NCBI RefSeq assembly: GCF_030913635.1
Contig: NZ_CP133188.1
Location: 806,001 to 870,000 of the forward strand
Reading direction: 5' to 3'
Origin: Sedimentibacter sp. MB35-C1
GTDB lineage: Bacteria; Bacillota; Clostridia; Tissierellales; Sedimentibacteraceae
DNA: 64,000 nucleotides
The translations under genes were made by a program, and so were the position numbers. Positions 1 through 64,000 of this stretch are shown one piece after another (the stretch's first letter is position 1; each line of letters starts with the position of its first letter). Below the pieces are notes generated by a model. It did no database searches and was not told the DNA's origin. It saw only the letters and a list, made by a program, of their open reading frames with translations.

Positions 1-750
1 CCTGAGGAGGCAATTAAAAACAATGTAATTGGAACATACAATGTTGTACAGGTTGCCCATGAGCATGAAATTGAAAAATTTGTTCTTATATCAACAGATA
101 AAGCAGTCAACCCAACTAATATAATGGGTGCAACAAAAAGAATTGCAGAAATGATAATTCAATCCTATAATAATCACAGTAAAACAGAATTTGTTGCAGT
201 TAGATTTGGAAATGTACTGGGCAGTAACGGTTCAGTTATTCCTTTATTCAAAGAACAAATAAGAGAGGGCGGACCGGTAACTGTTACTCATGAAGAAATA
301 ACAAGATATTTTATGACAATACCGGAAGCGGTACAATTAGTTCTTCGCGCTTCGTCCATGGCTGATGGTGGTGAAATTTTTGTGCTGGATATGGGTGAGC
401 CTGTTAAGATAAAGGAATTAGCATATAATTTAATCAGACTGTCAGGACTGGAGCCGGAAGTTGATATAAATATAGAGTATACCGGACTAAGACCCGGTGA
501 AAAGTTGTATGAAGAATTGCTTATAAGCCATGGTAAAAACCAAATTAAGACAAGTATAGATAAAATATTCATAGAGAGACCAACAGAGTTTGACGAACAG
601 GAATTGTTTGAATTAATAGGACAACTGGAAAAAGCAGCTTATGATTTGGATGTAGATAAAATAATATTTTTAATAGAAAGACTTGTTCCTACGTATAAAA
701 GAACCTTGAATGACAGTGGAGATACGAGTGTTGAATATGCTCATTGTTGA
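1..750 (+). CDS. CapD/WbpM-like nucleotide-sugar 4,6-dehydratase, C-terminal part (5' end outside window)
   Basis: Reading frame 1 is open from the first base, so the gene enters from the left and only its last 249 residues are visible. Seen: the short-chain dehydrogenase active-site block STDKAVNPTNIMGATK (visible residues about 34-49), RFGNVLGSNGSVIPLF, and the C-terminal LRPGEKLYEELL signature. These are typical of the CapD/WbpM/FlaA1 family, membrane-anchored UDP-N-acetylhexosamine 4,6-dehydratases of about 600 residues; the anchor would lie upstream. A Met stands where many SDRs have Tyr (MGATK), as in this family. It is probably the upstream part of the glycan locus that continues to about 19.4 kb. 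The family call is firm; the exact product sugar is not knowable from this fragment. Confidence 0.88.
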   Translation, partial: PEEAIKNNVIGTYNVVQVAHEHEIEKFVLISTDKAVNPTNIMGATKRIAEMIIQSYNNHSKTEFVAVRFGNVLGSNGSVIPLFKEQIREGGPVTVTHEEITRYFMTIPEAVQLVLRASSMADGGEIFVLDMGEPVKIKELAYNLIRLSGLEPEVDINIEYTGLRPGEKLYEELLISHGKNQIKTSIDKIFIERPTEFDEQELFELIGQLEKAAYDLDVDKIIFLIERLVPTYKRTLNDSGDTSVEYAHC

Positions 751-1092
751 TTTGTTTAAGGTAGAATCTTATACTGTTAATTATCATATTAAAGAAATCT
801 ATAAAAGTGGAGAATTAGAAAAGTTGGCAACTACCCGAAAATTTTGAGTAGTTCAAAATAAGTTTAACTAGGATTCAAATAGATACGCATCGTTTGACGA
901 ATTGATAACTGCAGTAAGGGCATAATTTGTCTACACTAATAGTGAGATTGATTATTATATTTGAGTTGTTGCTTAATTTGCGACAAGTGAAATATTTAAT
1001 ATAATCGAATTTGAGACATTGAAAAATGAATGATCAAGGAATCCTTGACAGTTGTAAATGAAATTGTGACTTAGGTATATCAGGTGATTCTT
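751..1092. other. AT-rich intergenic stretch, no gene recognised
   Basis: About 340 bases between the dehydratase stop and the pseudopilin remnant. All frames are short and interrupted. I see no convincing terminator, tRNA or promoter. A ribosome-binding-like AGGTGA at about 1082-1087 belongs to the following remnant. With a broken gene next door this looks like decayed sequence, but I cannot name a parent gene. Confidence 0.5.
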
Positions 1093-1418
1093 ATGAATAA
1101 TAAAGGGTTTACTTTAATTGAAGTAATAGTAGTTCTTTCTATACTTGGAATTATATCATTAATTGCAATTACTAGGTTTTTAACTATTAGTGAAAATGTC
1201 AGAAGAGATGTATGTGAGGCTAGTAGAGTAGAATTGCACATGAAATATATCTTGTTGAGAATGATAAATCGGATACTGATGTTAATTTTAATGCCTTCTT
1301 AAGTCAGTATGATCAGAAAATTTGTCCTGATGGTGAGGCTAGGTGTAGTGCGTATGCTGATGATGTTGGTGGAGTGAATGATTCTGAGGAAGATGATGGT
1401 GTGGTGTCGTTTTTGTAG
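1093..1418 (+). pseudogene. Type II/IV pseudopilin-like protein, frameshifted
   Basis: The ATG at 1093 is preceded by AGGTGA at the right distance; an in-frame GTG at 1084 is less likely. The start encodes MNNKGFTLIEVIVVLSIL, the classic prepilin peptidase site plus hydrophobic N-terminal helix. Frame 1 then runs into an out-of-frame tail ending at 1302. From about 1239 frame 3 reads HEIYLVENDKSDTDVNFNAF, then YDQKICPDGEARC, and an acidic tail to TAG at 1416-1418, which looks like the true C-terminal half of a small clostridial pseudopilin. A single-base indel near 1230-1240 therefore breaks the gene. No pilus assembly genes lie nearby. It is either a stray decayed gene or a sequencing error at this spot. 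Confidence 0.75.
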
Positions 1419-1727
1419 GGTTAAGTAAAATAGATATATACAAATGCTGAAACACAATATGTTGCATAGGCGAAATCGTGATTTGTAATTATGTAATTAC
1501 GAATTCAGCAAACTTTTTATGTATTTTACGCCGATTCTACGTGAGTATGGTGAAAGGAAGGCAGTGATATCAATAGTTTTAACAGAAAGTCAAAAATGTA
1601 CATTTTAATTTCTCATTAATTATAGATACATATAGCTCACATAAATTAGAAATCAAGAAGGGGCACAATATATTAAGGTACCTCTATACAATAACATAGA
1701 CTTTAGATAAGGAAGGATGACGGTAAA
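1419..1727. other. Intergenic region before the glycan operon; one small palindrome
   Basis: About 309 bases with no supportable gene. It contains the 16-base palindrome GTAATTATGTAATTAC at 1485-1500, which could be a protein-binding site, and the ribosome site AAGGAAGG just before the gene at 1728. No -35/-10 pair stands out, so the promoter of the downstream operon is not located. Confidence 0.4.
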
Positions 1728-2561
1728 ATGGCTTTGAACTTGATGTATATAACTAATAATCCAACAATTGCAGAAATAGCTGAAAGTAGTGGTGTAGACT
1801 GGATTTTTATTGACCTTGAGATTAACGGGAAAGAAGAACGTCAAGGGCATTTGGATACGGTGATTTCAAGACACCATATTGAAGATGTAAGGAGAGTTAA
1901 AAGTGTACTTAAGAATTCAAAGCTACTTGTGAGAGTAAATCCTATTTACGAAGGGTCTGTAAATGAAATTAATAAAGTTATTGATGATGGAGCGGACATT
2001 GTCATGCTTCCATTTTTCAAGTCAAAAGAAGAAGTGGATTCTTTTGTAAGATTTGTTGATAAAAGATCTAAAACGATGCTTCTACTAGAGACTCCTGAAG
2101 CTGTTGAAAACATTGATGATATTTTGAGTGTTGAGGGGGTTGATTATATCCACATTGGACTTAATGACCTTCATCTTGGATATGGCATGAAGTTTATGTT
2201 TGAGCTTCTGGCTGATGGTACAGTAGAGAAGTTATGCAACAAGATTAAAGCTGCAGGCATACCATATGGATTTGGTGGGATCGCACAGTTAGGAAAAGGA
2301 GATTTACCAGCTGAAAAGATAATTACAGAACATTATAGATTAGGTTCTAGCATGGTTATTCTTTCAAGAAGTTTTTGTAATGTTAAGCAGATTGGAGAAC
2401 TATATGACATGAGAGAGCTTTTTCTAAATGGAGTTAAAGAAATTAGAGAATATGAAAAAGAACTTTTTAAAAAAAGTGAAGAGTTTTTTTTAAAGAATAG
2501 AATTGCTGCTAATGAGAAAGTTGCTGAAATAAAAAATAAACTTGAAAAGGTACAGAATTGA
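1728..2561 (+). CDS. HpcH/HpaI family aldolase (class II, pyruvate-type)
   Basis: 277 residues, normal for the family. Seen: WIFIDLEING near the N-terminus (the family's D-x-E type motif), VRVNP, GADIVMLPFF, LLLETPEAVENID and YIHIGLNDLHLGYG, matching the conserved strands of HpcH/HpaI/citrate-lyase-beta barrels that use a divalent metal with the Glu/Asp of these motifs. Family members cleave or form 4-hydroxy-2-oxo acids with pyruvate or oxaloacetate. An aldolase inside a capsule operon, two genes ahead of a class IV aminotransferase, suggests synthesis of a small hydroxy-acid or amino-acid building block rather than aromatic catabolism; that role is inference. The ATG is preceded by AAGGAAGG. 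Confidence 0.8.
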   Translation: MALNLMYITNNPTIAEIAESSGVDWIFIDLEINGKEERQGHLDTVISRHHIEDVRRVKSVLKNSKLLVRVNPIYEGSVNEINKVIDDGADIVMLPFFKSKEEVDSFVRFVDKRSKTMLLLETPEAVENIDDILSVEGVDYIHIGLNDLHLGYGMKFMFELLADGTVEKLCNKIKAAGIPYGFGGIAQLGKGDLPAEKIITEHYRLGSSMVILSRSFCNVKQIGELYDMRELFLNGVKEIREYEKELFKKSEEFFLKNRIAANEKVAEIKNKLEKVQN

Positions 2562-2584
2562 TAAAAGAAGAAGGAGATTCAACA

Positions 2585-3199
2585 ATGTATAAGGTATCTA
2601 AACGAATTTTCGATATTTTGCTGAGTGTAGTGATGCTAATTCTTGTAGCTCCGATAATGTTTATTACAGCATTAGTTGTAAAGCTAGACTCATCAGGTCC
2701 AGTTCTCTTTAAGCAGCAGCGAGTAGGAAAGAATGGAAAAGACTTCACTATACTTAAATTTAGAACTATGGTTATAAATGCTGAGAAAATGGGAACAGGA
2801 TTAGATTCATTTGCAAACGACAGTAGAGTTACAAAAGTAGGTAAAATTTTAAGGAATACAAGTTTGGATGAGTTACCACAGTTATTTAATATATTAAAAG
2901 GAGATATGAGTTTTATAGGACCGAGACCACCAGTAGTTTACCACCCTTACAAATATGAAGATTATCCACCCGTACCTAAAAGAAGATTTGAAGTTAAACC
3001 TGGTGTGACAGGATACGCTCAGATAAACGGTAGAAATGAATTGTCTTGGGACGAAAAGTTTAAATTTGATTTGTTTTATATAGAGAATAGGAGCTTTTGG
3101 CTTGATTTAAAAATATTTGTATTGACTATTTTTAAAGTTCTAAAAATGGAAGGTAGTTATGATGTGGAGCAGAATAAGAAGAGTGAAAATGTAGATTAA
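2585..3199 (+). CDS. Initiating sugar-phosphate transferase (WcaJ/PglC-type polyprenyl-phosphate glycosyl-1-phosphate transferase)
   Basis: 204 residues from ATG 2585, chosen because AAGGAG sits about 8 bases upstream; an in-frame TTG at 2558 overlaps the previous stop and has no ribosome site. Seen: an N-terminal hydrophobic segment (about residues 10-31), FKQQRVGKNGKDFTILKFRT, TSLDELPQLFNILKGDMS, FIGPRPP and a C-terminal KPGVTGYAQINGRN block. These are the hallmarks of the small monotopic bacterial sugar transferase family, which moves a sugar-1-phosphate from a UDP-sugar onto undecaprenyl phosphate at the inner leaflet. It would start the repeat unit made by this locus. The donor sugar is not determined by the sequence. 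Confidence 0.92.
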   Translation: MYKVSKRIFDILLSVVMLILVAPIMFITALVVKLDSSGPVLFKQQRVGKNGKDFTILKFRTMVINAEKMGTGLDSFANDSRVTKVGKILRNTSLDELPQLFNILKGDMSFIGPRPPVVYHPYKYEDYPPVPKRRFEVKPGVTGYAQINGRNELSWDEKFKFDLFYIENRSFWLDLKIFVLTIFKVLKMEGSYDVEQNKKSENVD

Positions 3200-3212
3200 A
3201 GGAGAATTAATA

Positions 3213-4133
3213 ATGAGTAATAATCGTTTGATTTGGTTAAATGGTAAGATTGTCCCACTTGGCGAAGCGACAGTAAATGTTCTGGCACCAACATCACAAT
3301 TTGGAGCTAATGTATTTGAAGGTATTAGATGTTATTGGAATGAAGAAGACAAACAACTTTATGCATTTAAGTTAGACGAGCATTTCAAACGTTTAAAAAA
3401 TTCGATAAAAATGTTTCGCATGGAAGATAAATATACTGTTGAAGAGTTGAAAAAAGGATTTATTGATGTGGTGACAGCTAATAATTACAGGGAAGATATT
3501 GCCGTCAGACAAACTGTATTTATTGATGGTTTTGGATCATGGATGGCTAAAGGCCCTATTAACATGTTTATTGCTCCTATAGCTAAATCAAGAAATGATT
3601 TTAATAATAATAGTGGAATAAAGTGTTGTATTAGCTCTTGGGAGAGAATTAGCGATAAAAATCTTTCGCCAAAAGTCAAAGCAGGTGCAAATTACATTAA
3701 TAGTCGTATGGCTCAAATGGAAGCAATAGAAAACGGATATGATTCAGCTATTTTCCTAAATAATCAAGGAAAGGTTTCCGAAAGTCCTGGATCATGTCTG
3801 TTCATAGTAAGAGATGGTAAACTTATAACACCACCTGTTACAGCGTCAATACTAGAAAGTATAACTAGAGATACAATTATTCAATTAGCAAGAAATGAGT
3901 TGAATGTTGAGGTTATTGAAAGAGAAATTGACAGAACAGAGTTATATATATGTGATGAAGTCTTTTTATGTGGTTCAGCAATGGAAATTACACCTGTAGT
4001 AAATGTCGATGGAATTCAAGTTTCAAATGGTAACCAAGGCAATATAACCAAGAGAATCCATCAAACTTATATCGAAATAGTGATTGGTAAAAGAGAAGAA
4101 TACAGAAAATGGTTAACCGCAATATATGCATAA
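3213..4133 (+). CDS. Class IV (branched-chain-type) PLP aminotransferase within the glycan operon
   Basis: 306 residues, the usual size of fold-type IV aminotransferases (IlvE/D-amino-acid transaminase group). Seen: FGANVFEGIRCY near residue 30, the PLP-lysine region SPKVKAGANYINSR with K in the expected place, GYDSAIFLNNQGKVSESPGS, and the C-terminal EVFLCGSAMEITPV. It has a strong AAAGGAG site and sits 13 bases after the sugar transferase, so it is in the same operon. The ilv genes are 49 kb away and another class IV enzyme lies at 61.4 kb, so this copy probably serves the glycan locus. It may transaminate the product of the upstream aldolase; that link is inferred. Confidence 0.85.
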   Translation: MSNNRLIWLNGKIVPLGEATVNVLAPTSQFGANVFEGIRCYWNEEDKQLYAFKLDEHFKRLKNSIKMFRMEDKYTVEELKKGFIDVVTANNYREDIAVRQTVFIDGFGSWMAKGPINMFIAPIAKSRNDFNNNSGIKCCISSWERISDKNLSPKVKAGANYINSRMAQMEAIENGYDSAIFLNNQGKVSESPGSCLFIVRDGKLITPPVTASILESITRDTIIQLARNELNVEVIEREIDRTELYICDEVFLCGSAMEITPVVNVDGIQVSNGNQGNITKRIHQTYIEIVIGKREEYRKWLTAIYA

Positions 4134-4172
4134 TCTGGCTCTGAAATTTATTGAAATAAGGAGATTTTAGCA

Positions 4173-4853
4173 GTGGACATTAAACAAGAGAAATCATTAA
4201 GTATGCAAGATATTACTATTTCTAGTTTTACTGAAGAAGATCTTAATTCTTTTATCGAGATACACATTGAAAATTTGTTTTCAGATAGTGAATTTTCAAA
4301 TATATATCTTGCCGAAAGATTCAAATATTTACTTCTGAATGAAGATGCTGTTACGGTTTCTGCAAAGAATAATGCTGGGGAAATGTTAGGTCTAGTTTAC
4401 GGTGGCCCAGAAGGTTACAAGAATAATATGAACAAGCATATAATGAAAAAAATAGTATGGAGTTTATTGAGAAAGCCATATCTATTATTTGGCAGAGAAT
4501 TTATATACAAGTATAAATCAGCTTTAAATAGACTGACTTTAAAATTGAAACCTAGTAGCACAAAAAATCAGGTGATTATGAATAGTTCCAAAACACAGTA
4601 TTCACCACCTAGTCCAATTTTAAGACTAACAGGGATTGCTGTATTAGAAGAATTTTTACATTTAGGGATTGGGGAAAAATTGTTGATAGGTTATGAGATC
4701 GCTGCAAAAGAAAGAAATTATAAAAGTATTATTTTGGAAACACCTGATACAAATATCAGGGCGATAAAATTCTATGAGAAATTTGGATGGAAGAACTATG
4801 TGAGTGAAAATGCAAATATGGGTAAAGTTTATTTTTATAAACTAATCTCTTAA
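4173..4853 (+). CDS. GNAT family N-acetyltransferase
   Basis: 226 residues from a GTG start preceded by AAGGAG. The C-terminal half contains the acetyl-CoA binding strand-loop: LTGIAVLEEFLHLGIGEKLL followed by the helix YEIAAKERNYKSIILET and NIRAIKFYEKFGWK, which is the GNAT motif A/B pattern. The N-terminal 130 residues are more divergent, with a basic stretch around residues 85-130. In this context it could N-acetylate an amino sugar or an amino-acid substituent on the repeat unit. It lies in the operon between the class IV aminotransferase and a glycosyltransferase. The acyl acceptor is unknown. Confidence 0.8.
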   Translation: MDIKQEKSLSMQDITISSFTEEDLNSFIEIHIENLFSDSEFSNIYLAERFKYLLLNEDAVTVSAKNNAGEMLGLVYGGPEGYKNNMNKHIMKKIVWSLLRKPYLLFGREFIYKYKSALNRLTLKLKPSSTKNQVIMNSSKTQYSPPSPILRLTGIAVLEEFLHLGIGEKLLIGYEIAAKERNYKSIILETPDTNIRAIKFYEKFGWKNYVSENANMGKVYFYKLIS

Positions 4854-4877
4854 AATAAACGAATGGGAGATAGAAGT

Positions 4878-6095
4878 ATGAATATTACATTTTTGGTAGG
4901 GCATTTAGCTAAAGAAAGACATTCGTTGCTATATGAACTTGCCTTAGATTTAGGAGAACACAATAATAATGTTACAGTAATTACAGGCTTTCCTTCTAGA
5001 AGAATAACTGAGAAAGTTAGACACTATTACTTGGAACATCCTATTGAACAAGTTTCTGATAATGTAAAAGTAATTAGAGTAGGTTCAAAAAGTGGTGAAG
5101 GTAATGGTTTGTTTATACGTATGATTAAATATGTGTTTTTGACGGTTAGTATATATAAGCAAGCTAAAAGACATGAAGCTGATGCCATATATATTTATAG
5201 CACTCCTCCCTTTTTAGGTTTGCTAGGTTCAAAACTTAAAAAAATTGCACCGACATTATATAATGCCCAAGATTTATTTCCAGATACGCTTGTGAAAATG
5301 AAAAAGTTGAGTGAGAATAATTTCCTTGTTAAGTTCTTAAGAAGTCTTGAAAAAAAGGTTTATAACTCAAACGCAAAAATTGTTACTATATCTGAAGATA
5401 TGAAAAATACTATTATAGAACAAGGATGCAATGAAGAAAAAGTTGAAGTTATTCAAAATTGGGTTGACATTCAAAAAATTAATAAAGTTGATCGAGAAAA
5501 TAATCAACTTTTTGCAAAATTTAATTTAGACAAAAATTCTTTTTATATATCATATGCAGGTGACATAGGGTTGTTTCAAAATTGGGAAGTAATATTAGAT
5601 GCAGCAGAAGAACTCGATAAAGAATTCAATGATATTAAATTTGTCATTATTGGAAATGGTTCATATAAAGATAATATGGAGAAAAGTATCAAAAGAAGGA
5701 GACTAAATAATGTATTTATGTTTCCACTGCAACCAATAGAATTGGTTTCGAGTGCTTATAGTTTAGGTGATCTTGAGTTAGTTTCACTAGAAAAAGAAAT
5801 GACGAAAATTGCACTACCTTCAAAAGTGGGTCAGATTTTAGCTGCTGGAAGCCCGTTATTGGGAATGTTTGATTCAGATAGTTATATTTCTAGTGAGATA
5901 AAAAATAAAAATCTTGGTGCAATAGTTGATAATTTCAGAAAAGAGTCTTTAGTTGAACTTATAAAATATTATTATAATAACCAGCATGAATTGGACTCAA
6001 TTTCTAAAGATGTCAGATTGTATGCTGAACAACAACTGGAAAGAAAAACACAAACTTCTAAATATAATGATTTGTTGAGAAGTATTTCAAGCTAA
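4878..6095 (+). CDS. Glycosyltransferase family 4 (WbuB/L-FucNAc-transferase-like)
   Basis: About 405 residues from ATG 4878, preferred over ATG 4863 because GGGAGA precedes it at normal spacing. The two-domain GT-B layout is visible: an N-terminal part with FLVGHLAKERHSLLYELA and a C-terminal nucleotide-sugar domain with SYAGDIGLFQNWEVILDAA, FVIIGNG and the conserved acidic-plus-PSK region LVSLEKEMTKIALPSKVGQI. It stands directly before the three UDP-L-FucNAc genes, the same association seen for WbuB next to FnlABC in enterobacterial O-antigen loci, so transfer of FucNAc is a reasonable inference. Family assignment is firm; the acceptor is unknown. Confidence 0.85.
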   Translation: MNITFLVGHLAKERHSLLYELALDLGEHNNNVTVITGFPSRRITEKVRHYYLEHPIEQVSDNVKVIRVGSKSGEGNGLFIRMIKYVFLTVSIYKQAKRHEADAIYIYSTPPFLGLLGSKLKKIAPTLYNAQDLFPDTLVKMKKLSENNFLVKFLRSLEKKVYNSNAKIVTISEDMKNTIIEQGCNEEKVEVIQNWVDIQKINKVDRENNQLFAKFNLDKNSFYISYAGDIGLFQNWEVILDAAEELDKEFNDIKFVIIGNGSYKDNMEKSIKRRRLNNVFMFPLQPIELVSSAYSLGDLELVSLEKEMTKIALPSKVGQILAAGSPLLGMFDSDSYISSEIKNKNLGAIVDNFRKESLVELIKYYYNNQHELDSISKDVRLYAEQQLERKTQTSKYNDLLRSISS

Positions 6096-6133
6096 TTTTA
6101 ATAACAAAAAGCGATTTTTCAGGAGGTAGTTAA

Positions 6134-7153
6134 ATGTTTAAAGGTAAGACTTTACTTATTACAGGTGGAACAGGGTCTTTTGGTAACGCAGTAATGAAAA
6201 GATTCTTAAATACAGGTATTAAAGAAATTCGTATTTTTTCTCGTGATGAAAAGAAGCAAGATGACATGAGAAAACTATATAAAAACGATAAACTAAAGTT
6301 TTATATAGGAGACGTCAGAGATCTTGCTAGTGTCAAAAATGCTATGCATGGAGTAGATTACATTTTCCATGCGGCAGCTCTTAAACAGGTACCTTCTTGT
6401 GAATTCTTCCCGCTTGAGGCAGTTAAAACAAATGTGTTAGGAACTGATAATGTACTATCTGGTGCTATTGAAATGGGAGTGAAGAAAGTTATTTGTCTTT
6501 CTACAGATAAAGCAGCGTACCCAATTAATGCGATGGGAATCTCTAAAGCGATGATGGAGAAAGTTTTTGTGGCAAAAGCAAAGACCATTGATCCTGAAAG
6601 AACGCTTATCTGTGGTACAAGGTATGGAAATGTAATGGCATCAAGAGGGTCAGTAATTCCTTTGTTTATTGATCAGATCAAGAATGGACAACCCCTAACT
6701 GTTACAGACCCCAATATGACAAGATTCTTAATGAGCCTTGAAGAAGCTGTTGAACTTGTTGTATTTGCATTTCAGAATGCTGAAGCAGGCGATATTATGG
6801 TTCAGAAATCTCCAGCATCAACTATCGGAGATTTAGCTCAAGCTGTTAAGGAACTTTTCAAATCAGATAACGAAATCAAAGTAATTGGAACTCGTCATGG
6901 TGAGAAGCTCTACGAAACACTTCTGACAAAAGAAGAACATGTTGTAGCAAAAGACATGGGTGGATTCTATAGAGTGCCTGCTGATAAGAGAGACTTAAAC
7001 TACGACAAGTATTTTGTAGAAGGAGATCAAAAACTTTCATCTGAAGATGAGTATAACTCTCATAATACAGAAAGGATAAACATAGAGCAGATTAAAGAAA
7101 AGTTGCTTCAACTTGATTATGTAAGGGATCAATTGGAAAGTTGGGATAGATAA
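6134..7153 (+). CDS. capE: UDP-GlcNAc inverting 4,6-dehydratase / C5-epimerase (CapE/FnlA type)
   Basis: 339 residues, soluble short-form SDR. Seen: the NAD(P) loop ITGGTGSFGNAV at residues 8-19, FSRDEKKQDDM, the active-site segment LSTDKAAYPINAMGISK with D-K and the Met-Gly-x-x-x-Lys pattern of inverting 4,6-dehydratases, RYGNVMASRGSVIPLF, and GTRHGEKLYETLL. CapE/FnlA converts UDP-GlcNAc to UDP-2-acetamido-2,6-dideoxy-beta-L-arabino-hexos-4-ulose, the first step to UDP-L-FucNAc. The next two genes are CapF- and CapG-like and are tightly coupled (a 1-base overlap and then a 3-base gap), which strongly supports this reading over a PseB-like role. Confidence 0.92.
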   Translation: MFKGKTLLITGGTGSFGNAVMKRFLNTGIKEIRIFSRDEKKQDDMRKLYKNDKLKFYIGDVRDLASVKNAMHGVDYIFHAAALKQVPSCEFFPLEAVKTNVLGTDNVLSGAIEMGVKKVICLSTDKAAYPINAMGISKAMMEKVFVAKAKTIDPERTLICGTRYGNVMASRGSVIPLFIDQIKNGQPLTVTDPNMTRFLMSLEEAVELVVFAFQNAEAGDIMVQKSPASTIGDLAQAVKELFKSDNEIKVIGTRHGEKLYETLLTKEEHVVAKDMGGFYRVPADKRDLNYDKYFVEGDQKLSSEDEYNSHNTERINIEQIKEKLLQLDYVRDQLESWDR

Positions 7154-8262
7154 TGAATATTTTAGTCACTGGAGCAAAGGGCTTCATAGGAAAAAACTTA
7201 ATAGCAGAGCTGAGAAATAGAAAGTACACTGAAATTTTTGAATATGATCGGGATACAGATCCTTCTCTACTTGATGAGTATTGTAAAGAGGCTGACTTTG
7301 TGTTTCACCTTGCGGGAGTTAACCGTCCAAAAGAAAAATCTGAGTTTATGGAAGGCAACTTTGGTTTCACCTCCGATCTATTAGATTCTCTTAAGAAACA
7401 TAATAACACCTGCCCAGTGATGATTTCATCATCTATTCAAGCTGAGTTAGATAATTCTTACGGTGAAAGTAAGAAGGCAGGAGAAGACCTTCTGTTTAAT
7501 TATGGTGTAGAAAGTGGATCTAAAGTTCTTGTTTACAGATTTCCAAATGTATTCGGTAAATGGTGTAGACCTAACTATAACAGTGCAGTAGCTACATTTT
7601 GTCATAATATTTCACATGATTTACCTATTCAAGTGAATGACCCAAGCGTAGTAATGAACCTTGTATATATAGATGATGTGGTTAACGAACTTATTAATAC
7701 GCTAGAGGGAAAAGAAAACAAAATAGGTTCATTTTGTGAAGTTCCTGTGGTACATACTGTTACTCTTGGTGAAATAGTAGATTTGATTCATTCATTCAAA
7801 AAGAGTAGAGAAGATAGATCAGTGCCAAATATGTCTGATGAATTTGCCAAGAAACTCTACAGTACATACTTAAGCTATTTGCCTGAAGATAAGTTTGGTT
7901 ATGACTTAAAGATGAATGTGGATCAGAGAGGATCTTTCACAGAGTTTATTAGAACCCCTGATCGTGGCCAGGTTTCAGTTAATATCTCAAGACCTGGAAT
8001 TACAAAAGGGAATCATTGGCATCACTCGAAGAATGAGAAGTTTCTAGTTGTCAGTGGTAATGGAGTCGTTCGGTTTAGAAAAATTGATTCAGATGAAGTA
8101 ATAGAGTATTTTGTAAGTGGAGATAAAATGGAAGTCGTAGATATACCAACGGGCTATACACATAATATTGAAAATTTAGGGGATACAGATATGGTCACGA
8201 TAATGTGGGCCAATGAGCCATTTGACCCTGAAAAACCAGATACTTACTTTTTGGAGGTATAA
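7153..8262 (+). CDS. capF: Bifunctional UDP-sugar reductase/epimerase (CapF/FnlB type)
   Basis: 369 residues. The N-terminal Rossmann SDR domain has VTGAKGFIGKNLIAEL at the start, FHLAGVNRP and NSYGESKKAGEDLL (Tyr-x-x-x-Lys). The C-terminal cupin domain (about residues 255-369) has NHWHHSKNEKFLVVSGNG, a metal-binding His cluster, and IPTGYTHNIENLG. This SDR-plus-cupin fusion is diagnostic of CapF/FnlB, which C3-epimerises and then reduces the CapE product to UDP-2-acetamido-2,6-dideoxy-L-talose. Its ATG overlaps the last base of the capE stop codon, indicating translational coupling. Confidence 0.93.
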   Translation: MNILVTGAKGFIGKNLIAELRNRKYTEIFEYDRDTDPSLLDEYCKEADFVFHLAGVNRPKEKSEFMEGNFGFTSDLLDSLKKHNNTCPVMISSSIQAELDNSYGESKKAGEDLLFNYGVESGSKVLVYRFPNVFGKWCRPNYNSAVATFCHNISHDLPIQVNDPSVVMNLVYIDDVVNELINTLEGKENKIGSFCEVPVVHTVTLGEIVDLIHSFKKSREDRSVPNMSDEFAKKLYSTYLSYLPEDKFGYDLKMNVDQRGSFTEFIRTPDRGQVSVNISRPGITKGNHWHHSKNEKFLVVSGNGVVRFRKIDSDEVIEYFVSGDKMEVVDIPTGYTHNIENLGDTDMVTIMWANEPFDPEKPDTYFLEV

Positions 8263-8265
8263 CTG

Positions 8266-9402
8266 ATGAAGAAATTAAAAGTCATGACAGTTGTAGGCAC
8301 TAGACCAGAGATAATAAGACTGTCAGCGGTTATAAATAAATTAGATGAATCAAAAGCAATTGAACATGTCCTTGTTCATACAGGGCAAAATTATGATTAT
8401 GAATTAAATGAAGTGTTCTTTAATGACTTCAAATTAAAGAAACCGGCTTACTTCTTAAATGCTGCTACGGGAACAGCAGTTGAAACGATTGGAAATATTT
8501 TAGTAAAGATTGATCCTATTTTAGATGAAGTAAAACCAGATGCGTTTTTAGTTTTAGGAGACACTAATAGCTGTTTATGCGCAATAGCAGCTAAGAGAAA
8601 GCATATTCCTATTTTCCATATGGAAGCGGGAAATAGATGCTTCGATCAAAGAGTACCAGAAGAAACAAACAGAAAAATTGTGGACCACACAGCAGATATC
8701 AACCTAACCTATAGTGATATTGCTCGAGAGTATCTTTTAAGAGAAGGTCTACCTTCAGATAGAGTAATAAAGACTGGCAGTCCAATGTTAGAAGTTCTTA
8801 ATTCAAGGAAAGATGATATTGAAAAGTCAGATGTGCTTGAAAGGTTAGGACTTGATAAAGATAAATATTTTGTTGTTTCTGCTCATAGAGAAGAGAATAT
8901 CAGCTCGGAAGAAAATTTTATGGATTTAGTAGATAGCTTAAATACGATAGCGGAAAAATATCAGATGCCGTTGATCGTGAGTACACATCCAAGAACGAGA
9001 AAAATGATTGAAGCAAAAGGTATTGAGTTTAATCCTTTAATTAAAACTATGAAGCCGCTTGGATTTAATGATTATGTAAAACTTCAAAAATATGCAAAGG
9101 CTGTACTAAGTGATAGCGGTACAATCAGTGAAGAGTCATCGATTCTTGGATTTAGGGCACTTAATATTCGACAAGCTCATGAGAGACCAGAGGCAATGGA
9201 AGAAGCATCTGTTATGATGGTAGGACTAAAGAAGGAAAGAGTTCTACAGGGGTTAGAAGTATTAGAGACACAAAAAAAAGATTCATTGAGATTAGTAGCT
9301 GATTATAGTATGCCGAATGTGTCAGATAAGGTGTTGAGGATTATTTTATCTTATACAGATTATGTGAATAGAGTAGTTTGGGGAAAAAAGGGGAAATGTT
9401 AA
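8266..9402 (+). CDS. capG: UDP-N-acetyl-L-fucosamine synthase (non-hydrolysing 2-epimerase, CapG/FnlC type)
   Basis: 378 residues. Seen: VVGTRPEIIRLSAVI near the N-terminus (WecB-type UDP-GlcNAc 2-epimerase family), HTGQNYDYELNEVFF, LGDTNSCLCAIAAKR, HMEAGNRCFDQRVPEE, VSAHREENI, STHPRT and SDSGTISEESSILG, all conserved 2-epimerase motifs. After CapE and CapF this enzyme performs the final C2 epimerisation giving UDP-L-FucNAc. It begins 3 bases after capF. Without its neighbours it would be called a generic WecB-like epimerase; the gene order makes the CapG role likely. Confidence 0.92.
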   Translation: MKKLKVMTVVGTRPEIIRLSAVINKLDESKAIEHVLVHTGQNYDYELNEVFFNDFKLKKPAYFLNAATGTAVETIGNILVKIDPILDEVKPDAFLVLGDTNSCLCAIAAKRKHIPIFHMEAGNRCFDQRVPEETNRKIVDHTADINLTYSDIAREYLLREGLPSDRVIKTGSPMLEVLNSRKDDIEKSDVLERLGLDKDKYFVVSAHREENISSEENFMDLVDSLNTIAEKYQMPLIVSTHPRTRKMIEAKGIEFNPLIKTMKPLGFNDYVKLQKYAKAVLSDSGTISEESSILGFRALNIRQAHERPEAMEEASVMMVGLKKERVLQGLEVLETQKKDSLRLVADYSMPNVSDKVLRIILSYTDYVNRVVWGKKGKC

Positions 9403-10614
9403 ATGGATATACTTTTTTTGGGAGGGGTTTTTGATAATGATAGTTATATTAAAAAAAGCAAGAAAAGTGTCCAGAATGCCGCTAACTTACTTCAATGGAA
9501 TATAGTTAATGGTATCGAGAGTGGTTTAGAGAAACCGGTAAATATATTGAATTCGGTTTTTGTCGGATCATTCCCTGAACAATATTCAGAAATATTTATA
9601 AAGTCATATAATTGGAATCATGTTAAAGGGGCACTCGATAGAAATGTAGGGTTTATTAATATTGCTGGTATAAAACATATCACTAGAGCATGCAACTTAT
9701 CAAAAGAGATTAAAAAGTGGGCAAGTCAAGAATCTGGAGAGAAAATTATTATTGCTTATGCAATGCATACCCCTTTTTTATATGCGATAAGACAAGCAAA
9801 GAAAACAAATCCTGAAATTAAGATATGTTTAATAGTACCAGACCTCCCTCAATTTATGAAGTTAGGTACTAATCCTGGCGTATTATATCGGATTTTTAAG
9901 CCTTTAGATATTAAGTTAATTAATAAATTGATAAAATACATTGATTATTATGTTTTTCTAACAAAACACATGGCGGAGTATTTTCATATATCTGCAGAGA
10001 AGTATGTTGTAGTTGAAGGTATGGTTGATAGCAATGAGATAATCAGGGACTATGAATCTATTTCTCATAGTGAAGAAAAGGAAAAAACAATTTTATATAC
10101 AGGAACATTGAATTTTAAATATGGTATTCAAAAGTTATTGGATGCTTTTAAGCTTATAGATCGTCCCAATTATAAGTTGCTGATTTGTGGAGCAGGAGAA
10201 GCTAAGGGTAGAATAGTTGAGTTATCAAAAAGTGATTCTAGAGTTGAATATCTAGGTTTATTGAATAGACAAGAGGTTGTTAGTTTACAGAGAAAGGCTA
10301 CTGTTTTGATTAACCCAAGGGGATATGAAGATGAATATACCAAATACTCATTTCCATCAAAGATAATGGAATATCTCAAGTCGGGAAGACCAACTATAGC
10401 ATACAAACTACCTGGAATACCAGAAGAATATGACAAATTCATATATTTTATTAATGATATGACGGCTGAAAGTATGGCTTCAAAAATACTTCAAGTTTGC
10501 GAAGAAGATTCTGATATATTAGATGAGTTTGGAAGAACCGCGAAAGAATTTGTATTAACTAAAAAAAACAACATTAAACAATGTGAGAAGATAATTAATT
10601 TGTTAACCAAATAA
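9403..10614 (+). CDS. Glycosyltransferase family 4
   Basis: 403 residues; its ATG directly follows the capG stop codon. GT-B features seen: a first domain ending around residue 210 with DYYVFLTKHMAEYF, then ILYTGTLNFKYGIQKLLDAF (nucleotide-sugar domain start), LLICGAGEAKGRI, RVEYLGLLNRQEVVSLQ, and the PSK/E region YSFPSKIMEYLKSGRPTIAY. It is cytoplasmic and would add one sugar of the repeat unit to the lipid carrier. Donor and linkage are unknown. Spacing shows co-translation with the FucNAc genes. Confidence 0.85.
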   Translation: MDILFLGGVFDNDSYIKKSKKSVQNAANLLQWNIVNGIESGLEKPVNILNSVFVGSFPEQYSEIFIKSYNWNHVKGALDRNVGFINIAGIKHITRACNLSKEIKKWASQESGEKIIIAYAMHTPFLYAIRQAKKTNPEIKICLIVPDLPQFMKLGTNPGVLYRIFKPLDIKLINKLIKYIDYYVFLTKHMAEYFHISAEKYVVVEGMVDSNEIIRDYESISHSEEKEKTILYTGTLNFKYGIQKLLDAFKLIDRPNYKLLICGAGEAKGRIVELSKSDSRVEYLGLLNRQEVVSLQRKATVLINPRGYEDEYTKYSFPSKIMEYLKSGRPTIAYKLPGIPEEYDKFIYFINDMTAESMASKILQVCEEDSDILDEFGRTAKEFVLTKKNNIKQCEKIINLLTK

Positions 10615-10650
10615 GAATAATAGATACATTTTAAGATTAGGAGAATACCA

Positions 10651-11769
10651 ATGATATTTGTGATCATTTTAAGTGCTTCTTTGATATTACAATTCATATC
10701 AAAGATTATTAAAAACAATAAAATGAGTAATATTTTCGATTATTTATCAATATCTTCGATGTTTTTCTTGAGTGGTCTTAGATATGATGTTGGGAGAGAT
10801 TTCTGGGGATATTATAACAATATGGCGTCTCAAGGCTATAATGTTGAAGTTGGGGCAAGATATTTAATAAACGTAGTACAATATTTAAAGCTAGATATGC
10901 AAGCTTTTATATTTGCACTTTCTTTTTTTACCGGACTATTTTTATATCTTACAATTAAATACTATGATCAGAACAAAAAAACAAGATATATAAGTATTAT
11001 TTTAATATTCTCCCTATTGTTTTTTAATTCGCTTAATATTTCAAGACAAATTTTAGCAGCAAGTGTTTTTGCGTACTCTACTAGATTTATTGTCGAGAAA
11101 AAAATCATTAGATTTATATTATATGTTTTACTAGCAGCTTCATTTCATATGACAGCTGTGTTTTTACTCGCGATATATCCAATTAGCATGCTTTTTATAA
11201 AGCTGAAGAATAAAAGAACACTTTTTAACCTAACACTATTGATTTCTATAATTAATATGTTTGTTCCTTTTATCTCTAATTGGATTAAGTGGATAACATT
11301 ATACATTACGAGTAGCATAGGGAAATATAATAGTTATTTTGATAGAATTATTGGTGATGATAATTATTTTTCTACTTTCAATTTGATTATGGCAATTTTA
11401 TTATTGGTTCTCATTAATTTAAACAATTTCAAAAAAAACACAGTTCTTGATAAAGATAAATATAATATTGGTATGTTCATTCAGTTTATGGCGGTTTTGT
11501 TTATTTTGTTTAATTCGATTCTTAATTTTTCTACTCTTACTATGAGATTTTATTATTATTTTACTATATTCGTTATATTAACAATAGGAAGTTATAAAAA
11601 CTTATTCTATACGACGGATAGATATATTAATACAATATATAAATTAACGATAGGGGCTTTTGCTCTAATAAGTACAACAAATTCTATATTAGGTGCAATT
11701 TATAATTCAATGCTAAATCTTTATCCATTTAATATTAGGATATTTGATATTATTTTTGCTTTAAAGTAA
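10651..11769 (+). CDS. EpsG/Wzy-like polysaccharide polymerase, multi-pass membrane protein
   Basis: 372 very hydrophobic residues with about 10 predicted membrane segments. Near residue 40 it has GLRYDVGRDFWGYYNNM, the signature of the EpsG family, whose members polymerise lipid-linked repeat units outside the membrane in Wzy-dependent pathways. No other polymerase candidate is present in the locus. An AGGAG-type site precedes the ATG. The flippase follows three genes later, giving a complete Wzx/Wzy system with the Wzz homologue at 18.3 kb. Confidence 0.85.
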   Translation: MIFVIILSASLILQFISKIIKNNKMSNIFDYLSISSMFFLSGLRYDVGRDFWGYYNNMASQGYNVEVGARYLINVVQYLKLDMQAFIFALSFFTGLFLYLTIKYYDQNKKTRYISIILIFSLLFFNSLNISRQILAASVFAYSTRFIVEKKIIRFILYVLLAASFHMTAVFLLAIYPISMLFIKLKNKRTLFNLTLLISIINMFVPFISNWIKWITLYITSSIGKYNSYFDRIIGDDNYFSTFNLIMAILLLVLINLNNFKKNTVLDKDKYNIGMFIQFMAVLFILFNSILNFSTLTMRFYYYFTIFVILTIGSYKNLFYTTDRYINTIYKLTIGAFALISTTNSILGAIYNSMLNLYPFNIRIFDIIFALK

Positions 11770-11807
11770 AGTATTAGTTACTGTGTAATTGGGGAGGGTG
11801 TGAATCG

Positions 11808-13031
11808 GTGAAACACATTTTAAAAAGAAATATTTTTAAATATTTAAGAAAGGCAAAATATGATATTAGTAGAATAAAAAAGAACAAAATTAGGAAGATA
11901 TATAATCCACACAAACTGACGTTACATACGATATCTATAAAAAATAGACATGTTTTTGCTGGTTATTATGATAAAGATCCTTATTCAAATGAGGATAAAA
12001 AAATACTTTTTGTAACATGTGATAGAAATTTGGAGAATAGTAAAATCGGATATTATGATCTGGATAAGCATAAAACAGTAATACTTTCTGAAGTTTATGT
12101 TAATAGTTGGCAAATGGGGCCTAGACTACTTTGGTTTAAGCAAGGCCAAATTTTCTTTAATAATTTTAACAATGGTATTTTCAACTCAAAAGTTATTGAT
12201 GTACATGGTAATGTGATGAGGGATTTTAGTTTTCCGTTGTATGAAATTTCAAACAATAAAAAATATGGGATAGGTCTAGATTTTTCCTTATTGCATTTAC
12301 TTCGTGAAGGATATGGTTACAATAATCTTCATACCACGATAGAAGATTATTACAGTAATTCTAAAAATAGTTTGATATTATATGATATCAATGAATCTGT
12401 TCCTATCAAATCATTGCAGATGAAAGATATTCTTACAGAGTTTCCAGTTTTAAATAAGGAAAAATATTATCATTATTTTAATCATATATCCTTTAATACT
12501 GATGATAAATATTTTCTCTTCTTTCATCTGTGGAAAGATAAACAAACTGGGCAATTATCAAATAGGCTCTTAATTGCGAATACTGATTTAGAAATCATTT
12601 TTATTCTCGAAGAGGGTAATAAGGTTTCACATTATACATGGAAAGAAAAAGATGAACTTCTAATTACGACATATGAAAAAGATAAGTGCAAATATAAGTT
12701 GTATAAGTTCGATTTTGAAAACAAGACATACACCGTTAAATGTTTATCGGGTCTGTTCGGAGATGGACACCCAACTTATATTTGTGAAAATACAATTATT
12801 ACTGATACTTATCCTGATAGAACTAGCTACCAGTCTCTTTTTACGTACAATTTTAAGATGGAGGAGAGAATAGATCTATTGGAAATCTATAGCGATCCAA
12901 TGCAATTTAATATTAAAAGATGTGATTTACATCCTAAAGCTTCTCCTAATTCTGATATTATATCTTTTGACTCAACACATCTTGGTTATAGAACGCTAAG
13001 TTATTTTAGTATTTCTCAGATAAACAAATAA
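11808..13031 (+). CDS. Uncharacterised glycan-locus protein, possible beta-propeller
   Basis: 407 residues from GTG 11808, with GGGAGGGTG upstream. I do not recognise a named family with certainty. After a basic N-terminus (about 35 residues) the protein shows repeated strand-rich blades: FAGYYDKDPYSNEDKKILFV, SWQMGPRLLWF, HISFNTDDKYFLFFHLW, GHPTYI and HPKASPNSDIISFDS. The aromatic, Asp-rich turns and the final 'D-hydrophobic-P-x-x-S-P' element resemble TolB/WD40-like six-bladed propellers such as oligogalacturonate-lyase-like proteins. No signal peptide is evident. Position between polymerase and glycosyltransferase suggests a role in glycan assembly or modification; the function is not known. 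Confidence 0.6.
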   Translation: MKHILKRNIFKYLRKAKYDISRIKKNKIRKIYNPHKLTLHTISIKNRHVFAGYYDKDPYSNEDKKILFVTCDRNLENSKIGYYDLDKHKTVILSEVYVNSWQMGPRLLWFKQGQIFFNNFNNGIFNSKVIDVHGNVMRDFSFPLYEISNNKKYGIGLDFSLLHLLREGYGYNNLHTTIEDYYSNSKNSLILYDINESVPIKSLQMKDILTEFPVLNKEKYYHYFNHISFNTDDKYFLFFHLWKDKQTGQLSNRLLIANTDLEIIFILEEGNKVSHYTWKEKDELLITTYEKDKCKYKLYKFDFENKTYTVKCLSGLFGDGHPTYICENTIITDTYPDRTSYQSLFTYNFKMEERIDLLEIYSDPMQFNIKRCDLHPKASPNSDIISFDSTHLGYRTLSYFSISQINK

Positions 13032-13052
13032 ATAAAAGGAAGTAGGTTATAT

Positions 13053-14204
13053 ATGAAAGTTAATAATAATTTCTTTACAATAGTAATTGCAACTTATAAT
13101 AGACCCAAATCGCTCGAAAAACTACTATATAGTTTAAGTGATGCAGATTTTGATAACTGCTCTGCTAACTTGATAATTAGTATAGATGGAAATGAAAATA
13201 AGGAAGTACAAAATATTTCAAATCAGTTCAATTGGAAATACGGTGAAAAACACGTTGTTATTCACGAAAACCAATTGGGTTTAAAAAGCCATTTTTTATG
13301 GTGTGGTGACTTAACATTAAAGCATGGTACGGTATTATTCTTAGAGGAAGATATGTTAGTAGTTAAGACTTTTCCAAACTTTGTTCTATCATTTGTAGAC
13401 AGATTTAAAAATGATGATAGAATAGCGGGTGCCTCTTTATATAGCATTGAGTATAACGAATTAACATCAACTAATTTTAAGCCTATTAATGATGGTTATG
13501 ACAACTTTTTTTATCAACAACCATACTGGGGAAAGATTTATCTGAGAGATAAATGGCTAGAGTTTCGTAAATGGTTTGATAAAGGCGAGTTTGATTATAA
13601 ACTATTACCTTCAAATGTAAACAAATGGAAAGAAACATCTTTTAAGAAACATTATATTTTATACTTAATCACAAAAGATAAGTATTATTTATTCCCTCGA
13701 ATATCTTTAGCAACAAATCAAGGTGTTAGCGGTATACATGCATCAGATAGGATAGAATATCAGACTGAATTATTGTATGGTGATAAAGAATGGACATTTT
13801 CAGATCTTAGCATATCACTATCAATTTACGATGCATTTCAAGAAATAAAACCTGAAGTATTGAAAAAATATAATGAGTCACTTCAGACTTATGATTTTAT
13901 TGTAGACATTAACTCAACTAAAAAAAATTTTGATAAAGATTATATATTAACGACTAGAAAATCGCAAAACAGTATACTTAGTTTTTCGTTAAATCTTAAA
14001 CCTTATGAGGCTAATATATTAAAGAATAATAATGGTGAAGGAATAAATCTAATTAGAACAAGTGAAGTGAGAACATCAAAATATAGTGGTTTAATTTCTA
14101 GGATAAGAATCTTGTATTGGAGTTATATAAGATACAATATTTTCAATTTAAAAAAAATTTTTGTGTTACTAGCTGTATATATATTCAAAAAAGGAAAGTA
14201 TTGA
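13053..14204 (+). CDS. Glycosyltransferase family 2-like (GT-A) protein
   Basis: 383 residues. The N-terminal GT-A fold is visible: FTIVIATYNRPKSLEKLL, IISIDGNENKEV, then the metal-site acidic motif VLFLEEDMLVV at about residue 97, followed by YWGKIYLRDKWLEF. The C-terminal 100 residues are not conserved and end in a hydrophobic basic stretch that may touch the membrane. It resembles GT2 and GNT-I-like enzymes. A ribosome site AAAGGAAG lies upstream and it is spaced 21 bases from the previous gene. Sugar and linkage are unknown. Confidence 0.82.
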   Translation: MKVNNNFFTIVIATYNRPKSLEKLLYSLSDADFDNCSANLIISIDGNENKEVQNISNQFNWKYGEKHVVIHENQLGLKSHFLWCGDLTLKHGTVLFLEEDMLVVKTFPNFVLSFVDRFKNDDRIAGASLYSIEYNELTSTNFKPINDGYDNFFYQQPYWGKIYLRDKWLEFRKWFDKGEFDYKLLPSNVNKWKETSFKKHYILYLITKDKYYLFPRISLATNQGVSGIHASDRIEYQTELLYGDKEWTFSDLSISLSIYDAFQEIKPEVLKKYNESLQTYDFIVDINSTKKNFDKDYILTTRKSQNSILSFSLNLKPYEANILKNNNGEGINLIRTSEVRTSKYSGLISRIRILYWSYIRYNIFNLKKIFVLLAVYIFKKGKY

Positions 14205-14236
14205 TATGACAGCTAGACTGGTAAGGAGCATAATTT

Positions 14237-15643
14237 ATGAGATCAAGTAGGCTACTAAAAAATATAGCTTTTTATTTTATGGGGACTTTTTCTACAAAGT
14301 TAATACAGTTTTTATTTATTCCACTTTATACAGCTTACATTGTTACATCAGATTTTGGCTATTTCAATTTAACAATATCGATTATAAGTTTGGTAATGCC
14401 TTTATTATACCAATCAATATGGGAGGGTATATTAAGATTTACCATAGAAAATGAAAATAACAAAAAGAGGGTGTTATCAACAACTAACATCTACTGTTTA
14501 GGCATTACTATATTATATTCAGCTATATTTGCAGTTGTAAGTAAATTATTAAATATACAGTATGGTGTTCTTATATTGATTTTGGGTCTAAGTCAAATGG
14601 GGGTTGCGTATTGGCAGTTTTCAGCAAGAGCCTTGAAAGAAAATAAGATTTATGCGTTGTCAACAGTGGTTAATTCAATTATTACGGTTAGTCTAAATTT
14701 ATTTTTAATTATTGTACTTAAATGGGGGTTATTGGCACTTTTTGTTGCAAATACTTTTGGTAATTTAGCGATGATAATTGTTATTGAAAGTAAAATCAAG
14801 CTAATTATAAATACAAAGAAAGCTGATTTTAGTTTTCATTTACTGAAATCAATACTCAAATATTCATTACCACTTTCTATAAATGCATTATCTTGGTGGC
14901 TTATTACATCATCTAACAATTTAGTTATATCGAGTAGAATTGGTATTGATGAAAATGGTATATATTCAATGGCAAGTCGGTTCGGTTCTATACTGACATT
15001 AGTGACATCTGTTGTAAATATGGCCTGGCTTGAAGAAGCTTTTAGAACATATGGTGATAGTGATAAAGATCAATACTTTAATAGAGTACTAAATATACTA
15101 ACTCGGTTGGTGTTAAGTGGCGTAGCAGTATTAATACCAATAACATATATATTCTATAATTTCTTCGTTTTTGGTGATTACTATGATGGTGTTTTTTTAA
15201 CCCCAATTATCTATTTAAGCTCTGCGTATTCTACTTTAGCCGCTCACTTGGGAAGTGGGTTTCTTGCTAGAAAAGAAAGTGACAAAATTTTTAAAACAAC
15301 ATTAATTGGAGGAATCGTTTCTATAGTTGGCGGGTTTGCACTTGCGGGATCTTTTGGAATCATGGCTGTAGTCATAACATCATTATTGGGGTATCTAATT
15401 ATGTATTTTATAAGAGTACCAATCCTAAAAAAAAGAATGGATTTAAAAATAGATTTTACGATTCTGATGGGATTAACTTCACTCAATCTATTAACTATGT
15501 ATATTAGTTCTATCAAACCTAGAGATGTAATATATCAAATGTTTGTACTAATTCTTACGGCATTCATTATAATAATCTTAAATAGAAAAGAATTGTTTAT
15601 GATAATTAGACAAATTAAGGAGAAAATCAAAAGAAATCAATAA
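14237..15643 (+). CDS. Wzx-type oligosaccharide flippase
   Basis: 468 residues with about 14 membrane helices. The N-terminus LLKNIAFYFMGTFSTKLIQF and the following segments match the polysaccharide-transport (MATE-like, MOP superfamily) flippases, including a charged SWWLITSSNNLVISSR loop near the middle. It would move the completed undecaprenyl-diphosphate repeat unit across the membrane to the EpsG-like polymerase. It lies downstream of the glycosyltransferases and is the only flippase candidate in the locus. Confidence 0.9.
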   Translation: MRSSRLLKNIAFYFMGTFSTKLIQFLFIPLYTAYIVTSDFGYFNLTISIISLVMPLLYQSIWEGILRFTIENENNKKRVLSTTNIYCLGITILYSAIFAVVSKLLNIQYGVLILILGLSQMGVAYWQFSARALKENKIYALSTVVNSIITVSLNLFLIIVLKWGLLALFVANTFGNLAMIIVIESKIKLIINTKKADFSFHLLKSILKYSLPLSINALSWWLITSSNNLVISSRIGIDENGIYSMASRFGSILTLVTSVVNMAWLEEAFRTYGDSDKDQYFNRVLNILTRLVLSGVAVLIPITYIFYNFFVFGDYYDGVFLTPIIYLSSAYSTLAAHLGSGFLARKESDKIFKTTLIGGIVSIVGGFALAGSFGIMAVVITSLLGYLIMYFIRVPILKKRMDLKIDFTILMGLTSLNLLTMYISSIKPRDVIYQMFVLILTAFIIIILNRKELFMIIRQIKEKIKRNQ

Positions 15644-15684
15644 TTAATTATAGAATTATTAGATAAATGAAATGGAGGTCTAAG

Positions 15685-16710
15685 ATGTTTAAGGATAATA
15701 GATTGTTAATAACAGGTGCGGCCGGCTTTATCGGCTTTCACCTTTCAAAGAAATTACTTGATGAATCCTATCAAATAATAGGAATTGACAACCTGAACGA
15801 CTATTATGATCCAAGTCTAAAACAGTCCAGGCTTGAAATCCTAGGTAAATACAATAACTTTAATTTCTATAAAGTAGATCTCAAGGACAAGGCTGCAGTA
15901 GACAATATCTTTGAAACCTACCAGCCTACTCACGTCATAAATTTAGCGGCTCAAGCAGGAGTGCGGTACTCTATTGATAATCCCTATGCTTATGTGGATT
16001 CAAACTTGATCGGATTTATAAATATCTTAGAGTCTTGTAGAAATTATCCAGTAGAGCATCTGCTTTATGCCTCATCTAGTTCTGTCTATGGCGGCAATAA
16101 AGTAGCTCCGTTTTCTACAAATCATAATGTGGATCATCCAGTATCACTCTATGCTGCTACGAAGAAGTCTAATGAATTGATGGCTCATACTTATAGTCAC
16201 CTATATGGTATTCCAACAACGGGACTTAGGTTCTTCACGGTTTATGGACCATATGGTAGACCAGACATGGCTTATTTCTCGTTTACAAAAGACATTTTAG
16301 CAGGAAAGCCTATTAAAGTCTTTAATCATGGGAAGATGGAAAGAGACTTTACTTATATCAATGATATTGTAGAAGGTATTGTAAAGCTTATTGATAAAGC
16401 TCCGGTTGCCAATAAAGAGTGGGATGAAAGCAAAGACGATTTAAGCACAAGCTTTGCACCTTATAAGATTTACAACATCGGTAATAACAACCCTGTACAG
16501 CTCATGAGATTTATCAACGCTTTAGAATCAGCTCTTGGAAAAGAAGCTGAAAAGATCTATATGGATATGCAGCCTGGGGATGTTCTTAGAACCTATGCGG
16601 ATGTATCAGATCTTGAGAGAGATATTAATTTCAAGCCATCTACAAGCATTGAGGATGGTCTACAGAAGTTCGTTGAATGGTATGAAGAATATTATAAGGT
16701 AGAGAAGTAA
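15685..16710 (+). CDS. UDP-glucuronate 4-epimerase-like SDR (CapI/GAE group)
   Basis: 341 residues from ATG 15685, chosen because GGAGGTC lies about 8 bases upstream; an ATG at 15667 has no site. Seen: ITGAAGFIGFHLSKKL, the GAE-typical GIDNLNDYYDPSLK, YASSSSVYGG, the catalytic SLYAATKKSNELMAHTYSHL (Tyr-x-x-x-Lys), GLRFFTVYGPYGRPDMAYF and FNHGKMERDFTYINDIVEGI. These features distinguish UDP-GlcA 4-epimerases from GalE. It would make UDP-GalA from the UDP-GlcA produced by the next gene. Codon choice here is slightly richer in C/G than in the preceding glycosyltransferases, hinting at a different origin within the cassette. Confidence 0.88.
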   Translation: MFKDNRLLITGAAGFIGFHLSKKLLDESYQIIGIDNLNDYYDPSLKQSRLEILGKYNNFNFYKVDLKDKAAVDNIFETYQPTHVINLAAQAGVRYSIDNPYAYVDSNLIGFINILESCRNYPVEHLLYASSSSVYGGNKVAPFSTNHNVDHPVSLYAATKKSNELMAHTYSHLYGIPTTGLRFFTVYGPYGRPDMAYFSFTKDILAGKPIKVFNHGKMERDFTYINDIVEGIVKLIDKAPVANKEWDESKDDLSTSFAPYKIYNIGNNNPVQLMRFINALESALGKEAEKIYMDMQPGDVLRTYADVSDLERDINFKPSTSIEDGLQKFVEWYEEYYKVEK

Positions 16711-16820
16711 ATCTTGTCGAGAAACATGTTAAATGATAATGAAAGCTATCTTCAAGCATATATGAGTAACTATTAGATCATGAATTTTGAAAACTTACAT
16801 AAATATAAGGGGGTAGAACA

Positions 16821-17987
16821 ATGAAAATTACAATAGCTGGAACAGGTTATGTTGGCTTGTCCAATGCTATACTTTTAGCACAACACAATGAGGTTATAGC
16901 TTTAGATATCATCAAAGAAAAGGTTGATATGATCAACAACAAAAAATCTCCAATTATTGACCCAGAGATTGAAGAATATCTTGCAACAAAGGAACTTAAT
17001 CTAACTGCAACAACAGATAATTTTGAGGCATACAAAGATGCTGATTATGTCATCATTTCTACACCAACAAACTACGATTCGGAGAAGAATTACTTCAACA
17101 CTAGAACAGTAGAAGCTGTAATTGCAAATGTATTATCGATTAATCCAGATGCTGTAATGGTGATTAAATCAACAGTTCCTGTTGGATATACAGATTCAAT
17201 TAAAGAAAAATTTGATACTGAGAATGTCATCTTTTCACCAGAGTTCTTGAGAGAAGGCAAAGCGTTATATGATAATCTTTACCCGTCAAGAATTGTAGTT
17301 GGAGAGCAATCTGAAAGAGCTAAGGCGTTTGCTGAACTATTAGCTGGAGGGGCAATAAAGAAAGATATTCCAATTCTTTTTACAGATGCAACAGAAGCAG
17401 AAGCAATTAAGTTATTTGCGAATACTTATCTTGCACTTCGTGTAGCTTACTTTAATGAACTTGATTCTTATGCAGAGGTTAGAGGCTTAAATACGCAGCA
17501 GATAATAGAAGGTGTTGGTCTTGATCCAAGAATTGGAACTCACTACAACAATCCTTCGTTTGGGTATGGTGGCTACTGTTTGCCTAAAGATACTAAGCAA
17601 CTTCTGGCAAATTATCAGGATATCCCACAAAATATTATGACAGCTGTTGTAGATGCTAATAGAACAAGAAAAGACCATATTGCTGATATGATCATCAAGA
17701 GGAATCCTAAGATTGTCGGTATTTATAGGCTTACCATGAAGATGGACTCTGACAATTTTAGACAGTCTGCTATTCAAGGTGTAATGAAGCGTGTTAAAGC
17801 TAAAGGTATTGAGGTTGTTGTATTTGAGCCAGCACTTCATGAAGATGAGTTCTACAATTCAAGAGTCATCAAAAACTTTGATGAGTTCAAGAAAATCTCT
17901 GATGTTATCGTAGCGAATAGATTGTCTGATGAAATTAAAGATGTGGTGGACAAGGTGTATACGAGAGATTTATTTAGTAGAGATTAA
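16821..17987 (+). CDS. ugd: UDP-glucose 6-dehydrogenase
   Basis: 388 residues. The N-terminal dinucleotide site is [19 protein letters not shown]; then [37 protein letters not shown], the catalytic cysteine segment [14 protein letters not shown], and a C-terminal domain ending KVYTRDLF. This is the full UDP-glucose/UDP-N-acetylmannosamine dehydrogenase pattern of the short Ugd type. It oxidises UDP-glucose to UDP-glucuronate with two NAD+. Together with the preceding epimerase it supplies uronic acids to the polymer. An AAGGGGG ribosome site lies upstream. Confidence 0.93.
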
Positions 17988-18063
17988 TGGATAAGCTCTG
18001 TTTCAACATAAAATGGTAATATTATTTAAAGCCCAAATCAATCATTGGAGATCCTAATAAAAA

Positions 18064-18168
18064 ATGAAAGCAAGTAAAGCAGTCATACCAGTTGCTGGGC
18101 TTGAAACGATATTTCTAAGAAACAAAGGCTATGCTAAAGGAAGTGAATACGCACACATATGCTTATAA
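18064..18168 (+). pseudogene. galU-like N-terminal remnant (UTP-glucose-1-phosphate uridylyltransferase)
   Basis: A 34-codon frame begins MKASKAVIPVAGLETIFL, closely following the GalU/RfbA nucleotidyltransferase start (normally R-K-A-x-I-P-A-A-G-L-G-T-R-F-L), with the GxGTR loop spoiled to GLETIF. After that it loses similarity and stops at 18166. GGAGATCC precedes the ATG. This looks like the stub of a galU gene lost by internal deletion; the product, UDP-glucose, is the substrate of the adjacent Ugd, so the gene belongs logically here. The rest of the 17988-18307 gap contains no other supportable gene. Confidence 0.55.
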
Positions 18169-18229
18169 TATTCGTTAACGGAGCTGAGAAATATTTATTG
18201 CGTGCAGGTGGACTAATTTAAATTTTTAA

Positions 18230-18258
18230 TTGAGCTTTGACACCCAAACTGATATAAT
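18230..18258 (+). promoter_or_regulatory. Predicted sigma-A promoter for the Wzz-like gene
   Basis: TTGAGC at 18230-18235 and TATAAT at 18253-18258 are separated by 17 bases. It lies 50 bases before the co-polymerase ATG, indicating that gene has its own promoter apart from the main glycan operon. Sequence match only. Confidence 0.6.
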
Positions 18259-18307
18259 AATCAATAACAAATGGTAATGACCCATTACAACAAAACAGGA
18301 GTGTACA

Positions 18308-19354
18308 ATGAACGAAAACCAGAATAATGTACAATATTATGAGGATGAGATAGATTTAAGAGAGCTTATAATGGCGTTGTGGAAAAGGAAAAAAATGATT
18401 ATAAGCCTTACATTGGTAGTGGCAATATTGGCAGGGATGTTCAGCATGTTTGTTTTATCACCGGTGTATGAAACAAAGTTGAATATAGTTATAAGCATGC
18501 CGGAGAAATATGATACAAGATATGGAGAGTATACACTGCCTATAACAACGAATCAGGAGTACGTAAACCTTATAAAAAGTAACAATGTAATAATAAATAC
18601 CATTGATAAGATGGGGTACAGTTCAGAGGAAGCAAGTTTAGATAGCTTGAAAAAAAGAATCACCGTTACTCAAAATGATGCGAAGACAGGAAGTGTAAAC
18701 AGCTTTGAAGTGACTGTATCGGCGGATAATCCGGAGGAATCGCTGAAGCTGGCTCAGATATTGTACAGCAATTACTTGGATTTCATAGACGTAATGACAA
18801 AGGAAAGAGCAGTTGATTATTATTACAACAGCTTTAATGTTGAGATGAAGTCTCTTGAAAATTCACTGGAAAGAGTTAAGGAACTTTTAAAAAGCAACGA
18901 GGAGTTATTGGCTCAGACTCCAAGGCTAATTGGTGAGGGACAGGCTAATCTTGAAATACAGACACAGTTAAATAACGATAGCAATTATGTTGTTCCGGTG
19001 GATACGGTTAATCCTAATTACATTAAGATAGAAAATGATATTATTTCAAATAAACAATCTATAAATAGTATTGAAGCTTCAATGAATCAATACAGCAGGT
19101 ATATGGAAGAGCTGGATGTGGAAAGAGCGGCTATAAAAAAGTATTACAGAACGGGTGAAGCCGAAACGCTGGAATCCAGCGTTGTGGGATTGGTTGAAAC
19201 GTATGTGTATCTTCCTTCTCCGCCGGTTGCTCCAACGCAGAAAACAAGCCCGAGAAACTCTCTTAATGTTGCTATAGGAATTGTGCTTGGCGGAATGCTG
19301 GGTGTTATGGTTGCATTGTTTCAAGAATACTGGTTTAAAGAGGATAAAAAATAA
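18308..19354 (+). CDS. Polysaccharide co-polymerase / chain-length determinant (Wzz, CapA/YveK-like)
   Basis: 348 residues with the Wzz layout. The cytoplasmic N-terminus has the acidic IDLRELIMALWKRKKMI entry, followed by TM1 (about residues 33-54), an extracytoplasmic coiled-coil-rich region (about 55-310), a proline-rich motif PPVAPTQKTSPRNSLNV and TM2 VAIGIVLGGMLGVMVALF. Such proteins set chain length of Wzy-made polymers and, in Gram-positives, usually activate a separate BY-kinase. No kinase gene follows; a terminator does. It belongs with the locus but is transcribed from its own promoter. A GGAG site precedes the ATG. Confidence 0.88.
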   Translation: MNENQNNVQYYEDEIDLRELIMALWKRKKMIISLTLVVAILAGMFSMFVLSPVYETKLNIVISMPEKYDTRYGEYTLPITTNQEYVNLIKSNNVIINTIDKMGYSSEEASLDSLKKRITVTQNDAKTGSVNSFEVTVSADNPEESLKLAQILYSNYLDFIDVMTKERAVDYYYNSFNVEMKSLENSLERVKELLKSNEELLAQTPRLIGEGQANLEIQTQLNNDSNYVVPVDTVNPNYIKIENDIISNKQSINSIEASMNQYSRYMEELDVERAAIKKYYRTGEAETLESSVVGLVETYVYLPSPPVAPTQKTSPRNSLNVAIGIVLGGMLGVMVALFQEYWFKEDKK

Positions 19355-19362
19355 AGTCGTAA

Positions 19363-19394
19363 AAGATGACTTCTTTATAGAAGTCATCTTTTTT
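19363..19394 (+). terminator. Rho-independent terminator after the Wzz-like gene
   Basis: Stem arms AAGATGACTTC and GAAGTCATCTT enclose a short loop and are followed by a run of T. It ends the glycan region transcripts. Confidence 0.9.
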
Positions 19395-19572
19395 ATTCAT
19401 AAACTTGCATAAAGTTTAGATGACAGCTTTAAAATATAAAATATTGAAATTTCAATGCGGATGGTGGTGAAATTTATTGAAGATTCGCTAAATTTGCTTC
19501 TCGTGTGCGTAAAGTGATAGTTTTTGAAACTTAATTTTTATATTTTTTGCATAAACTTACACGTGCGATTCA

Positions 19573-20250
19573 TTAGTCATCAAATATTTTGAAGCCGGCC
19601 ATTGATGTAATGTAGGTTTTTAGAAATTTACGAAAATTAACTTTGGTAAGAGGTAATTTAGTGCCTGATTTCAACTCAACTGTATTAGTATCTTTATTTA
19701 TTTTTTTAACATTAAATATATTTACTATATAGCCTTTGCAGCATTTTATGAAATATTTTTCATTGAGCTCATTCATTATTTTGTTTATGCTTCCGGATGT
19801 TTTTTCTGTTTCGCCGTTTTTGAGGTAGACAATCGTCTGGTTTTTGGTTCGGCGTATATATTCAATATCCTCATGCAGTACTCTACGAAAAACTGTTTTA
19901 TTGTTAACATTGTAGATGCCGTAAGGGCAGCAATGTGTGTTCTCAATATTGTTGAATAATACTTTGTCTATAGTTTCATGGTTCAGAGGAAATTCAAGAG
20001 TTCCTGAAACCATGTGCATGTAATCTTTATCAAAGTTATGGTAGGTTTTTATGATATATGACAGACGGTCATTTTTGTATATTAACAGCAGCTGAAAGTC
20101 TTTATTAGGTAAGTAGCTGCTGAGAAACTCAGAGGAAGATCCTACTTGGTAAAGTTTGTAGAGGGTATTCCTTTTATTGAAATATTCAGATAACTCTGAT
20201 TCGATTTTTTTTATAGATTTACTATTGCAATGCAGTACAATTTTTAACAT
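19573..20250 (-). CDS. LytTR-domain transcription regulator with divergent N-terminal domain
   Basis: 225 residues; the ATG has AGGAAGGTG upstream. The C-terminal 100 residues form a LytTR DNA-binding domain: EDIEYIRRTKNQTIVYLKNG, then KYFIKCCKGYIVNIFNVKKI and the final ELKSGTKLPLTKVNFRKFLK. The N-terminal half is the size of a receiver domain and begins LKIVLHCNSKSIKKIESEL, but the phospho-acceptor pattern is not recognisable, so it is probably a degenerate receiver. No histidine kinase gene is adjacent. It lies convergent to the Wzz gene and could regulate the glycan locus or the following reductase; neither is shown by the sequence. Confidence 0.82.
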   Translation of the reverse strand: MLKIVLHCNSKSIKKIESELSEYFNKRNTLYKLYQVGSSSEFLSSYLPNKDFQLLLIYKNDRLSYIIKTYHNFDKDYMHMVSGTLEFPLNHETIDKVLFNNIENTHCCPYGIYNVNNKTVFRRVLHEDIEYIRRTKNQTIVYLKNGETEKTSGSINKIMNELNEKYFIKCCKGYIVNIFNVKKINKDTNTVELKSGTKLPLTKVNFRKFLKTYITSMAGFKIFDD

Positions 20251-20427
20251 AAATTCACCTTCCTATAATCTATGTACAAGCAGTAGCTTTATACAGTCCA
20301 TAGTATGTTGTAATTATATTTTTTGTTACTGTAAATCAGCAATTTAGGGTAAACTGTTCATTTCCGGCCGGGTTTAATAATGAATGCATGGTGTCGGGTC
20401 TGCAGGGTGTAGAATTCCGTATAAAAA

Positions 20428-20475
20428 AGAACTTTCACGAAGCGTCATAATAACGTTGTGAAAGTTCTTTTTTTA
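20428..20475. terminator. Bidirectional hairpin terminator
   Basis: Arms AAGAACTTTCAC (20428-20439) and GTGAAAGTTCTT (20458-20469), with an A run on the left and a T run on the right. It ends the flavoprotein gene on the minus strand. Confidence 0.85.
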
Positions 20476-20504
20476 TTGGATAGTATTAATTCATAATGGT
20501 AATA

Positions 20505-22355
20505 TTAATTATTTGCTGCGCTTGTTCCAGCTATTTTTCCGAATACTACTGTATCAACAACTGCATTTCCACCCAGTCTGTTTCCACCGTGAATTCCTCC
20601 GGTGATTTCTCCTGCAGCGAATAATCCTTCGATTATGTCACCGTCAGCATTTAATGCGTGGCATTCTTTGTCTATTCTTACTCCACCCATAGTGTGGTGT
20701 GCTGCTGGAACTCTTGGCAATGCGTACCAAGGACCATTTTCAAATTTCTTAGTAAGTAATTCTCTGTCGAATTCGTCTACTCCACTGTCAACTGATTCGT
20801 TGTATTTTTCTATTGAAGCTTTGAGGTTTTCAGCAGGTACATTTATTTTTTCAGCAAGCTCTTCCAGTGTTTCTCCTGTTTGCCATCCGTATACATTATC
20901 TTCTAAGATTTCAGTCATTGGAACACCTTCAAGAGTTTTGGCTTGTGTGATGTCAGGAAGAACATCTGCACTGTGAATCATGTACATTAATCCTTCAGGC
21001 TGATCTAATATTGCCTTGCATATTACGTCTCTTCTGCCGTCTTCTCTTACGAATCTGTTTCCTTCTTCGTTTATAAATACTGTGTTTTCAGCTCCTAAGT
21101 TGTACAGACCTGCAATACTTCCATTTTTAGGGATGCTCAGATACAGAAGCTGAATTAAATCCATGTCTATAAGTTCTGCACCTGCTTCGAAAGCCATGTT
21201 TATACCGTCTCCAGTAACGCCAGGCATGTTTGTTGTAGGTACATTTTCTCCTAAATCAGGCCATTTTCCTGAAGTGTTGTATTCTTGTCTTAGTTCTACA
21301 TTGCCTGCAAATCCTCCTGTTGCAAGGATTACACCTTTGTTTGCGTTAAGTGTAAGCTCGCTGCCATCTTTATTTGTGGCTTTAACTCCTACAACTTTGT
21401 CGCCGTCCAATATTAATGTATCACCTTTTGTATCTGTAAGAATTTTGCACTTGTCAGCTCTTTGGTCTAATGTTTCAGTGTATGCATTGATAAAGCCTGT
21501 TCCCAGAGGATCCAAAGACTGGTGTGTTCTTGGGTAAAGTGAACCGGCACCTTGTATTATTTTATCATCAAACTGCATTCCTAAGCTTTTCAGCCATTGA
21601 AGTCCGTCGTAAGCATTTCCGCACAATGTATCAACAAGCTCAGGGTTACCCATGTTGTCTCCGCCTTCCAGAGTCTGTTTAGCGTACAGTTCAACTGAAT
21701 CTTCTATGCCTTGAGCTGGTTGCAGTTCAGGATCTGGAGTGTTGTAAATACCTCCGCACACTGCTGTATTGCCACCTAAGATGCCCATTTTTTCAATTAC
21801 TATAACGCTGGCTCCTTCATCTGTGGCAGATACTGCTGCAGCTAGTCCTGCTCCGCCTCCGCCTACTATTATTACGTCTGCAGTAAGTTCGCTTGGATAT
21901 TCACTAACAATTTTATCTGCATCAGATTTATATGAAGCAATGTCGGCGCCTGCTTGTTTTAAACAGCTTTCAACTGATGCCAGAATGGCGTTGCTTGTAA
22001 GAGTTGCTCCGGTAATTGTATCAACAGCCAGAGTCTGTCTTTCTATGATTTCTTTCGGAATCTGTTCTATTGGAACTGTTCCAACTCCAGGAGTTTCATA
22101 GTTTTCAAGAACTTTGATGTCTTTTATTTCATTTTCGTCAACTGTGACGTTAACTTTTAGCTTTCCACCAAGTCCTTGGAATTCACCGCTGTATGTACCA
22201 GGTGTCAAGTTCCCCTTACCTGTTTTTGGAGTTTCTTCTGTTTTTGAAGGCTCCTCACCCTCCTTGGCGGTATTATCAGTAGTTGCACAGGCAGCTAAAG
22301 AAAACAGCATGGCTACAACTAAAAATACAGATATTAATTTTTTAAAATTTTTCAT
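20505..22355 (-). CDS. Exported lipoprotein flavin reductase: FMN-binding plus FAD fumarate-reductase-like domains
   Basis: 616 residues. A signal peptide ends in the lipobox LFSLAAC, so the mature protein is membrane-tethered outside the cell. Residues about 50-125 are an FMN_bind domain with the covalent flavinylation motif DTITGATLTS (Thr is the expected FMN attachment site for ApbE). From about 150 to the end is a FAD_binding_2 domain: ADVIIVGGGGAGLAAAV, GGNTAVCGG, the active-site stretch AAHHTMGGVRID and GLFAAGEITGGIHGGNRLGG. The build matches flavocytochrome-c-like fumarate/urocanate reductases that use extracellular small molecules as electron acceptors. The actual acceptor is unknown. 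It is a single-gene unit; no ApbE or electron-donor complex is in the window. Confidence 0.88.
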   Translation of the reverse strand: MKNFKKLISVFLVVAMLFSLAACATTDNTAKEGEEPSKTEETPKTGKGNLTPGTYSGEFQGLGGKLKVNVTVDENEIKDIKVLENYETPGVGTVPIEQIPKEIIERQTLAVDTITGATLTSNAILASVESCLKQAGADIASYKSDADKIVSEYPSELTADVIIVGGGGAGLAAAVSATDEGASVIVIEKMGILGGNTAVCGGIYNTPDPELQPAQGIEDSVELYAKQTLEGGDNMGNPELVDTLCGNAYDGLQWLKSLGMQFDDKIIQGAGSLYPRTHQSLDPLGTGFINAYTETLDQRADKCKILTDTKGDTLILDGDKVVGVKATNKDGSELTLNANKGVILATGGFAGNVELRQEYNTSGKWPDLGENVPTTNMPGVTGDGINMAFEAGAELIDMDLIQLLYLSIPKNGSIAGLYNLGAENTVFINEEGNRFVREDGRRDVICKAILDQPEGLMYMIHSADVLPDITQAKTLEGVPMTEILEDNVYGWQTGETLEELAEKINVPAENLKASIEKYNESVDSGVDEFDRELLTKKFENGPWYALPRVPAAHHTMGGVRIDKECHALNADGDIIEGLFAAGEITGGIHGGNRLGGNAVVDTVVFGKIAGTSAANN

Positions 22356-22393
22356 ATTTTTTCTCCTTGCTATTATTTATAAATACAAATATT

Positions 22394-22422
22394 ATGGTAA
22401 CATCCGATTTATGCATTGTCAA
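22394..22422 (-). promoter_or_regulatory. Possible sigma-A promoter of the flavin reductase gene
   Basis: On the minus strand TTGACA (22422-22417) and TACCAT (22399-22394) are 17 bases apart, with TG one base before the -10 (extended -10). It sits about 40 bases before the gene start. The -10 is a weak match, so this is tentative. Confidence 0.45.
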
Positions 22423-22601
22423 ATAATTAACGTATACTTTTGGTTACTAAATACCGTTTTTTTTGGATGATTAGATAATTTTATATTGTAAATATATTCA
22501 ATAAATTTTATATTTTATAAAATACGTTACGAATTGACAAATATATATCATACAAATTTACTGTATATGGAATTAGAGAAAAATCTGTGTAAATATTGGT
22601 T

Positions 22602-22637
22602 AAAAAATGGCTGCAGCAATTTTGTTTTGCTGCAGCC
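22602..22637 (-). terminator. Terminator of the first sigma-54 activator gene
   Basis: Arms GGCTGCAGCAA and TTGCTGCAGCC (22609-22637) pair perfectly over 11 bases. On the minus strand they are followed by a T run (22607-22602). It lies 11 bases after the stop of the activator at 22648. Confidence 0.9.
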
Positions 22638-22647
22638 TCTATATGTT

Positions 22648-24420
22648 TTAAATTTCTATATTATATTCCTTGATTTTTTGATACAGGGATGCCCTGCTGA
22701 TATCTAAAGCTTTTGCGGCTTTATTTATGCTGTTTTTTTCGTTGTTGAATTTTTGCAGTGTTTCCTGAATGATGGAGCTTTCATATTGCTTAATCATATT
22801 TTTTAGCGAAGAGTTGTCATGATTATTTGTATATGTAAGGATATCCGGGGGATATACAGACTTTGTAAGTCGGGGACCGTCTTCCAGGTTTATGGCATAT
22901 TCAATTGCGTTTTCTAACTCTCGTATATTGCCGGGCCATGTGTAGCTTTTCAGCATATTTAAAAAGTCATTGTCAACTCCGGATATATTCTTTTTTAATC
23001 GAGTATTGTATTTTTTAATAAAATGAAATACAAGATCATTAAAATCTGAAATCCGGTTTCTTAGGGGAGGTACATTTAACGGAAGTATGTTTAAACGGTA
23101 AAACAGATCCGATCGGAATTTTTTATCCTGCACCATTTTTTCAAGGTTCTGATTTGTGGCAGCTATAATGCGTATGTCTAAATCTATGGGATGGAAACCG
23201 CCGAGTCGTATGACCTGATTATCCTGAAGAACACGTAAAAGCTTTGCTTGCAGATGAAGAGGCATATCTCCGACTTCGTCGAGAAAAATTGTTCCGTTAT
23301 TTCCTATTTCAAAAAGGCCTGCCTTTCCACCCTTGCTTGCACCGGTAAAAGTTCCTTCTTCATAACCGAAAAGCTCACTTTCCAAAAGGCTGTCAGGTAT
23401 GGCTGCACAGTTGATCGTAACAAATGGCTTATCGCGGCGCGAGCTTAGGCTGTGAAGGCTTCTTGCAACCAATTCTTTGCCGGTTCCCGTTTCGCCTCTT
23501 ATTAAAACAGTAGAAGTGCTTTGTGAAAAATGACTTATTTTATTCTTCAATTCCATTATTTCAGGGCTTTTTCCCACAATTTGATTTAATGAATCGTCAG
23601 GAGTCAGGGCAGGTACGTTAGACATAAACCTTCGAGCATCTTCAATTGTTCTTACAAAAAATGCAAACCCTGCACATGTGCCGTCTTCGCTTTTCATTGC
23701 TTTGCAGCTTAATATCATACGGTGCATTATGTTATTAAAAACTATTGCGCTTTCCTGGTCTTCAAAACCTTTTTTTTCAAGAATAGCTAAAGATATTGCT
23801 CGGGATTCTACAAGCTCGGTTATATTAATATTAGCATTATTATTGGAATCGAGATTGAAAAAATTGTAAAAGGCCTGGTTTGCGCATTGTATTATGCCGT
23901 TGGTATTGCATGTAAAAACTATGTAGTCCATGTGCTGGATTATAGCATCAAGCTGTTTGTATGTTTTTTCTGCTTCAAGCTTTGAAAAATGTTCTTTGCC
24001 GGCGCTTACCATTACATTAATCATTGTTTGAAGAAATTCAACAACCTGCTTTTTGTTTTTTAAGTACATTTTCTTAGCTTCCTGCGAAAATGTTACAATA
24101 CTAATATAGCCGATATATTTCTCCTTAATGTCAAAGGGAACAATAATCTCCAGAGTTTGAGGGCAGTTACCTTCATTGGAGCATCCTTTGCACAGAGGGT
24201 TTTCTCCTGGATTCTCTATAATGGCTATTTCTTTTCGCTTTATTATAGTATCAATGTATGGCTTCCACTCAGCGTTTTTTTTACGTTTCAGATAACTATC
24301 ATTAAATGCCATAAAAGAACCGTTTTGGTCAACGATAATGACTTCGGCATCATTTAAAATTTTGCTTGTTGCTTTAACTATTTCGATGGCTATCTCTTTA
24401 ATTTTTTGTAATTCACTCAT
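22648..24420 (-). CDS. Sigma-54-dependent activator with Cys-rich sensor domain (paralogue A)
   Basis: 590 residues from ATG 24420, preferred because GGAG lies about 8 bases upstream; a longer frame reaches 24519 without a site. Domains: N-terminal sensor (about 1-170) with NPLCKGCSNEGNCPQTLEI (C-x2-C-x5-C), a PAS-like domain (about 170-285), AAA+ sigma-54 interaction domain (about 300-530) with Walker A GETGTGKE, the sigma-54 loop EEGTFTGA, Walker B GTIFLDEVGDMP and R-finger region RLNILPLNVPPLR, then a Fis-type HTH INKAAKALDISRASLYQKIK. It is divergent from the glycyl radical operon and next to two palindromes plus a -24/-12 promoter, so it very likely activates that operon. The ligand is unknown; the Cys cluster suggests metal or Fe-S binding. 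A paralogue lies at 28114. Confidence 0.92.
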   Translation of the reverse strand: MSELQKIKEIAIEIVKATSKILNDAEVIIVDQNGSFMAFNDSYLKRKKNAEWKPYIDTIIKRKEIAIIENPGENPLCKGCSNEGNCPQTLEIIVPFDIKEKYIGYISIVTFSQEAKKMYLKNKKQVVEFLQTMINVMVSAGKEHFSKLEAEKTYKQLDAIIQHMDYIVFTCNTNGIIQCANQAFYNFFNLDSNNNANINITELVESRAISLAILEKKGFEDQESAIVFNNIMHRMILSCKAMKSEDGTCAGFAFFVRTIEDARRFMSNVPALTPDDSLNQIVGKSPEIMELKNKISHFSQSTSTVLIRGETGTGKELVARSLHSLSSRRDKPFVTINCAAIPDSLLESELFGYEEGTFTGASKGGKAGLFEIGNNGTIFLDEVGDMPLHLQAKLLRVLQDNQVIRLGGFHPIDLDIRIIAATNQNLEKMVQDKKFRSDLFYRLNILPLNVPPLRNRISDFNDLVFHFIKKYNTRLKKNISGVDNDFLNMLKSYTWPGNIRELENAIEYAINLEDGPRLTKSVYPPDILTYTNNHDNSSLKNMIKQYESSIIQETLQKFNNEKNSINKAAKALDISRASLYQKIKEYNIEI

Positions 24421-24591
24421 TTTAAACATCTCCGGATTTAAATAAAAACTAGTAATATTTTTTTGAGGCGCGGTAGTTTTTAAGTTTATTATATCAGAAA
24501 CATATAAAAGTATATACAATATTTTAGAATTTTGATAATATTTTTAGTTATATTAATCTTTTTTGCTCAAAAAGTATAAAATTATGGAAAG

Positions 24592-24611
24592 TTGTCTAAA
24601 ATTTTAGACAA
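24592..24611. promoter_or_regulatory. Perfect 20-base palindrome, candidate upstream activator site 1
   Basis: TTGTCTAAAATTTTAGACAA is a perfect dyad containing the 16-base core GTCTAAAATTTTAGAC. A second near-identical core lies 73 bases downstream (about seven helical turns), and both precede the sigma-54 promoter of the glycyl radical operon. This arrangement is typical of enhancer sites for sigma-54 activators. Confidence 0.75.
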
Positions 24612-24662
24612 AGGAGAGTGCTCGCCTATTAGCACATCTTTGGTGAGCTGCAGTAATAAGTG

Positions 24663-24686
24663 AATAGTCTAAAAAATTAGACTATT
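24663..24686. promoter_or_regulatory. Inverted repeat, candidate upstream activator site 2
   Basis: AATAGTCTAA and TTAGACTATT flank an AAAA centre. The 16-base core GTCTAAAAAATTAGAC differs from site 1 at only two central positions. Its centre is 73 bases from site 1 and about 97 bases before the -24 element. Confidence 0.75.
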
Positions 24687-24770
24687 ATATATATTAACAG
24701 TTTTTACAATTTGCATCATTAATCTCTCTGTATGGCTGATATCAAGCAAAAGAGCTGATAAAACAAAAGG

Positions 24771-24786
24771 TGGCATGCAATTTGCT
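24771..24786 (+). promoter_or_regulatory. Sigma-54 (-24/-12) promoter of the glycyl radical operon
   Basis: TGGCATG-CAAT-TTGCT matches the consensus TGGCACG-N4-TTGCW with exact spacing and one change. It is 46 bases before the enzyme's ATG and downstream of the paired palindromes, with a sigma-54 activator divergently encoded. Confidence 0.88.
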
Positions 24787-24831
24787 TACTTATTAAATTA
24801 AGAAAATAAAGCATATTTTGGAGGAGGCAGT

Positions 24832-27237
24832 ATGGATAGAAATAAAATTGCAAATGTTAAGCCTACAGATCGTATCAAGAGGATAAGACAGGCAGTTATA
24901 GATGCAAAACCTATTTTGTGCAGTGAAAGGGCTTTGTCGGTTACTAAGAGTTACCGTGAGACAGAAGGAAAACATTACATCGAAAGGCGCGCCAGATCTC
25001 TTGAAAAAATATTGGGAGAAATAACACTTAATATTTGGGATGATGAGTTGATAGTTGGAAACCATGGTAAGAATGGAAGAAGATCAGCTCCTGTATACCC
25101 GGACTTTTCCATTGAGTGGCTTCAAGAAGAGCTTGACGAAACTTTAGAGACACGTGAACAGGATACATTTATTGTTCCGCAATATGTAAAAGATGATTTA
25201 AAAAGTATTTTTCCGTATTGGGAAGGAAAGACTATATATAAAAAATATAGAAATCTGCTTCCTGAAGATACAAAGGTAGTCAGAGATGCATACATGTTTT
25301 CAAGGGATTTATTTGAAAGAAACGGCTACGGTCATACAGCATATCAGGCTGAAAAGCTTCTTAAGGTTGGAATAAAAGGACTTAAAGAAGAAGTTAGCGC
25401 TAAAATTAAACAACTGGATTTGTCTGTTGGTGATGATTTTAATAAGAAATTATTTTATGACGGACTTTTGATATGCTTTGATGCTGTTATAAACTACGCA
25501 AAGAGATACAGCAAAAAAGCTTTAGAAATGGCTGAAGTTGAAAAAGATCCAAAAAGAAAATCAGAATTAGAAAAAATTGCTGATGTTTGTGCATGGGTAC
25601 CTGAAAACCCGGCTAGAGATACATGGGATGCGCTGCAGGTTATACAGTTCATGCAGATTATTATTCAGCTGGAAACTAACGGAGACTCTGTTTCTCCAGG
25701 TAGAATGGACCAATATCTGTATCCGTATTTTAAGAAGGATATGGAAGAAGGAAAATACAGTATTGAACAAATACAGGAACTTTATGACTGCCTTTGGATT
25801 AAATTTAATGAAATAGTTAAGGCACAGGATACAGAATCCATTCATATTCATCCAGGATTCCCTATGACTCCCAATGTTACAGCAGGAGGAGTAAAACCTA
25901 ATGGAGAGGATGCAGTAAACGAAGTTAGCTTTATTATGTTGAACTGTCAGGAACATATACGTCTGACAAATCCTCAGTTTACAGTTCGTTTCCACGATAA
26001 AACTCCTGAGGATTTCAAAGAACGTGTTGCTGAAATTATAGAATACGGTACAGGAATGCCTGCTCTTTTTGGAGACAACGGATGTATATCAGCTATGAAG
26101 CGCGCTGTTCCGGACATGCCTATTGAAAATATGCGTAACTTCGCAATTGTAGGTTGTGTTGAACTTGCTCCTCAGGGATTCCAAGGACGTGTAAACGGCG
26201 GAATGCTGAATGTTGCAAGAGTAGTAGACCTTGCTATGAATAACGGGATTGACAGACTTACAGGAAAACAGCTTGGTTTAAAAACAGGTAACCCTGAAGA
26301 CTTTAAAACATTTGATGATTTGTTCAACGCTGTTAGAAGCCAGATGCAGTTTATTCTTAAGCATCAGGTAGTAAATGCAATGGTTGTTGACTTTGTACAG
26401 CGTGAAAATACACCGCATTTATTCTTATCTTCATTGATTGACGGTTGTATAGATAATGGTAAGGATATGACATGGGGAGGCTCAAAATGGGGCGCAACTC
26501 CTATTCTTATGGCTGGTCTTGCAACTGCATCTAACTCATTGACAGCAGTTAAGCACCAAGTGTTTGACATGAAAAAGATGGATATGAATAAATTAAATGA
26601 AGTTTTAAACAGCAATTTTGAAGGCGAAGACGGTGAAAAAATCAGAACCGAATTGCTGAACGAACCAAAATATGGAAATGATAATGACTACGCTGACGAA
26701 GTTATGTGCAAATTGACAGATATGTTCTTTGAAGAAATTGAGAAACATAAAGATATAGACGGAAGAAACTACACTAACATGATCCTTACATTGGGCGGAA
26801 CTGTTCCTCACGGATGGAAGACCGGAGCTACTGCAGACGGAAGAAAATCCAAAATGCCTGTGTCTGACTCAATGTCACCATCTAATGAAGGAAATAGTGA
26901 AGGGCCGACTGCAGTCCTATTATCTGCAAGTAAAATTAAGCAAAGTCACATACTTGAAGGAAATGTGCTTAATCTTAAATTAAGTAAGACTGCAATAGCA
27001 AGCGAAGAGGCTAAGAAAAAGCTAATGAGTCTTGTATCAACATATTTTAGTCCTTTGAATGGCCAGGAAGTTCAATTTAATGTTGTATCAACAGAAACAT
27101 TGAAAGATGCTCAGAAACATCCTGAGAAATATAAAGATTTAATTATCCGTGTTGCCGGATACAGTGCCCGTTTTATCGAGCTTGCAAGGGAACTTCAGAA
27201 CGATATTATTGCGAGGGCAGAGCATGAAAGAATATGA
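24832..27237 (+). CDS. Glycyl radical enzyme, eliminase-type, specificity unassigned
   Basis: 801 residues, full length for the PFL/glycerol-dehydratase superfamily. The active-site thiyl cysteine is Cys442 in IVGCVELAPQG; the Cys-x-Glu pattern is that of eliminase/decarboxylase GREs, not pyruvate formate-lyase (Cys-Cys). The glycyl radical site is Gly776 in IIRVAGYSARF near the C-terminus. Other GDH-like blocks include QLETNGDSVSPGRMDQYLYP, PQFTVRFHDKTPEDF and GGSKWGATP. The sequence after the catalytic Cys (APQGFQGRVNGGMLNVARV) is not one I can match to choline lyase, glycerol/propanediol dehydratase or hydroxyproline dehydratase, so the substrate is open. It overlaps its activase by 14 bases and is driven by a sigma-54 promoter. 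AGGAGG precedes the ATG. Cytoplasmic, oxygen-sensitive. Confidence 0.93.
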   Translation: MDRNKIANVKPTDRIKRIRQAVIDAKPILCSERALSVTKSYRETEGKHYIERRARSLEKILGEITLNIWDDELIVGNHGKNGRRSAPVYPDFSIEWLQEELDETLETREQDTFIVPQYVKDDLKSIFPYWEGKTIYKKYRNLLPEDTKVVRDAYMFSRDLFERNGYGHTAYQAEKLLKVGIKGLKEEVSAKIKQLDLSVGDDFNKKLFYDGLLICFDAVINYAKRYSKKALEMAEVEKDPKRKSELEKIADVCAWVPENPARDTWDALQVIQFMQIIIQLETNGDSVSPGRMDQYLYPYFKKDMEEGKYSIEQIQELYDCLWIKFNEIVKAQDTESIHIHPGFPMTPNVTAGGVKPNGEDAVNEVSFIMLNCQEHIRLTNPQFTVRFHDKTPEDFKERVAEIIEYGTGMPALFGDNGCISAMKRAVPDMPIENMRNFAIVGCVELAPQGFQGRVNGGMLNVARVVDLAMNNGIDRLTGKQLGLKTGNPEDFKTFDDLFNAVRSQMQFILKHQVVNAMVVDFVQRENTPHLFLSSLIDGCIDNGKDMTWGGSKWGATPILMAGLATASNSLTAVKHQVFDMKKMDMNKLNEVLNSNFEGEDGEKIRTELLNEPKYGNDNDYADEVMCKLTDMFFEEIEKHKDIDGRNYTNMILTLGGTVPHGWKTGATADGRKSKMPVSDSMSPSNEGNSEGPTAVLLSASKIKQSHILEGNVLNLKLSKTAIASEEAKKKLMSLVSTYFSPLNGQEVQFNVVSTETLKDAQKHPEKYKDLIIRVAGYSARFIELARELQNDIIARAEHERI

Positions 27238-28012
27238 TGATATAACAGGGATAATTTATGATGTACAGCGATACAGTGTACATGACGGCCCGGGAATTAG
27301 AACAACGGTATTTTTAAAAGGATGTCCACTGAGATGCCTCTGGTGCTCTAATCCGGAGTCTCAAAACTTTGAAATTGAGCACATGAAAAAATTTCAAAGC
27401 GATGAAGAAGAGCTGGTAGGAAAGAAAGTATCGGTTAAGGAAGTTATGGAAGCAGTGCTTAGAGACAAAGTATTCTTTGATAATTCCGGTGGCGGAGTTA
27501 CTTTATCAGGAGGCGAAGTATTGGCACAGCCGCAGTTCGCTTCTGCTATAATAGCTGCAGCTTCAGAGGCAGGAGTGCACACAGCTGTTGAAACCAGTGG
27601 ATTCAGCAAATTCGAAACCGCTTGGAAAGTTTTTGAACATGTGGATTTAATACTTTATGATATTAAAGGCATGGACGATGAAGAACATAAAATTAATACA
27701 GGTGTTTCCAATGAAGTAATTCATGAGAACCTGAAAAAACTCATAGAAAAAGGAAAAGAAGTCATAGTTAGGGTTCCTCTGATACCCGATCACAATGACA
27801 GTGTTAAAAATATTCAGGGAGTTGTTGATTTTTCATCACAGATAGGTGTAAAATCAATAGAAATACTTCCGTATCATCGACTTGGTGAAGGTAAATATGA
27901 AAGGCTTTCCAGAGAGTACCAACTTAAAGGGTTAAAGACTCAACCAAAGGAATATGCACAAGAGCTGCTTTCAAAGATATCTAAGCCTGATGGCCTAAAA
28001 ATAACAGTATAG
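27224..28012 (+). CDS. Glycyl radical enzyme activase, radical SAM, minimal form
   Basis: 262 residues from ATG 27224, inside the end of the enzyme gene, with GAGGG upstream; longer in-frame starts read deeper into that gene. The radical-SAM motif is KGCPLRCLWCSNPES (Cys34, Cys38, Cys41), preceded by HDGPGIRTTVFL, and the SAM-binding GGE is in VTLSGGEVLAQP. It installs the glycyl radical on the overlapping enzyme. Most activases of glycerol-dehydratase-like enzymes carry a ferredoxin-like insert with two more Fe-S clusters after this motif; here the insert is absent and the three cysteines above are the only ones in the protein. In that respect it resembles PFL activase. Confidence 0.92.
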   Translation: MKEYDDITGIIYDVQRYSVHDGPGIRTTVFLKGCPLRCLWCSNPESQNFEIEHMKKFQSDEEELVGKKVSVKEVMEAVLRDKVFFDNSGGGVTLSGGEVLAQPQFASAIIAAASEAGVHTAVETSGFSKFETAWKVFEHVDLILYDIKGMDDEEHKINTGVSNEVIHENLKKLIEKGKEVIVRVPLIPDHNDSVKNIQGVVDFSSQIGVKSIEILPYHRLGEGKYERLSREYQLKGLKTQPKEYAQELLSKISKPDGLKITV

Positions 28013-28027
28013 GTTGATAATATTCAG

Positions 28028-28066
28028 TATCGGAATATCTTGCAAAGGGGTATTCCGATAATTTTG
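28028..28066 (+). terminator. Hairpin after the glycyl radical operon (terminator or operator)
   Basis: TATCGGAATA (28028-28037) pairs with TATTCCGATA (28051-28060), followed by a short T-rich stretch. It lies 15 bases after the activase stop and before the second activator gene, so it is probably a weak terminator; a binding site role is possible. Confidence 0.6.
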
Positions 28067-28113
28067 TTACGGACTGTAAATAAATTAATAAAAAGTAAAT
28101 GGGAGGAATAAAT

Positions 28114-29865
28114 ATGCTGAATGATCCGGCTGTCATAAATACCATACAACATGTTGCAAAGTCAATAGCTGCTATTTTAAATGTTGAGATTATGATAATG
28201 GACAATAAATTAAATAAGCTTGGCGGTACTGTTAATAACGAAAAGAACTATTATATTAGCAACATCTATAAATATATTATGAAAACCGGAGACGAAGTAA
28301 TAGTAGATAATCCCGGGTTTCATTATTTGTGTGAGAATTGTAAAAATTATAAACACTGCCCTCAAAAAGCAGAGTTTGACTTTCCGATAAAAATCGGCAA
28401 CGAAATAATAGGAATTTTAAGTATAGTCGGATATACGGAGGAGCATAAAAGAATAATGCTGTCCAGAAAAAATGATTATATAAAATTTCTTGAGGTAATG
28501 TGTCAAATGATTTCTACAAAGGCAATGGAAGTCTCTATTTCTAAAAAATTAAAAATTTCAGCAATTCAGATGACCCATATATTCAATTCTATAAACGAAG
28601 GAATTATAGGAACGGATGAAAATGGAAATATAACTCATTTCAGTAAAACTGCAGAGAAAATATTTAAAGCCAATAAGGATAGTATTATAGGCAAAAAAAT
28701 CAATTGTATCTTCCCAAATATTGAAATTAACGATAAAGGACATTTCCCTAAATATGATAAAAGAGAGGTCAAAGCATTGCTTGGCAATGGAAATGAGCTG
28801 ATTTGTTACATTTCTACAAATACCCTGGAAGACAAAGACGGAAGAATAATTGGCGGTATTATAACTATTTCTAATTCAAAAGATATTCAAAAGATAGTAA
28901 GCAATATTATTGATAATAAAAGTGTGCATTTTTGCGATATTATAGGCGAAAGCGGAACTATTTGCAATGCTAAACAGAAAGCTGAAATTTCGGCAAAGGG
29001 GTATTCCACTATTATGATAAGGGGGGAAAGCGGAACAGGTAAAGAGCTTTTTGCAAGAGCAATACACAGCTTGAGCCCAATGGCTGATGGACCGTTTATA
29101 GCTATAAATTGTGCGGCTATTCCCGAGACGTTGCTGGAAAGTGAATTATTCGGATATGATAACGGGGCTTTCACAGGCGCTAAAAAGGGAGGTAAGCCTG
29201 GTAAGTTCGAATTGGCTGATGGAGGAACATTATTTCTGGATGAAATAGGTGACATGCCCATTTACCTGCAGTCTAAAATATTGCGTGTTTTACAGGATAA
29301 AAAGGTACAAAGAGTCGGAGGAGTATCGGAAGTACCTGTAAATGTCAGAATTATATCTGCTACAAACAGAAATTTGGAGGAGCTGGTCTCAGAAAAAAGG
29401 TTCAGAGATGACTTGTATTATCGACTTAACGTAATTCCGATTATGATACCCTCCATAAGAGACCGCAAGGATGACATTCCATTATTGACTGATTATCTTT
29501 TGAATAAATACAATGGTATTTTCAATAAAGACATTAAGGAGATAGATTATAAAGTGCAGTGCATATTTGAGGCGTATGATTGGCCGGGTAATGTCCGAGA
29601 GCTTGAAAATGTTATTGAATATGCTATGAATATGGAAAAAAGCAATATTATAACAGAAGCAAGTATACCTAAAAATATAATTACTCCATGCAATAAAAAA
29701 GAAGATAAATCTTTGGATAACATAGTGAAAGAATTTGAAAAGAAAGTTATCAGCGAAAGAGCGAGAGAATACGGAACCAGCAAAGAAGACAGGAAAAAAT
29801 TAGCTGAGGATCTCAATATTGGTATAGCAACATTGTATAGAAAATTAAAGCAGTACGATATATGA
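28114..29865 (+). CDS. Sigma-54-dependent activator with Cys-rich sensor domain (paralogue B)
   Basis: 583 residues from ATG 28114; GGGAGGA lies 7 bases upstream, while an ATG at 28099 overlaps that site. Layout matches paralogue A: sensor domain with [20 protein letters not shown] (C-x2-C-x4-C), PAS (about 150-265, [18 protein letters not shown]), AAA+ with GESGTGKE, the sigma-54 loop [35 protein letters not shown], and a C-terminal [22 protein letters not shown]. It stands between the glycyl radical operon and the aminotransferase-ortAB operon, which has its own consensus sigma-54 promoter 172 bases downstream of this gene. Control of that second operon is the simplest inference. Ligand unknown. 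Confidence 0.92.
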
Positions 29866-29870
29866 TTCGA

Positions 29871-29908
29871 GGTATCAAAACCGATAATATATTATCGCTT
29901 TTGATACC
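29871..29908. promoter_or_regulatory. 38-base near-perfect palindrome, candidate activator site
   Basis: Outer arms GGTATCAAAA and TTTTGATACC enclose CGATAATATATTATCG; only one base pair of the 38-base dyad is mismatched. No T run follows, so it is a poor terminator. It starts 5 bases after the paralogue B stop and about 150 bases before the -24 element at 30037, a usual enhancer distance. A smaller palindrome TATCATTAATGATA lies at 29963-29976. Confidence 0.65.
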
Positions 29909-30036
29909 GAGCTTGAAAGCTGTGAAATTAATGCCAAGAAATAATATCAGTGATTAAAAGAGTATCATTAATGATAACTGATTATTTATTAAAATTAAAA
30001 GTGCGCATTTTATAACATTTATAACTCCTGAATAAT

Positions 30037-30052
30037 TGGCACGGAAATTGCA
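30037..30052 (+). promoter_or_regulatory. Consensus sigma-54 promoter of the aminotransferase-symporter-ortAB operon
   Basis: TGGCACG-GAAA-TTGCA fits TGGCACG-N4-TTGCW at every fixed position. The predicted start near 30064 leaves a leader of about 145 bases before the aminotransferase start. Confidence 0.92.
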
Positions 30053-30076
30053 TCTTTAATATTATAGCATGCTAAA

Positions 30077-30177
30077 AGATAGCGTTTGTGGCTATCTGAA
30101 AAAACTAATATTAGATATTTTCATAGAAGAGGAGTGATTTATTTGTAATAATCCGTATGAATTAACAAATTAATCAC
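30077..30177 (+). promoter_or_regulatory. Structured 5' leader with two stem-loops
   Basis: The first stem-loop pairs AGATAGC (30077-30083) with GCTATCT (30091-30097). The second pairs GTGATTTATTTG (30134-30145) with CAAATTAATCAC (30166-30177) at 11 of 12 positions. I recognise no known riboswitch. They may stabilise the mRNA or affect expression of the operon. Confidence 0.4.
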
Positions 30178-30208
30178 AGATGTTGCGTAATATTTAAGGA
30201 GGCATAAA

Positions 30209-31588
30209 TTGAGCAGTCATACCGAAAACGACATAATAACAAAAGTAACTGACAAAACTTATTCAATAATTGATAGGGAAAATAAAATAATGTCATACAC
30301 AACAAGGGTTCCATACTATCCCTTAATAGTAGAAAGGGCAAAAGGAGCCAAGGTTGTTGATATTGAAGGAAATGAATTTATTGATTTTCTTTCAAGTGCA
30401 GCGGTAATTAATGTGGGACACAATCACCCTAAGGTGGTTAAAGCAGTGAATGATCAAGTCAACAAGTTTATTCATTATACACCTGCGTATATGTATCATA
30501 AACCGCATATAGAATTAGCGGAGAAACTTGCAGAAATTACTCCCGGCAATTTTGAAAAGAGAGTGGCTTATGGATTGTCTGGATCATCATCTGTAGATGG
30601 TGCAATCAAAGCTGCAAGATGTTTTACAAAAAGAAAAAAAATAATTTCCTTCCTAAGATCCTATCATGGTACAACATTTGGAGCTTTAAGTGTTTCCGGA
30701 TATGGCACTGAAATGAGACGCGGAATGGAACCGATGGTTCCGGAAGTGGAGTTTATACCTTATCCTGATTGCTACAGGTGTTTGAATAACAAAAAAAGAA
30801 CTGACTGCAATTTAGCATGTTTGAAATATTTTGAAAATATGCTTGAAACAGTGGTTCCGCCTGAAGAAGTGGCTGCAATCATATTTGAACCTATGCAAGG
30901 GGATGCGGGTATAATTGTGCCTCCGCAGGAGTATTATGACAAACTGATAGGTATATGTAAGCGTTATGGAATTTTAGTAATTGCGGATGAAGTACAAACA
31001 GGTTTTGGAAGAACAGGAAAGATGTTTGCTTGCGAGCATTTTGGTATAGAGCCTGATATTATAGTTATGGGAAAAGCCATAGCATCGGGAATGCCGTTAA
31101 GTGCAATAGTTGCAAGAAAAGAAATTTTTGAAAGTTGGGGTGCTCCGGTTCATTTCTTTAATACGGCCGGAAATGCTGTATCATGCAGTGCATCCATAGC
31201 TACAATTGATGTAATTAATGATGAAAAATTACTTGATAATGCTAATACACAAGGGGATTATATAATTAGCAGATTCAGGGCATTGATGGAAAAGTATAAT
31301 TGTATCGGAGATGTCCGCGGTACAGGTATGTTTATAGGAGTAGACATAGTTAAGGATAGAAATACAAAAGAACGTGATGTTAACAAAACAGCTAAGATTT
31401 GTTGGAGATGCTGGGAAAAAGGCCTTATATTGGCATTTTTCAGCGGTTCGGTTCTAAGGGTTGAACCTCCATTGTGCTTAAGTCGTGAAGAGGCTGAAAA
31501 AGCAATGGATATTATTGAAAAGGCAATTGCTGAAGTAGAAGAAGGACTTGTACCGGACGAAGTATTGGAACAAATTAAGGGCTGGTAA
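30209..31588 (+). CDS. Class III PLP aminotransferase or related amino-acid racemase
   Basis: 459 residues from a TTG start with AAGGAGG 8 bases upstream. Fold-type I class III motifs: FLSSAAVINVGHNHPKVVKA, the PLP-phosphate region YGLSGSSSVDGAIKAARC, VIADEVQTGFGRTGKMFACE and the catalytic Lys289 in VMGKAIASGMPLSA. The Cys-rich insert YPDCYRCLNNKKRTDCNLAC is typical of the clostridial/archaeal branch that includes omega-amino-acid transaminases and several amino-acid 2-epimerases. First gene of an operon with an AGCS symporter and OrtAB. It could form the keto group of the OrtAB substrate, or racemise alanine made by OrtAB; these are inferences. A simple GABA-type transaminase is also possible. 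Confidence 0.85.
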   Translation: MSSHTENDIITKVTDKTYSIIDRENKIMSYTTRVPYYPLIVERAKGAKVVDIEGNEFIDFLSSAAVINVGHNHPKVVKAVNDQVNKFIHYTPAYMYHKPHIELAEKLAEITPGNFEKRVAYGLSGSSSVDGAIKAARCFTKRKKIISFLRSYHGTTFGALSVSGYGTEMRRGMEPMVPEVEFIPYPDCYRCLNNKKRTDCNLACLKYFENMLETVVPPEEVAAIIFEPMQGDAGIIVPPQEYYDKLIGICKRYGILVIADEVQTGFGRTGKMFACEHFGIEPDIIVMGKAIASGMPLSAIVARKEIFESWGAPVHFFNTAGNAVSCSASIATIDVINDEKLLDNANTQGDYIISRFRALMEKYNCIGDVRGTGMFIGVDIVKDRNTKERDVNKTAKICWRCWEKGLILAFFSGSVLRVEPPLCLSREEAEKAMDIIEKAIAEVEEGLVPDEVLEQIKGW

Positions 31589-31649
31589 TACACTTAGTTA
31601 TTTTTTATAATAGATATCGAAAATTTAAAATTAAACGGAGGAGTTTATT

Positions 31650-33080
31650 ATGCTACAACAGATAATGGATAGTATTAACGGAATACTATGGAGTAACGCA
31701 CTAATATTATTAGCTTTATTGTCAGGACTTTATTACACAATAAGGACTAAAGGAGCACAGTTTAGATATATAAAACTTATGACACATTATATGTTTGAAA
31801 AAAATGATTCCAATGTCGGAAGAAGTGCTTTCCAATCATTTGCATTAACAATGTCAACAAGAGTTGGTACAGGAAATATAGCAGGAGTTGCTTCTGCAAT
31901 TTCAATTGGAGGACCTGGAGCAATATTTTGGATGTGGGCTTCCGCAATTTTAGGAGCAGGTACTACAATAATAGAATGTACACTGGCTCAAATATACAAA
32001 AGCACAGATGGAGATGAATATAGAGGAGGTCCTCAATATTTTATCGACAAAGGTTTAGGAATTAAATGGTATGCAATGTTATTTGCTGTTTGCTCAATAT
32101 TTGCACTTGGTTTCTGTACTCCTGGAATGCAGTCTAATGCCATTGCTGATGCAATGTATGTTGCATTTGGAACAAATAAATTAATGCTTGGAGTAATAGT
32201 TGCAATATTAGCATCATTGATTATATTCGGTGGAATAAAAAGAATAAGTAAATTTGCAGAGCTTATTGCTCCTGTAATGGCTATAATATATTTATGTATT
32301 TCTATTGTAATGATTGTAGCACATTTCACTGAAATCCCTGCAGTATTTGCTTTAATATTCAAAAGTGCATTTGGAACTGACGCTGTATTTGGAGGAATTG
32401 TAGGAAATGCAGTAATGATGGGAGTTAAGAGAGGTATCTACTCAAACGAAGCTGGTATGGGTACTGCATCTCAGGCTGCTGCTACTGCAAAGGTAAGCCA
32501 CCCTGCAAAATCAGGATTAGTTCAGGCTATGTCTGTATATATAGATTCAATTTTCGTTTGTACTTCAACAGCTTTGGTTATTATATTCACAGGTATGTAC
32601 AATGTAGATGGTATAGTTGAAAACCTTCCTGGAATTCAAGCCGGACCTGGATATGTACAAAATGCCATAGATACTTTTATTCCTGGCTTTGGTTCTGTAT
32701 TTGTAGCATTGGCTATGTTGTTCTTCGCTTTTACTACAATCTTAGGAAACTACTATGCTGCTGAAACAGGCGCTGCTTATGTATGCAAAGCATCTAAGAA
32801 AATAAATCAGAAATATTTATTAACAGCTTTAAGAATTGCAACTTTAGCAGCAATTTTAATATTCTGTTCAAAACCATCAGTGCTTGCATGGGCAATGGCA
32901 GATGTAGGAATGGGCGTTATGTCATGGCTAAACTTAATAGCATTGCTTCTCTTAAGCAACACTGCTATTAAAGTATTTAAAGATTTCGAAGAACAGTATA
33001 AACTTAATAAAGAAATAGTATTCAATCCTGAAAAATTAGGAATAAAGAATACTGAAGTTTGGGAAAAAGAGTCTAAATAA
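31650..33080 (+). CDS. Sodium:alanine/glycine symporter (AGCS family)
   Basis: 476 residues with about 11 membrane segments. Family signatures: FQSFALTMSTRVGTGNIAGV and GGPGAIFWMWASAILGA near the N-terminus and GVKRGIYSNEAGMGTASQAA in the middle. AGCS proteins take up L- or D-alanine and glycine with Na+. It follows the aminotransferase by 61 bases with a good GGAGG site and precedes OrtAB, whose known amino-acid product is D-alanine. It may import the pathway's amino-acid substrate or move alanine; direction and substrate are not visible in the sequence. Confidence 0.93.
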   Translation: MLQQIMDSINGILWSNALILLALLSGLYYTIRTKGAQFRYIKLMTHYMFEKNDSNVGRSAFQSFALTMSTRVGTGNIAGVASAISIGGPGAIFWMWASAILGAGTTIIECTLAQIYKSTDGDEYRGGPQYFIDKGLGIKWYAMLFAVCSIFALGFCTPGMQSNAIADAMYVAFGTNKLMLGVIVAILASLIIFGGIKRISKFAELIAPVMAIIYLCISIVMIVAHFTEIPAVFALIFKSAFGTDAVFGGIVGNAVMMGVKRGIYSNEAGMGTASQAAATAKVSHPAKSGLVQAMSVYIDSIFVCTSTALVIIFTGMYNVDGIVENLPGIQAGPGYVQNAIDTFIPGFGSVFVALAMLFFAFTTILGNYYAAETGAAYVCKASKKINQKYLLTALRIATLAAILIFCSKPSVLAWAMADVGMGVMSWLNLIALLLLSNTAIKVFKDFEEQYKLNKEIVFNPEKLGIKNTEVWEKESK

Positions 33081-33092
33081 TTGCCAAATAAT

Positions 33093-33125
33093 AAGTAACT
33101 CATTTTTCAATAAAATGAGTTACTT
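33093..33125 (+). terminator. Strong intercistronic hairpin between symporter and ortA
   Basis: AAGTAACTCATTTT (33093-33106) pairs perfectly with AAAATGAGTTACTT (33112-33125) around a 5-base loop. The T run afterwards is interrupted (AATTATTATAT), so it may be a partial terminator or mRNA processing/stability element that sets ortAB levels below the symporter. Confidence 0.65.
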
Positions 33126-33168
33126 AATTATTATATATATATTTAATATTTAAAAAGGAAGTGTAGCA

Positions 33169-33474
33169 ATGATTAAAAAAGGCGAATGGGTTTTAATACA
33201 CAGAAATGTATTAGAACCGTCTCAAAGAGCTCCACAAGCACCTGAAGATACTAAAAAAGTACCTTTGGAAATGTGGGTAAAAGGATACTTACAGGAAGAT
33301 GCAAATATTGGAGATGAAGTTACAGTAGTAACTAGAACTAAAAGAACTGAAAAAGGAACTTTGCTGGAAGCAAATCCGTACTATAAACATGACTTTGGCA
33401 CATTTGTTCCTGAGTTAATGAAAATCAGCGATCAAGTGAAAGATATTTTATTTGGAGGTGCTGACAATGAGTAA
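33169..33474 (+). CDS. ortA: 2-amino-4-oxopentanoate thiolase, alpha subunit
   Basis: 101 residues, matching the small OrtA subunit. Seen: GEWVLIHRNVLEPSQRAPQA, PLEMWVKGYL, IGDEVTVVTRT and PYYKHDFGTFVPELM. OrtA pairs with OrtB to cleave 2-amino-4-oxopentanoate with CoA to acetyl-CoA and D-alanine, the last step of anaerobic ornithine oxidation in clostridia. It overlaps ortB by 8 bases. The other ornithine-pathway genes (ornithine racemase, aminomutase OraSE, 2,4-diaminopentanoate dehydrogenase) are not in this window; instead an aminotransferase and symporter precede it. Confidence 0.93.
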   Translation: MIKKGEWVLIHRNVLEPSQRAPQAPEDTKKVPLEMWVKGYLQEDANIGDEVTVVTRTKRTEKGTLLEANPYYKHDFGTFVPELMKISDQVKDILFGGADNE

Positions 33475-34876
33475 GGATATGAGCTATTCAGCAGTAATGA
33501 GCAGAAGACCTGAAATAATGAAAAAGGCTGCCGGCTTGGATTTCGCAGAATTTGAAAGTGGTTCAATTGCATTCGACTATGAAAGAATGATGAAAGAAGC
33601 AGGATTTACAATAGAAGAAATTCAGAAAATTCAATCAGAACATGGAGTAGGAAATACACCTATTATAGAACTTAGAAATCTGACAGCATTAGCAAGAAAA
33701 GCTGCTCCTGAAGGAAAAGGCGCAAGAATATTCATAAAAGATGAAGCATCAAATGCATCCGGCAGCTTTAAAGCAAGAAGAGCATCTACAGCAGTATACC
33801 AGGCATGGAAACTTGGATATAAAGGTGTTGTTTCAGCAACAAGCGGTAACTATGGTGCAGCAGTTGCATCACAGGCTGCAATGTATGGACTGAAATGTAT
33901 AGTAGTTCAGGAGTGCTATGATTCTAAAGGAATTGGACAGCCTGAAATAATTGAAAAAGCAAGAAAATGTGAAGCACTGGGAGCAGAAGTAGTACAACTT
34001 ACTGTAGGCCCTGAGCTATTCTACACATTCTTGGCTATACTTGAAGAAACAGGATATTTCAATGCATCACTTTATACACCATATGCAATAGCAGGTATTG
34101 AAACATTAGGATATGAAATATCAATGCAGTTCAGAGAAAAATACGGCAAGGATCCAGATGTAGTAGTTTGCACAAATGCCGGCGGTGGAAACCTGACTGG
34201 TACTGCAAGAGGATTGGAAAAAGCAGGTGCAAAATCAAAAATAGTTGCTGCAAGTGTTGAATTGTCAGGATTGCACATGGCTTCTGACAGCCAATTCAAC
34301 AAAAAATCATTTACAACAGGTCACACAGGCTTTGGAATTCCTTTCACAACATGGCCGGATAGATCAGATGTTCCTAGATCTGCAGCAAGATCATTGAGAT
34401 ATTTGGACAGATATGTAACTGTTCGCCAAGGAGAAGTGTTCTATATTACAGAAACACTTGCAAGCCTTGAAGGACTGGAAAAAGGACCTGCAGGAAATAC
34501 AGCATTAACAGCTGCATTCTCTCTGGCACAGGAATTAGATCAGGATCAGATGATAGTTGTACAGGAAACTGAATACACAGGAGCTGGAAAGCACGTTCAG
34601 CCACAGCTTGCATTTGCCAGAGAAAACGGAATAGAAGTAAAATTCGGAGATCCTAAAGATGAAGTTCCGGGCAAAAATATAATATTGCCATCACATCCAT
34701 CATTGATTAAAGCAAATGATGCAGACGTTGAACACATGAGAAGATCTCTTATCAAAAATGCTTTGAAAAACTATGATGTTGTACCAAATGATGCAGATAT
34801 AAAATTCTTAGCAGAAGAAACAAACACTAATGTTGATTTTGTAAAAGCTGCAATTAAAGAATTAAAAGCAAAATAG
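33467..34876 (+). CDS. ortB: 2-amino-4-oxopentanoate thiolase, beta subunit (PLP)
   Basis: 469 residues from ATG 33467 (GGAGGTG 6 bases upstream, overlapping the ortA end). It is a fold-type II PLP protein: the Schiff-base lysine lies in NASGSFKARRA, the Asn/Ser loop in SATSGNYGAAVASQA, and the phosphate-binding glycines in CTNAGGGNLTGTARG. This resembles threonine synthase-like enzymes but fits OrtB length and the OrtA partner. The complex makes acetyl-CoA and D-alanine from 2-amino-4-oxopentanoate, saving energy as a thioester. It is followed by a good terminator, closing the operon. Confidence 0.93.
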   Translation: MSKDMSYSAVMSRRPEIMKKAAGLDFAEFESGSIAFDYERMMKEAGFTIEEIQKIQSEHGVGNTPIIELRNLTALARKAAPEGKGARIFIKDEASNASGSFKARRASTAVYQAWKLGYKGVVSATSGNYGAAVASQAAMYGLKCIVVQECYDSKGIGQPEIIEKARKCEALGAEVVQLTVGPELFYTFLAILEETGYFNASLYTPYAIAGIETLGYEISMQFREKYGKDPDVVVCTNAGGGNLTGTARGLEKAGAKSKIVAASVELSGLHMASDSQFNKKSFTTGHTGFGIPFTTWPDRSDVPRSAARSLRYLDRYVTVRQGEVFYITETLASLEGLEKGPAGNTALTAAFSLAQELDQDQMIVVQETEYTGAGKHVQPQLAFARENGIEVKFGDPKDEVPGKNIILPSHPSLIKANDADVEHMRRSLIKNALKNYDVVPNDADIKFLAEETNTNVDFVKAAIKELKAK

Positions 34877-34924
34877 CATTAAAAGCCAAAATGTAAAAAT
34901 ATTTAGTATGTTATAACAAACATT

Positions 34925-34962
34925 AAAGCCGGCAGGCGAGATAATCTTTAGCCGGCTTTTTG
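34925..34962 (+). terminator. Terminator of the ortAB operon
   Basis: AAAGCCGGC pairs with GCCGGCTTT, followed by a T run, 49 bases after the ortB stop. Confidence 0.88.
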
Positions 34963-34991
34963 TTGTGTTCGGTTTTAACTGCATTTGTATA

Positions 34992-35020
34992 TTGTAAAGC
35001 ATGTGCAAATTGAGTATAAT
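34992..35020 (+). promoter_or_regulatory. Predicted sigma-A promoter of the DMT permease gene
   Basis: TTGTAA (34992-34997) and TATAAT (35015-35020) with a 17-base spacer, 61 bases before the ATG. Sequence match only. Confidence 0.6.
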
Positions 35021-35081
35021 ATTAGTTATGAACTAAATTTAAGAATTTCAGTATGCGGTTAATGCATCTGCGGAGGATAAA

Positions 35082-35981
35082 ATGATTCAATCACATTTGG
35101 GTGAAATATCGGCACTAATTACTGCGGTACTCTGGACTTTCACAGCGGTATGCTTTGAGCTGGCAGGCAAAAAAGCAGGGGCGCTTACTGTGAATTATAT
35201 AAGGTTAATTTTAGCGTTTGTATTCATAAGTCTGTTCACATCTTTTTCCAGAGGAATGCTTCTGCCGCTGGATGCATCTTCGGAAGCATGGATATGGTTA
35301 AGCATATCCGGAGTGGTAGGTTTTGTTGTAGGGGATTTGTTTTTATTTATGTCATTTTTAGAAATCGGTTCCAGGATATCTTTGCTGATTATGGCGTCAG
35401 TTCCGCCAATAACTGCTCTGCTGGGATTTATAACTATGAGAGAAATAATATCTCTTTCGGATTTTATAGGTATGATGATTACGATTGCAGGAATTGCTAC
35501 AGTAATAATTGTCAGAAATCCCGAAGACGGTAATTTCAAATTTTCTCGCTCTGCTAAAGGGATAATATACGCTTTTATCGGAGCTATGGGGCAGGCGCTG
35601 GGATTAATACTCAGCAAGTTAGGTATGGGCGATTACAGCCCTATTGCTGCCACACAGATACGCATACTGGCAGGTCTGATAGGGTTTACCGTTGTATTTT
35701 TATTTATGAAAAAATGGGACAGGCTGAAGGAAGCCGTAAAAGATAAAGAAATAGTAAAGTACTTAGTCATAGGTTCATTTTTTGGGCCTTTTCTTGGAGT
35801 GTCTTTCAATCTTTTGGCAATACAGTATACAACCACCGGTGTCGCATCAACCATAACCTCAATTACTCCTGTTCTTATTATCCCGCTGTCAATTTATGTT
35901 TTAAAGGAGAAAGTATCACCTAAGGAGATTATGGGTGCGGTTATATCTGTTATAGGCGTTTCCGTCCTATTTGTGATTTGA
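35082..35981 (+). CDS. EamA/DMT family transporter
   Basis: 299 residues, ten hydrophobic segments in two similar halves, the standard drug/metabolite transporter (EamA) layout. Seen: ISALITAVLWTFTAVCFELA at the N-terminus, and in the second half GIIYAFIGAMGQALGLILSK and VASTITSITPVLIIPLSIYV, with the conserved proline near helix 9. These proteins usually export amino acids or related metabolites. GCGGAGG precedes the ATG. It has its own promoter and follows the ortAB terminator, so a link with that operon is not implied. Confidence 0.88.
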   Translation: MIQSHLGEISALITAVLWTFTAVCFELAGKKAGALTVNYIRLILAFVFISLFTSFSRGMLLPLDASSEAWIWLSISGVVGFVVGDLFLFMSFLEIGSRISLLIMASVPPITALLGFITMREIISLSDFIGMMITIAGIATVIIVRNPEDGNFKFSRSAKGIIYAFIGAMGQALGLILSKLGMGDYSPIAATQIRILAGLIGFTVVFLFMKKWDRLKEAVKDKEIVKYLVIGSFFGPFLGVSFNLLAIQYTTTGVASTITSITPVLIIPLSIYVLKEKVSPKEIMGAVISVIGVSVLFVI

Positions 35982-36062
35982 CGGTGCACAGCTCTGTCTT
36001 TACTTTATCAAAGTAAGTATATATAATAATTAGTATACAATTAAATTCTATTGGAGGAAAAG

Positions 36063-36353
36063 ATGAAAGCTTATGATTTGATTAATAAAACAGAAATTGA
36101 AGTTACTTACGAAAGTCTTATTGAACTTATGAGAAACAGCAGGCAGGTGGATCTCATACTCAATGAAAAGAAAACAGATGAGGACGGTTATCTGACATGG
36201 GATGCCGAGCATTGGACAATGGTAAAGGAAAACAGGTTTATGAGATGCTATTCATTGGGAGACAGACAGCTGAGAGATTTTACCTCACACAATATATACG
36301 ATTTAAAAAATGATTTTAAACCGGAAGAGGCAAAGGAAGTACAGATAAATTGA
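36063..36353 (+). CDS. Small protein of unknown function
   Basis: 96 residues from ATG 36063, with TTGGAGG 8 bases upstream. Soluble, charged, no signal peptide or obvious domain; it contains YESLIELMRNSRQVDLILNE and LTWDAEHWTMVKENRF. I do not recognise a family. It follows the DMT permease by 81 bases and ends before a shared terminator. Codon use and ribosome site look real. Confidence 0.7.
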   Translation: MKAYDLINKTEIEVTYESLIELMRNSRQVDLILNEKKTDEDGYLTWDAEHWTMVKENRFMRCYSLGDRQLRDFTSHNIYDLKNDFKPEEAKEVQIN

Positions 36354-36370
36354 TGGTTAACTGATAAGCC

Positions 36371-36400
36371 AAAAAAATGCTTTTTTATAAAGCATTTTTT
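36371..36400. terminator. Bidirectional terminator between convergent genes
   Basis: AAAAAATGCTTT (36372-36383) and AAAGCATTTTTT (36389-36400) form a hairpin with A and T runs on its sides, serving the small gene on + and the HD-GYP gene on -. Confidence 0.85.
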
Positions 36401-36415
36401 AGTATGAACCTATAT

Positions 36416-37543
36416 TTATTTTTTAGGAGGGGTTTTTGCTTTTTTTATTTTCCCAAAATCGATGTCCACATACTTATATCCCATATCCACTACTGTCACG
36501 TTCATGTATTGATAGTCATTCAACAGGTCTATATCCTCACCTACGGTGTTATCCGGATTTACAACTCTAATTTTAGGTCTCATGTTATTTTCAATATAGT
36601 TTTTAATTACGACACCGAGCTTGCCGTTGCTGAGCTTTACAAATGTTCCCACAGGAAAAGCAACTACGTTTTTTAAAAACACCTTAAGAACATCATAATC
36701 AAAATGAGATCCGGCATTTCCCATAAGGTATTCCATTATTTCGTTAGGAAAGCACATTTTCCTGTATGAACGCTCAGAATTTAATGCATGATATACGTCA
36801 GAAATGGATATTATTTTGCTGTACAAAGGGATATTGTCATTTGTTCTGCCATAAGGATATCCGCTGCCATCCGCTCTCTCATGATGAAATTTAATTCCCA
36901 CAAGAATATCTTCAGATACATAGTTTTTTAAAATATCAACCGCAACAATAGGATGGGTCTTCATTAATTCAAATTCTTCAGCGGTCAGGGCACCGGGTTT
37001 ATTTAATATTTCTGTGGGTATTGCTGTTTTTCCTATGTCATGAAGCAATGCAGCCATACCTAATGTATGGAGGGATCTGCCTTTCAGTCCCATTGCTATA
37101 CCTGTTGTTATACTAAGATTGGCAACGTTTAAGCAATGCTGATAAGTGTATTCATCGTGGTTCTTAAATTCCAATATATTATCTGTCAGTTTTCTTTTTG
37201 ACAGAATGTCTGATATAAGATCGTCAATAATTACAGAAAATTGGTCAATTGAATTGAAGGATAGAGATTTGTCATTTCTTTCGAGTTCATAATGTAAGGA
37301 TCGTATGGCTGTCAAAGCTTTTGATTCAAGCCTTCGATCAATTTCCTGCTCAAAAACCATATCGTCAAAGGCATCGTTTTCAATAAACACACCCGTAATA
37401 TCATGAAACAGTATTTTGTTTATATATCTGGCATTTAGCGGCTGGCCTCTTGTCAGAAGTACATAACTTAGATTTCTTTCATTAAGAATTATGTCCCTGG
37501 CAAGTATCATTCCGGATTTAAGATGCTCTTTGGTAATATACAT
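36416..37543 (-). CDS. HD-GYP domain cyclic-di-GMP phosphodiesterase (copy 1)
   Basis: 375 residues. A divergent N-terminal region (about 1-125) opens with YITKEHLKSGMILARDI, followed by an HD-GYP domain (about 130-300): NHDEYTYQHCLNVANLSI, LLHDIGKTAIPTEILNKPG, MKTHPIVAVDIL, HHERADGSGYPYGR and ISDVYHALNSERSYR. The HHE...GYP metal and GYP residues are present, so hydrolysis of cyclic di-GMP is likely. The C-terminal 70 residues (FVKLSNGKLGVVIKNY) are a conserved tail in this subgroup. No membrane segment. A close paralogue lies at 41108, with the same order of regions. Confidence 0.9.
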   Translation of the reverse strand: MYITKEHLKSGMILARDIILNERNLSYVLLTRGQPLNARYINKILFHDITGVFIENDAFDDMVFEQEIDRRLESKALTAIRSLHYELERNDKSLSFNSIDQFSVIIDDLISDILSKRKLTDNILEFKNHDEYTYQHCLNVANLSITTGIAMGLKGRSLHTLGMAALLHDIGKTAIPTEILNKPGALTAEEFELMKTHPIVAVDILKNYVSEDILVGIKFHHERADGSGYPYGRTNDNIPLYSKIISISDVYHALNSERSYRKMCFPNEIMEYLMGNAGSHFDYDVLKVFLKNVVAFPVGTFVKLSNGKLGVVIKNYIENNMRPKIRVVNPDNTVGEDIDLLNDYQYMNVTVVDMGYKYVDIDFGKIKKAKTPPKK

Positions 37544-37704
37544 TTTCTGCTCCTGAGTATATATTAAAATATATTATACCATAATTTACAAAAATATCAA
37601 TAATTATGATATGTTTTGACAATTTTCAACATAAAATTTTTGCTGTTTTCTAAAGTATAAAGTATATAGAAGCAAAAGTTAATAAAATATTAATAATTTG
37701 CCGG

Positions 37705-37733
37705 TTTCAAAATTTTGATAATTCTGGTATAAT
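37705..37733 (+). promoter_or_regulatory. Predicted extended -10 promoter of the FMN-binding lipoprotein gene
   Basis: TTTCAA (37705-37710) and TATAAT (37728-37733) spaced by 17 bases, with TG one base before the -10. It lies 33 bases before the start codon. Confidence 0.55.
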
Positions 37734-37766
37734 CTATAAGTATTATTTAAATTTTTGGAGGAAGAA

Positions 37767-38111
37767 ATGAAAAAACTATCTTTACTTTTAGTTGTGGCAT
37801 TGATGATATTCAGCTTTGCCGGATGTGCAAAAGAAGAACCAGCTGCAACAGAAGAAGCAAAAACATTAACAGGTACTGCTAAAGGATTTGGCGGAGATGT
37901 TACAGTTACAGTAACAGTTAGCGGAGATGATATAACTGCTGTTGACGCAGTAGGCGACAGTGAAACTCAAGGCATTGGCTCAAATGCTATTGAGCAATTA
38001 CCAGCTCTAATAGTTGAAGCTGATTCAACAGAAGTTGAAGCTGTTTCAGGAGCTACTGTAACAAGCGATGCTATAAAAGAAGCTGTAAATAACGCTTTAG
38101 CAGAAAAATAA
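37767..38111 (+). CDS. FMN-binding domain lipoprotein
   Basis: 114 residues from ATG 37767 (GGAGGAAG upstream). The signal peptide ends in the lipobox FSFAGC, so it is anchored on the outer face of the membrane. The mature part is almost exactly one FMN_bind domain, ending in EAVSGATVTSDAIKEAV, the motif whose Thr takes covalent FMN from ApbE. It resembles the N-terminal domain of the large reductase at 20505 and probably acts as a free-standing extracellular flavin electron carrier. No ApbE or membrane oxidoreductase is nearby, so its donor is encoded elsewhere. Single-gene unit. Confidence 0.9.
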   Translation: MKKLSLLLVVALMIFSFAGCAKEEPAATEEAKTLTGTAKGFGGDVTVTVTVSGDDITAVDAVGDSETQGIGSNAIEQLPALIVEADSTEVEAVSGATVTSDAIKEAVNNALAEK

Positions 38112-38137
38112 TACATAAAGAATCAAACTAAATGCGG

Positions 38138-38173
38138 AAAATGCGCCTTGGGCTTTAGCCAAAGGCGCATTTT
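38138..38173. terminator. Bidirectional terminator between FMN lipoprotein and chemoreceptor
   Basis: AAAATGCGCCTT (38138-38149) pairs with AAGGCGCATTTT (38162-38173); the two flanking genes converge on it. Confidence 0.88.
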
Positions 38174-38187
38174 GTATATGTCGTGTA

Positions 38188-40206
38188 TTAGTAGAATTTA
38201 TATTTACCTACCATTTCCATCAATGAATTGGCTTGTCCGGATAACTCTTCACTTGATGCGGCAATTTCTTCAGCAGTTGCCGAGTTAGCCTGCACTACGC
38301 TGGAAATCTGATCAACGCCTATATTGAGTTGATTTATATGGTCGCTTTGCATTTGGGATGCTTCTGCTATTTCCAGCATTAACGAACTTGTACTGCTTGT
38401 TTTTTCGACAACGGTATTCAAAGAATTTTCTGTTTCGGTTGCAATCTGATAGCCTTTGTTTACGGCGGCGGCAGAGCTTTCTATAAGAATGGTTGTATTT
38501 TTAGCTGCTTCCGCACTTTTTGATGCAAGGTTTCTGACTTCATCAGCTACAACCGCAAATCCCTTGCCTGCAATCCCTGCTCTTGCTGCTTCAACAGCGG
38601 CATTCAGAGCCAATATATTTGTTTGGAAAGCAATGTCGTCAATTGTTTTTATGATCTTTCCTATTTCTTGCGATGTAAGAGAAATATCTTCCATTGACTG
38701 CATCATTTCATTCATATAAGTACTGTTTTTAACTGCTTCATTATTTGTTGCTCCTGCCAGCTCGCCGGCATTTTGAGCATTGGCAGCTTCGGTTTTTACC
38801 TGCTCGGATATATCTGAAATGGCAGCGGCTATTTCCTGTGTTGAGCTTGCCTGTTCTGTGGAGCCTTGGGCAAGCATTTGGGCAGCAGATGCAACATGTT
38901 CTGCACCGGCATTTATTCCATCTGAAGCCTGGCTTATTTCAACAAGTATGTTGCGAAGCTCAGAAAACAGTTTGTCTACAATTTTAACTATTGATAAATA
39001 TATTCCGCTTTGATTGGATGAATCTGAGGTGTATGTCAAATCATGCCCCGCAAATGCTTTTTCGTATCCGTTGATATTTTCTTCAAGCTGCTTTATGGAA
39101 TTGACGGCAACCTCCATAGAGCGTGCAAGTGAACCAAGTTCATCATTTGTTGTTATAAGCTCCAGGCGGTTAAGTACATCTTCGCTGATTTCACCTGTTT
39201 CAATTGCCTTTGCGGCATTCACTACACTGTTTAACGGAGCGCTTACCCTCAATTTGAAGTATCTTTTCAATACAAAGATACTGACTGCAGATGATATAAG
39301 AGCCAAGGCAGCTATGAGAAGTATCTCATAAAGCAGCATTTTCTCCAAAGCCGCATTGTCGTTTCCTGTAAATAAAACTCCTGCGACGCTTCCGTCAAAA
39401 GACAGGATTGGTTTATAGACTGCTGCGTATGTTTTTCCCAGAACCTCATGTTTTCCTTTGTATGTTTGCTTGTTTTTTATAACAATATCGGAAATGTCTG
39501 ATTCTAGTTTTGTACCGATTATCCTTTTGCCATCCTCTGCAATGGTTGTATTAACTCTTGAGTCATTTTCAAATATTGTTATTTCATTGTTGATATTGGA
39601 TTTCATATCATTTATAAACTCTGCTTGTTCAATATCATAATCCGCTGTTATTACACCTAAAATATTGCTGTCGCTGTAAATTGGATAAACGACATTTACC
39701 GAAAAGTAATCAGATACGCTTTTTCCTATATCGGATCCGTAATTTCCTCCCATGGCTGCTTTTATTATAGGTATGCCTGAAATATCTTTTCCTGCATTGA
39801 TGCTGCTGTCGGTACTTGCAATAATTTTACCGTTTGCGTCAGCAACGGTAATGTTGCTTATGCTTGACGAATTTTTTTTCAAATCATCTATGTAGGTTTT
39901 TATTGAAGATGTGCTTCTATTTTTGACTGAAACTATCAGTTCTTGGCTTTTTGCCGCTTCTCTTATATATTCTTCTATCGTTTTTTTCATTGTTTTGAAT
40001 TCTGCCTCAACTAGTTTAGATGATGTTTCGGCTTTTTCAAATGAAACCTGCAAAACCATACTATTCAGGTTGTACAATGTATATGTAGATATAACGGCGA
40101 TTGTTAAAATAAGTATTATTACGCTTATTCTCAGTATTTCTTTCGTAATGCTTTTTCTTTTGTTTTTCTTTTGTGCTCCAAAATTTAACTGTCTGATTTT
40201 TAACAC
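38188..40206 (-). CDS. Methyl-accepting chemotaxis protein
   Basis: 672 residues from a GTG start with AGGAGGAC upstream. TM1 at about 28-50, an extracellular Cache-type sensor (about 51-285) with [21 protein letters not shown]2 at about 290-310, HAMP (about 310-365), and a long cytoplasmic coiled coil with the receptor tip [20 protein letters not shown] and [15 protein letters not shown]. It couples an external small-molecule signal to CheA/CheW; those genes are not in the window. Cache sensors usually bind amino acids or organic acids; ligand unknown. It is near two HD-GYP genes, a setting suggesting motility or signalling control, though not one operon. Confidence 0.93.
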
Positions 40207-40311
40207 TTTCTGTCCTCCTTGGTGAAATAAATTATGATTAGCAACATGTTATATATACCAAGAAACGACAATTTTAAAACATTTATTTATAATATAAAAA
40301 TTTTATTATAA

Positions 40312-40351
40312 AAAACAAATCAGGCTTGCAGGACAAATGTTCTGCAGCCTG
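40312..40351 (-). terminator. Terminator of the DUF523 gene
   Basis: CAGGCTTGCAG and CTGCAGCCTG pair (40321-40351) with one bulge; the minus strand continues into a T-rich run. Confidence 0.75.
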
Positions 40352-40363
40352 AAACGCTTTCTG

Positions 40364-40828
40364 TTAAAATTCTTCGTCGCTTATTACCTCTATTCCATTG
40401 GATCGAAGAAGCTTTGTTGTCATTCCTTCTCCGGGAATCAAAGTTTTGCTGAAGGTTCCGTCATATATGCACCTGCTGCCGCAGGAAGGGCTTTTTTCTT
40501 TCAAAATTGCTTTTTTTATACCGTACTTCTTTGCTGTCTCCAATACTTTATGTGCACCTTGGATAAAAAAGTCAGTCATATCTTCAGAGCTGGTATTAAT
40601 CACTCTTTCGTTTTTTATCTCGCATGGCAGGCGAGGTACACTTAATCCGCCGGATGTTTCAGGGCATACCATTATGGCTTTTCCTTCATCAACTAATTTT
40701 TTTATTTTTTCCGAAACAATAATTTTACCGTCGTATCTTGATTTTTCACCGCAAAGGCATGCACTTACCACATATTCGAAGCTATGATTACATTCGGCGG
40801 GTCCAATGCCGTTAATATTGTTGTTCAT
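40364..40828 (-). CDS. DUF523 family protein
   Basis: 154 residues from ATG 40828 (AGGAG 9 bases upstream; a TTG lies one codon earlier). Family signatures: VVSACLCGEKSRYDGK at the start, VCPETSGGLSVPRLPCEI in the middle, and KEKSPSCGSRCIYDGTFSK in the C-terminal half. The conserved cysteines (A-C-L-C-G, C-P-E, S-P-S-C-G) are all present. DUF523 proteins resemble 2-thiouracil desulfurases and are thought to hold an Fe-S cluster; the physiological reaction is not established. It is a single-gene unit. Confidence 0.88.
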   Translation of the reverse strand: MNNNINGIGPAECNHSFEYVVSACLCGEKSRYDGKIIVSEKIKKLVDEGKAIMVCPETSGGLSVPRLPCEIKNERVINTSSEDMTDFFIQGAHKVLETAKKYGIKKAILKEKSPSCGSRCIYDGTFSKTLIPGEGMTTKLLRSNGIEVISDEEF

Positions 40829-40929
40829 CAAATTTTACTCCTTATGGTCTGTCATATGGTTAATGTGTAACCATACTACTAATATAACATAACTCTCTGG
40901 AAATAGAATTAATATTTTTAAAAAAATCG

Positions 40930-40960
40930 TAAAATAAAGCCGGAACACTAGGGTTCCGGC
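40930..40960 (-). terminator. Orphan terminator hairpin
   Basis: GCCGGAAC and GTTCCGGC (40939-40960), followed on the minus strand by a T-rich run. No intact gene precedes it; it appears to have served the remnant at 40966-41016. Confidence 0.7.
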
Positions 40961-40965
40961 ATGAA

Positions 40966-41016
40966 TTATTCTGTAGCATCTTCTGTTGTTTCCGGTTCAT
41001 CAGGTTTATTTAAAGT
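40966..41016 (-). pseudogene. C-terminal coding remnant of a lost gene
   Basis: The minus strand reads TLNKPDEPETTEDATE and a stop codon directly before a good terminator, and is closed by a stop codon upstream. Acidic Pro/Thr/Glu tails of this kind are common protein ends. With its terminator intact but no gene body, it is probably the end of a deleted gene. Parent family unknown; could be chance. Confidence 0.35.
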
Positions 41017-41063
41017 TCATTGTAATGATTAAATTGAAAAATTATGGGGAGTTAAAAAACAGC

Positions 41064-41088
41064 AAAAAAATAAGAGCGTAAGCTCTTA
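41064..41088 (-). terminator. Terminator of the second HD-GYP gene
   Basis: TAAGAGC and GCTCTTA pair (41071-41088) around a GTAA loop; the minus strand continues into seven T. Confidence 0.85.
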
Positions 41089-41107
41089 ACTTATTGTAGC
41101 CAATGTA

Positions 41108-42247
41108 CTATTTGTTTAGTTTAAGTTCATAAGTTGATTCAAGCACTGCGGACAGTCCCGAATTGCTGTAATCGTATCCCATGTCAACTATGGTAATATT
41201 CATAAAATCACTGTCGTAAAGAAGATCCACGTCTTCTCCCACTGTACCGTCATCGTCTATAATTCGTACAATGGGGCGAAGTATGTTTTCTCTGTAATTT
41301 TTTACTACAACCGCTAATTTGCCGTTGCTTAATTTTACAAAAGTACCTATAGGGTATGCGACAATTATTCTTATAAAATGATTCAATATTTCATAATCAA
41401 AATGGGTGTCGGCACATCCCATTATATATTCAATTACTTCATTGGGAAAAGCAGATTTTCTGTAGGACCTGTCTGAGGTCAATGCATCATATACGTCGCA
41501 TACCGCCAGAATTTTAGCGTAATAGCTTATATTATCTGCTTTTTTTCCATAGGGATATCCAGTGCCGTCTAATTTTTCGTGGTGGCTTTCAATGGCCCTC
41601 AATACCTTGTATGAAACCATGTTTTCCAAAAATTTTAAAGCACTAACAGGGTGTGTCTTTATTAACTCAAATTCTTCATCGGTTAATTTACCGGGCTTGT
41701 TAAGAATCTCAACCGGTATTGACATTTTTCCTATGTCATGCAGCAGTCCTGCCAATCCAAGATCATGCAGCTCTGACTCACTTAAACCTATGGAGATGCC
41801 TGTAGAAATGCTTAGAACAGCCACATTGAGGCAATGGTGATATGTATAGCTGTCAAAGTTCTTAAAGTCTATGACATTGTATGTCAGGTCATCTTTGCAC
41901 AATATTTCGCTTATTAAGGTATCAACTATTGAGGACAATCTTTTTATGGTTAGATCATTGATTTTGCCTGAGCTCATTTTAAACTCATAATATACGTCTT
42001 TTATTTGTGATAGTGATTCTGATTTCAAATTATCGTCAATATAGGAGTCTACTTCAATATCTTCGAAACCTATGCTTTCTATGTAAGCTCCATCTATGTC
42101 GTGATAATGAATTTTTTTAATGTATGAGTTATTTAGCACTTGTCCCTTTGTCAAAAGTAGAGCATAAAAATTATTGTTATTATGCAAGTAAATATCTTTA
42201 GCTAAAATCATCCCAGGTTTGAGATGTCCGTTGGTTACAAATAACAT
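41108..42247 (-). CDS. HD-GYP domain cyclic-di-GMP phosphodiesterase (copy 2)
   Basis: 379 residues, colinear with the protein at 36416: N-terminal FVTNGHLKPGMILAKDIYLH, HD-GYP core with FDSYTYHHCLNVAVLSI, LLHDIGKMSIPVEILNKPG, HHEKLDGTGYPYGK and VCDVYDALTSDRSYRKS, and the C-terminal FVKLSNGKLAVVVKNYREN tail. All metal ligands and the GYP motif are present. The two copies are separated by about 3.5 kb and probably arose by duplication; N-terminal regions differ enough that they may sense different signals. No membrane segment. Confidence 0.9.
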   Translation of the reverse strand: MLFVTNGHLKPGMILAKDIYLHNNNNFYALLLTKGQVLNNSYIKKIHYHDIDGAYIESIGFEDIEVDSYIDDNLKSESLSQIKDVYYEFKMSSGKINDLTIKRLSSIVDTLISEILCKDDLTYNVIDFKNFDSYTYHHCLNVAVLSISTGISIGLSESELHDLGLAGLLHDIGKMSIPVEILNKPGKLTDEEFELIKTHPVSALKFLENMVSYKVLRAIESHHEKLDGTGYPYGKKADNISYYAKILAVCDVYDALTSDRSYRKSAFPNEVIEYIMGCADTHFDYEILNHFIRIIVAYPIGTFVKLSNGKLAVVVKNYRENILRPIVRIIDDDGTVGEDVDLLYDSDFMNITIVDMGYDYSNSGLSAVLESTYELKLNK

Positions 42248-42945
42248 AAAACACCCCGTCTATTGTAGTTTGAAATTACTAAATCATTATAGCATACGAA
42301 ATTACAGAATTCTACATAATTTTTACGGATAAAGGTATAAAATAGCTATATCTGTCAACTGGTAGAGATTAATTTTTAGTGAATAAAAATAATTCATCCA
42401 ATTTATACGAAGCTTTTAAATATTCATGTAACTAATAATAAGAATATTTTACATTGTTTAATTATGCTTATATTTTTAAAATATAATAATGAGTTTTAAA
42501 TTTTTTTAATAAAATAATATAAAAAGAAGATATGTTCCCTTTGTTATGAAGTTATCCACACCTGTGGATAAAATTGTTAACAACTTTCATAATTTGAAAA
42601 AACTAAGAAATGTTTTTGTCAAGTAGTTTTTACAAAAATCAACAAAAAAAGAAACGTTCAAATTTCAACGTTTGTAAAAAAGGAGTTATCAACAGCTTAT
42701 CCACATTTGTGGATAAGTTCATAAATTATATCTTGAGTATAAATATAAATGAAAATATAATAATTTAATTTACATCATTCGACATTCATACAGTTTTATG
42801 TATTATATAATATATGTATTCCGGAAATTCATTTGCAGCAAATGTAAAAAATTATAACTGAACGGCAAACTTAAGAAAAAGAGAGTAAAGGTTTGGGATT
42901 ATTCGGGGGAATATGTGCGAAGGTTTATATTTGCCGGCAAAAAAT
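42248..42945. other. AT-rich non-coding region (about 700 bases) with a DnaA-box cluster
   Basis: No supportable gene on either strand. The notable content is the set of DnaA boxes listed separately, with an extremely A+T-rich tract just before them (about 42410-42535). Upstream bases before 42300 hold the promoter region of the HD-GYP gene. I see no RNA gene. Confidence 0.7.
42552..42716. promoter_or_regulatory. Cluster of five DnaA boxes in two inverted groups
   Basis: TTATCCACA at 42552-42560, TGTGGATAA at 42563-42571, TTATCAACA at 42686-42694, TTATCCACA at 42697-42705 and TGTGGATAA at 42708-42716. Four are perfect consensus boxes. They are arranged as inverted pairs 2 bases apart, next to a very A+T-rich tract. 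This is origin-like, but dnaA, dnaN, rpmH or gyrase genes are not adjacent, so it may instead be a DnaA-titrating or DnaA-regulating locus. Confidence 0.75.
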
Positions 42946-42984
42946 AATTTGGCAAGAATTTTTTTCTTGCCAAATTGTTTTTTT
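42946..42984. terminator. Terminator downstream of hpf
   Basis: AATTTGGCAAGAA (42946-42958) pairs with TTCTTGCCAAATT (42964-42976); T-rich on both strands, so it can end transcription from the minus-strand gene. Confidence 0.88.
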
Positions 42985-42997
42985 AACTAAGGGAATA

Positions 42998-43531
42998 TTA
43001 TAATTCGGGTTCGATAAGCCCGTAATTTTCATCATTTCTTTTATATACTACATTTACTTCTTCTGTATCTGCATTTAAGAAAACGAAGAAATTATGTCTT
43101 AATAAATCCATTTGTAGAATTGCTTCTTCTATGTTCATCGGTTTTATTGCAAATCTTTTGGTTTTTACAACCTTGAACTCCTGTTCTTCATCCTCTATAT
43201 CAAGAGGTTCTATATTTTCAAATTTTATAGATTCGTTTGAATGTTTTTTATTTTGTAGTTTTGTTTTATGTTTTCGTATTTGTTTTTCTAATGACTCTAC
43301 CGCTTCATCTATAGCGTTGTACATGTCATCACATGCTTCTTCGACACGTACTATTCTGCCATTGAAAGGAATTGTAACCTCCACCTTGTGAAATTTTTTC
43401 TCGATGCTGAGAACAACCTTAGCCTCGATATCCTGCTGAAAAAACTTATCTAGCCTCCTAATCTTTTTAATAGCTGCCTCCTTTAGCGCGTCGGTCAGTT
43501 GAATGTTTTTAGCATAAATGGATATTTTCAT
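42998..43531 (-). CDS. hpf: Ribosome hibernation promoting factor, long form
   Basis: 177 residues from ATG 43531 (AAGGGG 9 bases upstream; the frame extends six codons further without a site). N-terminal HPF/RaiA domain: MKISIYAKNIQLTDALKEAA, KIRRLDKFF, VTIPFNGRIVRVEEACDDMY and EAVESLEKQIRKHKTKLQ. The C-terminal domain has VVKTKRFAIKPMNIEEAILQ, FFVFLNADTEEVNVVYKRND and GLIEPE, the tail that dimerises ribosomes. It makes 100S ribosomes in stationary phase. Single-gene unit ending at a terminator, downstream of the small HD gene. Confidence 0.95.
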   Translation of the reverse strand: MKISIYAKNIQLTDALKEAAIKKIRRLDKFFQQDIEAKVVLSIEKKFHKVEVTIPFNGRIVRVEEACDDMYNAIDEAVESLEKQIRKHKTKLQNKKHSNESIKFENIEPLDIEDEEQEFKVVKTKRFAIKPMNIEEAILQMDLLRHNFFVFLNADTEEVNVVYKRNDENYGLIEPEL

Positions 43532-43744
43532 GCAGTCAGCCCCTTTCAAGTTATTTAGTTATTATACTATACTAAAATTTTACCCAAATATGAAACAAAT
43601 AAACACCTAACTGCAAATATTTTATTTGTAGTTTACAAAGTACAAAAGAACATGACAAAATCGGTTTGTACAATGCGAAAAAGTGTCCTTTCAGGCGCTA
43701 TGTGTCGGACGTTTTGCAAATAAAAAAAGATGCTTTTGCATCTT

Positions 43745-44230
43745 CTATTCCGCACTGTATGCCGGTTTCCGTTTAGCCATCTTCTTAAAATTTGACGCGT
43801 ACTCAAATACTGCAATATACTTGTCCACATAGCTTACGATCCACGCTTCTTTTGATTTGGGCAAGCCAAAAGGAAACATGTGAGCTTTTATAATATTTTC
43901 TTCTTTTTCGTTTAAGTCAAAGTGTTTTATGGCATTGTCATATGCAATCAGAGGATGCACGATGGCATGCTTTATAGAGTCTGTTATAATTCTTAAACTT
44001 AAGCTCTTTTTAAATTTATATAAAAAGAAATCGTGAAGCAATGCTCCTCTAATTGTTGCTCTCCAGTCTAAGTTGTGTTTATATGCCATTCGGTACGCAT
44101 AGAACGCAACCTTTAATGAGTGATCGAATACGCTCTCGTCGTGATGTTTAATTTTTCTCATCTGCTGATATTCTTCATGCTCAATAATCGGGCGTGCTAT
44201 TTCTAAAAACCTAGAATCCAAATATATCAT
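43745..44230 (-). CDS. Small HD-domain phosphohydrolase-like protein
   Basis: 161 residues. The HD metal residues are visible as HHDESVFDHSLKVAFYA (first His), RGALLHDFFLYKF (His-Asp) and IVSYVDKYIAVFE (distal Asp). This is the cytoplasmic HD family of unknown substrate common in clostridia. No other domain is present. It lies upstream of hpf on the same strand, 213 bases away. The hydrolase role is by family only. Confidence 0.82.
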   Translation of the reverse strand: MIYLDSRFLEIARPIIEHEEYQQMRKIKHHDESVFDHSLKVAFYAYRMAYKHNLDWRATIRGALLHDFFLYKFKKSLSLRIITDSIKHAIVHPLIAYDNAIKHFDLNEKEENIIKAHMFPFGLPKSKEAWIVSYVDKYIAVFEYASNFKKMAKRKPAYSAE

Positions 44231-44593
44231 CGTACCATCCTTATGTTTTTTTTTGTTACAGGCAATGCCTATATAAATAATACTATTTCATAATATTACT
44301 ATGAATACAAAAATGCAAGAAAAAAATATATTTTTTTATGGTAATGCAGGAATTTTATCGCAGTGTTTTTTTATAATTTCATGCATAAAAAAAGACCGCA
44401 AGCACCTTGATGCTTATTCGTTATATGTGATTACAATGCCCCTATTATTTTATTTATAAAAAATTAGATTTTTGTTTCTGCTAAAGGATTTAGAAACAGT
44501 AATTATTTATTTTTTAATATATTTTGGGATAAATTTTACTCAGCTAGAAAAACTAATGCAAACGAAACAATAGTACTCTAAGGAGGTTTAATT
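44231..44593. other. Intergenic region between divergent genes
   Basis: About 360 A+T-rich bases. It contains a hairpin-like AAGCACCTTGATGCTT at about 44398-44413, with an A run on its left that could be an orphan minus-strand terminator, and the AAGGAGG site of hcp at 44580-44586. No gene or clear promoter is seen, and I find no FNR- or HcpR-like site. Confidence 0.45.
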
Positions 44594-46240
44594 ATGGAAA
44601 ATTCAATGTTTTGTTATCAGTGTGAGCAAACATTAGGTGGAAAAGGTTGTGTGAAGTCAGGGGTATGTGGAAAAAATCCAATTGTTGCCAATTTGCAGGA
44701 TGTGCTGATTCACGAATTAAAAGGTATCGGATTCTATGGTCAAAAAAATTTAGAAAAAGGGCTAAAGATTAGGAGTGAAATAAATAAATTTGTAGTTGAC
44801 AGTATGTTTTCTACACTTACTAATGTCAATTTTGACCCAACTAGATTTGTAGAGTATATTAAAAAGGCAGAGAAAATAAAAGAAGAACTCAAAAATGCAG
44901 TTGGTGAGATTGAGAATGTACCTGAAGCAGCAAAATACAAAGCACCAAAAACTATGGAAGAGATGGTAGAAGAAGCGAAGAATATAGGTATAATGTCTGA
45001 TAAAAATTTAGATATGGATATACGTTCTTTAAGGGAACTGTTAATATATGCATTTAAAGGAATGGCCGCCTATGCCCATCATGCTTATATACTGGGTAAA
45101 TTTGATGATGAAGTGAATAATTTCTTCTATAAAGGGTTAGCTGGTACTATTGATGATAGCTTAACGGTTGAAGACTTATTTAATCTAAATATGGAACTTG
45201 GCAAAACAGATCTAAAATGCATGGAAATATTAGATTCTGCAGTTACCAGTACTTATGGTAATCCTGAACCAACAGAAGTATTGATAACAAAGAAAAAGGG
45301 TCCTTTTATTATAGTATCTGGACATGATTTAAAAGATTTAAAAGAACTGTTAGAACAAACAGAAGGTAAAGGTATAAATATATATACTCACTGTGAAATG
45401 CTTCCTGCAAATGCATACCCTGAATTGAAAAAATATAAGCACTTAATAGGAAACTTTGGAGGAGCATGGCAGAAACAGCAGGAAGAATTTGATGGAATCC
45501 CTGGATGCATATTGATGACTACTAACTGTGTACAAAAACCAAGGGAAAGCTATAAAGATAGATTGTTTACAACAAGTATAGTTGGTATGCCTGACTGTCC
45601 ACATATAGACGAATCTAATGGAAAAAAAGATTTTACTTCTATTATTGAAAAATCATTGGAATTAGGTGGATGGCAGGAAGATGAAACTGAAAAGAGAATA
45701 CCAATTGGTTTTGCACACAATGCTATTTTAAGTCATGCAAATGAAATCGTAAATGCAGTTAAAAATGGTGGAATTAAACATTTCTTCTTAATTGGAGGTT
45801 GTGATGGGGCAAGACCAGGCAGAAATTACTACACAGAATTTGCAGAAAAAACTCCAAAAGATACTATTATTTTAACTTTAGCCTGTGGTAAATTTCGTTT
45901 CAATAAACTTGATTTAGGAACGGTAGCAGGTTTCCCAAGAATACTTGATTGTGGTCAATGTAGTGATTCATATTCAGCTATTAAGGTTGCAGTTGCATTA
46001 GCAGAAGCATTTAACTGTGGAGTAAATGAATTACCACTTTCCTTAGTTCTTTCTTGGTATGAACAAAAAGCAGTTGGAATACTTCTTGCTTTATTATCAT
46101 TAGGAATTAAGGACATCCGTCTTGGACCAACACTACCAGCATTTATTACACCCAATATACTGCAAGTATTAGTTGACAAATTTGATTTAAAACCTATTTC
46201 AACACCTGAACAAGATTTAGAAGCAATTTTAGGACAATAA
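44594..46240 (+). CDS. hcp: Hybrid cluster protein / hydroxylamine reductase
   Basis: 548 residues. N-terminal cluster ligands: MFCYQCEQTLGGKGCVKSGV, with Cys spacing C-x2-C-x8-C-x5-C, the class I type. Hybrid-cluster ligands follow in GHDLKDLKELLEQTEG, IYTHCEMLPANAYP, TTNCVQKPRESYKDR, FFLIGGCDGARPGRNYYTEF, LACGKFRFNK and the C-terminal SWYEQKAVGILLALLSLG. It reduces hydroxylamine and nitric oxide in anaerobes and protects against nitrosative stress. It stands alone between terminators; no partner Hcr or regulator is adjacent. Strong ribosome site. Confidence 0.95.
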   Translation: MENSMFCYQCEQTLGGKGCVKSGVCGKNPIVANLQDVLIHELKGIGFYGQKNLEKGLKIRSEINKFVVDSMFSTLTNVNFDPTRFVEYIKKAEKIKEELKNAVGEIENVPEAAKYKAPKTMEEMVEEAKNIGIMSDKNLDMDIRSLRELLIYAFKGMAAYAHHAYILGKFDDEVNNFFYKGLAGTIDDSLTVEDLFNLNMELGKTDLKCMEILDSAVTSTYGNPEPTEVLITKKKGPFIIVSGHDLKDLKELLEQTEGKGINIYTHCEMLPANAYPELKKYKHLIGNFGGAWQKQQEEFDGIPGCILMTTNCVQKPRESYKDRLFTTSIVGMPDCPHIDESNGKKDFTSIIEKSLELGGWQEDETEKRIPIGFAHNAILSHANEIVNAVKNGGIKHFFLIGGCDGARPGRNYYTEFAEKTPKDTIILTLACGKFRFNKLDLGTVAGFPRILDCGQCSDSYSAIKVAVALAEAFNCGVNELPLSLVLSWYEQKAVGILLALLSLGIKDIRLGPTLPAFITPNILQVLVDKFDLKPISTPEQDLEAILGQ

Positions 46241-46287
46241 GGTAAATTATAATATTTATTGTAAAAGATAGATTAAAAAATTAATAG

Positions 46288-46328
46288 GCTGTTGAATAAT
46301 CAATAAAAATATTGTTCAACAGCTTTTT
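46288..46328 (+). terminator. Terminator of hcp
   Basis: GCTGTTGAA (46288-46296) pairs with TTCAACAGC (46315-46323), then a T run. Confidence 0.9.
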
Positions 46329-46470
46329 AATACAATAAGGTAGGTGTAATCATTTGGATGGAATTAAACTAATGTAATGGTACGCAGCTTTTCATAATAA
46401 GAGCCACCACCCCACATTCGCATGAAAAGAAGTGAGTATGGCGGCCTGAATTTTCGAATTTATGTTTATA

Positions 46471-47976
46471 TTATCTGTATTGAACTCCTATGTATGATGC
46501 AGGATTTACAACGGATCCGTATTTTCTAACTTCAAAGTGAAGATGTGGTCCTGATGAAACTCCTGTTGTACCTACTGCTGCAATTATTTTTCCTTGATAT
46601 ACTTTTTCTCCCACAGATACATATATTTCGCTGCAATGTGCATATCTTGTAATAAATCCACCACCGTGGTCTATGTCGATCATGTAGCCGTAGCTTCCTG
46701 ACCAGCCTGCAAATGTAACTGTACCTCCGTCAGCAGCTTTGATTGATGAACCTGATGCTTTTGCCATGTCCTGGCCTAAGTGAAAACCTCCGCTTCTGGA
46801 ACCAAAACGCGATGAAATATATGAACCGGGCAGAGGATTTATAAAATAGCCCGTTCCTTTCTTAGGCGGTGGATCCTGGGTACCTGTAGTTACAATTTCA
46901 CTTACGGGTTCGGATACAACTTTTTCTGACAAAACTTCTTTTGCTACCTGGATACCATTTTGTTCTGTTACCAACGCTTCTATTTTTGATATACCGTACT
47001 CACCTTTTCTGTCGACAACCTCTTCATCGTTGTACATGTAAGATACGTAGGTGTATTCAGTTTCATATTTCGTTTTTTCTTCTTGTGTTACTTTTCTTTT
47101 TACCTGAACGTTTAAAAATGGCTTCGGAACCACTAAATTCAGTTCATCTCCTATTTGTATCCAGTCAGGGTCTGAATTGGGGTTCGCAGAAATAAGCTCA
47201 TCTAAAGTCATATTAAAATATTCTGCGATAGTCCAGTAAGTGTCTCCTTCTTCAACTATGTATTTTTGTTCTTCGTCGGTGCCTTTAATTATGTAATTTA
47301 CTAATTCGTCTGCTTTTTTTATTTCTGTATTTGATGCTTTAACCTGCTCGATTTCCACATCTTCTATGGTATTAACTTCAACTATTGAATCTTCGTCATA
47401 GCCTTTGCTGAAATAATTTTTTACTTCTTCTATTACGTTTGTTGCTTCATATTCCGAATTGACTATTCCTATTTGTTCTGAGTTGATGTTTATTGAATAT
47501 GCCAGTATGGAATAGTTCACTGTATTTTCAAGGATGTTGTATAGCTGTTCATCATTTACTACTTCATTGTCTCTTGCTTTTGATTTAACAACATCAAATT
47601 TATTTTCTATTGCTATGTCATGGTTGCGTGATTTTTCAAGATTATTTTCAAGCTTTAAAAGCACTGTATCCAACATTTCAGAATCTCTTAATTTGCATAT
47701 CTCCTTGCCATCTTCAACTACACTGAAGCTGTCTGTTGAAAAAATATTGTTTTCGTGAGTTTTAAGGTAGTCTGATGCGTAGCTGCCGCTCAAAACCAAG
47801 ACGGTGGCGCACGCTAATGCAATTGATCCTTTGACACGCTTGGTAAATTGTATTTTATGATTGAATTTTATCTTGTGATTAAAGACTTGTCTTAGTTTTT
47901 TTTCTGGGAGTTGTTTAAAGATTTTTACGGATTCTGGAATATTTGGTTTTTTAAATGGTAATTTTAATTTTTTCAT
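46471..47976 (-). CDS. Cell-wall M23 endopeptidase with LysM and G5 domains
   Basis: 501 residues. A cytoplasmic basic N-terminus is followed by one membrane segment (about 48-66, GSIALACATVLVLSGSYA), so it is anchored with the rest outside. LysM (about 242-288: YIVEEGDTYWTIAEYFNMTL), G5 (about 293-370: KRKVTQEEKTKYETEYTYV), then an M23 domain (about 385-495): FGSRSGGFHLGQDMAKASGS, GYMIDIDHGGGFITRYAHCS and SSGPHLHFEVRKYG, giving the complete H-x3-D / H-x-H zinc site. It cleaves peptidoglycan cross-links during growth or spore formation. Stand-alone gene divergent from dnaD. Confidence 0.93.
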   Translation of the reverse strand: MKKLKLPFKKPNIPESVKIFKQLPEKKLRQVFNHKIKFNHKIQFTKRVKGSIALACATVLVLSGSYASDYLKTHENNIFSTDSFSVVEDGKEICKLRDSEMLDTVLLKLENNLEKSRNHDIAIENKFDVVKSKARDNEVVNDEQLYNILENTVNYSILAYSININSEQIGIVNSEYEATNVIEEVKNYFSKGYDEDSIVEVNTIEDVEIEQVKASNTEIKKADELVNYIIKGTDEEQKYIVEEGDTYWTIAEYFNMTLDELISANPNSDPDWIQIGDELNLVVPKPFLNVQVKRKVTQEEKTKYETEYTYVSYMYNDEEVVDRKGEYGISKIEALVTEQNGIQVAKEVLSEKVVSEPVSEIVTTGTQDPPPKKGTGYFINPLPGSYISSRFGSRSGGFHLGQDMAKASGSSIKAADGGTVTFAGWSGSYGYMIDIDHGGGFITRYAHCSEIYVSVGEKVYQGKIIAAVGTTGVSSGPHLHFEVRKYGSVVNPASYIGVQYR

Positions 47977-48250
47977 AGTTTACTTCCTAGTAGTTTGTCG
48001 TTGTAAAATTATATCACTTAAGAAGAAAATACCGATTCTCTTTTAAATTAAAAAATGATATAATTAAATCGTAAAGTACAGTTTTTTAATTAATCATCTT
48101 GACACATTATACTCGAAATGAGTAAGGATTGTCAACGATTAAACAGAAAAATGTTTTCACAAAAACATAACAACATTATTACAATTTTATTACAATTTTT
48201 ACGGACTATACCGTTAATAATAATATATTTTTTCCAAAAAGGAGTAAATT

Positions 48251-49333
48251 ATGTATTTTATTCTTCAAGAAATGCAAATAGATTTAGGGGATACCCCTGT
48301 TGAAAATATATTTATAAATGATTACATGCCTGTTGCCGACGGCACTTATGTTAAAGTGTATCTTATGGGATACAAGTATGCTCGTGATAAACAGTCAAAT
48401 TTCAACAATGAAACAATTGCCAAAAATTTAAAGCTTCCTTTGTCTGATGTGATGAGTGCGTGGGATTATTGGCAGAACGAAGGCATTATAATCAAACACG
48501 AAACTGACGATGAATACAACTATACCGTCGAATTTGTCAATTTGAAGCAATTGTACATTGATAATGTGTACAAGTACATTAAACAAAACAAAAAAAGGTC
48601 GGATTATGTCGATAATAACGAGCTTATTTCTTCGAGCAAAATTTCAGAAAATAAGAAAATGATGGAAGAAATAGAGGAAATGTACAGAAGACCGTTGAAA
48701 ATCAGCGAAAAGCAAAAAATAGTATCTTGGCTGAACAATTACAAAATGAAGCCTGAAATTATGGCGCAGGCATTCAGCTACTGTATAAACAACAAGAAAG
48801 CAAAAAGGTTCAGCTATGTGGAATCAGTGGTTTCAGCGTGGCATGATGAGGGAGTAAATGACATTGATTCAATGGTAGAATATCTGGAGAAAAGAAACGA
48901 CCGTTATTCAGTTTATTCCAGAATAAGTAAAGCCCTGGGATTTAACAGAATATTGACTGAGGCTGAAATGAAGATTATTGACAAATGGGTTGATGAGTGG
49001 GACTTTTCCATGGAAATGATTTTGAAGTGCTTGGATAATTCAACTAAGATAAACAACCCAAATCTTAATTATTTTGATAAAATTCTTAGTGATTGGAATA
49101 AAAATGGATTTAAAACGATTGAAGATTTAAAGAACGATGTAAAACCTGAGGCAAAAAAGGTAAAAAAACCTGGCAATACCGGAACTAAGGCAAGAAATAA
49201 ATTTCATAATTTTGATCAGAAAATCAAGGATTATTCAGAAGAGGAGCTGGAAAGCATCGTAAAAAAAAGATTTGAGAAGAAACTCAACAAATTAGGACTT
49301 AACATGTCTGACGGAGGTGAGAACGATGAATAA
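48251..49333 (+). CDS. dnaD: DnaD-domain replication initiation protein
   Basis: 360 residues. An N-terminal winged-helix-like part (about 20-100) has YKYARDKQSNFNNETIAKNL, then two DnaB_2/DnaD repeats: MYRRPLKISEKQKIVSWLNN with YVESVVSAWHDEG, and LTEAEMKIIDKWVDEW with YFDKILSDWNKNG. This is the clostridial DnaD/DnaB-like primosome protein that helps load the replicative helicase. The next gene, the helicase loader, overlaps by 8 bases, a conserved pairing. AAAAAGGAG precedes the ATG. Confidence 0.92.
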   Translation: MYFILQEMQIDLGDTPVENIFINDYMPVADGTYVKVYLMGYKYARDKQSNFNNETIAKNLKLPLSDVMSAWDYWQNEGIIIKHETDDEYNYTVEFVNLKQLYIDNVYKYIKQNKKRSDYVDNNELISSSKISENKKMMEEIEEMYRRPLKISEKQKIVSWLNNYKMKPEIMAQAFSYCINNKKAKRFSYVESVVSAWHDEGVNDIDSMVEYLEKRNDRYSVYSRISKALGFNRILTEAEMKIIDKWVDEWDFSMEMILKCLDNSTKINNPNLNYFDKILSDWNKNGFKTIEDLKNDVKPEAKKVKKPGNTGTKARNKFHNFDQKIKDYSEEELESIVKKRFEKKLNKLGLNMSDGGENDE

Positions 49334-50312
49334 GCAGATACTTGAAAATATTATGACGGATTACAACAAAAAGCGGCTTAAGGCAGCTAGGGAGGCAGAA
49401 GAAAGAAAAAAGAAACTTTATGAAGCATTTCCTGATCTGGAGGAAGCAGACAGGCAGATTATGCTTCTGAGTATTAAATTGTCCAGGCTGTTTATATCTG
49501 CTCCGGATAATTTGGAGGAACAGGTTTTGCAACTAAAAAAAGATATAGAGAGTCTAAAGAGAAACAGGACTAAAATTTATGAGGACAATAATATTCCTAA
49601 AGATTACATTGACATAAAATATGAATGCGAGAAGTGCAACGACACCGGATACACTGAGGACGGGAAAAGATGCAGCTGCCTGAACAAACAGATTATACGC
49701 GGCTTGTATAACATGTCCAACATGGTTCACATGCTGAACAAGGAGAACTTTGACACTTTTGATATAAATGTGTTCAGCAATGAAGTATATAAAAATGAAA
49801 GGCTTACACCGAAGCAAAATATGTACAACATACTTGAGGCAGCAGAAGATTTTTGCAACAACTTTCACAGAACCGGCATAAATCTTTTATTTTACGGAGG
49901 AACCGGGCTGGGAAAGACATTTATGTGCAATTGTATAGCTAAGGTTCTTATAGACAGGGAAGTTTCAGTTTTATATCAGACGTCTTTTTCGCTGTTTGAA
50001 ATAGTTGAAAACCATAAGTTTAACAAGCAGTCGGAAACAGAAGAAAACAGAATATATTACAATATGATTTTTGAATGTGACTTGCTTATAATAGATGATT
50101 TGGGAACAGAGTTCAATAATTCCTTTACAAATGCAGAACTGTTTAATATAATCAACGAAAGGTTGATAACCGAAAAGAAAACAATAATTTCAACTAATTT
50201 ATCGCTTGAACAGCTTGCCGAGACATATTCGGACAGAATTATGTCAAGAGTGTTCAATAATTTTGCTCCGCTTAAATTTTACGGCAAGGATTTAAGGTGG
50301 GAAAGCAAGTAA
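49326..50312 (+). CDS. dnaI: DnaC/DnaI-type helicase loader ATPase
   Basis: 328 residues from ATG 49326 (GGAGGTGAG 8 bases upstream). An N-terminal helicase-binding part carries a zinc motif in YECEKCNDTGYTEDGKRCSC. The AAA+ domain has Walker A FYGGTGLGKTFMCNCI, Walker B CDLLIIDDLGTEF, sensor ISTNLSLEQL and the arginine-finger area SDRIMSRVFNNF. It loads DnaB/DnaC-type replicative helicase together with the overlapping DnaD gene product. The following pyrophosphatase gene starts 15 bases after its stop. Confidence 0.93.
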   Translation: MNKQILENIMTDYNKKRLKAAREAEERKKKLYEAFPDLEEADRQIMLLSIKLSRLFISAPDNLEEQVLQLKKDIESLKRNRTKIYEDNNIPKDYIDIKYECEKCNDTGYTEDGKRCSCLNKQIIRGLYNMSNMVHMLNKENFDTFDINVFSNEVYKNERLTPKQNMYNILEAAEDFCNNFHRTGINLLFYGGTGLGKTFMCNCIAKVLIDREVSVLYQTSFSLFEIVENHKFNKQSETEENRIYYNMIFECDLLIIDDLGTEFNNSFTNAELFNIINERLITEKKTIISTNLSLEQLAETYSDRIMSRVFNNFAPLKFYGKDLRWESK

Positions 50313-50326
50313 TGAAAGGTGAATAT

Positions 50327-51955
50327 ATGAAACACAATTTAATATTCGGACACAAAACACCGGATACTGACAGCGTGTGTTCCGCAATAGCACTGGCGGA
50401 GCTTAAAAATGAACTGAATGAACTATCAATACCCTACATGCTGGGGAGTGCCAACAAAGAAACAGAATTTGTACTAAATTATTTTAACGTACAGGTTCCC
50501 CAGGTGCTGGATAATGTAAAAATTCAAATTAAGGATTTAGCTTATGATAGGGTCAAGCCCTTTAATAAAAACAATTCCGTGCATTTTGCATATTTTAATA
50601 TGAACGAAAACAGGCTCAGGACACTGCCCATAGTGGATGAAGATGGGTATCTGTCCGGAATAATTACTATGAAGGATATAGCTATGAGCCTGATTAATAC
50701 AGATCAGCAGCATCTGTGCACACTATATGATAATATAATTGAAACTCTCATAGGGAAAGCACTGCTTAAATTTGATGAAATAATTGACGGAGATATAACT
50801 GTAGCATCGTTTGAAGAAGATACTCTGAGGAGATCGAAACTGATTAACAAGGAGTCCATAGTAATCGTAGGCGACAGATACGATATTATCAGGTATGCAA
50901 TTGAAACAGGAGTCAAATTGATCATAGTTACGGGAGATTTGGCAGTGCCGACGTATTTAATTGAATTGGCAGAAAAAAATAGAGTTAACATGATACTGAC
51001 ACCGTATAAGACATACTATACAGCAAAGAATATTTCTTTGTCCAAGTATGTAAAAGATATCATGAAGAGCGAAGATATCATGATGTTTACGGATGAGGAT
51101 TATTTAAATGACTGCAAGGAGGATATAGAACAATCAAAGCATTCTAAATTTCCTATAGTGTCAAAGGACAAGAAATACCTGGGACTGCTCAGCAGAAATC
51201 ATTTGATAAACCCTCAGAGAAAAAAAGTTATACTTGTTGACCATAATGAAATGAATCAAAGTGCGGACGGACTGGAAGAATCAGAAGTGCTTGAAGTAAT
51301 AGACCATCACAAAATAGGCGATATCAAGACAGCAATTCCAATAATATTCAGAAACATGCCTGTAGGCAGTTCAAACACAATTATTTACAATATGTACAAA
51401 GAAAATAACGTAAGCATAAAAAACCAAACAGCAGGCCTTATGCTGTCCGGAATAATTTCCGATACGCTTTTGTTCAAATCTCCTACAACAACCGAGAGAG
51501 ACAAACAAGCCGCAAAAGAGCTGTTGGAAATCGTAGATTTGGACTTGCATGAGTATGCAATGGAGATGTTCAAAGCAGGTACATCTCTCGAAGGAAAAAC
51601 AATGGAGGAAATTCTGTTTCAGGATTTCAAGAAATTTAATCTTGTGTATAAGAATATAGGAATATCACAAGTGTTTACATTGGATATAAATCAGATTATG
51701 GACAGAAAGGATGAGTTTATCAAACTTATTGACGATGTTACATATGACAAAGACTATTTTCTTATAATAATGGCTGTTACCGACATAGTGAACGAAGGTT
51801 CGTACATATTTTATACTTCAGCCAGAGAAAGACTTGTAAAGACCATATTTGAAGAGGAAAATATATTTCAGGGAATTTATGCGGATAAATGTGTTTCGAG
51901 AAAAAAACAGATTGTTCCAATGGTTATAAATGCACTGAAACTTATACGACAGTAA
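50327..51955 (+). CDS. CBS-domain manganese-dependent inorganic pyrophosphatase (family II)
   Basis: 542 residues from ATG 50327 (AAAGGTGA 5-8 bases upstream; two earlier in-frame starts lack a site). DHH domain start: IFGHKTPDTDSVCSAIALAE, VIDHHKIGD and GSSNTIIYNMYKENN. A regulatory insert (about 65-300) contains two CBS motifs around a DRTGG domain (LRTLPIVDEDGYLSGIITMK, KFPIVSKDKKYLGLLSRNHL). The C-terminal DHHA2 domain has AGTSLEGKTMEEILFQDFK. CBS-PPases hydrolyse diphosphate under control of adenine nucleotides. It follows dnaI closely and probably shares its transcript. Confidence 0.93.
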   Translation: MKHNLIFGHKTPDTDSVCSAIALAELKNELNELSIPYMLGSANKETEFVLNYFNVQVPQVLDNVKIQIKDLAYDRVKPFNKNNSVHFAYFNMNENRLRTLPIVDEDGYLSGIITMKDIAMSLINTDQQHLCTLYDNIIETLIGKALLKFDEIIDGDITVASFEEDTLRRSKLINKESIVIVGDRYDIIRYAIETGVKLIIVTGDLAVPTYLIELAEKNRVNMILTPYKTYYTAKNISLSKYVKDIMKSEDIMMFTDEDYLNDCKEDIEQSKHSKFPIVSKDKKYLGLLSRNHLINPQRKKVILVDHNEMNQSADGLEESEVLEVIDHHKIGDIKTAIPIIFRNMPVGSSNTIIYNMYKENNVSIKNQTAGLMLSGIISDTLLFKSPTTTERDKQAAKELLEIVDLDLHEYAMEMFKAGTSLEGKTMEEILFQDFKKFNLVYKNIGISQVFTLDINQIMDRKDEFIKLIDDVTYDKDYFLIIMAVTDIVNEGSYIFYTSARERLVKTIFEEENIFQGIYADKCVSRKKQIVPMVINALKLIRQ

Positions 51956-52076
51956 TAGTAAAAAATAAATGATCAAAAGTTATTCTGAATAAGAAATTTT
52001 AAGTCTTGTTCAGAATAATTTATTGCAAAATAAAAAACGTTTGCATAAATATTTAGAAAAATAATTAAAAAAAGTA

Positions 52077-52105
52077 TTGACAAAGGATTTTTCTGTATGT
52101 ATAAT
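52077..52105 (+). promoter_or_regulatory. Consensus sigma-A promoter of the ilv operon
   Basis: TTGACA (52077-52082) and TATAAT (52100-52105) with a 17-base spacer, a perfect match. Transcription should start near 52112, just before the T-box leader. Confidence 0.9.
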
Positions 52106-52111
52106 CATAAA

Positions 52112-52398
52112 CATATTAAAAAGCTTTGACGGAGACAAAAATATCGTACTGTAGCTTCAGAGAGCCGGTGTGTGGTGAGAGCCGGTGTTACAAGATATAA
52201 TGATCACTCCAGAGCTGCCAAGCCGAAATACAGTAGGCGAGGACGTGTTCCTGCGTTACAAGGATAGAGTTCAAAAAACAATAAGTTTTTTCGACTTGAA
52301 TGAGGCGATATTTTTTTATCGTAAAATAGGGTGGTACCGCGAAAGACCTTTCGTCCCTATATACATCTAGATGTATATAGAGACGAGAGGTTTTTTTT
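52112..52398 (+). ncRNA. T-box riboswitch, isoleucine specifier, controlling ilvN-ilvC-ilvB
   Basis: The T-box sequence AGGGTGGTACCGCG is at 52328-52341; its TGGT (52332-52335) pairs with an uncharged tRNA ACCA end. Stem I contains AGAGAGCCGG and the specifier region AATGATCACTCC, where ATC at 52203-52205 would read tRNA-Ile. It ends in a long hairpin (about 52346-52390: TCGTCCCTATATACATC pairs with GATGTATATAGAGACGA) followed by eight T. Uncharged tRNA-Ile would stabilise the antiterminator and turn on the branched-chain genes. Confidence 0.93.
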
Positions 52399-52499
52399 AT
52401 GCTTAATACTGTTTTCAAAATTTTTTCTGAAAATGGCTAGGTAACGGCACTTACTACCCCTCCTCTTAATTTCAAGTTGAAGCCAAAAGGAGGATTTAA

Positions 52500-52733
52500 A
52501 TGTGCAGAACCATAAGCTTTAAAGTATCAATGGGAATGGATTCGGCGGTCAGAGTGCTGACGACTCTAAGGAGAAAGCAATTTGATGTTAGAGAATTCAG
52601 CATGGTTTCGCTGAATGAAAAAAATTCGGAGTTTAAAGTTACACTGGAGGAAAAAAAGAAGGAAAGCTTTGAAAGGGCAGTTCTTCAAATGCAAAAATTG
52701 GTTGACGTATATGACGTTGCCGAGGCTCAGTAA
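52500..52733 (+). CDS. ilvN: Acetolactate synthase small (ACT) subunit, short form
   Basis: 77 residues, one ACT domain: TISFKVSMGMDSAVRVLTTL with the loop expected for ACT folds and QKLVDVYDVAEAQ at the end. This is about half the length of common IlvN/IlvH (about 160) and resembles the IlvM-type small subunit. It is first in the T-box operon, ahead of ilvC and ilvB, so it is likely the regulatory subunit of the large subunit at 53858. Feedback inhibition by valine cannot be judged. AAAGGAGG precedes the ATG. Confidence 0.85.
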   Translation: MCRTISFKVSMGMDSAVRVLTTLRRKQFDVREFSMVSLNEKNSEFKVTLEEKKKESFERAVLQMQKLVDVYDVAEAQ

Positions 52734-52752
52734 TATTTGTGAATAACTGTAG

Positions 52753-53820
<1,068 letters not shown>

Positions 53821-53857
53821 TAAGTACTTGGGTTAGGCCGAAAAATTGGAGGATAAA

Positions 53858-55510
53858 ATGAAACTGTCAGGCTCACAGATAATATTAAGGGTACTAAGAG
53901 AAAAAGGAATAGACACTTTATTCGGGTATCCCGGCGGAGCTGTAATACCTTTCTTCGATGCTCTATATGATGAACTTGATTATTTTAAGGTATTGAGACC
54001 TGCGCATGAACAGAACGGAGTTCATGCCGCAGACGGATACGCCAGAAGCACAGGAAAACTTGGGGTATTTGTTGCAACATCCGGACCTGGGGCAACAAAT
54101 ACCATAACAGGAATCGCAAACGCGTATATGGATTCTGTTCCGCTGTTAGTAATAACAGGTCAGGTTGCAAATACACTTATAGGAAAAGATTCTTTTCAGG
54201 AAGTTGATATAACGGGTATGACTCTGTCGGTTACAAAGCACAGCTATCTTGTTCGAAACGTTGAAGATCTGGAGGACGTTATAAGAGAAGCCGCAGAAGT
54301 TGCAATGGAAAAAAGACCGGGTCCGGTGCTTGTGGATGTTCCTAAAGATGTGTTCATGAGCTTATGTGAATTCAAAGGAAGCGGCACCGGTGAAGACTTT
54401 GAAGAGAAAGAGCATGTAAGAGGCAACCTTGAACTGGCGGCTGAGCTTATAAACAGCTCTCAAAAGCCCGTAATATATGCCGGCGGGGGCGTCAGAATTT
54501 CCAAGAATGATGATCTTCTTCTGAAATTTGCGGAAAAAACAGGGATACCTGTATGTAACAGCTTTATGGGGCTGGGAACTATTCCTAGGAATCACAAGCT
54601 TTCATTGGGATTTGTAGGAATGCACGGTTCAACTGAAACTAATATGGCGGTTACAAACTGCGACCTGCTTATAGCAATGGGAGCACGCTTCAGTGACAGA
54701 GTTATCGGAAGCCCGGACAAATTTGCTCCGGGGGCCAAAATAATACACATAGATATTGATTCCACGGAAGTAGACAAGAATACCTACGAAAGTATTCCGC
54801 TTATAGGTGAAATGAAAGAAATACTTGAAAGGCTTCTTGAAAAAGCCGAGGAAAAAGACAGAAGCGGCTGGCTGAATGAGATAATGTCTAAAAGGCAGAA
54901 AAAAAATATCGAAGGTCAATTTATTCCGGAGAACATATTGAAAAAAGTTAACAGCTATTACAGTGTGGATACAGTTGTTGCAACAGATGTGGGGCAGCAT
55001 CAGATGTGGACCGGTCAGTATTGGAATTTTAACAGGTCGGATGAGTTTATAACATCCGGTGGTCTGGGGACAATGGGTTTTGGAATTGGAGCTGCAATGG
55101 GAGCACAGATAGGAAACCCAAATAAAAAAACGGTTCTTGTTACCGGAGACGGAAGTTTTAGAATGAACTGTGAAGAATTAGTTACAATTTCAAGATATAG
55201 GCTTCCTGTTAAAATAATATTGCTTAACAACAATACGTTGGGCATGGTTCGTCAATGGCAGAGAATGTTCAGCAATGCGAGGTATTCCGAAACAGATAAC
55301 CATGACGATGTGAACTACCAGATGCTTGCCGGCTCTTACGGCATAAAATCATTTAAGGCAGAATCAATGGAAGAGTTGGAAAATGCTCTTGAAAGCACCT
55401 GCGGTGTCAATGAACCCGTATTGATTGAATGCAGAATTGACCATGACTGCAGCGTTTATCCCATAGTTCCGCCTGGAAGGCCCATAGACGAGTTGTTAAT
55501 AAGCGGATAA
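53858..55510 (+). CDS. ilvB: Acetolactate synthase large (catalytic) subunit
   Basis: 550 residues from ATG 53858 (TTGGAGG upstream). ThDP enzyme: catalytic Glu region FGYPGGAVIPFFDALY and HEQNGVHAADGYARSTGK, GVFVATSGPGATNTITGIA, FAD-type domain in the middle (GMHGSTETNMAVTNCDLLIA), and the ThDP/Mg motif TGDGSFRMNCEELVTISRYR...LNNNTLGMVRQWQ near 425-470. It condenses pyruvate with pyruvate or 2-oxobutyrate. Last gene of the ilv operon, followed by the terminator into which a mobile segment has apparently inserted. Confidence 0.96.
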   Translation: MKLSGSQIILRVLREKGIDTLFGYPGGAVIPFFDALYDELDYFKVLRPAHEQNGVHAADGYARSTGKLGVFVATSGPGATNTITGIANAYMDSVPLLVITGQVANTLIGKDSFQEVDITGMTLSVTKHSYLVRNVEDLEDVIREAAEVAMEKRPGPVLVDVPKDVFMSLCEFKGSGTGEDFEEKEHVRGNLELAAELINSSQKPVIYAGGGVRISKNDDLLLKFAEKTGIPVCNSFMGLGTIPRNHKLSLGFVGMHGSTETNMAVTNCDLLIAMGARFSDRVIGSPDKFAPGAKIIHIDIDSTEVDKNTYESIPLIGEMKEILERLLEKAEEKDRSGWLNEIMSKRQKKNIEGQFIPENILKKVNSYYSVDTVVATDVGQHQMWTGQYWNFNRSDEFITSGGLGTMGFGIGAAMGAQIGNPNKKTVLVTGDGSFRMNCEELVTISRYRLPVKIILLNNNTLGMVRQWQRMFSNARYSETDNHDDVNYQMLAGSYGIKSFKAESMEELENALESTCGVNEPVLIECRIDHDCSVYPIVPPGRPIDELLISG

Positions 55511-55547
55511 TTGTTAAGACTTTCCTGACTATAAAAAATAAAAAAGC

Positions 55548-55560
55548 GTCATGCTCAGTT
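55548..55560 (+). repeat. Left copy of 13-base direct repeat flanking the island
   Basis: GTCATGCTCAGTT here is repeated at 63200-63212. With the A run before it here and the complementary arm plus T run after the right copy, the two halves rebuild a single bidirectional terminator hairpin, marking the insertion point. Confidence 0.75.
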
Positions 55561-55564
55561 GAAC

Positions 55565-55585
55565 TGACTCATGTCAATTAGACAA
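55565..55585 (+). repeat. Left terminal inverted repeat
   Basis: 21 bases starting TGACTCATGTCAATTAG. It matches the reverse complement of 63183-63203 at 20 of 21 positions. Confidence 0.85.
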
Positions 55586-55682
55586 TTAATTTAATTAAAT
55601 ATTAGACCATAGTTTCGATATTCTAAAGAGACTGTATAAAGTTTCGTATAAATGGTAACCACAAAAGCGAGGAGGTATTATC

Positions 55683-56080
55683 ATGAAACACGAAACTTTT
55701 TTACGTGAGGAAAAGACACAGGAATTGGCAAAATTTATAGCAAAGAATTGAGAAAACTTGAATGATGTGCAAAATTTATTAAAAGAATTTTTTAAAGGAA
55801 AAATTGAAGAAATGCTTGAATCAGAGATGGATGAACATTTTATGATATGATAAACATTTTGTCGAAGGAAAATGCAGTGGAAACAGTCGTAATGGATACA
55901 ATAAACCTTACAAAGTGAATATGGTGAGATACCAATTAATGTACCTCGTGACAGAAGCGGAGAATTTTCTCCAAAGGCAATAAGTAAATTCAAAACTAAA
56001 ACCGTTGATATAGGAAACCGTATCATTGCAATATATGCAAAAGGTATGAGCAATAGGTATATTGAAAATGAGGGAACAAT
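55683..56080 (+). pseudogene. IS256-family transposase remnant
   Basis: A GGAGG site and ATG at 55683 start MKHETFLREEKTQELAKFIA, then stops interrupt. In shifting frames one reads NLLKEFFKGKIEEMLESEMD, then EYGEIPINVPRDRSGEFSPK and VDIGNRIIAIYAKGMSNRYI, the conserved N-terminal third of IS256-family (mutator) transposases. GAGACTGTATAAAGTTTCG at 55628-55646 resembles the IS256 terminal repeat. The catalytic D-D-E part is missing. It lies inside the left end of the larger segment. Confidence 0.88.
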
Positions 56081-56212
56081 AATAGGGCAATCATTTTTTG
56101 ACCGCCCAATCACCGTATAAAGTACAACAAGCGTTTGGGGCGTACACCTTTTTCACTTTTTAGAAAACTTTCCTATTGAAGGACAAAAAAACATCTACCT
56201 TATTATTAAGAA

Positions 56213-56893
56213 TTACATATCTTCAGCGTAATACTTGAAATTTGGGAATTTTACTCCAAAATGTCTTAGTATTGATTTTGCTGCTCCATCTGAATTTTTA
56301 TCTCTTATAAACTCTACAATATCCTTGTGAGTGGAATAAAAATCACTACCGTCGGTAGTTGTTATCTGCTCGCCAATAAGATCGATTATGCTTTCATAGA
56401 AGTTTATAAGCAGCGGATTTCCGGTTATTCGTATAAGTTCAAGATGGAATTCATTGTTTAGAAGAATTCTTTCTTTAAGTGTTTTAGGGCCTTCCATACG
56501 GGAAATAATTTCATCCAGAAGAGCAAGTTGCTCTTCTGTTCTTTTGCGTGCCGCTATTTTTACATTTTGTACTTCAATGATATATCTTACTTCTAATATG
56601 TCGTCCATATTTCCGTGAGCGGCATAGAATGAAAGAATTATGGGATTGAATATCTTGTTCTGGCATGGAAGAATATAGTTCCCGTCTCCACGACGCGATT
56701 CAACAATACCCATAGCTTCAAGTATACTTATTGTCTGCTTGAGGGCAGGACGACTTACTCCCATCATTTCTGCAATCTGTCTTTCAGGAGGAAGCTTTTC
56801 ACCTGGCTTAAGCTCTCCGTCTTTTATAAGTTGAGTTATCTGTTTAAGTATTTTATTTGTTACCTTTTCGCTTGGTTCTATTTCTGTAAACAT
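56213..56893 (-). CDS. FadR/GntR-family transcription regulator (FCD domain)
   Basis: 226 residues. N-terminal winged helix (about 8-75): VTNKILKQITQLIKDGELKP, GEKLPPERQIAEMMGVSRPA, GIVESRRGDGNYI. The all-helical FCD domain (about 90-215) has LEVRYIIEVQNVKIAARKRT, NNEFHLELIRITGNPLL (the Asp/His metal site) and THKDIVEFIRDKNSDGA. FCD regulators sense small carboxylates or amino-acid-like ligands. The segment contains TTGGTATTACCAA in a palindrome before the aminotransferase at 62364, a good match to the FadR-type consensus TGGT-N3-ACCA, so it may control that operon. Transcribed separately from the transporter. Confidence 0.88.
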   Translation of the reverse strand: MFTEIEPSEKVTNKILKQITQLIKDGELKPGEKLPPERQIAEMMGVSRPALKQTISILEAMGIVESRRGDGNYILPCQNKIFNPIILSFYAAHGNMDDILEVRYIIEVQNVKIAARKRTEEQLALLDEIISRMEGPKTLKERILLNNEFHLELIRITGNPLLINFYESIIDLIGEQITTTDGSDFYSTHKDIVEFIRDKNSDGAAKSILRHFGVKFPNFKYYAEDM

Positions 56894-57119
56894 TCCCGTT
56901 CCTCTTTGTTATATTTGAGTTTTATTTTCAGGATTGAATATCATAATTTAATAATCTTTCAACATTTGCGTTATTTTAAACATTATACCATCTATTACTG
57001 TTTAAATCAAGAAACCATTGTTCTTTCAACAAAAACAAATAAAAATACTTTTAGGTAAATACCTTTAGTCTGACTATATATTCAACGAGTTCTATGATAA
57101 TATAAATCATTTCTTCCAT

Positions 57120-57159
57120 GATAACAAAAGTAAGAATGAACAAAAGCTCATTCTTACTT
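57120..57159 (-). terminator. Terminator of the AbgT-type transporter gene
   Basis: AAGTAAGAATGA (57128-57139) pairs with TCATTCTTACTT (57148-57159); the minus strand continues TTTTG. Confidence 0.8.
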
Positions 57160-57186
57160 AATAAAATATTATTTTTATGATTTATA

Positions 57187-58752
57187 TTACATGTAAACGC
57201 CTACACCGGGTCCAAGTGGCAAGCCAAGTACCATCCATATAACCAAAAGAACTGCCCAGAAAATTAGGAATCCTACAGAATATGGAAGCATTGTGGAAAT
57301 CATTGTGCCAATACCTGTATCTTCATCATATTTTTTTGCAAAAGCAAGAATAAGTGGAAAGTAGTCCATTAATGGAGTAATTATATTTGTGCTGGAGTCA
57401 CCTATTCTGAATGCTGCCTGTGTCATTTCAGGAGAAATATTGAGTCCCATAAACATCGGAATAAACACTGGTGCCATTATAACCCATTTAGCAGAAGCAG
57501 AACCCATAAACAAATTTAGTAAACTTGCAAGAATTACAAAGATAACCATTAAAAGTGGAGGCCATATTCCAATTGAACCAAGAAATTTAGCACCTTTTAA
57601 AGCTATAATAATGCCAATATTCGTTTTTTCAAAATAAGATATAAATTGTGATGCAACAAAAGCAAGTGCAATATATCCACCCATTGTAGACATACTTTTC
57701 CCCATTTGTGCTGCAATATCTTTTTCCGACTTATATACACCAGTAATTTTCCCATAAATAACTGAAGGTACAAAAAACATTATTGTAATAATAGGAATTA
57801 TTCCTTTCATAAGAGCAGATCCACTTACAAGGCTACCTGTTTGTATATTTCTCAGAAATGAAGTCTTAGGAATACAAAGTAAAAATAAACCAATAAGCAT
57901 TGCAAAAAGAACTATACTTGATACTTTAAGAGCTTTATTCTCTATTTGACTCATATTACCAAGTTCCATTTCACTTTGCGTAACTTGTGCCTTACTCTTA
58001 TCGTATATACCCAGTCTTGGTTCAACTATTTTTTCAGTGATAATAGTGCCTACAATCGTTATGACTACTGTTGAGGCCATCATAAAAAACCAGTTTCCTG
58101 TAGGGTCGACAACATACGAAGGATCAAGAATCCTCGCTCCTTCTGTGCTAATGCCAGAAAGAAGGGGATCGATTGCACCTATTAAAAGGTTAGCACTGAA
58201 TCCACCTGATGCGCCAGCAAAAGCTGCTGCCATTCCTGCAAGAGGATGCTTATTATAAGACATAAAAATAATCGCACCAAGTGGGACTAGTACAACATAT
58301 CCAACAACCGAAGCTACATTAGACATGATTCCAAGGAATACTACTACTGGAACTATTAATCTTTTTGGTGTAACCGATACTGTTTTTTTAACAGCAGCAC
58401 TTATAAATCCACTTCCTTCTGCCATACCTATACCAAAGGTAACTACAAGAACTACACCTAAAGGTGCAAATCCTGTAAAATTAGATAACATGCTTGTAAG
58501 TATATATACAAGCCCTTCTTTTGAAAGCAGGTTATTAACTGTAATTTTTTGCATTTCAACTTCATTTGTTACTCTGTTTAAAATTTCACCCGATGCTGAC
58601 CATTCAACAGAAGCCCCAATAAATGATAGAAGCAATACAAATATTGCCAGGTAGAAGAACAGAGTGACTGGATGAGGTAGCTTGTTGCCAGCTATCTCAA
58701 CTCTGTCAAGAGTTCTGTTTAAAAAATTTTTCTTTCTCTTTGTTTTTTCCAT
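57187..58752 (-). CDS. AbgT-family transporter (p-aminobenzoyl-glutamate type)
   Basis: 521 residues with about 12 membrane segments. Family features: RVEIAGNKLPHPVTLFFYLA near the N-terminus, FAPLGVVLVVTFGIGMAEGS, AGASGGFSANLLIGAIDPLL, MSTMGGYIALAFVASQF and SPEMTQAAFRIGDSSTNIIT in the second half. AbgT proteins carry aminobenzoyl-glutamate, dipeptide-like compounds or drugs. Start is uncertain: ATG 58782 lies only one base after AAGGAGG, while ATG 58752 is separated from that site by a small hairpin (GCTGAAA / TTTCAGC). Its stop-proximal partner, an M24 peptidase, ends 17 bases upstream, suggesting uptake of a peptide that is then split. Confidence 0.88.
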   Translation of the reverse strand: MEKTKRKKNFLNRTLDRVEIAGNKLPHPVTLFFYLAIFVLLLSFIGASVEWSASGEILNRVTNEVEMQKITVNNLLSKEGLVYILTSMLSNFTGFAPLGVVLVVTFGIGMAEGSGFISAAVKKTVSVTPKRLIVPVVVFLGIMSNVASVVGYVVLVPLGAIIFMSYNKHPLAGMAAAFAGASGGFSANLLIGAIDPLLSGISTEGARILDPSYVVDPTGNWFFMMASTVVITIVGTIITEKIVEPRLGIYDKSKAQVTQSEMELGNMSQIENKALKVSSIVLFAMLIGLFLLCIPKTSFLRNIQTGSLVSGSALMKGIIPIITIMFFVPSVIYGKITGVYKSEKDIAAQMGKSMSTMGGYIALAFVASQFISYFEKTNIGIIIALKGAKFLGSIGIWPPLLMVIFVILASLLNLFMGSASAKWVIMAPVFIPMFMGLNISPEMTQAAFRIGDSSTNIITPLMDYFPLILAFAKKYDEDTGIGTMISTMLPYSVGFLIFWAVLLVIWMVLGLPLGPGVGVYM

Positions 58753-58799
58753 AGATATTCGCTGAAAATTCGCTTTCAGCATTCCTCCTTATAACAAAA

Positions 58800-59861
58800 T
58801 TATATTTCTAATAAAGTATCTTTCGGTGCCTTTGTAAGATTACGTCCTCCTTTTTCTTTTTCTATTAACAGAAGATCTTCAATTCTTATTCCGCCCCAAT
58901 TTTCTATATATATGCCCGGTTCAACAGAAACAATAGTATTTTCCGAAAGTATATAATCACTTTGAGGATGAAGCCTTGGCTTTTCATGAACTTCCATACC
59001 AATACCATGACCAAGGCCGTAGTCAAAACAACCTTTGTCCAGTTTTTTTGTAATAATATTTCGAGAAAATGCATCAGCCTCTCTGCATGTCATTCCTGCT
59101 TTAATATTTTCGAGCGCCATAATTTGTGCTTTTAATACAAGATTATACATTTCCTTTTGTCTGTCATCAGCATTGCCCATTACAATAGTTCTAGATGTGT
59201 CAGAGCAATATCCATTAAGTACAACACCAAAATCCATAAGGACTAAATCACCTTTTTTAATAACCTTTTCAGTAGGTGCACAATGTGGCATAAAGCATCT
59301 TGATCCTGAAGATAATAATGTATCAAACGAAAACCCTTCTGCACCCATATGCATTAATATATCATTGAATATATTTCTTGCTTGTTTTTCCGTCATTCCA
59401 ACTTTAATGAAATTAAGAAATTCTAAATATGCTTTATCTGCAAGATCAACAGCTTGCTGAATAAATTCCACCTCTTTTTCCGTCTTAATCATACGTACAT
59501 CTTCAATAAATTGAGGCATATCTACAAGTTCTACGCCGGAAAATTTTTTTACAAGCATATCATAATCATATTTAGATGTTGTTGTCGACTCATATCCTAA
59601 AGATTTAATGCCTTTACTAAAGCTTGTTTTTACAATTTCATCAATACCACCAAAAAACACAGTATATTCTGAATAAATATTTTTAAAATATTTTATATTT
59701 CTTGAAGGTGTTGCAAGAAAAACTTCTTCTGCCGTTATAAGTAAAATACCTGGCAGATAATAGTTTCCCTTGCTACAAAGATAATTTCTGTTTGCATCAT
59801 TACGCACAATATAGGCATCTACATTGCTCTCTTTTACTTTTTTCATTACTCTTCTGTACAT
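58800..59861 (-). CDS. M24 family metallopeptidase (Xaa-Pro aminopeptidase-like)
   Basis: 353 residues from ATG 59861 (AAGGAG 7 bases upstream; the ATG two codons earlier is too close). Creatinase-like N-terminal domain (about 1-125) then the pita-bread catalytic domain with five metal ligands: VLMDFGVVLNGYCSDTSRTI (two Asp), GLGHGIGMEVHEKPRL (His), VSVEPGIYIENWGG and IRIEDLLLIE (two Glu). It removes N-terminal residues ahead of proline, or hydrolyses related amides. Followed closely by the AbgT-type transporter gene; together they look like a transport-plus-hydrolysis pair. Confidence 0.92.
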   Translation of the reverse strand: MYRRVMKKVKESNVDAYIVRNDANRNYLCSKGNYYLPGILLITAEEVFLATPSRNIKYFKNIYSEYTVFFGGIDEIVKTSFSKGIKSLGYESTTTSKYDYDMLVKKFSGVELVDMPQFIEDVRMIKTEKEVEFIQQAVDLADKAYLEFLNFIKVGMTEKQARNIFNDILMHMGAEGFSFDTLLSSGSRCFMPHCAPTEKVIKKGDLVLMDFGVVLNGYCSDTSRTIVMGNADDRQKEMYNLVLKAQIMALENIKAGMTCREADAFSRNIITKKLDKGCFDYGLGHGIGMEVHEKPRLHPQSDYILSENTIVSVEPGIYIENWGGIRIEDLLLIEKEKGGRNLTKAPKDTLLEI

Positions 59862-60093
59862 ATTCATACTCCTTTTATTAAATTTCGAATTACCTTTTAG
59901 TTTGAATTTAATCTTTTATATTTATTTTTTCTCTTAACATATAATTTAATTCATTTTATATAGCAAGCTATATATAGCTAATTCAAATGCGAAATATTGT
60001 CAATAATTTTTATAGTATCAATTATTACAAATAATTAGTAATAAATTGACACATTAATAAATACTGTTTTTTGTCTAATATAAATTACAAAAG

Positions 60094-60858
60094 TTACATC
60101 ATAATTTGTAAAACATTATAAGTGTTAAGCATTATAAGCCCACCAAGAACAAGTGTAAAAAAAGTTTCAACATTATTGTTAGACATTTTTTTTGATGCTA
60201 TTAATCCTGCGATTGCTCCTATTACACCACCTGTGCACATAACGTAAAGAGACAAGGTGTCAAATGATGGTACAGTATTTGTTCTTAAAGTAGTTACAAA
60301 GCTTGTAACCTGGGAAAAAAGAATAATAAAAAGTGAATTTTTGGCTGTAACCTTTGGTGACATAGAAAAAAAGTAGTAAAGTACAGCAATATTTATTGGA
60401 CCGCCTCCAATTCCAAGAAAACATGAAACCATGCCCAGCAAAAGCCCAATGACAAAGCACAAAAATGGGTTCATAAGTGTAAGTGTTTTGATTTTTCCTT
60501 GATTTGTTATATAAATAAATACAAGAAAATTAATAATAAGTAGCATAACGGATTGTACAAGAGCAATGTTTCCAGTATAAGCTGAAAAAAGACTTTTGCC
60601 TATATATCCTCCATTAGCAGCACCTACTGCTAGCCAGATACTTACTGCATAGTTAAGCTTTACTTCTCCCTTAAGTCCTCTTATAAACGAGAATAGAGCC
60701 ATAGACAAAACTGTACATCCGGACATAAAGCTTATAGTGCTTGCTGAAAGCCCGCTTATGGCATCCATAACAGGCTTTATTATAATTCCTCCGCCTATAC
60801 CGCTTATAGCCCCTATGGTGGAAGCGATAAATGCTATAAGAAAATAAAATATAAACAT
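60094..60858 (-). CDS. TSUP (TauE/SafE) family permease
   Basis: 254 residues, about 8 membrane segments. Family motifs: AFIASTIGAISGIGGGIIIK at the N-terminus and LLLGMVSCFLGIGGGPINIA in the second half, the paired Gly-rich repeats of TauE/SafE proteins. These move organic sulfur compounds or other small anions, usually outward. GGAGA precedes the ATG. It sits between the M24 peptidase and the broken NhaC gene on the same strand. Confidence 0.9.
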   Translation of the reverse strand: MFIFYFLIAFIASTIGAISGIGGGIIIKPVMDAISGLSASTISFMSGCTVLSMALFSFIRGLKGEVKLNYAVSIWLAVGAANGGYIGKSLFSAYTGNIALVQSVMLLIINFLVFIYITNQGKIKTLTLMNPFLCFVIGLLLGMVSCFLGIGGGPINIAVLYYFFSMSPKVTAKNSLFIILFSQVTSFVTTLRTNTVPSFDTLSLYVMCTGGVIGAIAGLIASKKMSNNNVETFFTLVLGGLIMLNTYNVLQIMM

Positions 60859-60895
60859 AATATTCTCCAGTAATTCTTCTTGATTATTTTTAATG

Positions 60896-61409
60896 TCAAA
60901 TATTTACAATTTTTTCATTCTTTGTTTTTGCAATACCAAAGCCTGTGAAGCCCCAGATTATAGCAAATATGAAACCTGTGTAACAAAATATAGTCCAAGG
61001 CAGATAATCCCATGTTGCAACGCCGAGGGTTGCCGCCATGTATGCACCGCCTGACCAAGGTACGAGCGGAATTACACATGTTCCTGAATCCTCCAAAGTT
61101 CTGGAAAGGTTTTTCGCATCCAAACATCTTTCTTTAAAAGCATCCTTAAAAAGTTCGCCACAGAGAAGAATTGGAATATATGCGTTTCCCACAACTATAG
61201 TAACAATAAATGTTGCTATAACTGTTACAAGAATAAGCGTGCCGTCACTGCAAGAATAATGGTGAGGAAAGAGCATAGAAGAAGTAAAACTTCTACGCTG
61301 TAACGATATTTACCAAAACCTACTCCCATAACAACTGCCATAACTATTATGGGTAGAACTGCTATAAAAAAGGGTGACGTTTTCTTAGTTTTCCATAAGT
61401 TTCTTCCAT
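60896..61409 (-). pseudogene. NhaC-type Na+/H+ antiporter, internally deleted and frameshifted
   Basis: ATG 61409 starts an NhaC-like N-terminus (TSPFFIAVLPIIVMAVVMGV, then VEVLLLLCSFLTIILA) that runs into a stop. Another frame from about 61276 gives the NhaC C-terminus: VVGNAYIPILLCGELFKDAF, SRTLEDSGTCVIPLVPWSGG and AYMAATLGVATWDYLPW. The core of this roughly 460-residue family is missing, so only about 170 residues remain. It cannot work as an antiporter. It lies 13 bases after the aminotransferase stop, so it was once in that operon. Confidence 0.88.
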
Positions 61410-61422
61410 TGATTTTTTTTAA

Positions 61423-62364
61423 TTAATCATCAATTGAAACACCGAAAGTTTCGGTCATCTTTTTATATTCCTGTGAGAACTTTTCTGTAATAGAGCCTGG
61501 AACCTTATGACCTATCTTTTTACCATCAATCATCTTTATAGGAACAACTTCGCCAACTGTACCACAAATAAATACTTCGTCTGCATTGTAATATTCAGAA
61601 ATAGATACGTTTCTTTCTTGAACTTCCATTCCAAGATCCTTTGCAATTTGTATCATTGTTTTTCTTGTTATGCCTGGAAGCTGTGAGTCCAGAGTAGGTA
61701 GAACGAGTGCACCGTCTTTTATAAGCTGAAGGTTTGTTGAGTTTGTCTCAGCAACATATCCATTCTGGTCAAGCATAATTGCTTCATCTGCACCCTGCCT
61801 CATTGCTTCGCAAGCCGCCATGATCTGATTAAGCTGATTGCAGCAATGGATTTTTGGATCCATATACTGTGGATTATATCTCTTGAGCCAAGTAGTTATA
61901 AGTGTAATCCCATCTTTATTGAATATAGGTGGTTTTTCATCAACACATATAACAATTGATGAATTTGTTATATTGAGGGTAGGATGCATACCTGTCTGTG
62001 CCTTAAAGCCTCTTGTTACTTGCAATCGCATGTGTATATCATGTATGCCTGCCTCTATGTTCTTTTTAACAAGCTCTTTAACAACTTGTTTCATTTCGTC
62101 CTGTGTCATTCCGATATTAATACCAAGTGTGTAACATGATTCATAAAGACGTTTAATGTGTTCTTCTAAGCGATAGACTCTTCTATCATATGCACGTATA
62201 CCTTCATAAACGCCATCACCGTGCTGAAATCCCGAATCATAAACAGAAATTACTGCCTCTGACTTTTTCACATATTCTCCGTTTACATAAAGAATTGTGT
62301 CTGCAATTTTTTCACCGTTAAGAACAATGCTGCCATCTGGTGTGAGCTGTGATAATTTGTACAT
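61423..62364 (-). CDS. Class IV PLP aminotransferase (branched-chain or D-amino-acid type)
   Basis: 313 residues. Seen: YVNGEYVKKSEAVISVYDSG, FQHGDGVYEGIRAY, MRLQVTRGFKAQTGMHPTL, the PLP lysine in YMDPKIHCCNQLNQIMAACE, GADEAIMLDQNGYVAETNST and VFICGTVGEVVPI. Features are between BCAT (EGIR) and D-amino-acid transaminase; substrate preference is unclear. First gene of the segment's minus-strand group, and its start is overlapped by a 43-base palindrome that may be an operator. Context with peptide uptake and a peptidase suggests amino-acid catabolism rather than synthesis. RBS AAGGAG. Confidence 0.88.
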   Translation of the reverse strand: MYKLSQLTPDGSIVLNGEKIADTILYVNGEYVKKSEAVISVYDSGFQHGDGVYEGIRAYDRRVYRLEEHIKRLYESCYTLGINIGMTQDEMKQVVKELVKKNIEAGIHDIHMRLQVTRGFKAQTGMHPTLNITNSSIVICVDEKPPIFNKDGITLITTWLKRYNPQYMDPKIHCCNQLNQIMAACEAMRQGADEAIMLDQNGYVAETNSTNLQLIKDGALVLPTLDSQLPGITRKTMIQIAKDLGMEVQERNVSISEYYNADEVFICGTVGEVVPIKMIDGKKIGHKVPGSITEKFSQEYKKMTETFGVSIDD

Positions 62365-62376
62365 AATTATTCTCCT

Positions 62377-62419
62377 TATAATTTTGGATAATTGGTATTA
62401 CCAATTATCCAAAATTATA
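62377..62419. promoter_or_regulatory. 43-base perfect palindrome before the class IV aminotransferase, candidate FadR-type operator
   Basis: Two 21-base arms (62377-62397 and 62399-62419) pair perfectly around one base. The centre is TTGGTATTACCAA, which fits the FadR/FCD-regulator consensus TGGT-N3-ACCA. It lies 13 bases before the ATG, next to the ribosome site, so as RNA it would also form a strong hairpin in the 5' leader. Confidence 0.75.
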
Positions 62420-62519
62420 ATATTAAATATACATAAAGTCAAACGTTTTTCTATTTTAAATAAAACTTTTTTTAAATTCGTTAGGCTACAAAAAAGTTAA
62501 TTCACAAAAAATTCTTAAT

Positions 62520-63174
62520 AAGGGCATATATACAAAGGAACAGATACATTAAAATATAAAAAGCGTGGGCCAAGGTCAGGAATTGATGAAAGTAATTTAA
62601 CTGAAATTGAGAAGTTAAAGCTTCAACTTGTAAAAAGAAATAGCATTAAAGAAAAGAAGAGAATACGAAAAGAAATTTCGCTTTTGAAAGTAAGGTTAGA
62701 AGCAGAGTACAAAGCAGTAGATTTTTTTAAAGATAAAGGTTATCTAGTAGCCAACTATGTAAGATTCTAGATGTTTCAAGAAATGGATATTACAAATATA
62801 AAAGTAGGATAAAATCTGAAAAAGAAAAACAAGATGAATTGTTCAATTATGGATATTTATGATAACAGTATTATTGAATTATCATTTAAGAAGAACAACA
62901 ATAATATTGTTTGATAAAGCCATCAATAAGTATGTTGATGCAAAGTTTATATTTCATAGCGATAGAAGATTCCAGTATACTGAAAATATCTTTGAAAATA
63001 AAATTGAAAAAGCTGGAACGTATGTCTAAGGTTGGTGAGTACATAGATAATGGGCCTATGGAAGGATTTTTCGGCGCATTAAAATTCGAGATATTTTATG
63101 GAAAAAGGATTTCAAAAAAACTAGGATGCATGGCTCCTTTAGAATATCTAAACTATGCATCCATATGTGTCTAA
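62520..63174 (+). pseudogene. IS3-family (IS150-like) transposase remnant
   Basis: Frames read KYKKRGPRSGIDESNLTEIE, EIEKLKLQLVKRNSIKEKKR (end of OrfA), LDVSRNGYYKYKSR, then HSDRRFQYTENIFE, YIDNGPMEGFFGALKFEIFY and APLEYLNYASICV, the DDE-transposase C-terminal blocks. They are in different frames with deletions, including the stretch between the last two blocks. The right terminal repeat follows at 63183. Not functional. Confidence 0.88.
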
Positions 63175-63182
63175 TATTTAAA

Positions 63183-63203
63183 TTGTCTACTTGACATGAG
63201 TCA
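63183..63203 (-). repeat. Right terminal inverted repeat
   Basis: 21 bases ending TTGACATGAGTCA; inverted match to 55565-55585 with one difference. Confidence 0.85.
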
Positions 63204-63234
63204 TGCTCAGTTATTTCTGAACATGACATTTTTT
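63200..63234 (+). terminator. Terminator half on the right of the island (original ilv operon terminator)
   Basis: GTCATGCTCAG (63200-63210) pairs with CTGAACATGAC (63217-63227), then ATTTTTT. The same left arm occurs at 55548 after ilvB, so the hairpin was probably shared by ilvB and the convergent gene at 63233 before insertion. Confidence 0.8.
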
Positions 63235-63784
63235 ATAGTCTTATTAAATTAAGACGATAGATTTTTCTAAAGTTATAGGAAGCATTTATAAACAGTGCCG
63301 AAAAAACAAAGTATAAAAAAATAATTTTAGTTGTTTCGGCTGTAGCATATACAGCCATTTGAACCAGCGGATGAATTATACTTGCTAAAATTATTGATAC
63401 AATTCCCCACATAAGTGAAAAATCAAGGCAGACATATGAATGAAAATTAAAGGGTAGGTTGCTGTAATCCCACATTTTGTGGTCAAAAACCCTGTCTAAA
63501 ATTCGTCCGGATGCATATTCAAGGACAGTTACGGCCAGCATACTTCCCACAGTAGCAAGAATCAAGGCTGCAAGGCGGCTGGTGATCGTAATTTCCGTGA
63601 AGATAAATATCTGGATTATGGCTAGGCCGCAAATTCCGTAAAGAGGGCAGAACATATTTGTCAAAAAACCTCTGCTTATGACTAATCTCCTTTCCGCGGC
63701 ACTTCTAAACACAGTTTCCAGAATAAAACCTAAAAATCCGTAGACAAAGAAAAACATCAACATATTTATCAAATTATATTGCAT
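63233..63784 (-). CDS. Putative ABC-transporter type IV / CmpB-like membrane protein
   Basis: 183 residues with about five membrane segments. Seen: NMLMFFFVYGFLGFILETVF, SRGFLTNMFCPLYGICGLAI and the conserved EYASGRILDRVFDHKMWDYS followed by NFHSYVCLDFSLMWG. This is the widespread Firmicutes CmpB/'ABC transporter type IV' family (named from sequence, function not established). It is convergent with ilvB across the former terminator. AGGAGAG precedes the ATG. Confidence 0.85.
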   Translation of the reverse strand: MQYNLINMLMFFFVYGFLGFILETVFRSAAERRLVISRGFLTNMFCPLYGICGLAIIQIFIFTEITITSRLAALILATVGSMLAVTVLEYASGRILDRVFDHKMWDYSNLPFNFHSYVCLDFSLMWGIVSIILASIIHPLVQMAVYATAETTKIIFLYFVFSALFINASYNFRKIYRLNLIRL

Positions 63785-63891
63785 GATATCTCTCCTTTTT
63801 TACTTGTTAAAAGTATTTTTTGAATTAATCGAAGAAATATCCTTTGGTTTTTATGCCAATATGTTCATAATGAAGAAAGTTTCAACAGCTG

Positions 63892-64000
63892 CTATTTTTT
63901 TATATATTTTTTTAGTTCATTAATAGATGATAATTTAACGCTTCTGGTTAAAATAAGTCCCATTAAATACAAAAGCATGCATATTATTATGGAAGAAATC
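63892..64000 (-). CDS. C-terminal end of a membrane protein (rest beyond window)
   Basis: The minus strand is open from the window edge to TAG at 63894-63892 and encodes a hydrophobic segment ISSIIICMLLYLMGLILTRS, then VKLSSINELKKYIKK. A last helix plus short basic tail like this is seen in MATE/MOP proteins such as SpoVB, but 35 residues are too few to be sure. Only the 3' end is present. Confidence 0.5.
   Translation of the reverse strand, partial: ISSIIICMLLYLMGLILTRSVKLSSINELKKYIKK

Follow-up and report, generated by a model that had tools for sequence, protein, structure and literature searches.

A candidate two-operon sigma-54 module joining a glycyl radical enzyme to an OrtAB thiolase in Sedimentibacter sp. 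MB35-C1

In the 64,000-nucleotide stretch of Sedimentibacter sp. MB35-C1 DNA analysed here (the window), a glycyl radical enzyme (GRE) and its activase lie within 12 kb of a PLP enzyme, an AGCS symporter and both subunits of an OrtAB thiolase. We consider it probable, as the best explanation of the whole, that this region is a single catabolic module divided over two sigma-54 operons, in which the GRE would make 2-amino-4-oxopentanoate (AKP) from a 4-hydroxy amino acid, the PLP enzyme would invert its stereochemistry and OrtAB would thiolyse it. This reading draws on features read from the DNA: which genes are present, how they are linked in relatives, the promoter and box sequences, the intactness of the GRE and its activase, and the near identity of OrtAB to the ornithine-operon copies.

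Gene content and predicted regulation

All eight genes of the original prediction, including the two activator genes regA and regB, are present in the 12 kb (Table 1). A search of both strands of the 64 kb with the pattern TGGCAYGNNNNTTGCW gave two exact matches, one ahead of each operon as had been claimed, compared with a mean of 0.02 in 100 shuffles, none of which reached two. With one mismatch tolerated, again only those two sites were found against 0.95 expected.

Table 1. Features of the 12-kb region (window positions)
Feature	Position	Strand	Basis or remark
RegA, sigma-54 activator with weak PAS match	22648..24519	-	start 24420 most likely by sequence inspection; ORF reaches 24519
Presumed RegA upstream box 1, palindrome TTGTCTAAAATTTTAGACAA	24592..24611		like-type box at L153 18334-18349
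Presumed RegA upstream box 2, palindrome TAGTCTAAAAAATTAGACTA	24665..24684		like-type box at L153 18405-18420
GRE operon -24/-12 (sigma-54) promoter TGGCATGCAATTTGCT	24771..24786	+	exact match
Glycyl radical enzyme (GRE) P0001, 801 aa	24832..27237	+	NCBIfam, residues, clade
GRE activase, radical SAM, CxxxCxxC, 262 aa	27224..28012	+	NCBIfam
RegB, sigma-54 activator with PAS	28099..29865	+	PF00158; relatives in L150, L151
Two RegB-type boxes GTATCA-N4-CGATA, one mismatch each	29872..29907		29872-29886; 29893-29907 (- strand)
Third RegB-type box GTATCATTAATGATA	29962..29976		exact
Second-operon -24/-12 (sigma-54) promoter TGGCACGGAAATTGCA	30037..30052	+	exact match
Fold-type I PLP enzyme, probably amino-acid racemase	30209..31588	+	annotated class III aminotransferase
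AGCS family sodium:alanine/glycine-type symporter	31650..33080	+	PF01235, TIGR00835
OrtA, 2-amino-4-oxopentanoate thiolase small subunit	33169..33474	+	NF040739
OrtB, 2-amino-4-oxopentanoate thiolase large subunit	33467..34876	+	NF040741; ATG 33467 preferred by sequence inspection, within ORF 33452-34876 opening with TTG 33452

Both RegA and RegB carry the sigma-54 activator domain PF00158 (230 bits in RegA) and are 36% identical over 577 aa. The PAS match of RegA (20 bits) is under the cut-off of 22.6, and its score with the PrdR model (386 bits) is under the cut-off of 795. Relatives of RegB, 71% and 73% identical, are found in loci L150 and L151, and exact counterparts of the RegB-type boxes in L150, L151 and L153. 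With -24/-12 promoters, activator genes and upstream boxes, the region has the make-up of sigma-54 control, the sites being predicted ones. RegA is the presumed activator of the GRE operon, and we infer which regulator would bind which predicted box. In two related genomes (G023 and G011), a three-box GTATCA-N4-TGATA array precedes an operon running from RegB and the GRE through to AGCS; here a three-box RegB-type array instead precedes the PLP-enzyme gene. That this array travels with the promoter was counted as support for one module.

Candidate functions of the thiolase, GRE and PLP enzyme

Each thiolase subunit passes its NCBIfam equivalog (OrtA, 138 bits against NF040739, cut-off 70; OrtB, 841 bits against NF040741, cut-off 550). 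The substrate is probably AKP, since OrtA and OrtB are 95% and 92% identical, respectively, to the copies in the ornithine operon of the same genome; the same substrate should follow from the clustering of the module OrtBs among ornithine-type Sedimentibacter OrtBs. The beta-keto amino acid first proposed to be split by OrtAB is thus probably AKP itself. As also proposed, none of ord, oraS, oraE and orr was found by NCBIfam among the eight genes, which therefore do not make up an ornithine operon. An ornithine set with its own ortA and ortB lies elsewhere in the genome (C1:1883-1891 kb, L163). It encodes Ord (536 bits, cut-off 400), OraE (1397, cut-off 800), Or-4 (728, cut-off 600) and Orr (524, cut-off 480), with, at the oraS position, a 116-aa protein for which no family was listed at E <= 1e-30.

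The GRE passes TIGR01774 (717 bits, cut-off 678) and is under the cut-off of each specific GRE model among the NCBIfam models listed. The residues of a GRE eliminase are present: Cys442 and Glu444 in a CXE Cys loop (Cys442-Val-Glu444), His168, and Gly776 in an RVAGY glycyl loop, together with Asp285. Its own radical SAM activase adjoins it and passes TIGR02494 (299 bits, cut-off 174), with a CxxxCxxC motif invariant in 9/9 aligned sequences and without a Cys-rich ferredoxin-like insert. As predicted proteins, both GRE and activase are intact. In the tree, module GREs form a clade of their own, distant from HplG and HypD. The HypD model, with a cut-off of 1100, gives 617 bits for the window GRE and 1415 for the HypD of this genome, and the window GRE also differs in its residues; identity with HypD was therefore rejected. 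Identity with HplG was rejected as well, with 30% identity and separate branches; against 7vua, the HplG of G008 scores 1102 bits and the window GRE 367.

A special case of the preferred explanation, possible though unlikely, is that the GRE would be a hydroxyproline ring-opening lyase acting on trans-4-hydroxy-L-proline or another isomer, in parallel to HplG on trans-4-hydroxy-D-proline, the PLP racemase then converting (2S)-AKP to (2R)-AKP. Hydroxyproline is abundant, and the HplG loci likewise unite a GRE and ortAB. Unlike the proline-racemase-family gene of these loci (L152 and L202), the PLP enzyme is probably usable only after ring opening, because no racemisation of proline is reported for its archaeal homologues that were assayed (PMC6047364). 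Of five HypD residues, the window GRE keeps Asp278 (as Asp285), a contact of the hydroxyproline amino group (PMC7077986), but Asp339, Phe340, Tyr450 and Thr645 are replaced by Met345, Thr346, Met458 and Leu654. Trans-4-hydroxy-L-proline is moreover already served by the genome's HypD, the identity with HplG is low, and the sister GREs keep company with TRAP carriers, a 2-hydroxyacid dehydrogenase and an HMGL-like enzyme.

The class III gene, originally taken for an aminotransferase, more likely encodes a racemase. Its five best PDB matches are racemases or epimerases (453, 438, 437, 436 and 389 bits), one of them also named putative 4-aminobutyrate aminotransferase; the next chain (314 bits), at least 74 bits behind, is named an aminotransferase. 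In the PDB ranking, characterised racemases thus come out as closer relatives of this sequence than transaminases do. It is doubtful that this protein is a true transaminase making or removing an amino or keto group, a role that would be compatible with an AKP-making GRE. Membership of the class III family would favour this role, as would a pass of NCBIfam PRK08360, 'aspartate aminotransferase family protein' (655 bits, cut-off 608), set beside 491 bits with the leucine/methionine racemase model (cut-off 800); the cut-off of no racemase model was reached among the NCBIfam models listed. Against it stand the PDB ranking and the archaeal racemases of this family, which were initially annotated GABA aminotransferases (PMC6047364). 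On the other side, racemase activity varies among fold-type I homologues, with none reported for PH1423 and slight activity for PH1501 (PMC6047364). Module PLP enzymes form a separate clade, and the 7 copies found all lie beside ortB or in the locus of this GRE, whereas no ortAB adjoins the homologues of 50-57% identity on the pieces retrieved from seven further genomes.

The AGCS assignment follows from PF01235 (476 bits) and TIGR00835 (455 bits, cut-off 273). The symporter could export alanine rather than take up the substrate.

Linkage in related genomes

This GRE clade was found in 6 of 249 genomes surveyed from the order; further overlapping samples held 391 and 398 genomes. GRE, activase and PLP enzyme share one locus in five of the six, and ortAB was reached on the GRE contig in three (G000, G019 and G023). 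As G000 and G019 are almost the same, the number of independent lineages is small. In G023, the order on one strand is RegB-GRE-activase-PLP enzyme-AGCS-ortA-ortB. G011 has the same order on one strand as far as AGCS, where the contig ends; its whole assembly (87% complete) yielded no ortB. In G223 the PLP gene, directly after the activase gene, is truncated, the GRE on the contig is a frame-broken C-terminal part only, and ortAB is absent from that contig. In G029 the GRE contig stops just past the activase gene and another contig begins with ortB-PLP enzyme-AGCS. We do not claim adjacency of G029 contigs C25 and C82: they share no 15-mers and no terminal overlap, and no ortA was found at the C82 end. 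As a control, only one of 80 GRE-centred loci, the module locus itself, has ortB, ortA, PLP enzyme and AGCS.

An amino-acid ABC carrier lies near the GRE of G029 (gap about 450 bp), at this one locus; the observation is only suggestive. Its solute-binding protein best matches 4ymx (199 bits), presumably part of an arginine/lysine/histidine system.

It is improbable that the GRE pair belongs to a different pathway, with the second operon independently handling AKP or alanine from elsewhere: here there are two operons with two distinct box types, GREs 60-61% identical lack ortAB on pieces of 11 and 18 kb (GREs so close can therefore serve a different pathway), and ortAB with a transporter but no visible AKP-making enzyme is known at seven loci (L157, L190, L199, L200, L201, L203 and L204), but G023 and G011 have a single gene string under one box array, a decayed activase piece precedes ortA-ortB-PLP enzyme-AGCS on G019 contig C35, and the PLP enzyme comes straight after the activase in G223. 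As a whole, the best explanation is that the GRE half and the ortAB half would be one module. The separate fermentation module first proposed is borne out in part: the GRE-activase-PLP linkage, with ortAB reached in three genomes, and the separate ortAB of the ornithine set agree with it, but ortAB is missing from the G223 contig, as is ortB from the G011 assembly. Neither the separation of the two halves in relatives nor the use of this ortAB by the ornithine set, either of which would have told against the original prediction, was found in full.

Proposed route and comparison with known systems

In the route that we infer, a hydroxy amino acid would be imported, presumably via AGCS. The activase would arm the GRE, which would break the carbon-heteroatom bond adjoining the C4-OH of the substrate and release AKP, by ketyl-radical 1,2-elimination or by opening of the 4-hydroxyproline ring. 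The PLP enzyme would act either by inversion at C2, on AKP or an acyclic substrate, or by racemising the alanine product, and OrtAB would thiolyse (2R)-AKP to acetyl-CoA and D-alanine. The operons would be turned on by RegB, joined in this lineage by RegA. An acyclic substrate of the 4-hydroxyornithine or 4,5-dihydroxynorvaline type comes close to an even chance; a 4-hydroxyproline isomer is a weaker candidate, and a compound outside these types weaker again. 5-Hydroxylysine was rejected on chemical reasoning, its product, 2-amino-5-oxohexanoate, not being expected to be cut by OrtAB.

More tentatively, we propose a novel fermentation route and GRE reaction, in which elimination of the C5 group from an acyclic 4-hydroxy amino acid would give AKP for a PLP AKP/alanine racemase and OrtAB. 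The GRE would be the amino counterpart of the presumed hydroxy-acid GRE in its TRAP-linked sister clade (Asp285 versus Asn), and GRE-OrtAB coupling would have arisen twice. The GRE-to-OrtAB link is apparently a second invention of that of hydroxyproline fermentation. The HplG-to-OrtAB logic is already known; what the sequences add is a different GRE clade and a predicted PLP enzyme in that logic. If this is true, radical C-N or C-O cleavage has been joined to OrtAB at least twice, and hydroxy amino acids are fermented anaerobically by a route that, to our knowledge, was not previously known. An uncharacterised GRE clade is thereby placed in a genomic context and given an almost settled product (AKP), and the substrate question is narrowed to a short list of compounds. 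The results also suggest that several amino-acid routes share ortAB as their exit, and that genes annotated as 'class III aminotransferases' may encode racemases where they adjoin ortAB. Among the open-access matches listed (title and start of abstract), no paper on the module was seen, and none combining Sedimentibacter and glycyl radical was found in the open-access literature.

The ornithine operon of this genome (ord-ortA-ortB-oraS-oraE-or4-orr, L163) shares near-identical OrtAB with the module and, like it, has a sigma-54-activator-like gene upstream. Unlike L163, the module is without Ord, OraSE and Orr, and AKP there needs another source reaction. The PLP enzyme resembles the fold-type I amino-acid racemases 9wrf, 5ll2 and 9wqz over nearly the whole chain (389-453 bits), but stands in its own clade, and its racemase activity is a prediction.

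For the GRE, the best PDB match is the B12-independent glycerol dehydratase 1r8w (578 bits, 38.9% identity). His164, Ser282, Cys433 and Glu435 of that enzyme are kept, whereas Asp447, Trp445, His281, Phe333 and Tyr339 are changed to Asn455, Arg453, Asp285, His340 and Thr346, respectively. The full set expected of a glycerol dehydratase (His164, Ser282, Asp447 and the CXE pair) is thus broken at Asp447, which we take to be its substrate residue.

HplG, a second GRE lineage on a distant branch, adjoins ortAB in G008 and G235. As in the module, ortA-ortB at these loci (L152 and L202) has as neighbours a GRE, its activase and an enzyme presumed to invert stereochemistry, and the product of HplG is, we assume, AKP. 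They differ from it in their proline-racemase-family gene in place of the PLP enzyme, in a Cys-rich insert in the activase and, at L152, in a carrier of NSS type (by sequence inspection) instead of AGCS. The TRAP-linked GREs (L006 and L229) are the direct sisters of the module GREs at 60-61% identity. Their activase also has the Cys-rich insert, and their clusters bring TRAP carrier, 2-hydroxyacid dehydrogenase and HMGL-like enzyme where the module has AGCS, PLP enzyme and ortAB.

Gene order and distribution of the module

The genome carrying the module is a single contig of 3.62 Mb. Within the module, the end of the glycyl radical enzyme (GRE) gene overlaps the start of the activase and ortA overlaps ortB. 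The nearest named locus is L005, from Sedimentibacter sp. LM3-B4.1 (GRE identity 98%).

Features and their coordinates (window, or fetched locus L)
Feature	Location	Strand	Description
Module	window 22648-34876		sigma-54 activator RegA (-), GRE, activase, sigma-54 activator RegB, PLP enzyme (annotated class III aminotransferase), AGCS carrier, ortA, ortB
Box array, window	29872, 29893, 29962		before PLP enzyme; two boxes with one mismatch
Box array, G023	L150 8333, 8401, 8421		before GRE
Box array, G011	L151 2004, 2024, 2093		before GRE
Box array, G019	L153 13040, 13111, 13131		before PLP enzyme
FAD/FMN-binding protein	window 20505-22355	-	adjoins RegA; PF00890 and PF04205; lipoprotein-like by eye
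CutC-like GRE	L161 6265-8634		just beyond window end (contig C1, 872 kb)
Tandem GREs	L229 9959-14791		61% and 40% identity to window GRE
HplG locus of G235	L202 5995-19786		second HplG-like gene frame-split (pieces 35% and 44%); GlmL-like and 602-aa-type proteins, in pieces
ortAB gene set with upstream genes, G019 contig C35	L156 5675-13572		class I aminotransferase-like, HpcH-type aldolase-like, FAA-hydrolase-family, activase remnant, then ortA-ortB-PLP enzyme-AGCS
Proline-racemase-family gene	C1 928.6 kb		one in the window genome

Besides the window genome, GREs at 64-98% identity were found in G019, G023 and G011 (family sample, 27 genomes), and the order sample of 249 genomes provided one more, G029, at 69% (E <= 1e-160, at most four candidates scored per genome, a search that partial copies can escape). 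A GRE fragment in G223 was added as the neighbour of a PLP-enzyme match. The layout of G019 is that of the window. In G023, the genes RegB-GRE-activase-PLP enzyme-AGCS-ortA-ortB lie on a single strand throughout, and G011 shows the same order as far as AGCS, where the contig ends; a search of the whole G011 assembly (87% complete) did not find ortB. G223 retains GRE-activase-PLP enzyme, with a truncated PLP enzyme and only the C-terminal part of the GRE, frame-broken, and ortAB is absent from this contig. The G029 GRE contig stops past the activase, and a separate contig opens with ortB-PLP enzyme-AGCS-RegA-like.

The co-location in other genomes expected from the original prediction was therefore partly observed: GRE, activase and PLP enzyme share one locus in five of the six genomes with this GRE clade, and ortAB is reached in three, two of them near copies. 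While ortB is commonplace (101/249 genomes at E <= 1e-150), the GRE clade is rare. No GRE above 62% identity other than the window's own was found among 391 class and 398 phylum genomes (E <= 1e-172, at most two candidates scored per genome). As a control, ortB, ortA, PLP enzyme and AGCS were found in 1 of 80 GRE-centred loci, which is the module locus L005 (E <= 1e-20; 80 loci kept of 112 matched, 40 with full flanks). The module is real, functionally coherent, rare and conserved across a few lineages.

Promoters and regulators

The -24/-12 promoters proposed ahead of each operon were both recovered as exact matches: across the 64 kb the sigma-54 pattern has two hits, one upstream of the GRE and one upstream of the PLP enzyme, for 0.02 expected. 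Arrays of three GTATCA-N4-TGATA boxes, with spacings of 20-21 and 68-71 bp, are present in G023, G011, G019 and the window, each with a -24/-12 promoter downstream; this control region travelled along with the module, standing ahead of the GRE in the first two and ahead of the PLP enzyme in the others. The window box count is unremarkable alone (5 matches, 2.07 expected, reached in 5/100 shuffles); those of L150, L151 and L153 were reached by none of 200 shuffles. Different palindromes, GTCTAA-N4-TTAGAC, 73 bp apart, precede the window GRE operon, and L153 carries a similar pair 71 bp apart. RegA and RegB are paralogues (36% identity). In our reading of these sequences, the whole module would originally have been under RegB, the GRE pair passing later to RegA in the window lineage.

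The glycyl radical enzyme and its candidate substrate

The best PDB match of the GRE is glycerol dehydratase (578 bits), compared to 367 bits for the hydroxyproline enzyme HplG; identities are 38.9% to glycerol dehydratase, 36.4% to HypD, also a hydroxyproline GRE, and 30.2% to HplG. PMC11528403 places 40-50% identity below the level separating most functionally distinct GREs. A tree of 43 rows, built by a quick method with SH-aLRT as its sole support measure and with a long-branch warning, groups the module GREs of the window, G019, G023 and G029 in a 100% clade whose sister is two TRAP-linked GREs, HplG and HypD being placed elsewhere. The catalytic set His168, Cys442, Glu444 and Gly776 is conserved. 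Arg453 and His340 are common to module and TRAP-linked GREs; Asp285 (HypD Asp278) is Asp in 4/4 module rows and Asn in 3/3 TRAP-linked rows. Titles, abstract starts and passages searched contained no description of this GRE clade in combination with the PLP enzyme, the carrier and this mode of regulation.

Through the elimination typical of GREs, any amino acid with a C4 hydroxyl and a C5 leaving group would yield 2-amino-4-oxopentanoate (AKP). Three points favour an acyclic substrate: the GRE is close to glycerol dehydratase, the sister clusters look acid-metabolising, and C35 carries an aldolase plus an aminotransferase. In PMC8482765, 4-hydroxy amino acids are made in vitro by an aldol-transamination tandem with a different aldolase. 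Next to the G029 GRE lies an ABC carrier that points weakly to 4-hydroxyornithine or 4-hydroxyarginine. Hydroxyproline, on the other hand, is favoured by its abundance and by the HplG precedent. Among the HypD residues reported to bind or process it (PMC7077986), His160, Asp278, Cys434 and Glu436 (HypD numbering) are retained in the window GRE, Asp339, Phe340, Tyr450 and Thr645 are not, and Ser334 falls within an uncertain alignment loop.

On C35, ortA-ortB-PLP enzyme-AGCS show 41%, 64%, 68% and 48% identity, respectively, to the window proteins. None of the three proteins encoded upstream passed a listed NCBIfam model. The G029 activase matches a degenerate stretch between the hydrolase and ortA with 71% identity across 42 residues. 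C35 carries a decayed second copy, with this stretch as an activase remnant. A Cys-rich insert is absent from 5/5 module activases and present in 4/4 other aligned activases. PMC6325248 describes a ferredoxin-like insert of ~70 residues in GRE activases, present in most of those associated with microcompartments and in many others, that sets them apart from the pyruvate formate-lyase activase.

Two further GRE loci are of note. L229, with its tandem GREs, also encodes a TRAP carrier and proteins resembling a 2-hydroxyacid dehydrogenase and HMGL, and probably represents a second unassigned GRE pathway. The CutC-like GRE has the Cys loop GCVV without the CXE glutamate, and a Glu at the His164 position; a relative at 67% lies in L208, and Metaclostridioides mangenotii (L013) contributes a sister row. 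This GRE may not catalyse the usual reaction.

OrtAB, the PLP enzyme and the HplG loci

OrtAB converts (2R)-AKP to D-alanine. An ornithine set, for which the original prediction had proposed a check, does exist elsewhere in the window genome, in an operon with its own OrtA and OrtB that share 95% and 92% identity, respectively, with the module copies. In an OrtB tree made by a quick method, the module copies (window/G019; G023) are not one clade and sit among ornithine-type Sedimentibacter OrtBs, that of G023 next to the second OrtB of its genome; the copies from C35 and from G029 (contig C82) pair separately. Being so closely related to the ornithine copies, the module thiolase probably acts on AKP as well. 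The ornithine route runs orr, oraSE, ord, ortAB (PMC8803604). At seven other fetched loci (L157, L190, L199, L200, L201, L203 and L204), ortAB lies beside an NhaC-type carrier with no AKP-making enzyme in sight; six of the seven, in our reading, also encode a sigma-54 activator together with a sensor-like protein.

The top PDB matches of the PLP enzyme are a broad-specificity racemase (453 bits), isoleucine 2-epimerase (438, 437 and 436 bits, the second of them also called a putative 4-aminobutyrate aminotransferase) and alanine/serine racemase (389 bits), the next chain scoring 314 bits. It passes the generic NCBIfam model PRK08360 and none of the listed NCBIfam racemase models. Seven unlinked homologues at 50-57% fall outside the single clade (100/100) that unites the seven linked copies. 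The neighbours of the proline-racemase-family gene of the window genome are, in our reading, proline-reductase genes.

The general GRE-to-OrtAB logic is known from HplG. Both HplG loci carry a proline-racemase-family gene, below the cut-offs of specific models, whereas the module carries the PLP enzyme in its place; from this we infer that the need common to the two systems is C2 inversion ahead of OrtAB.
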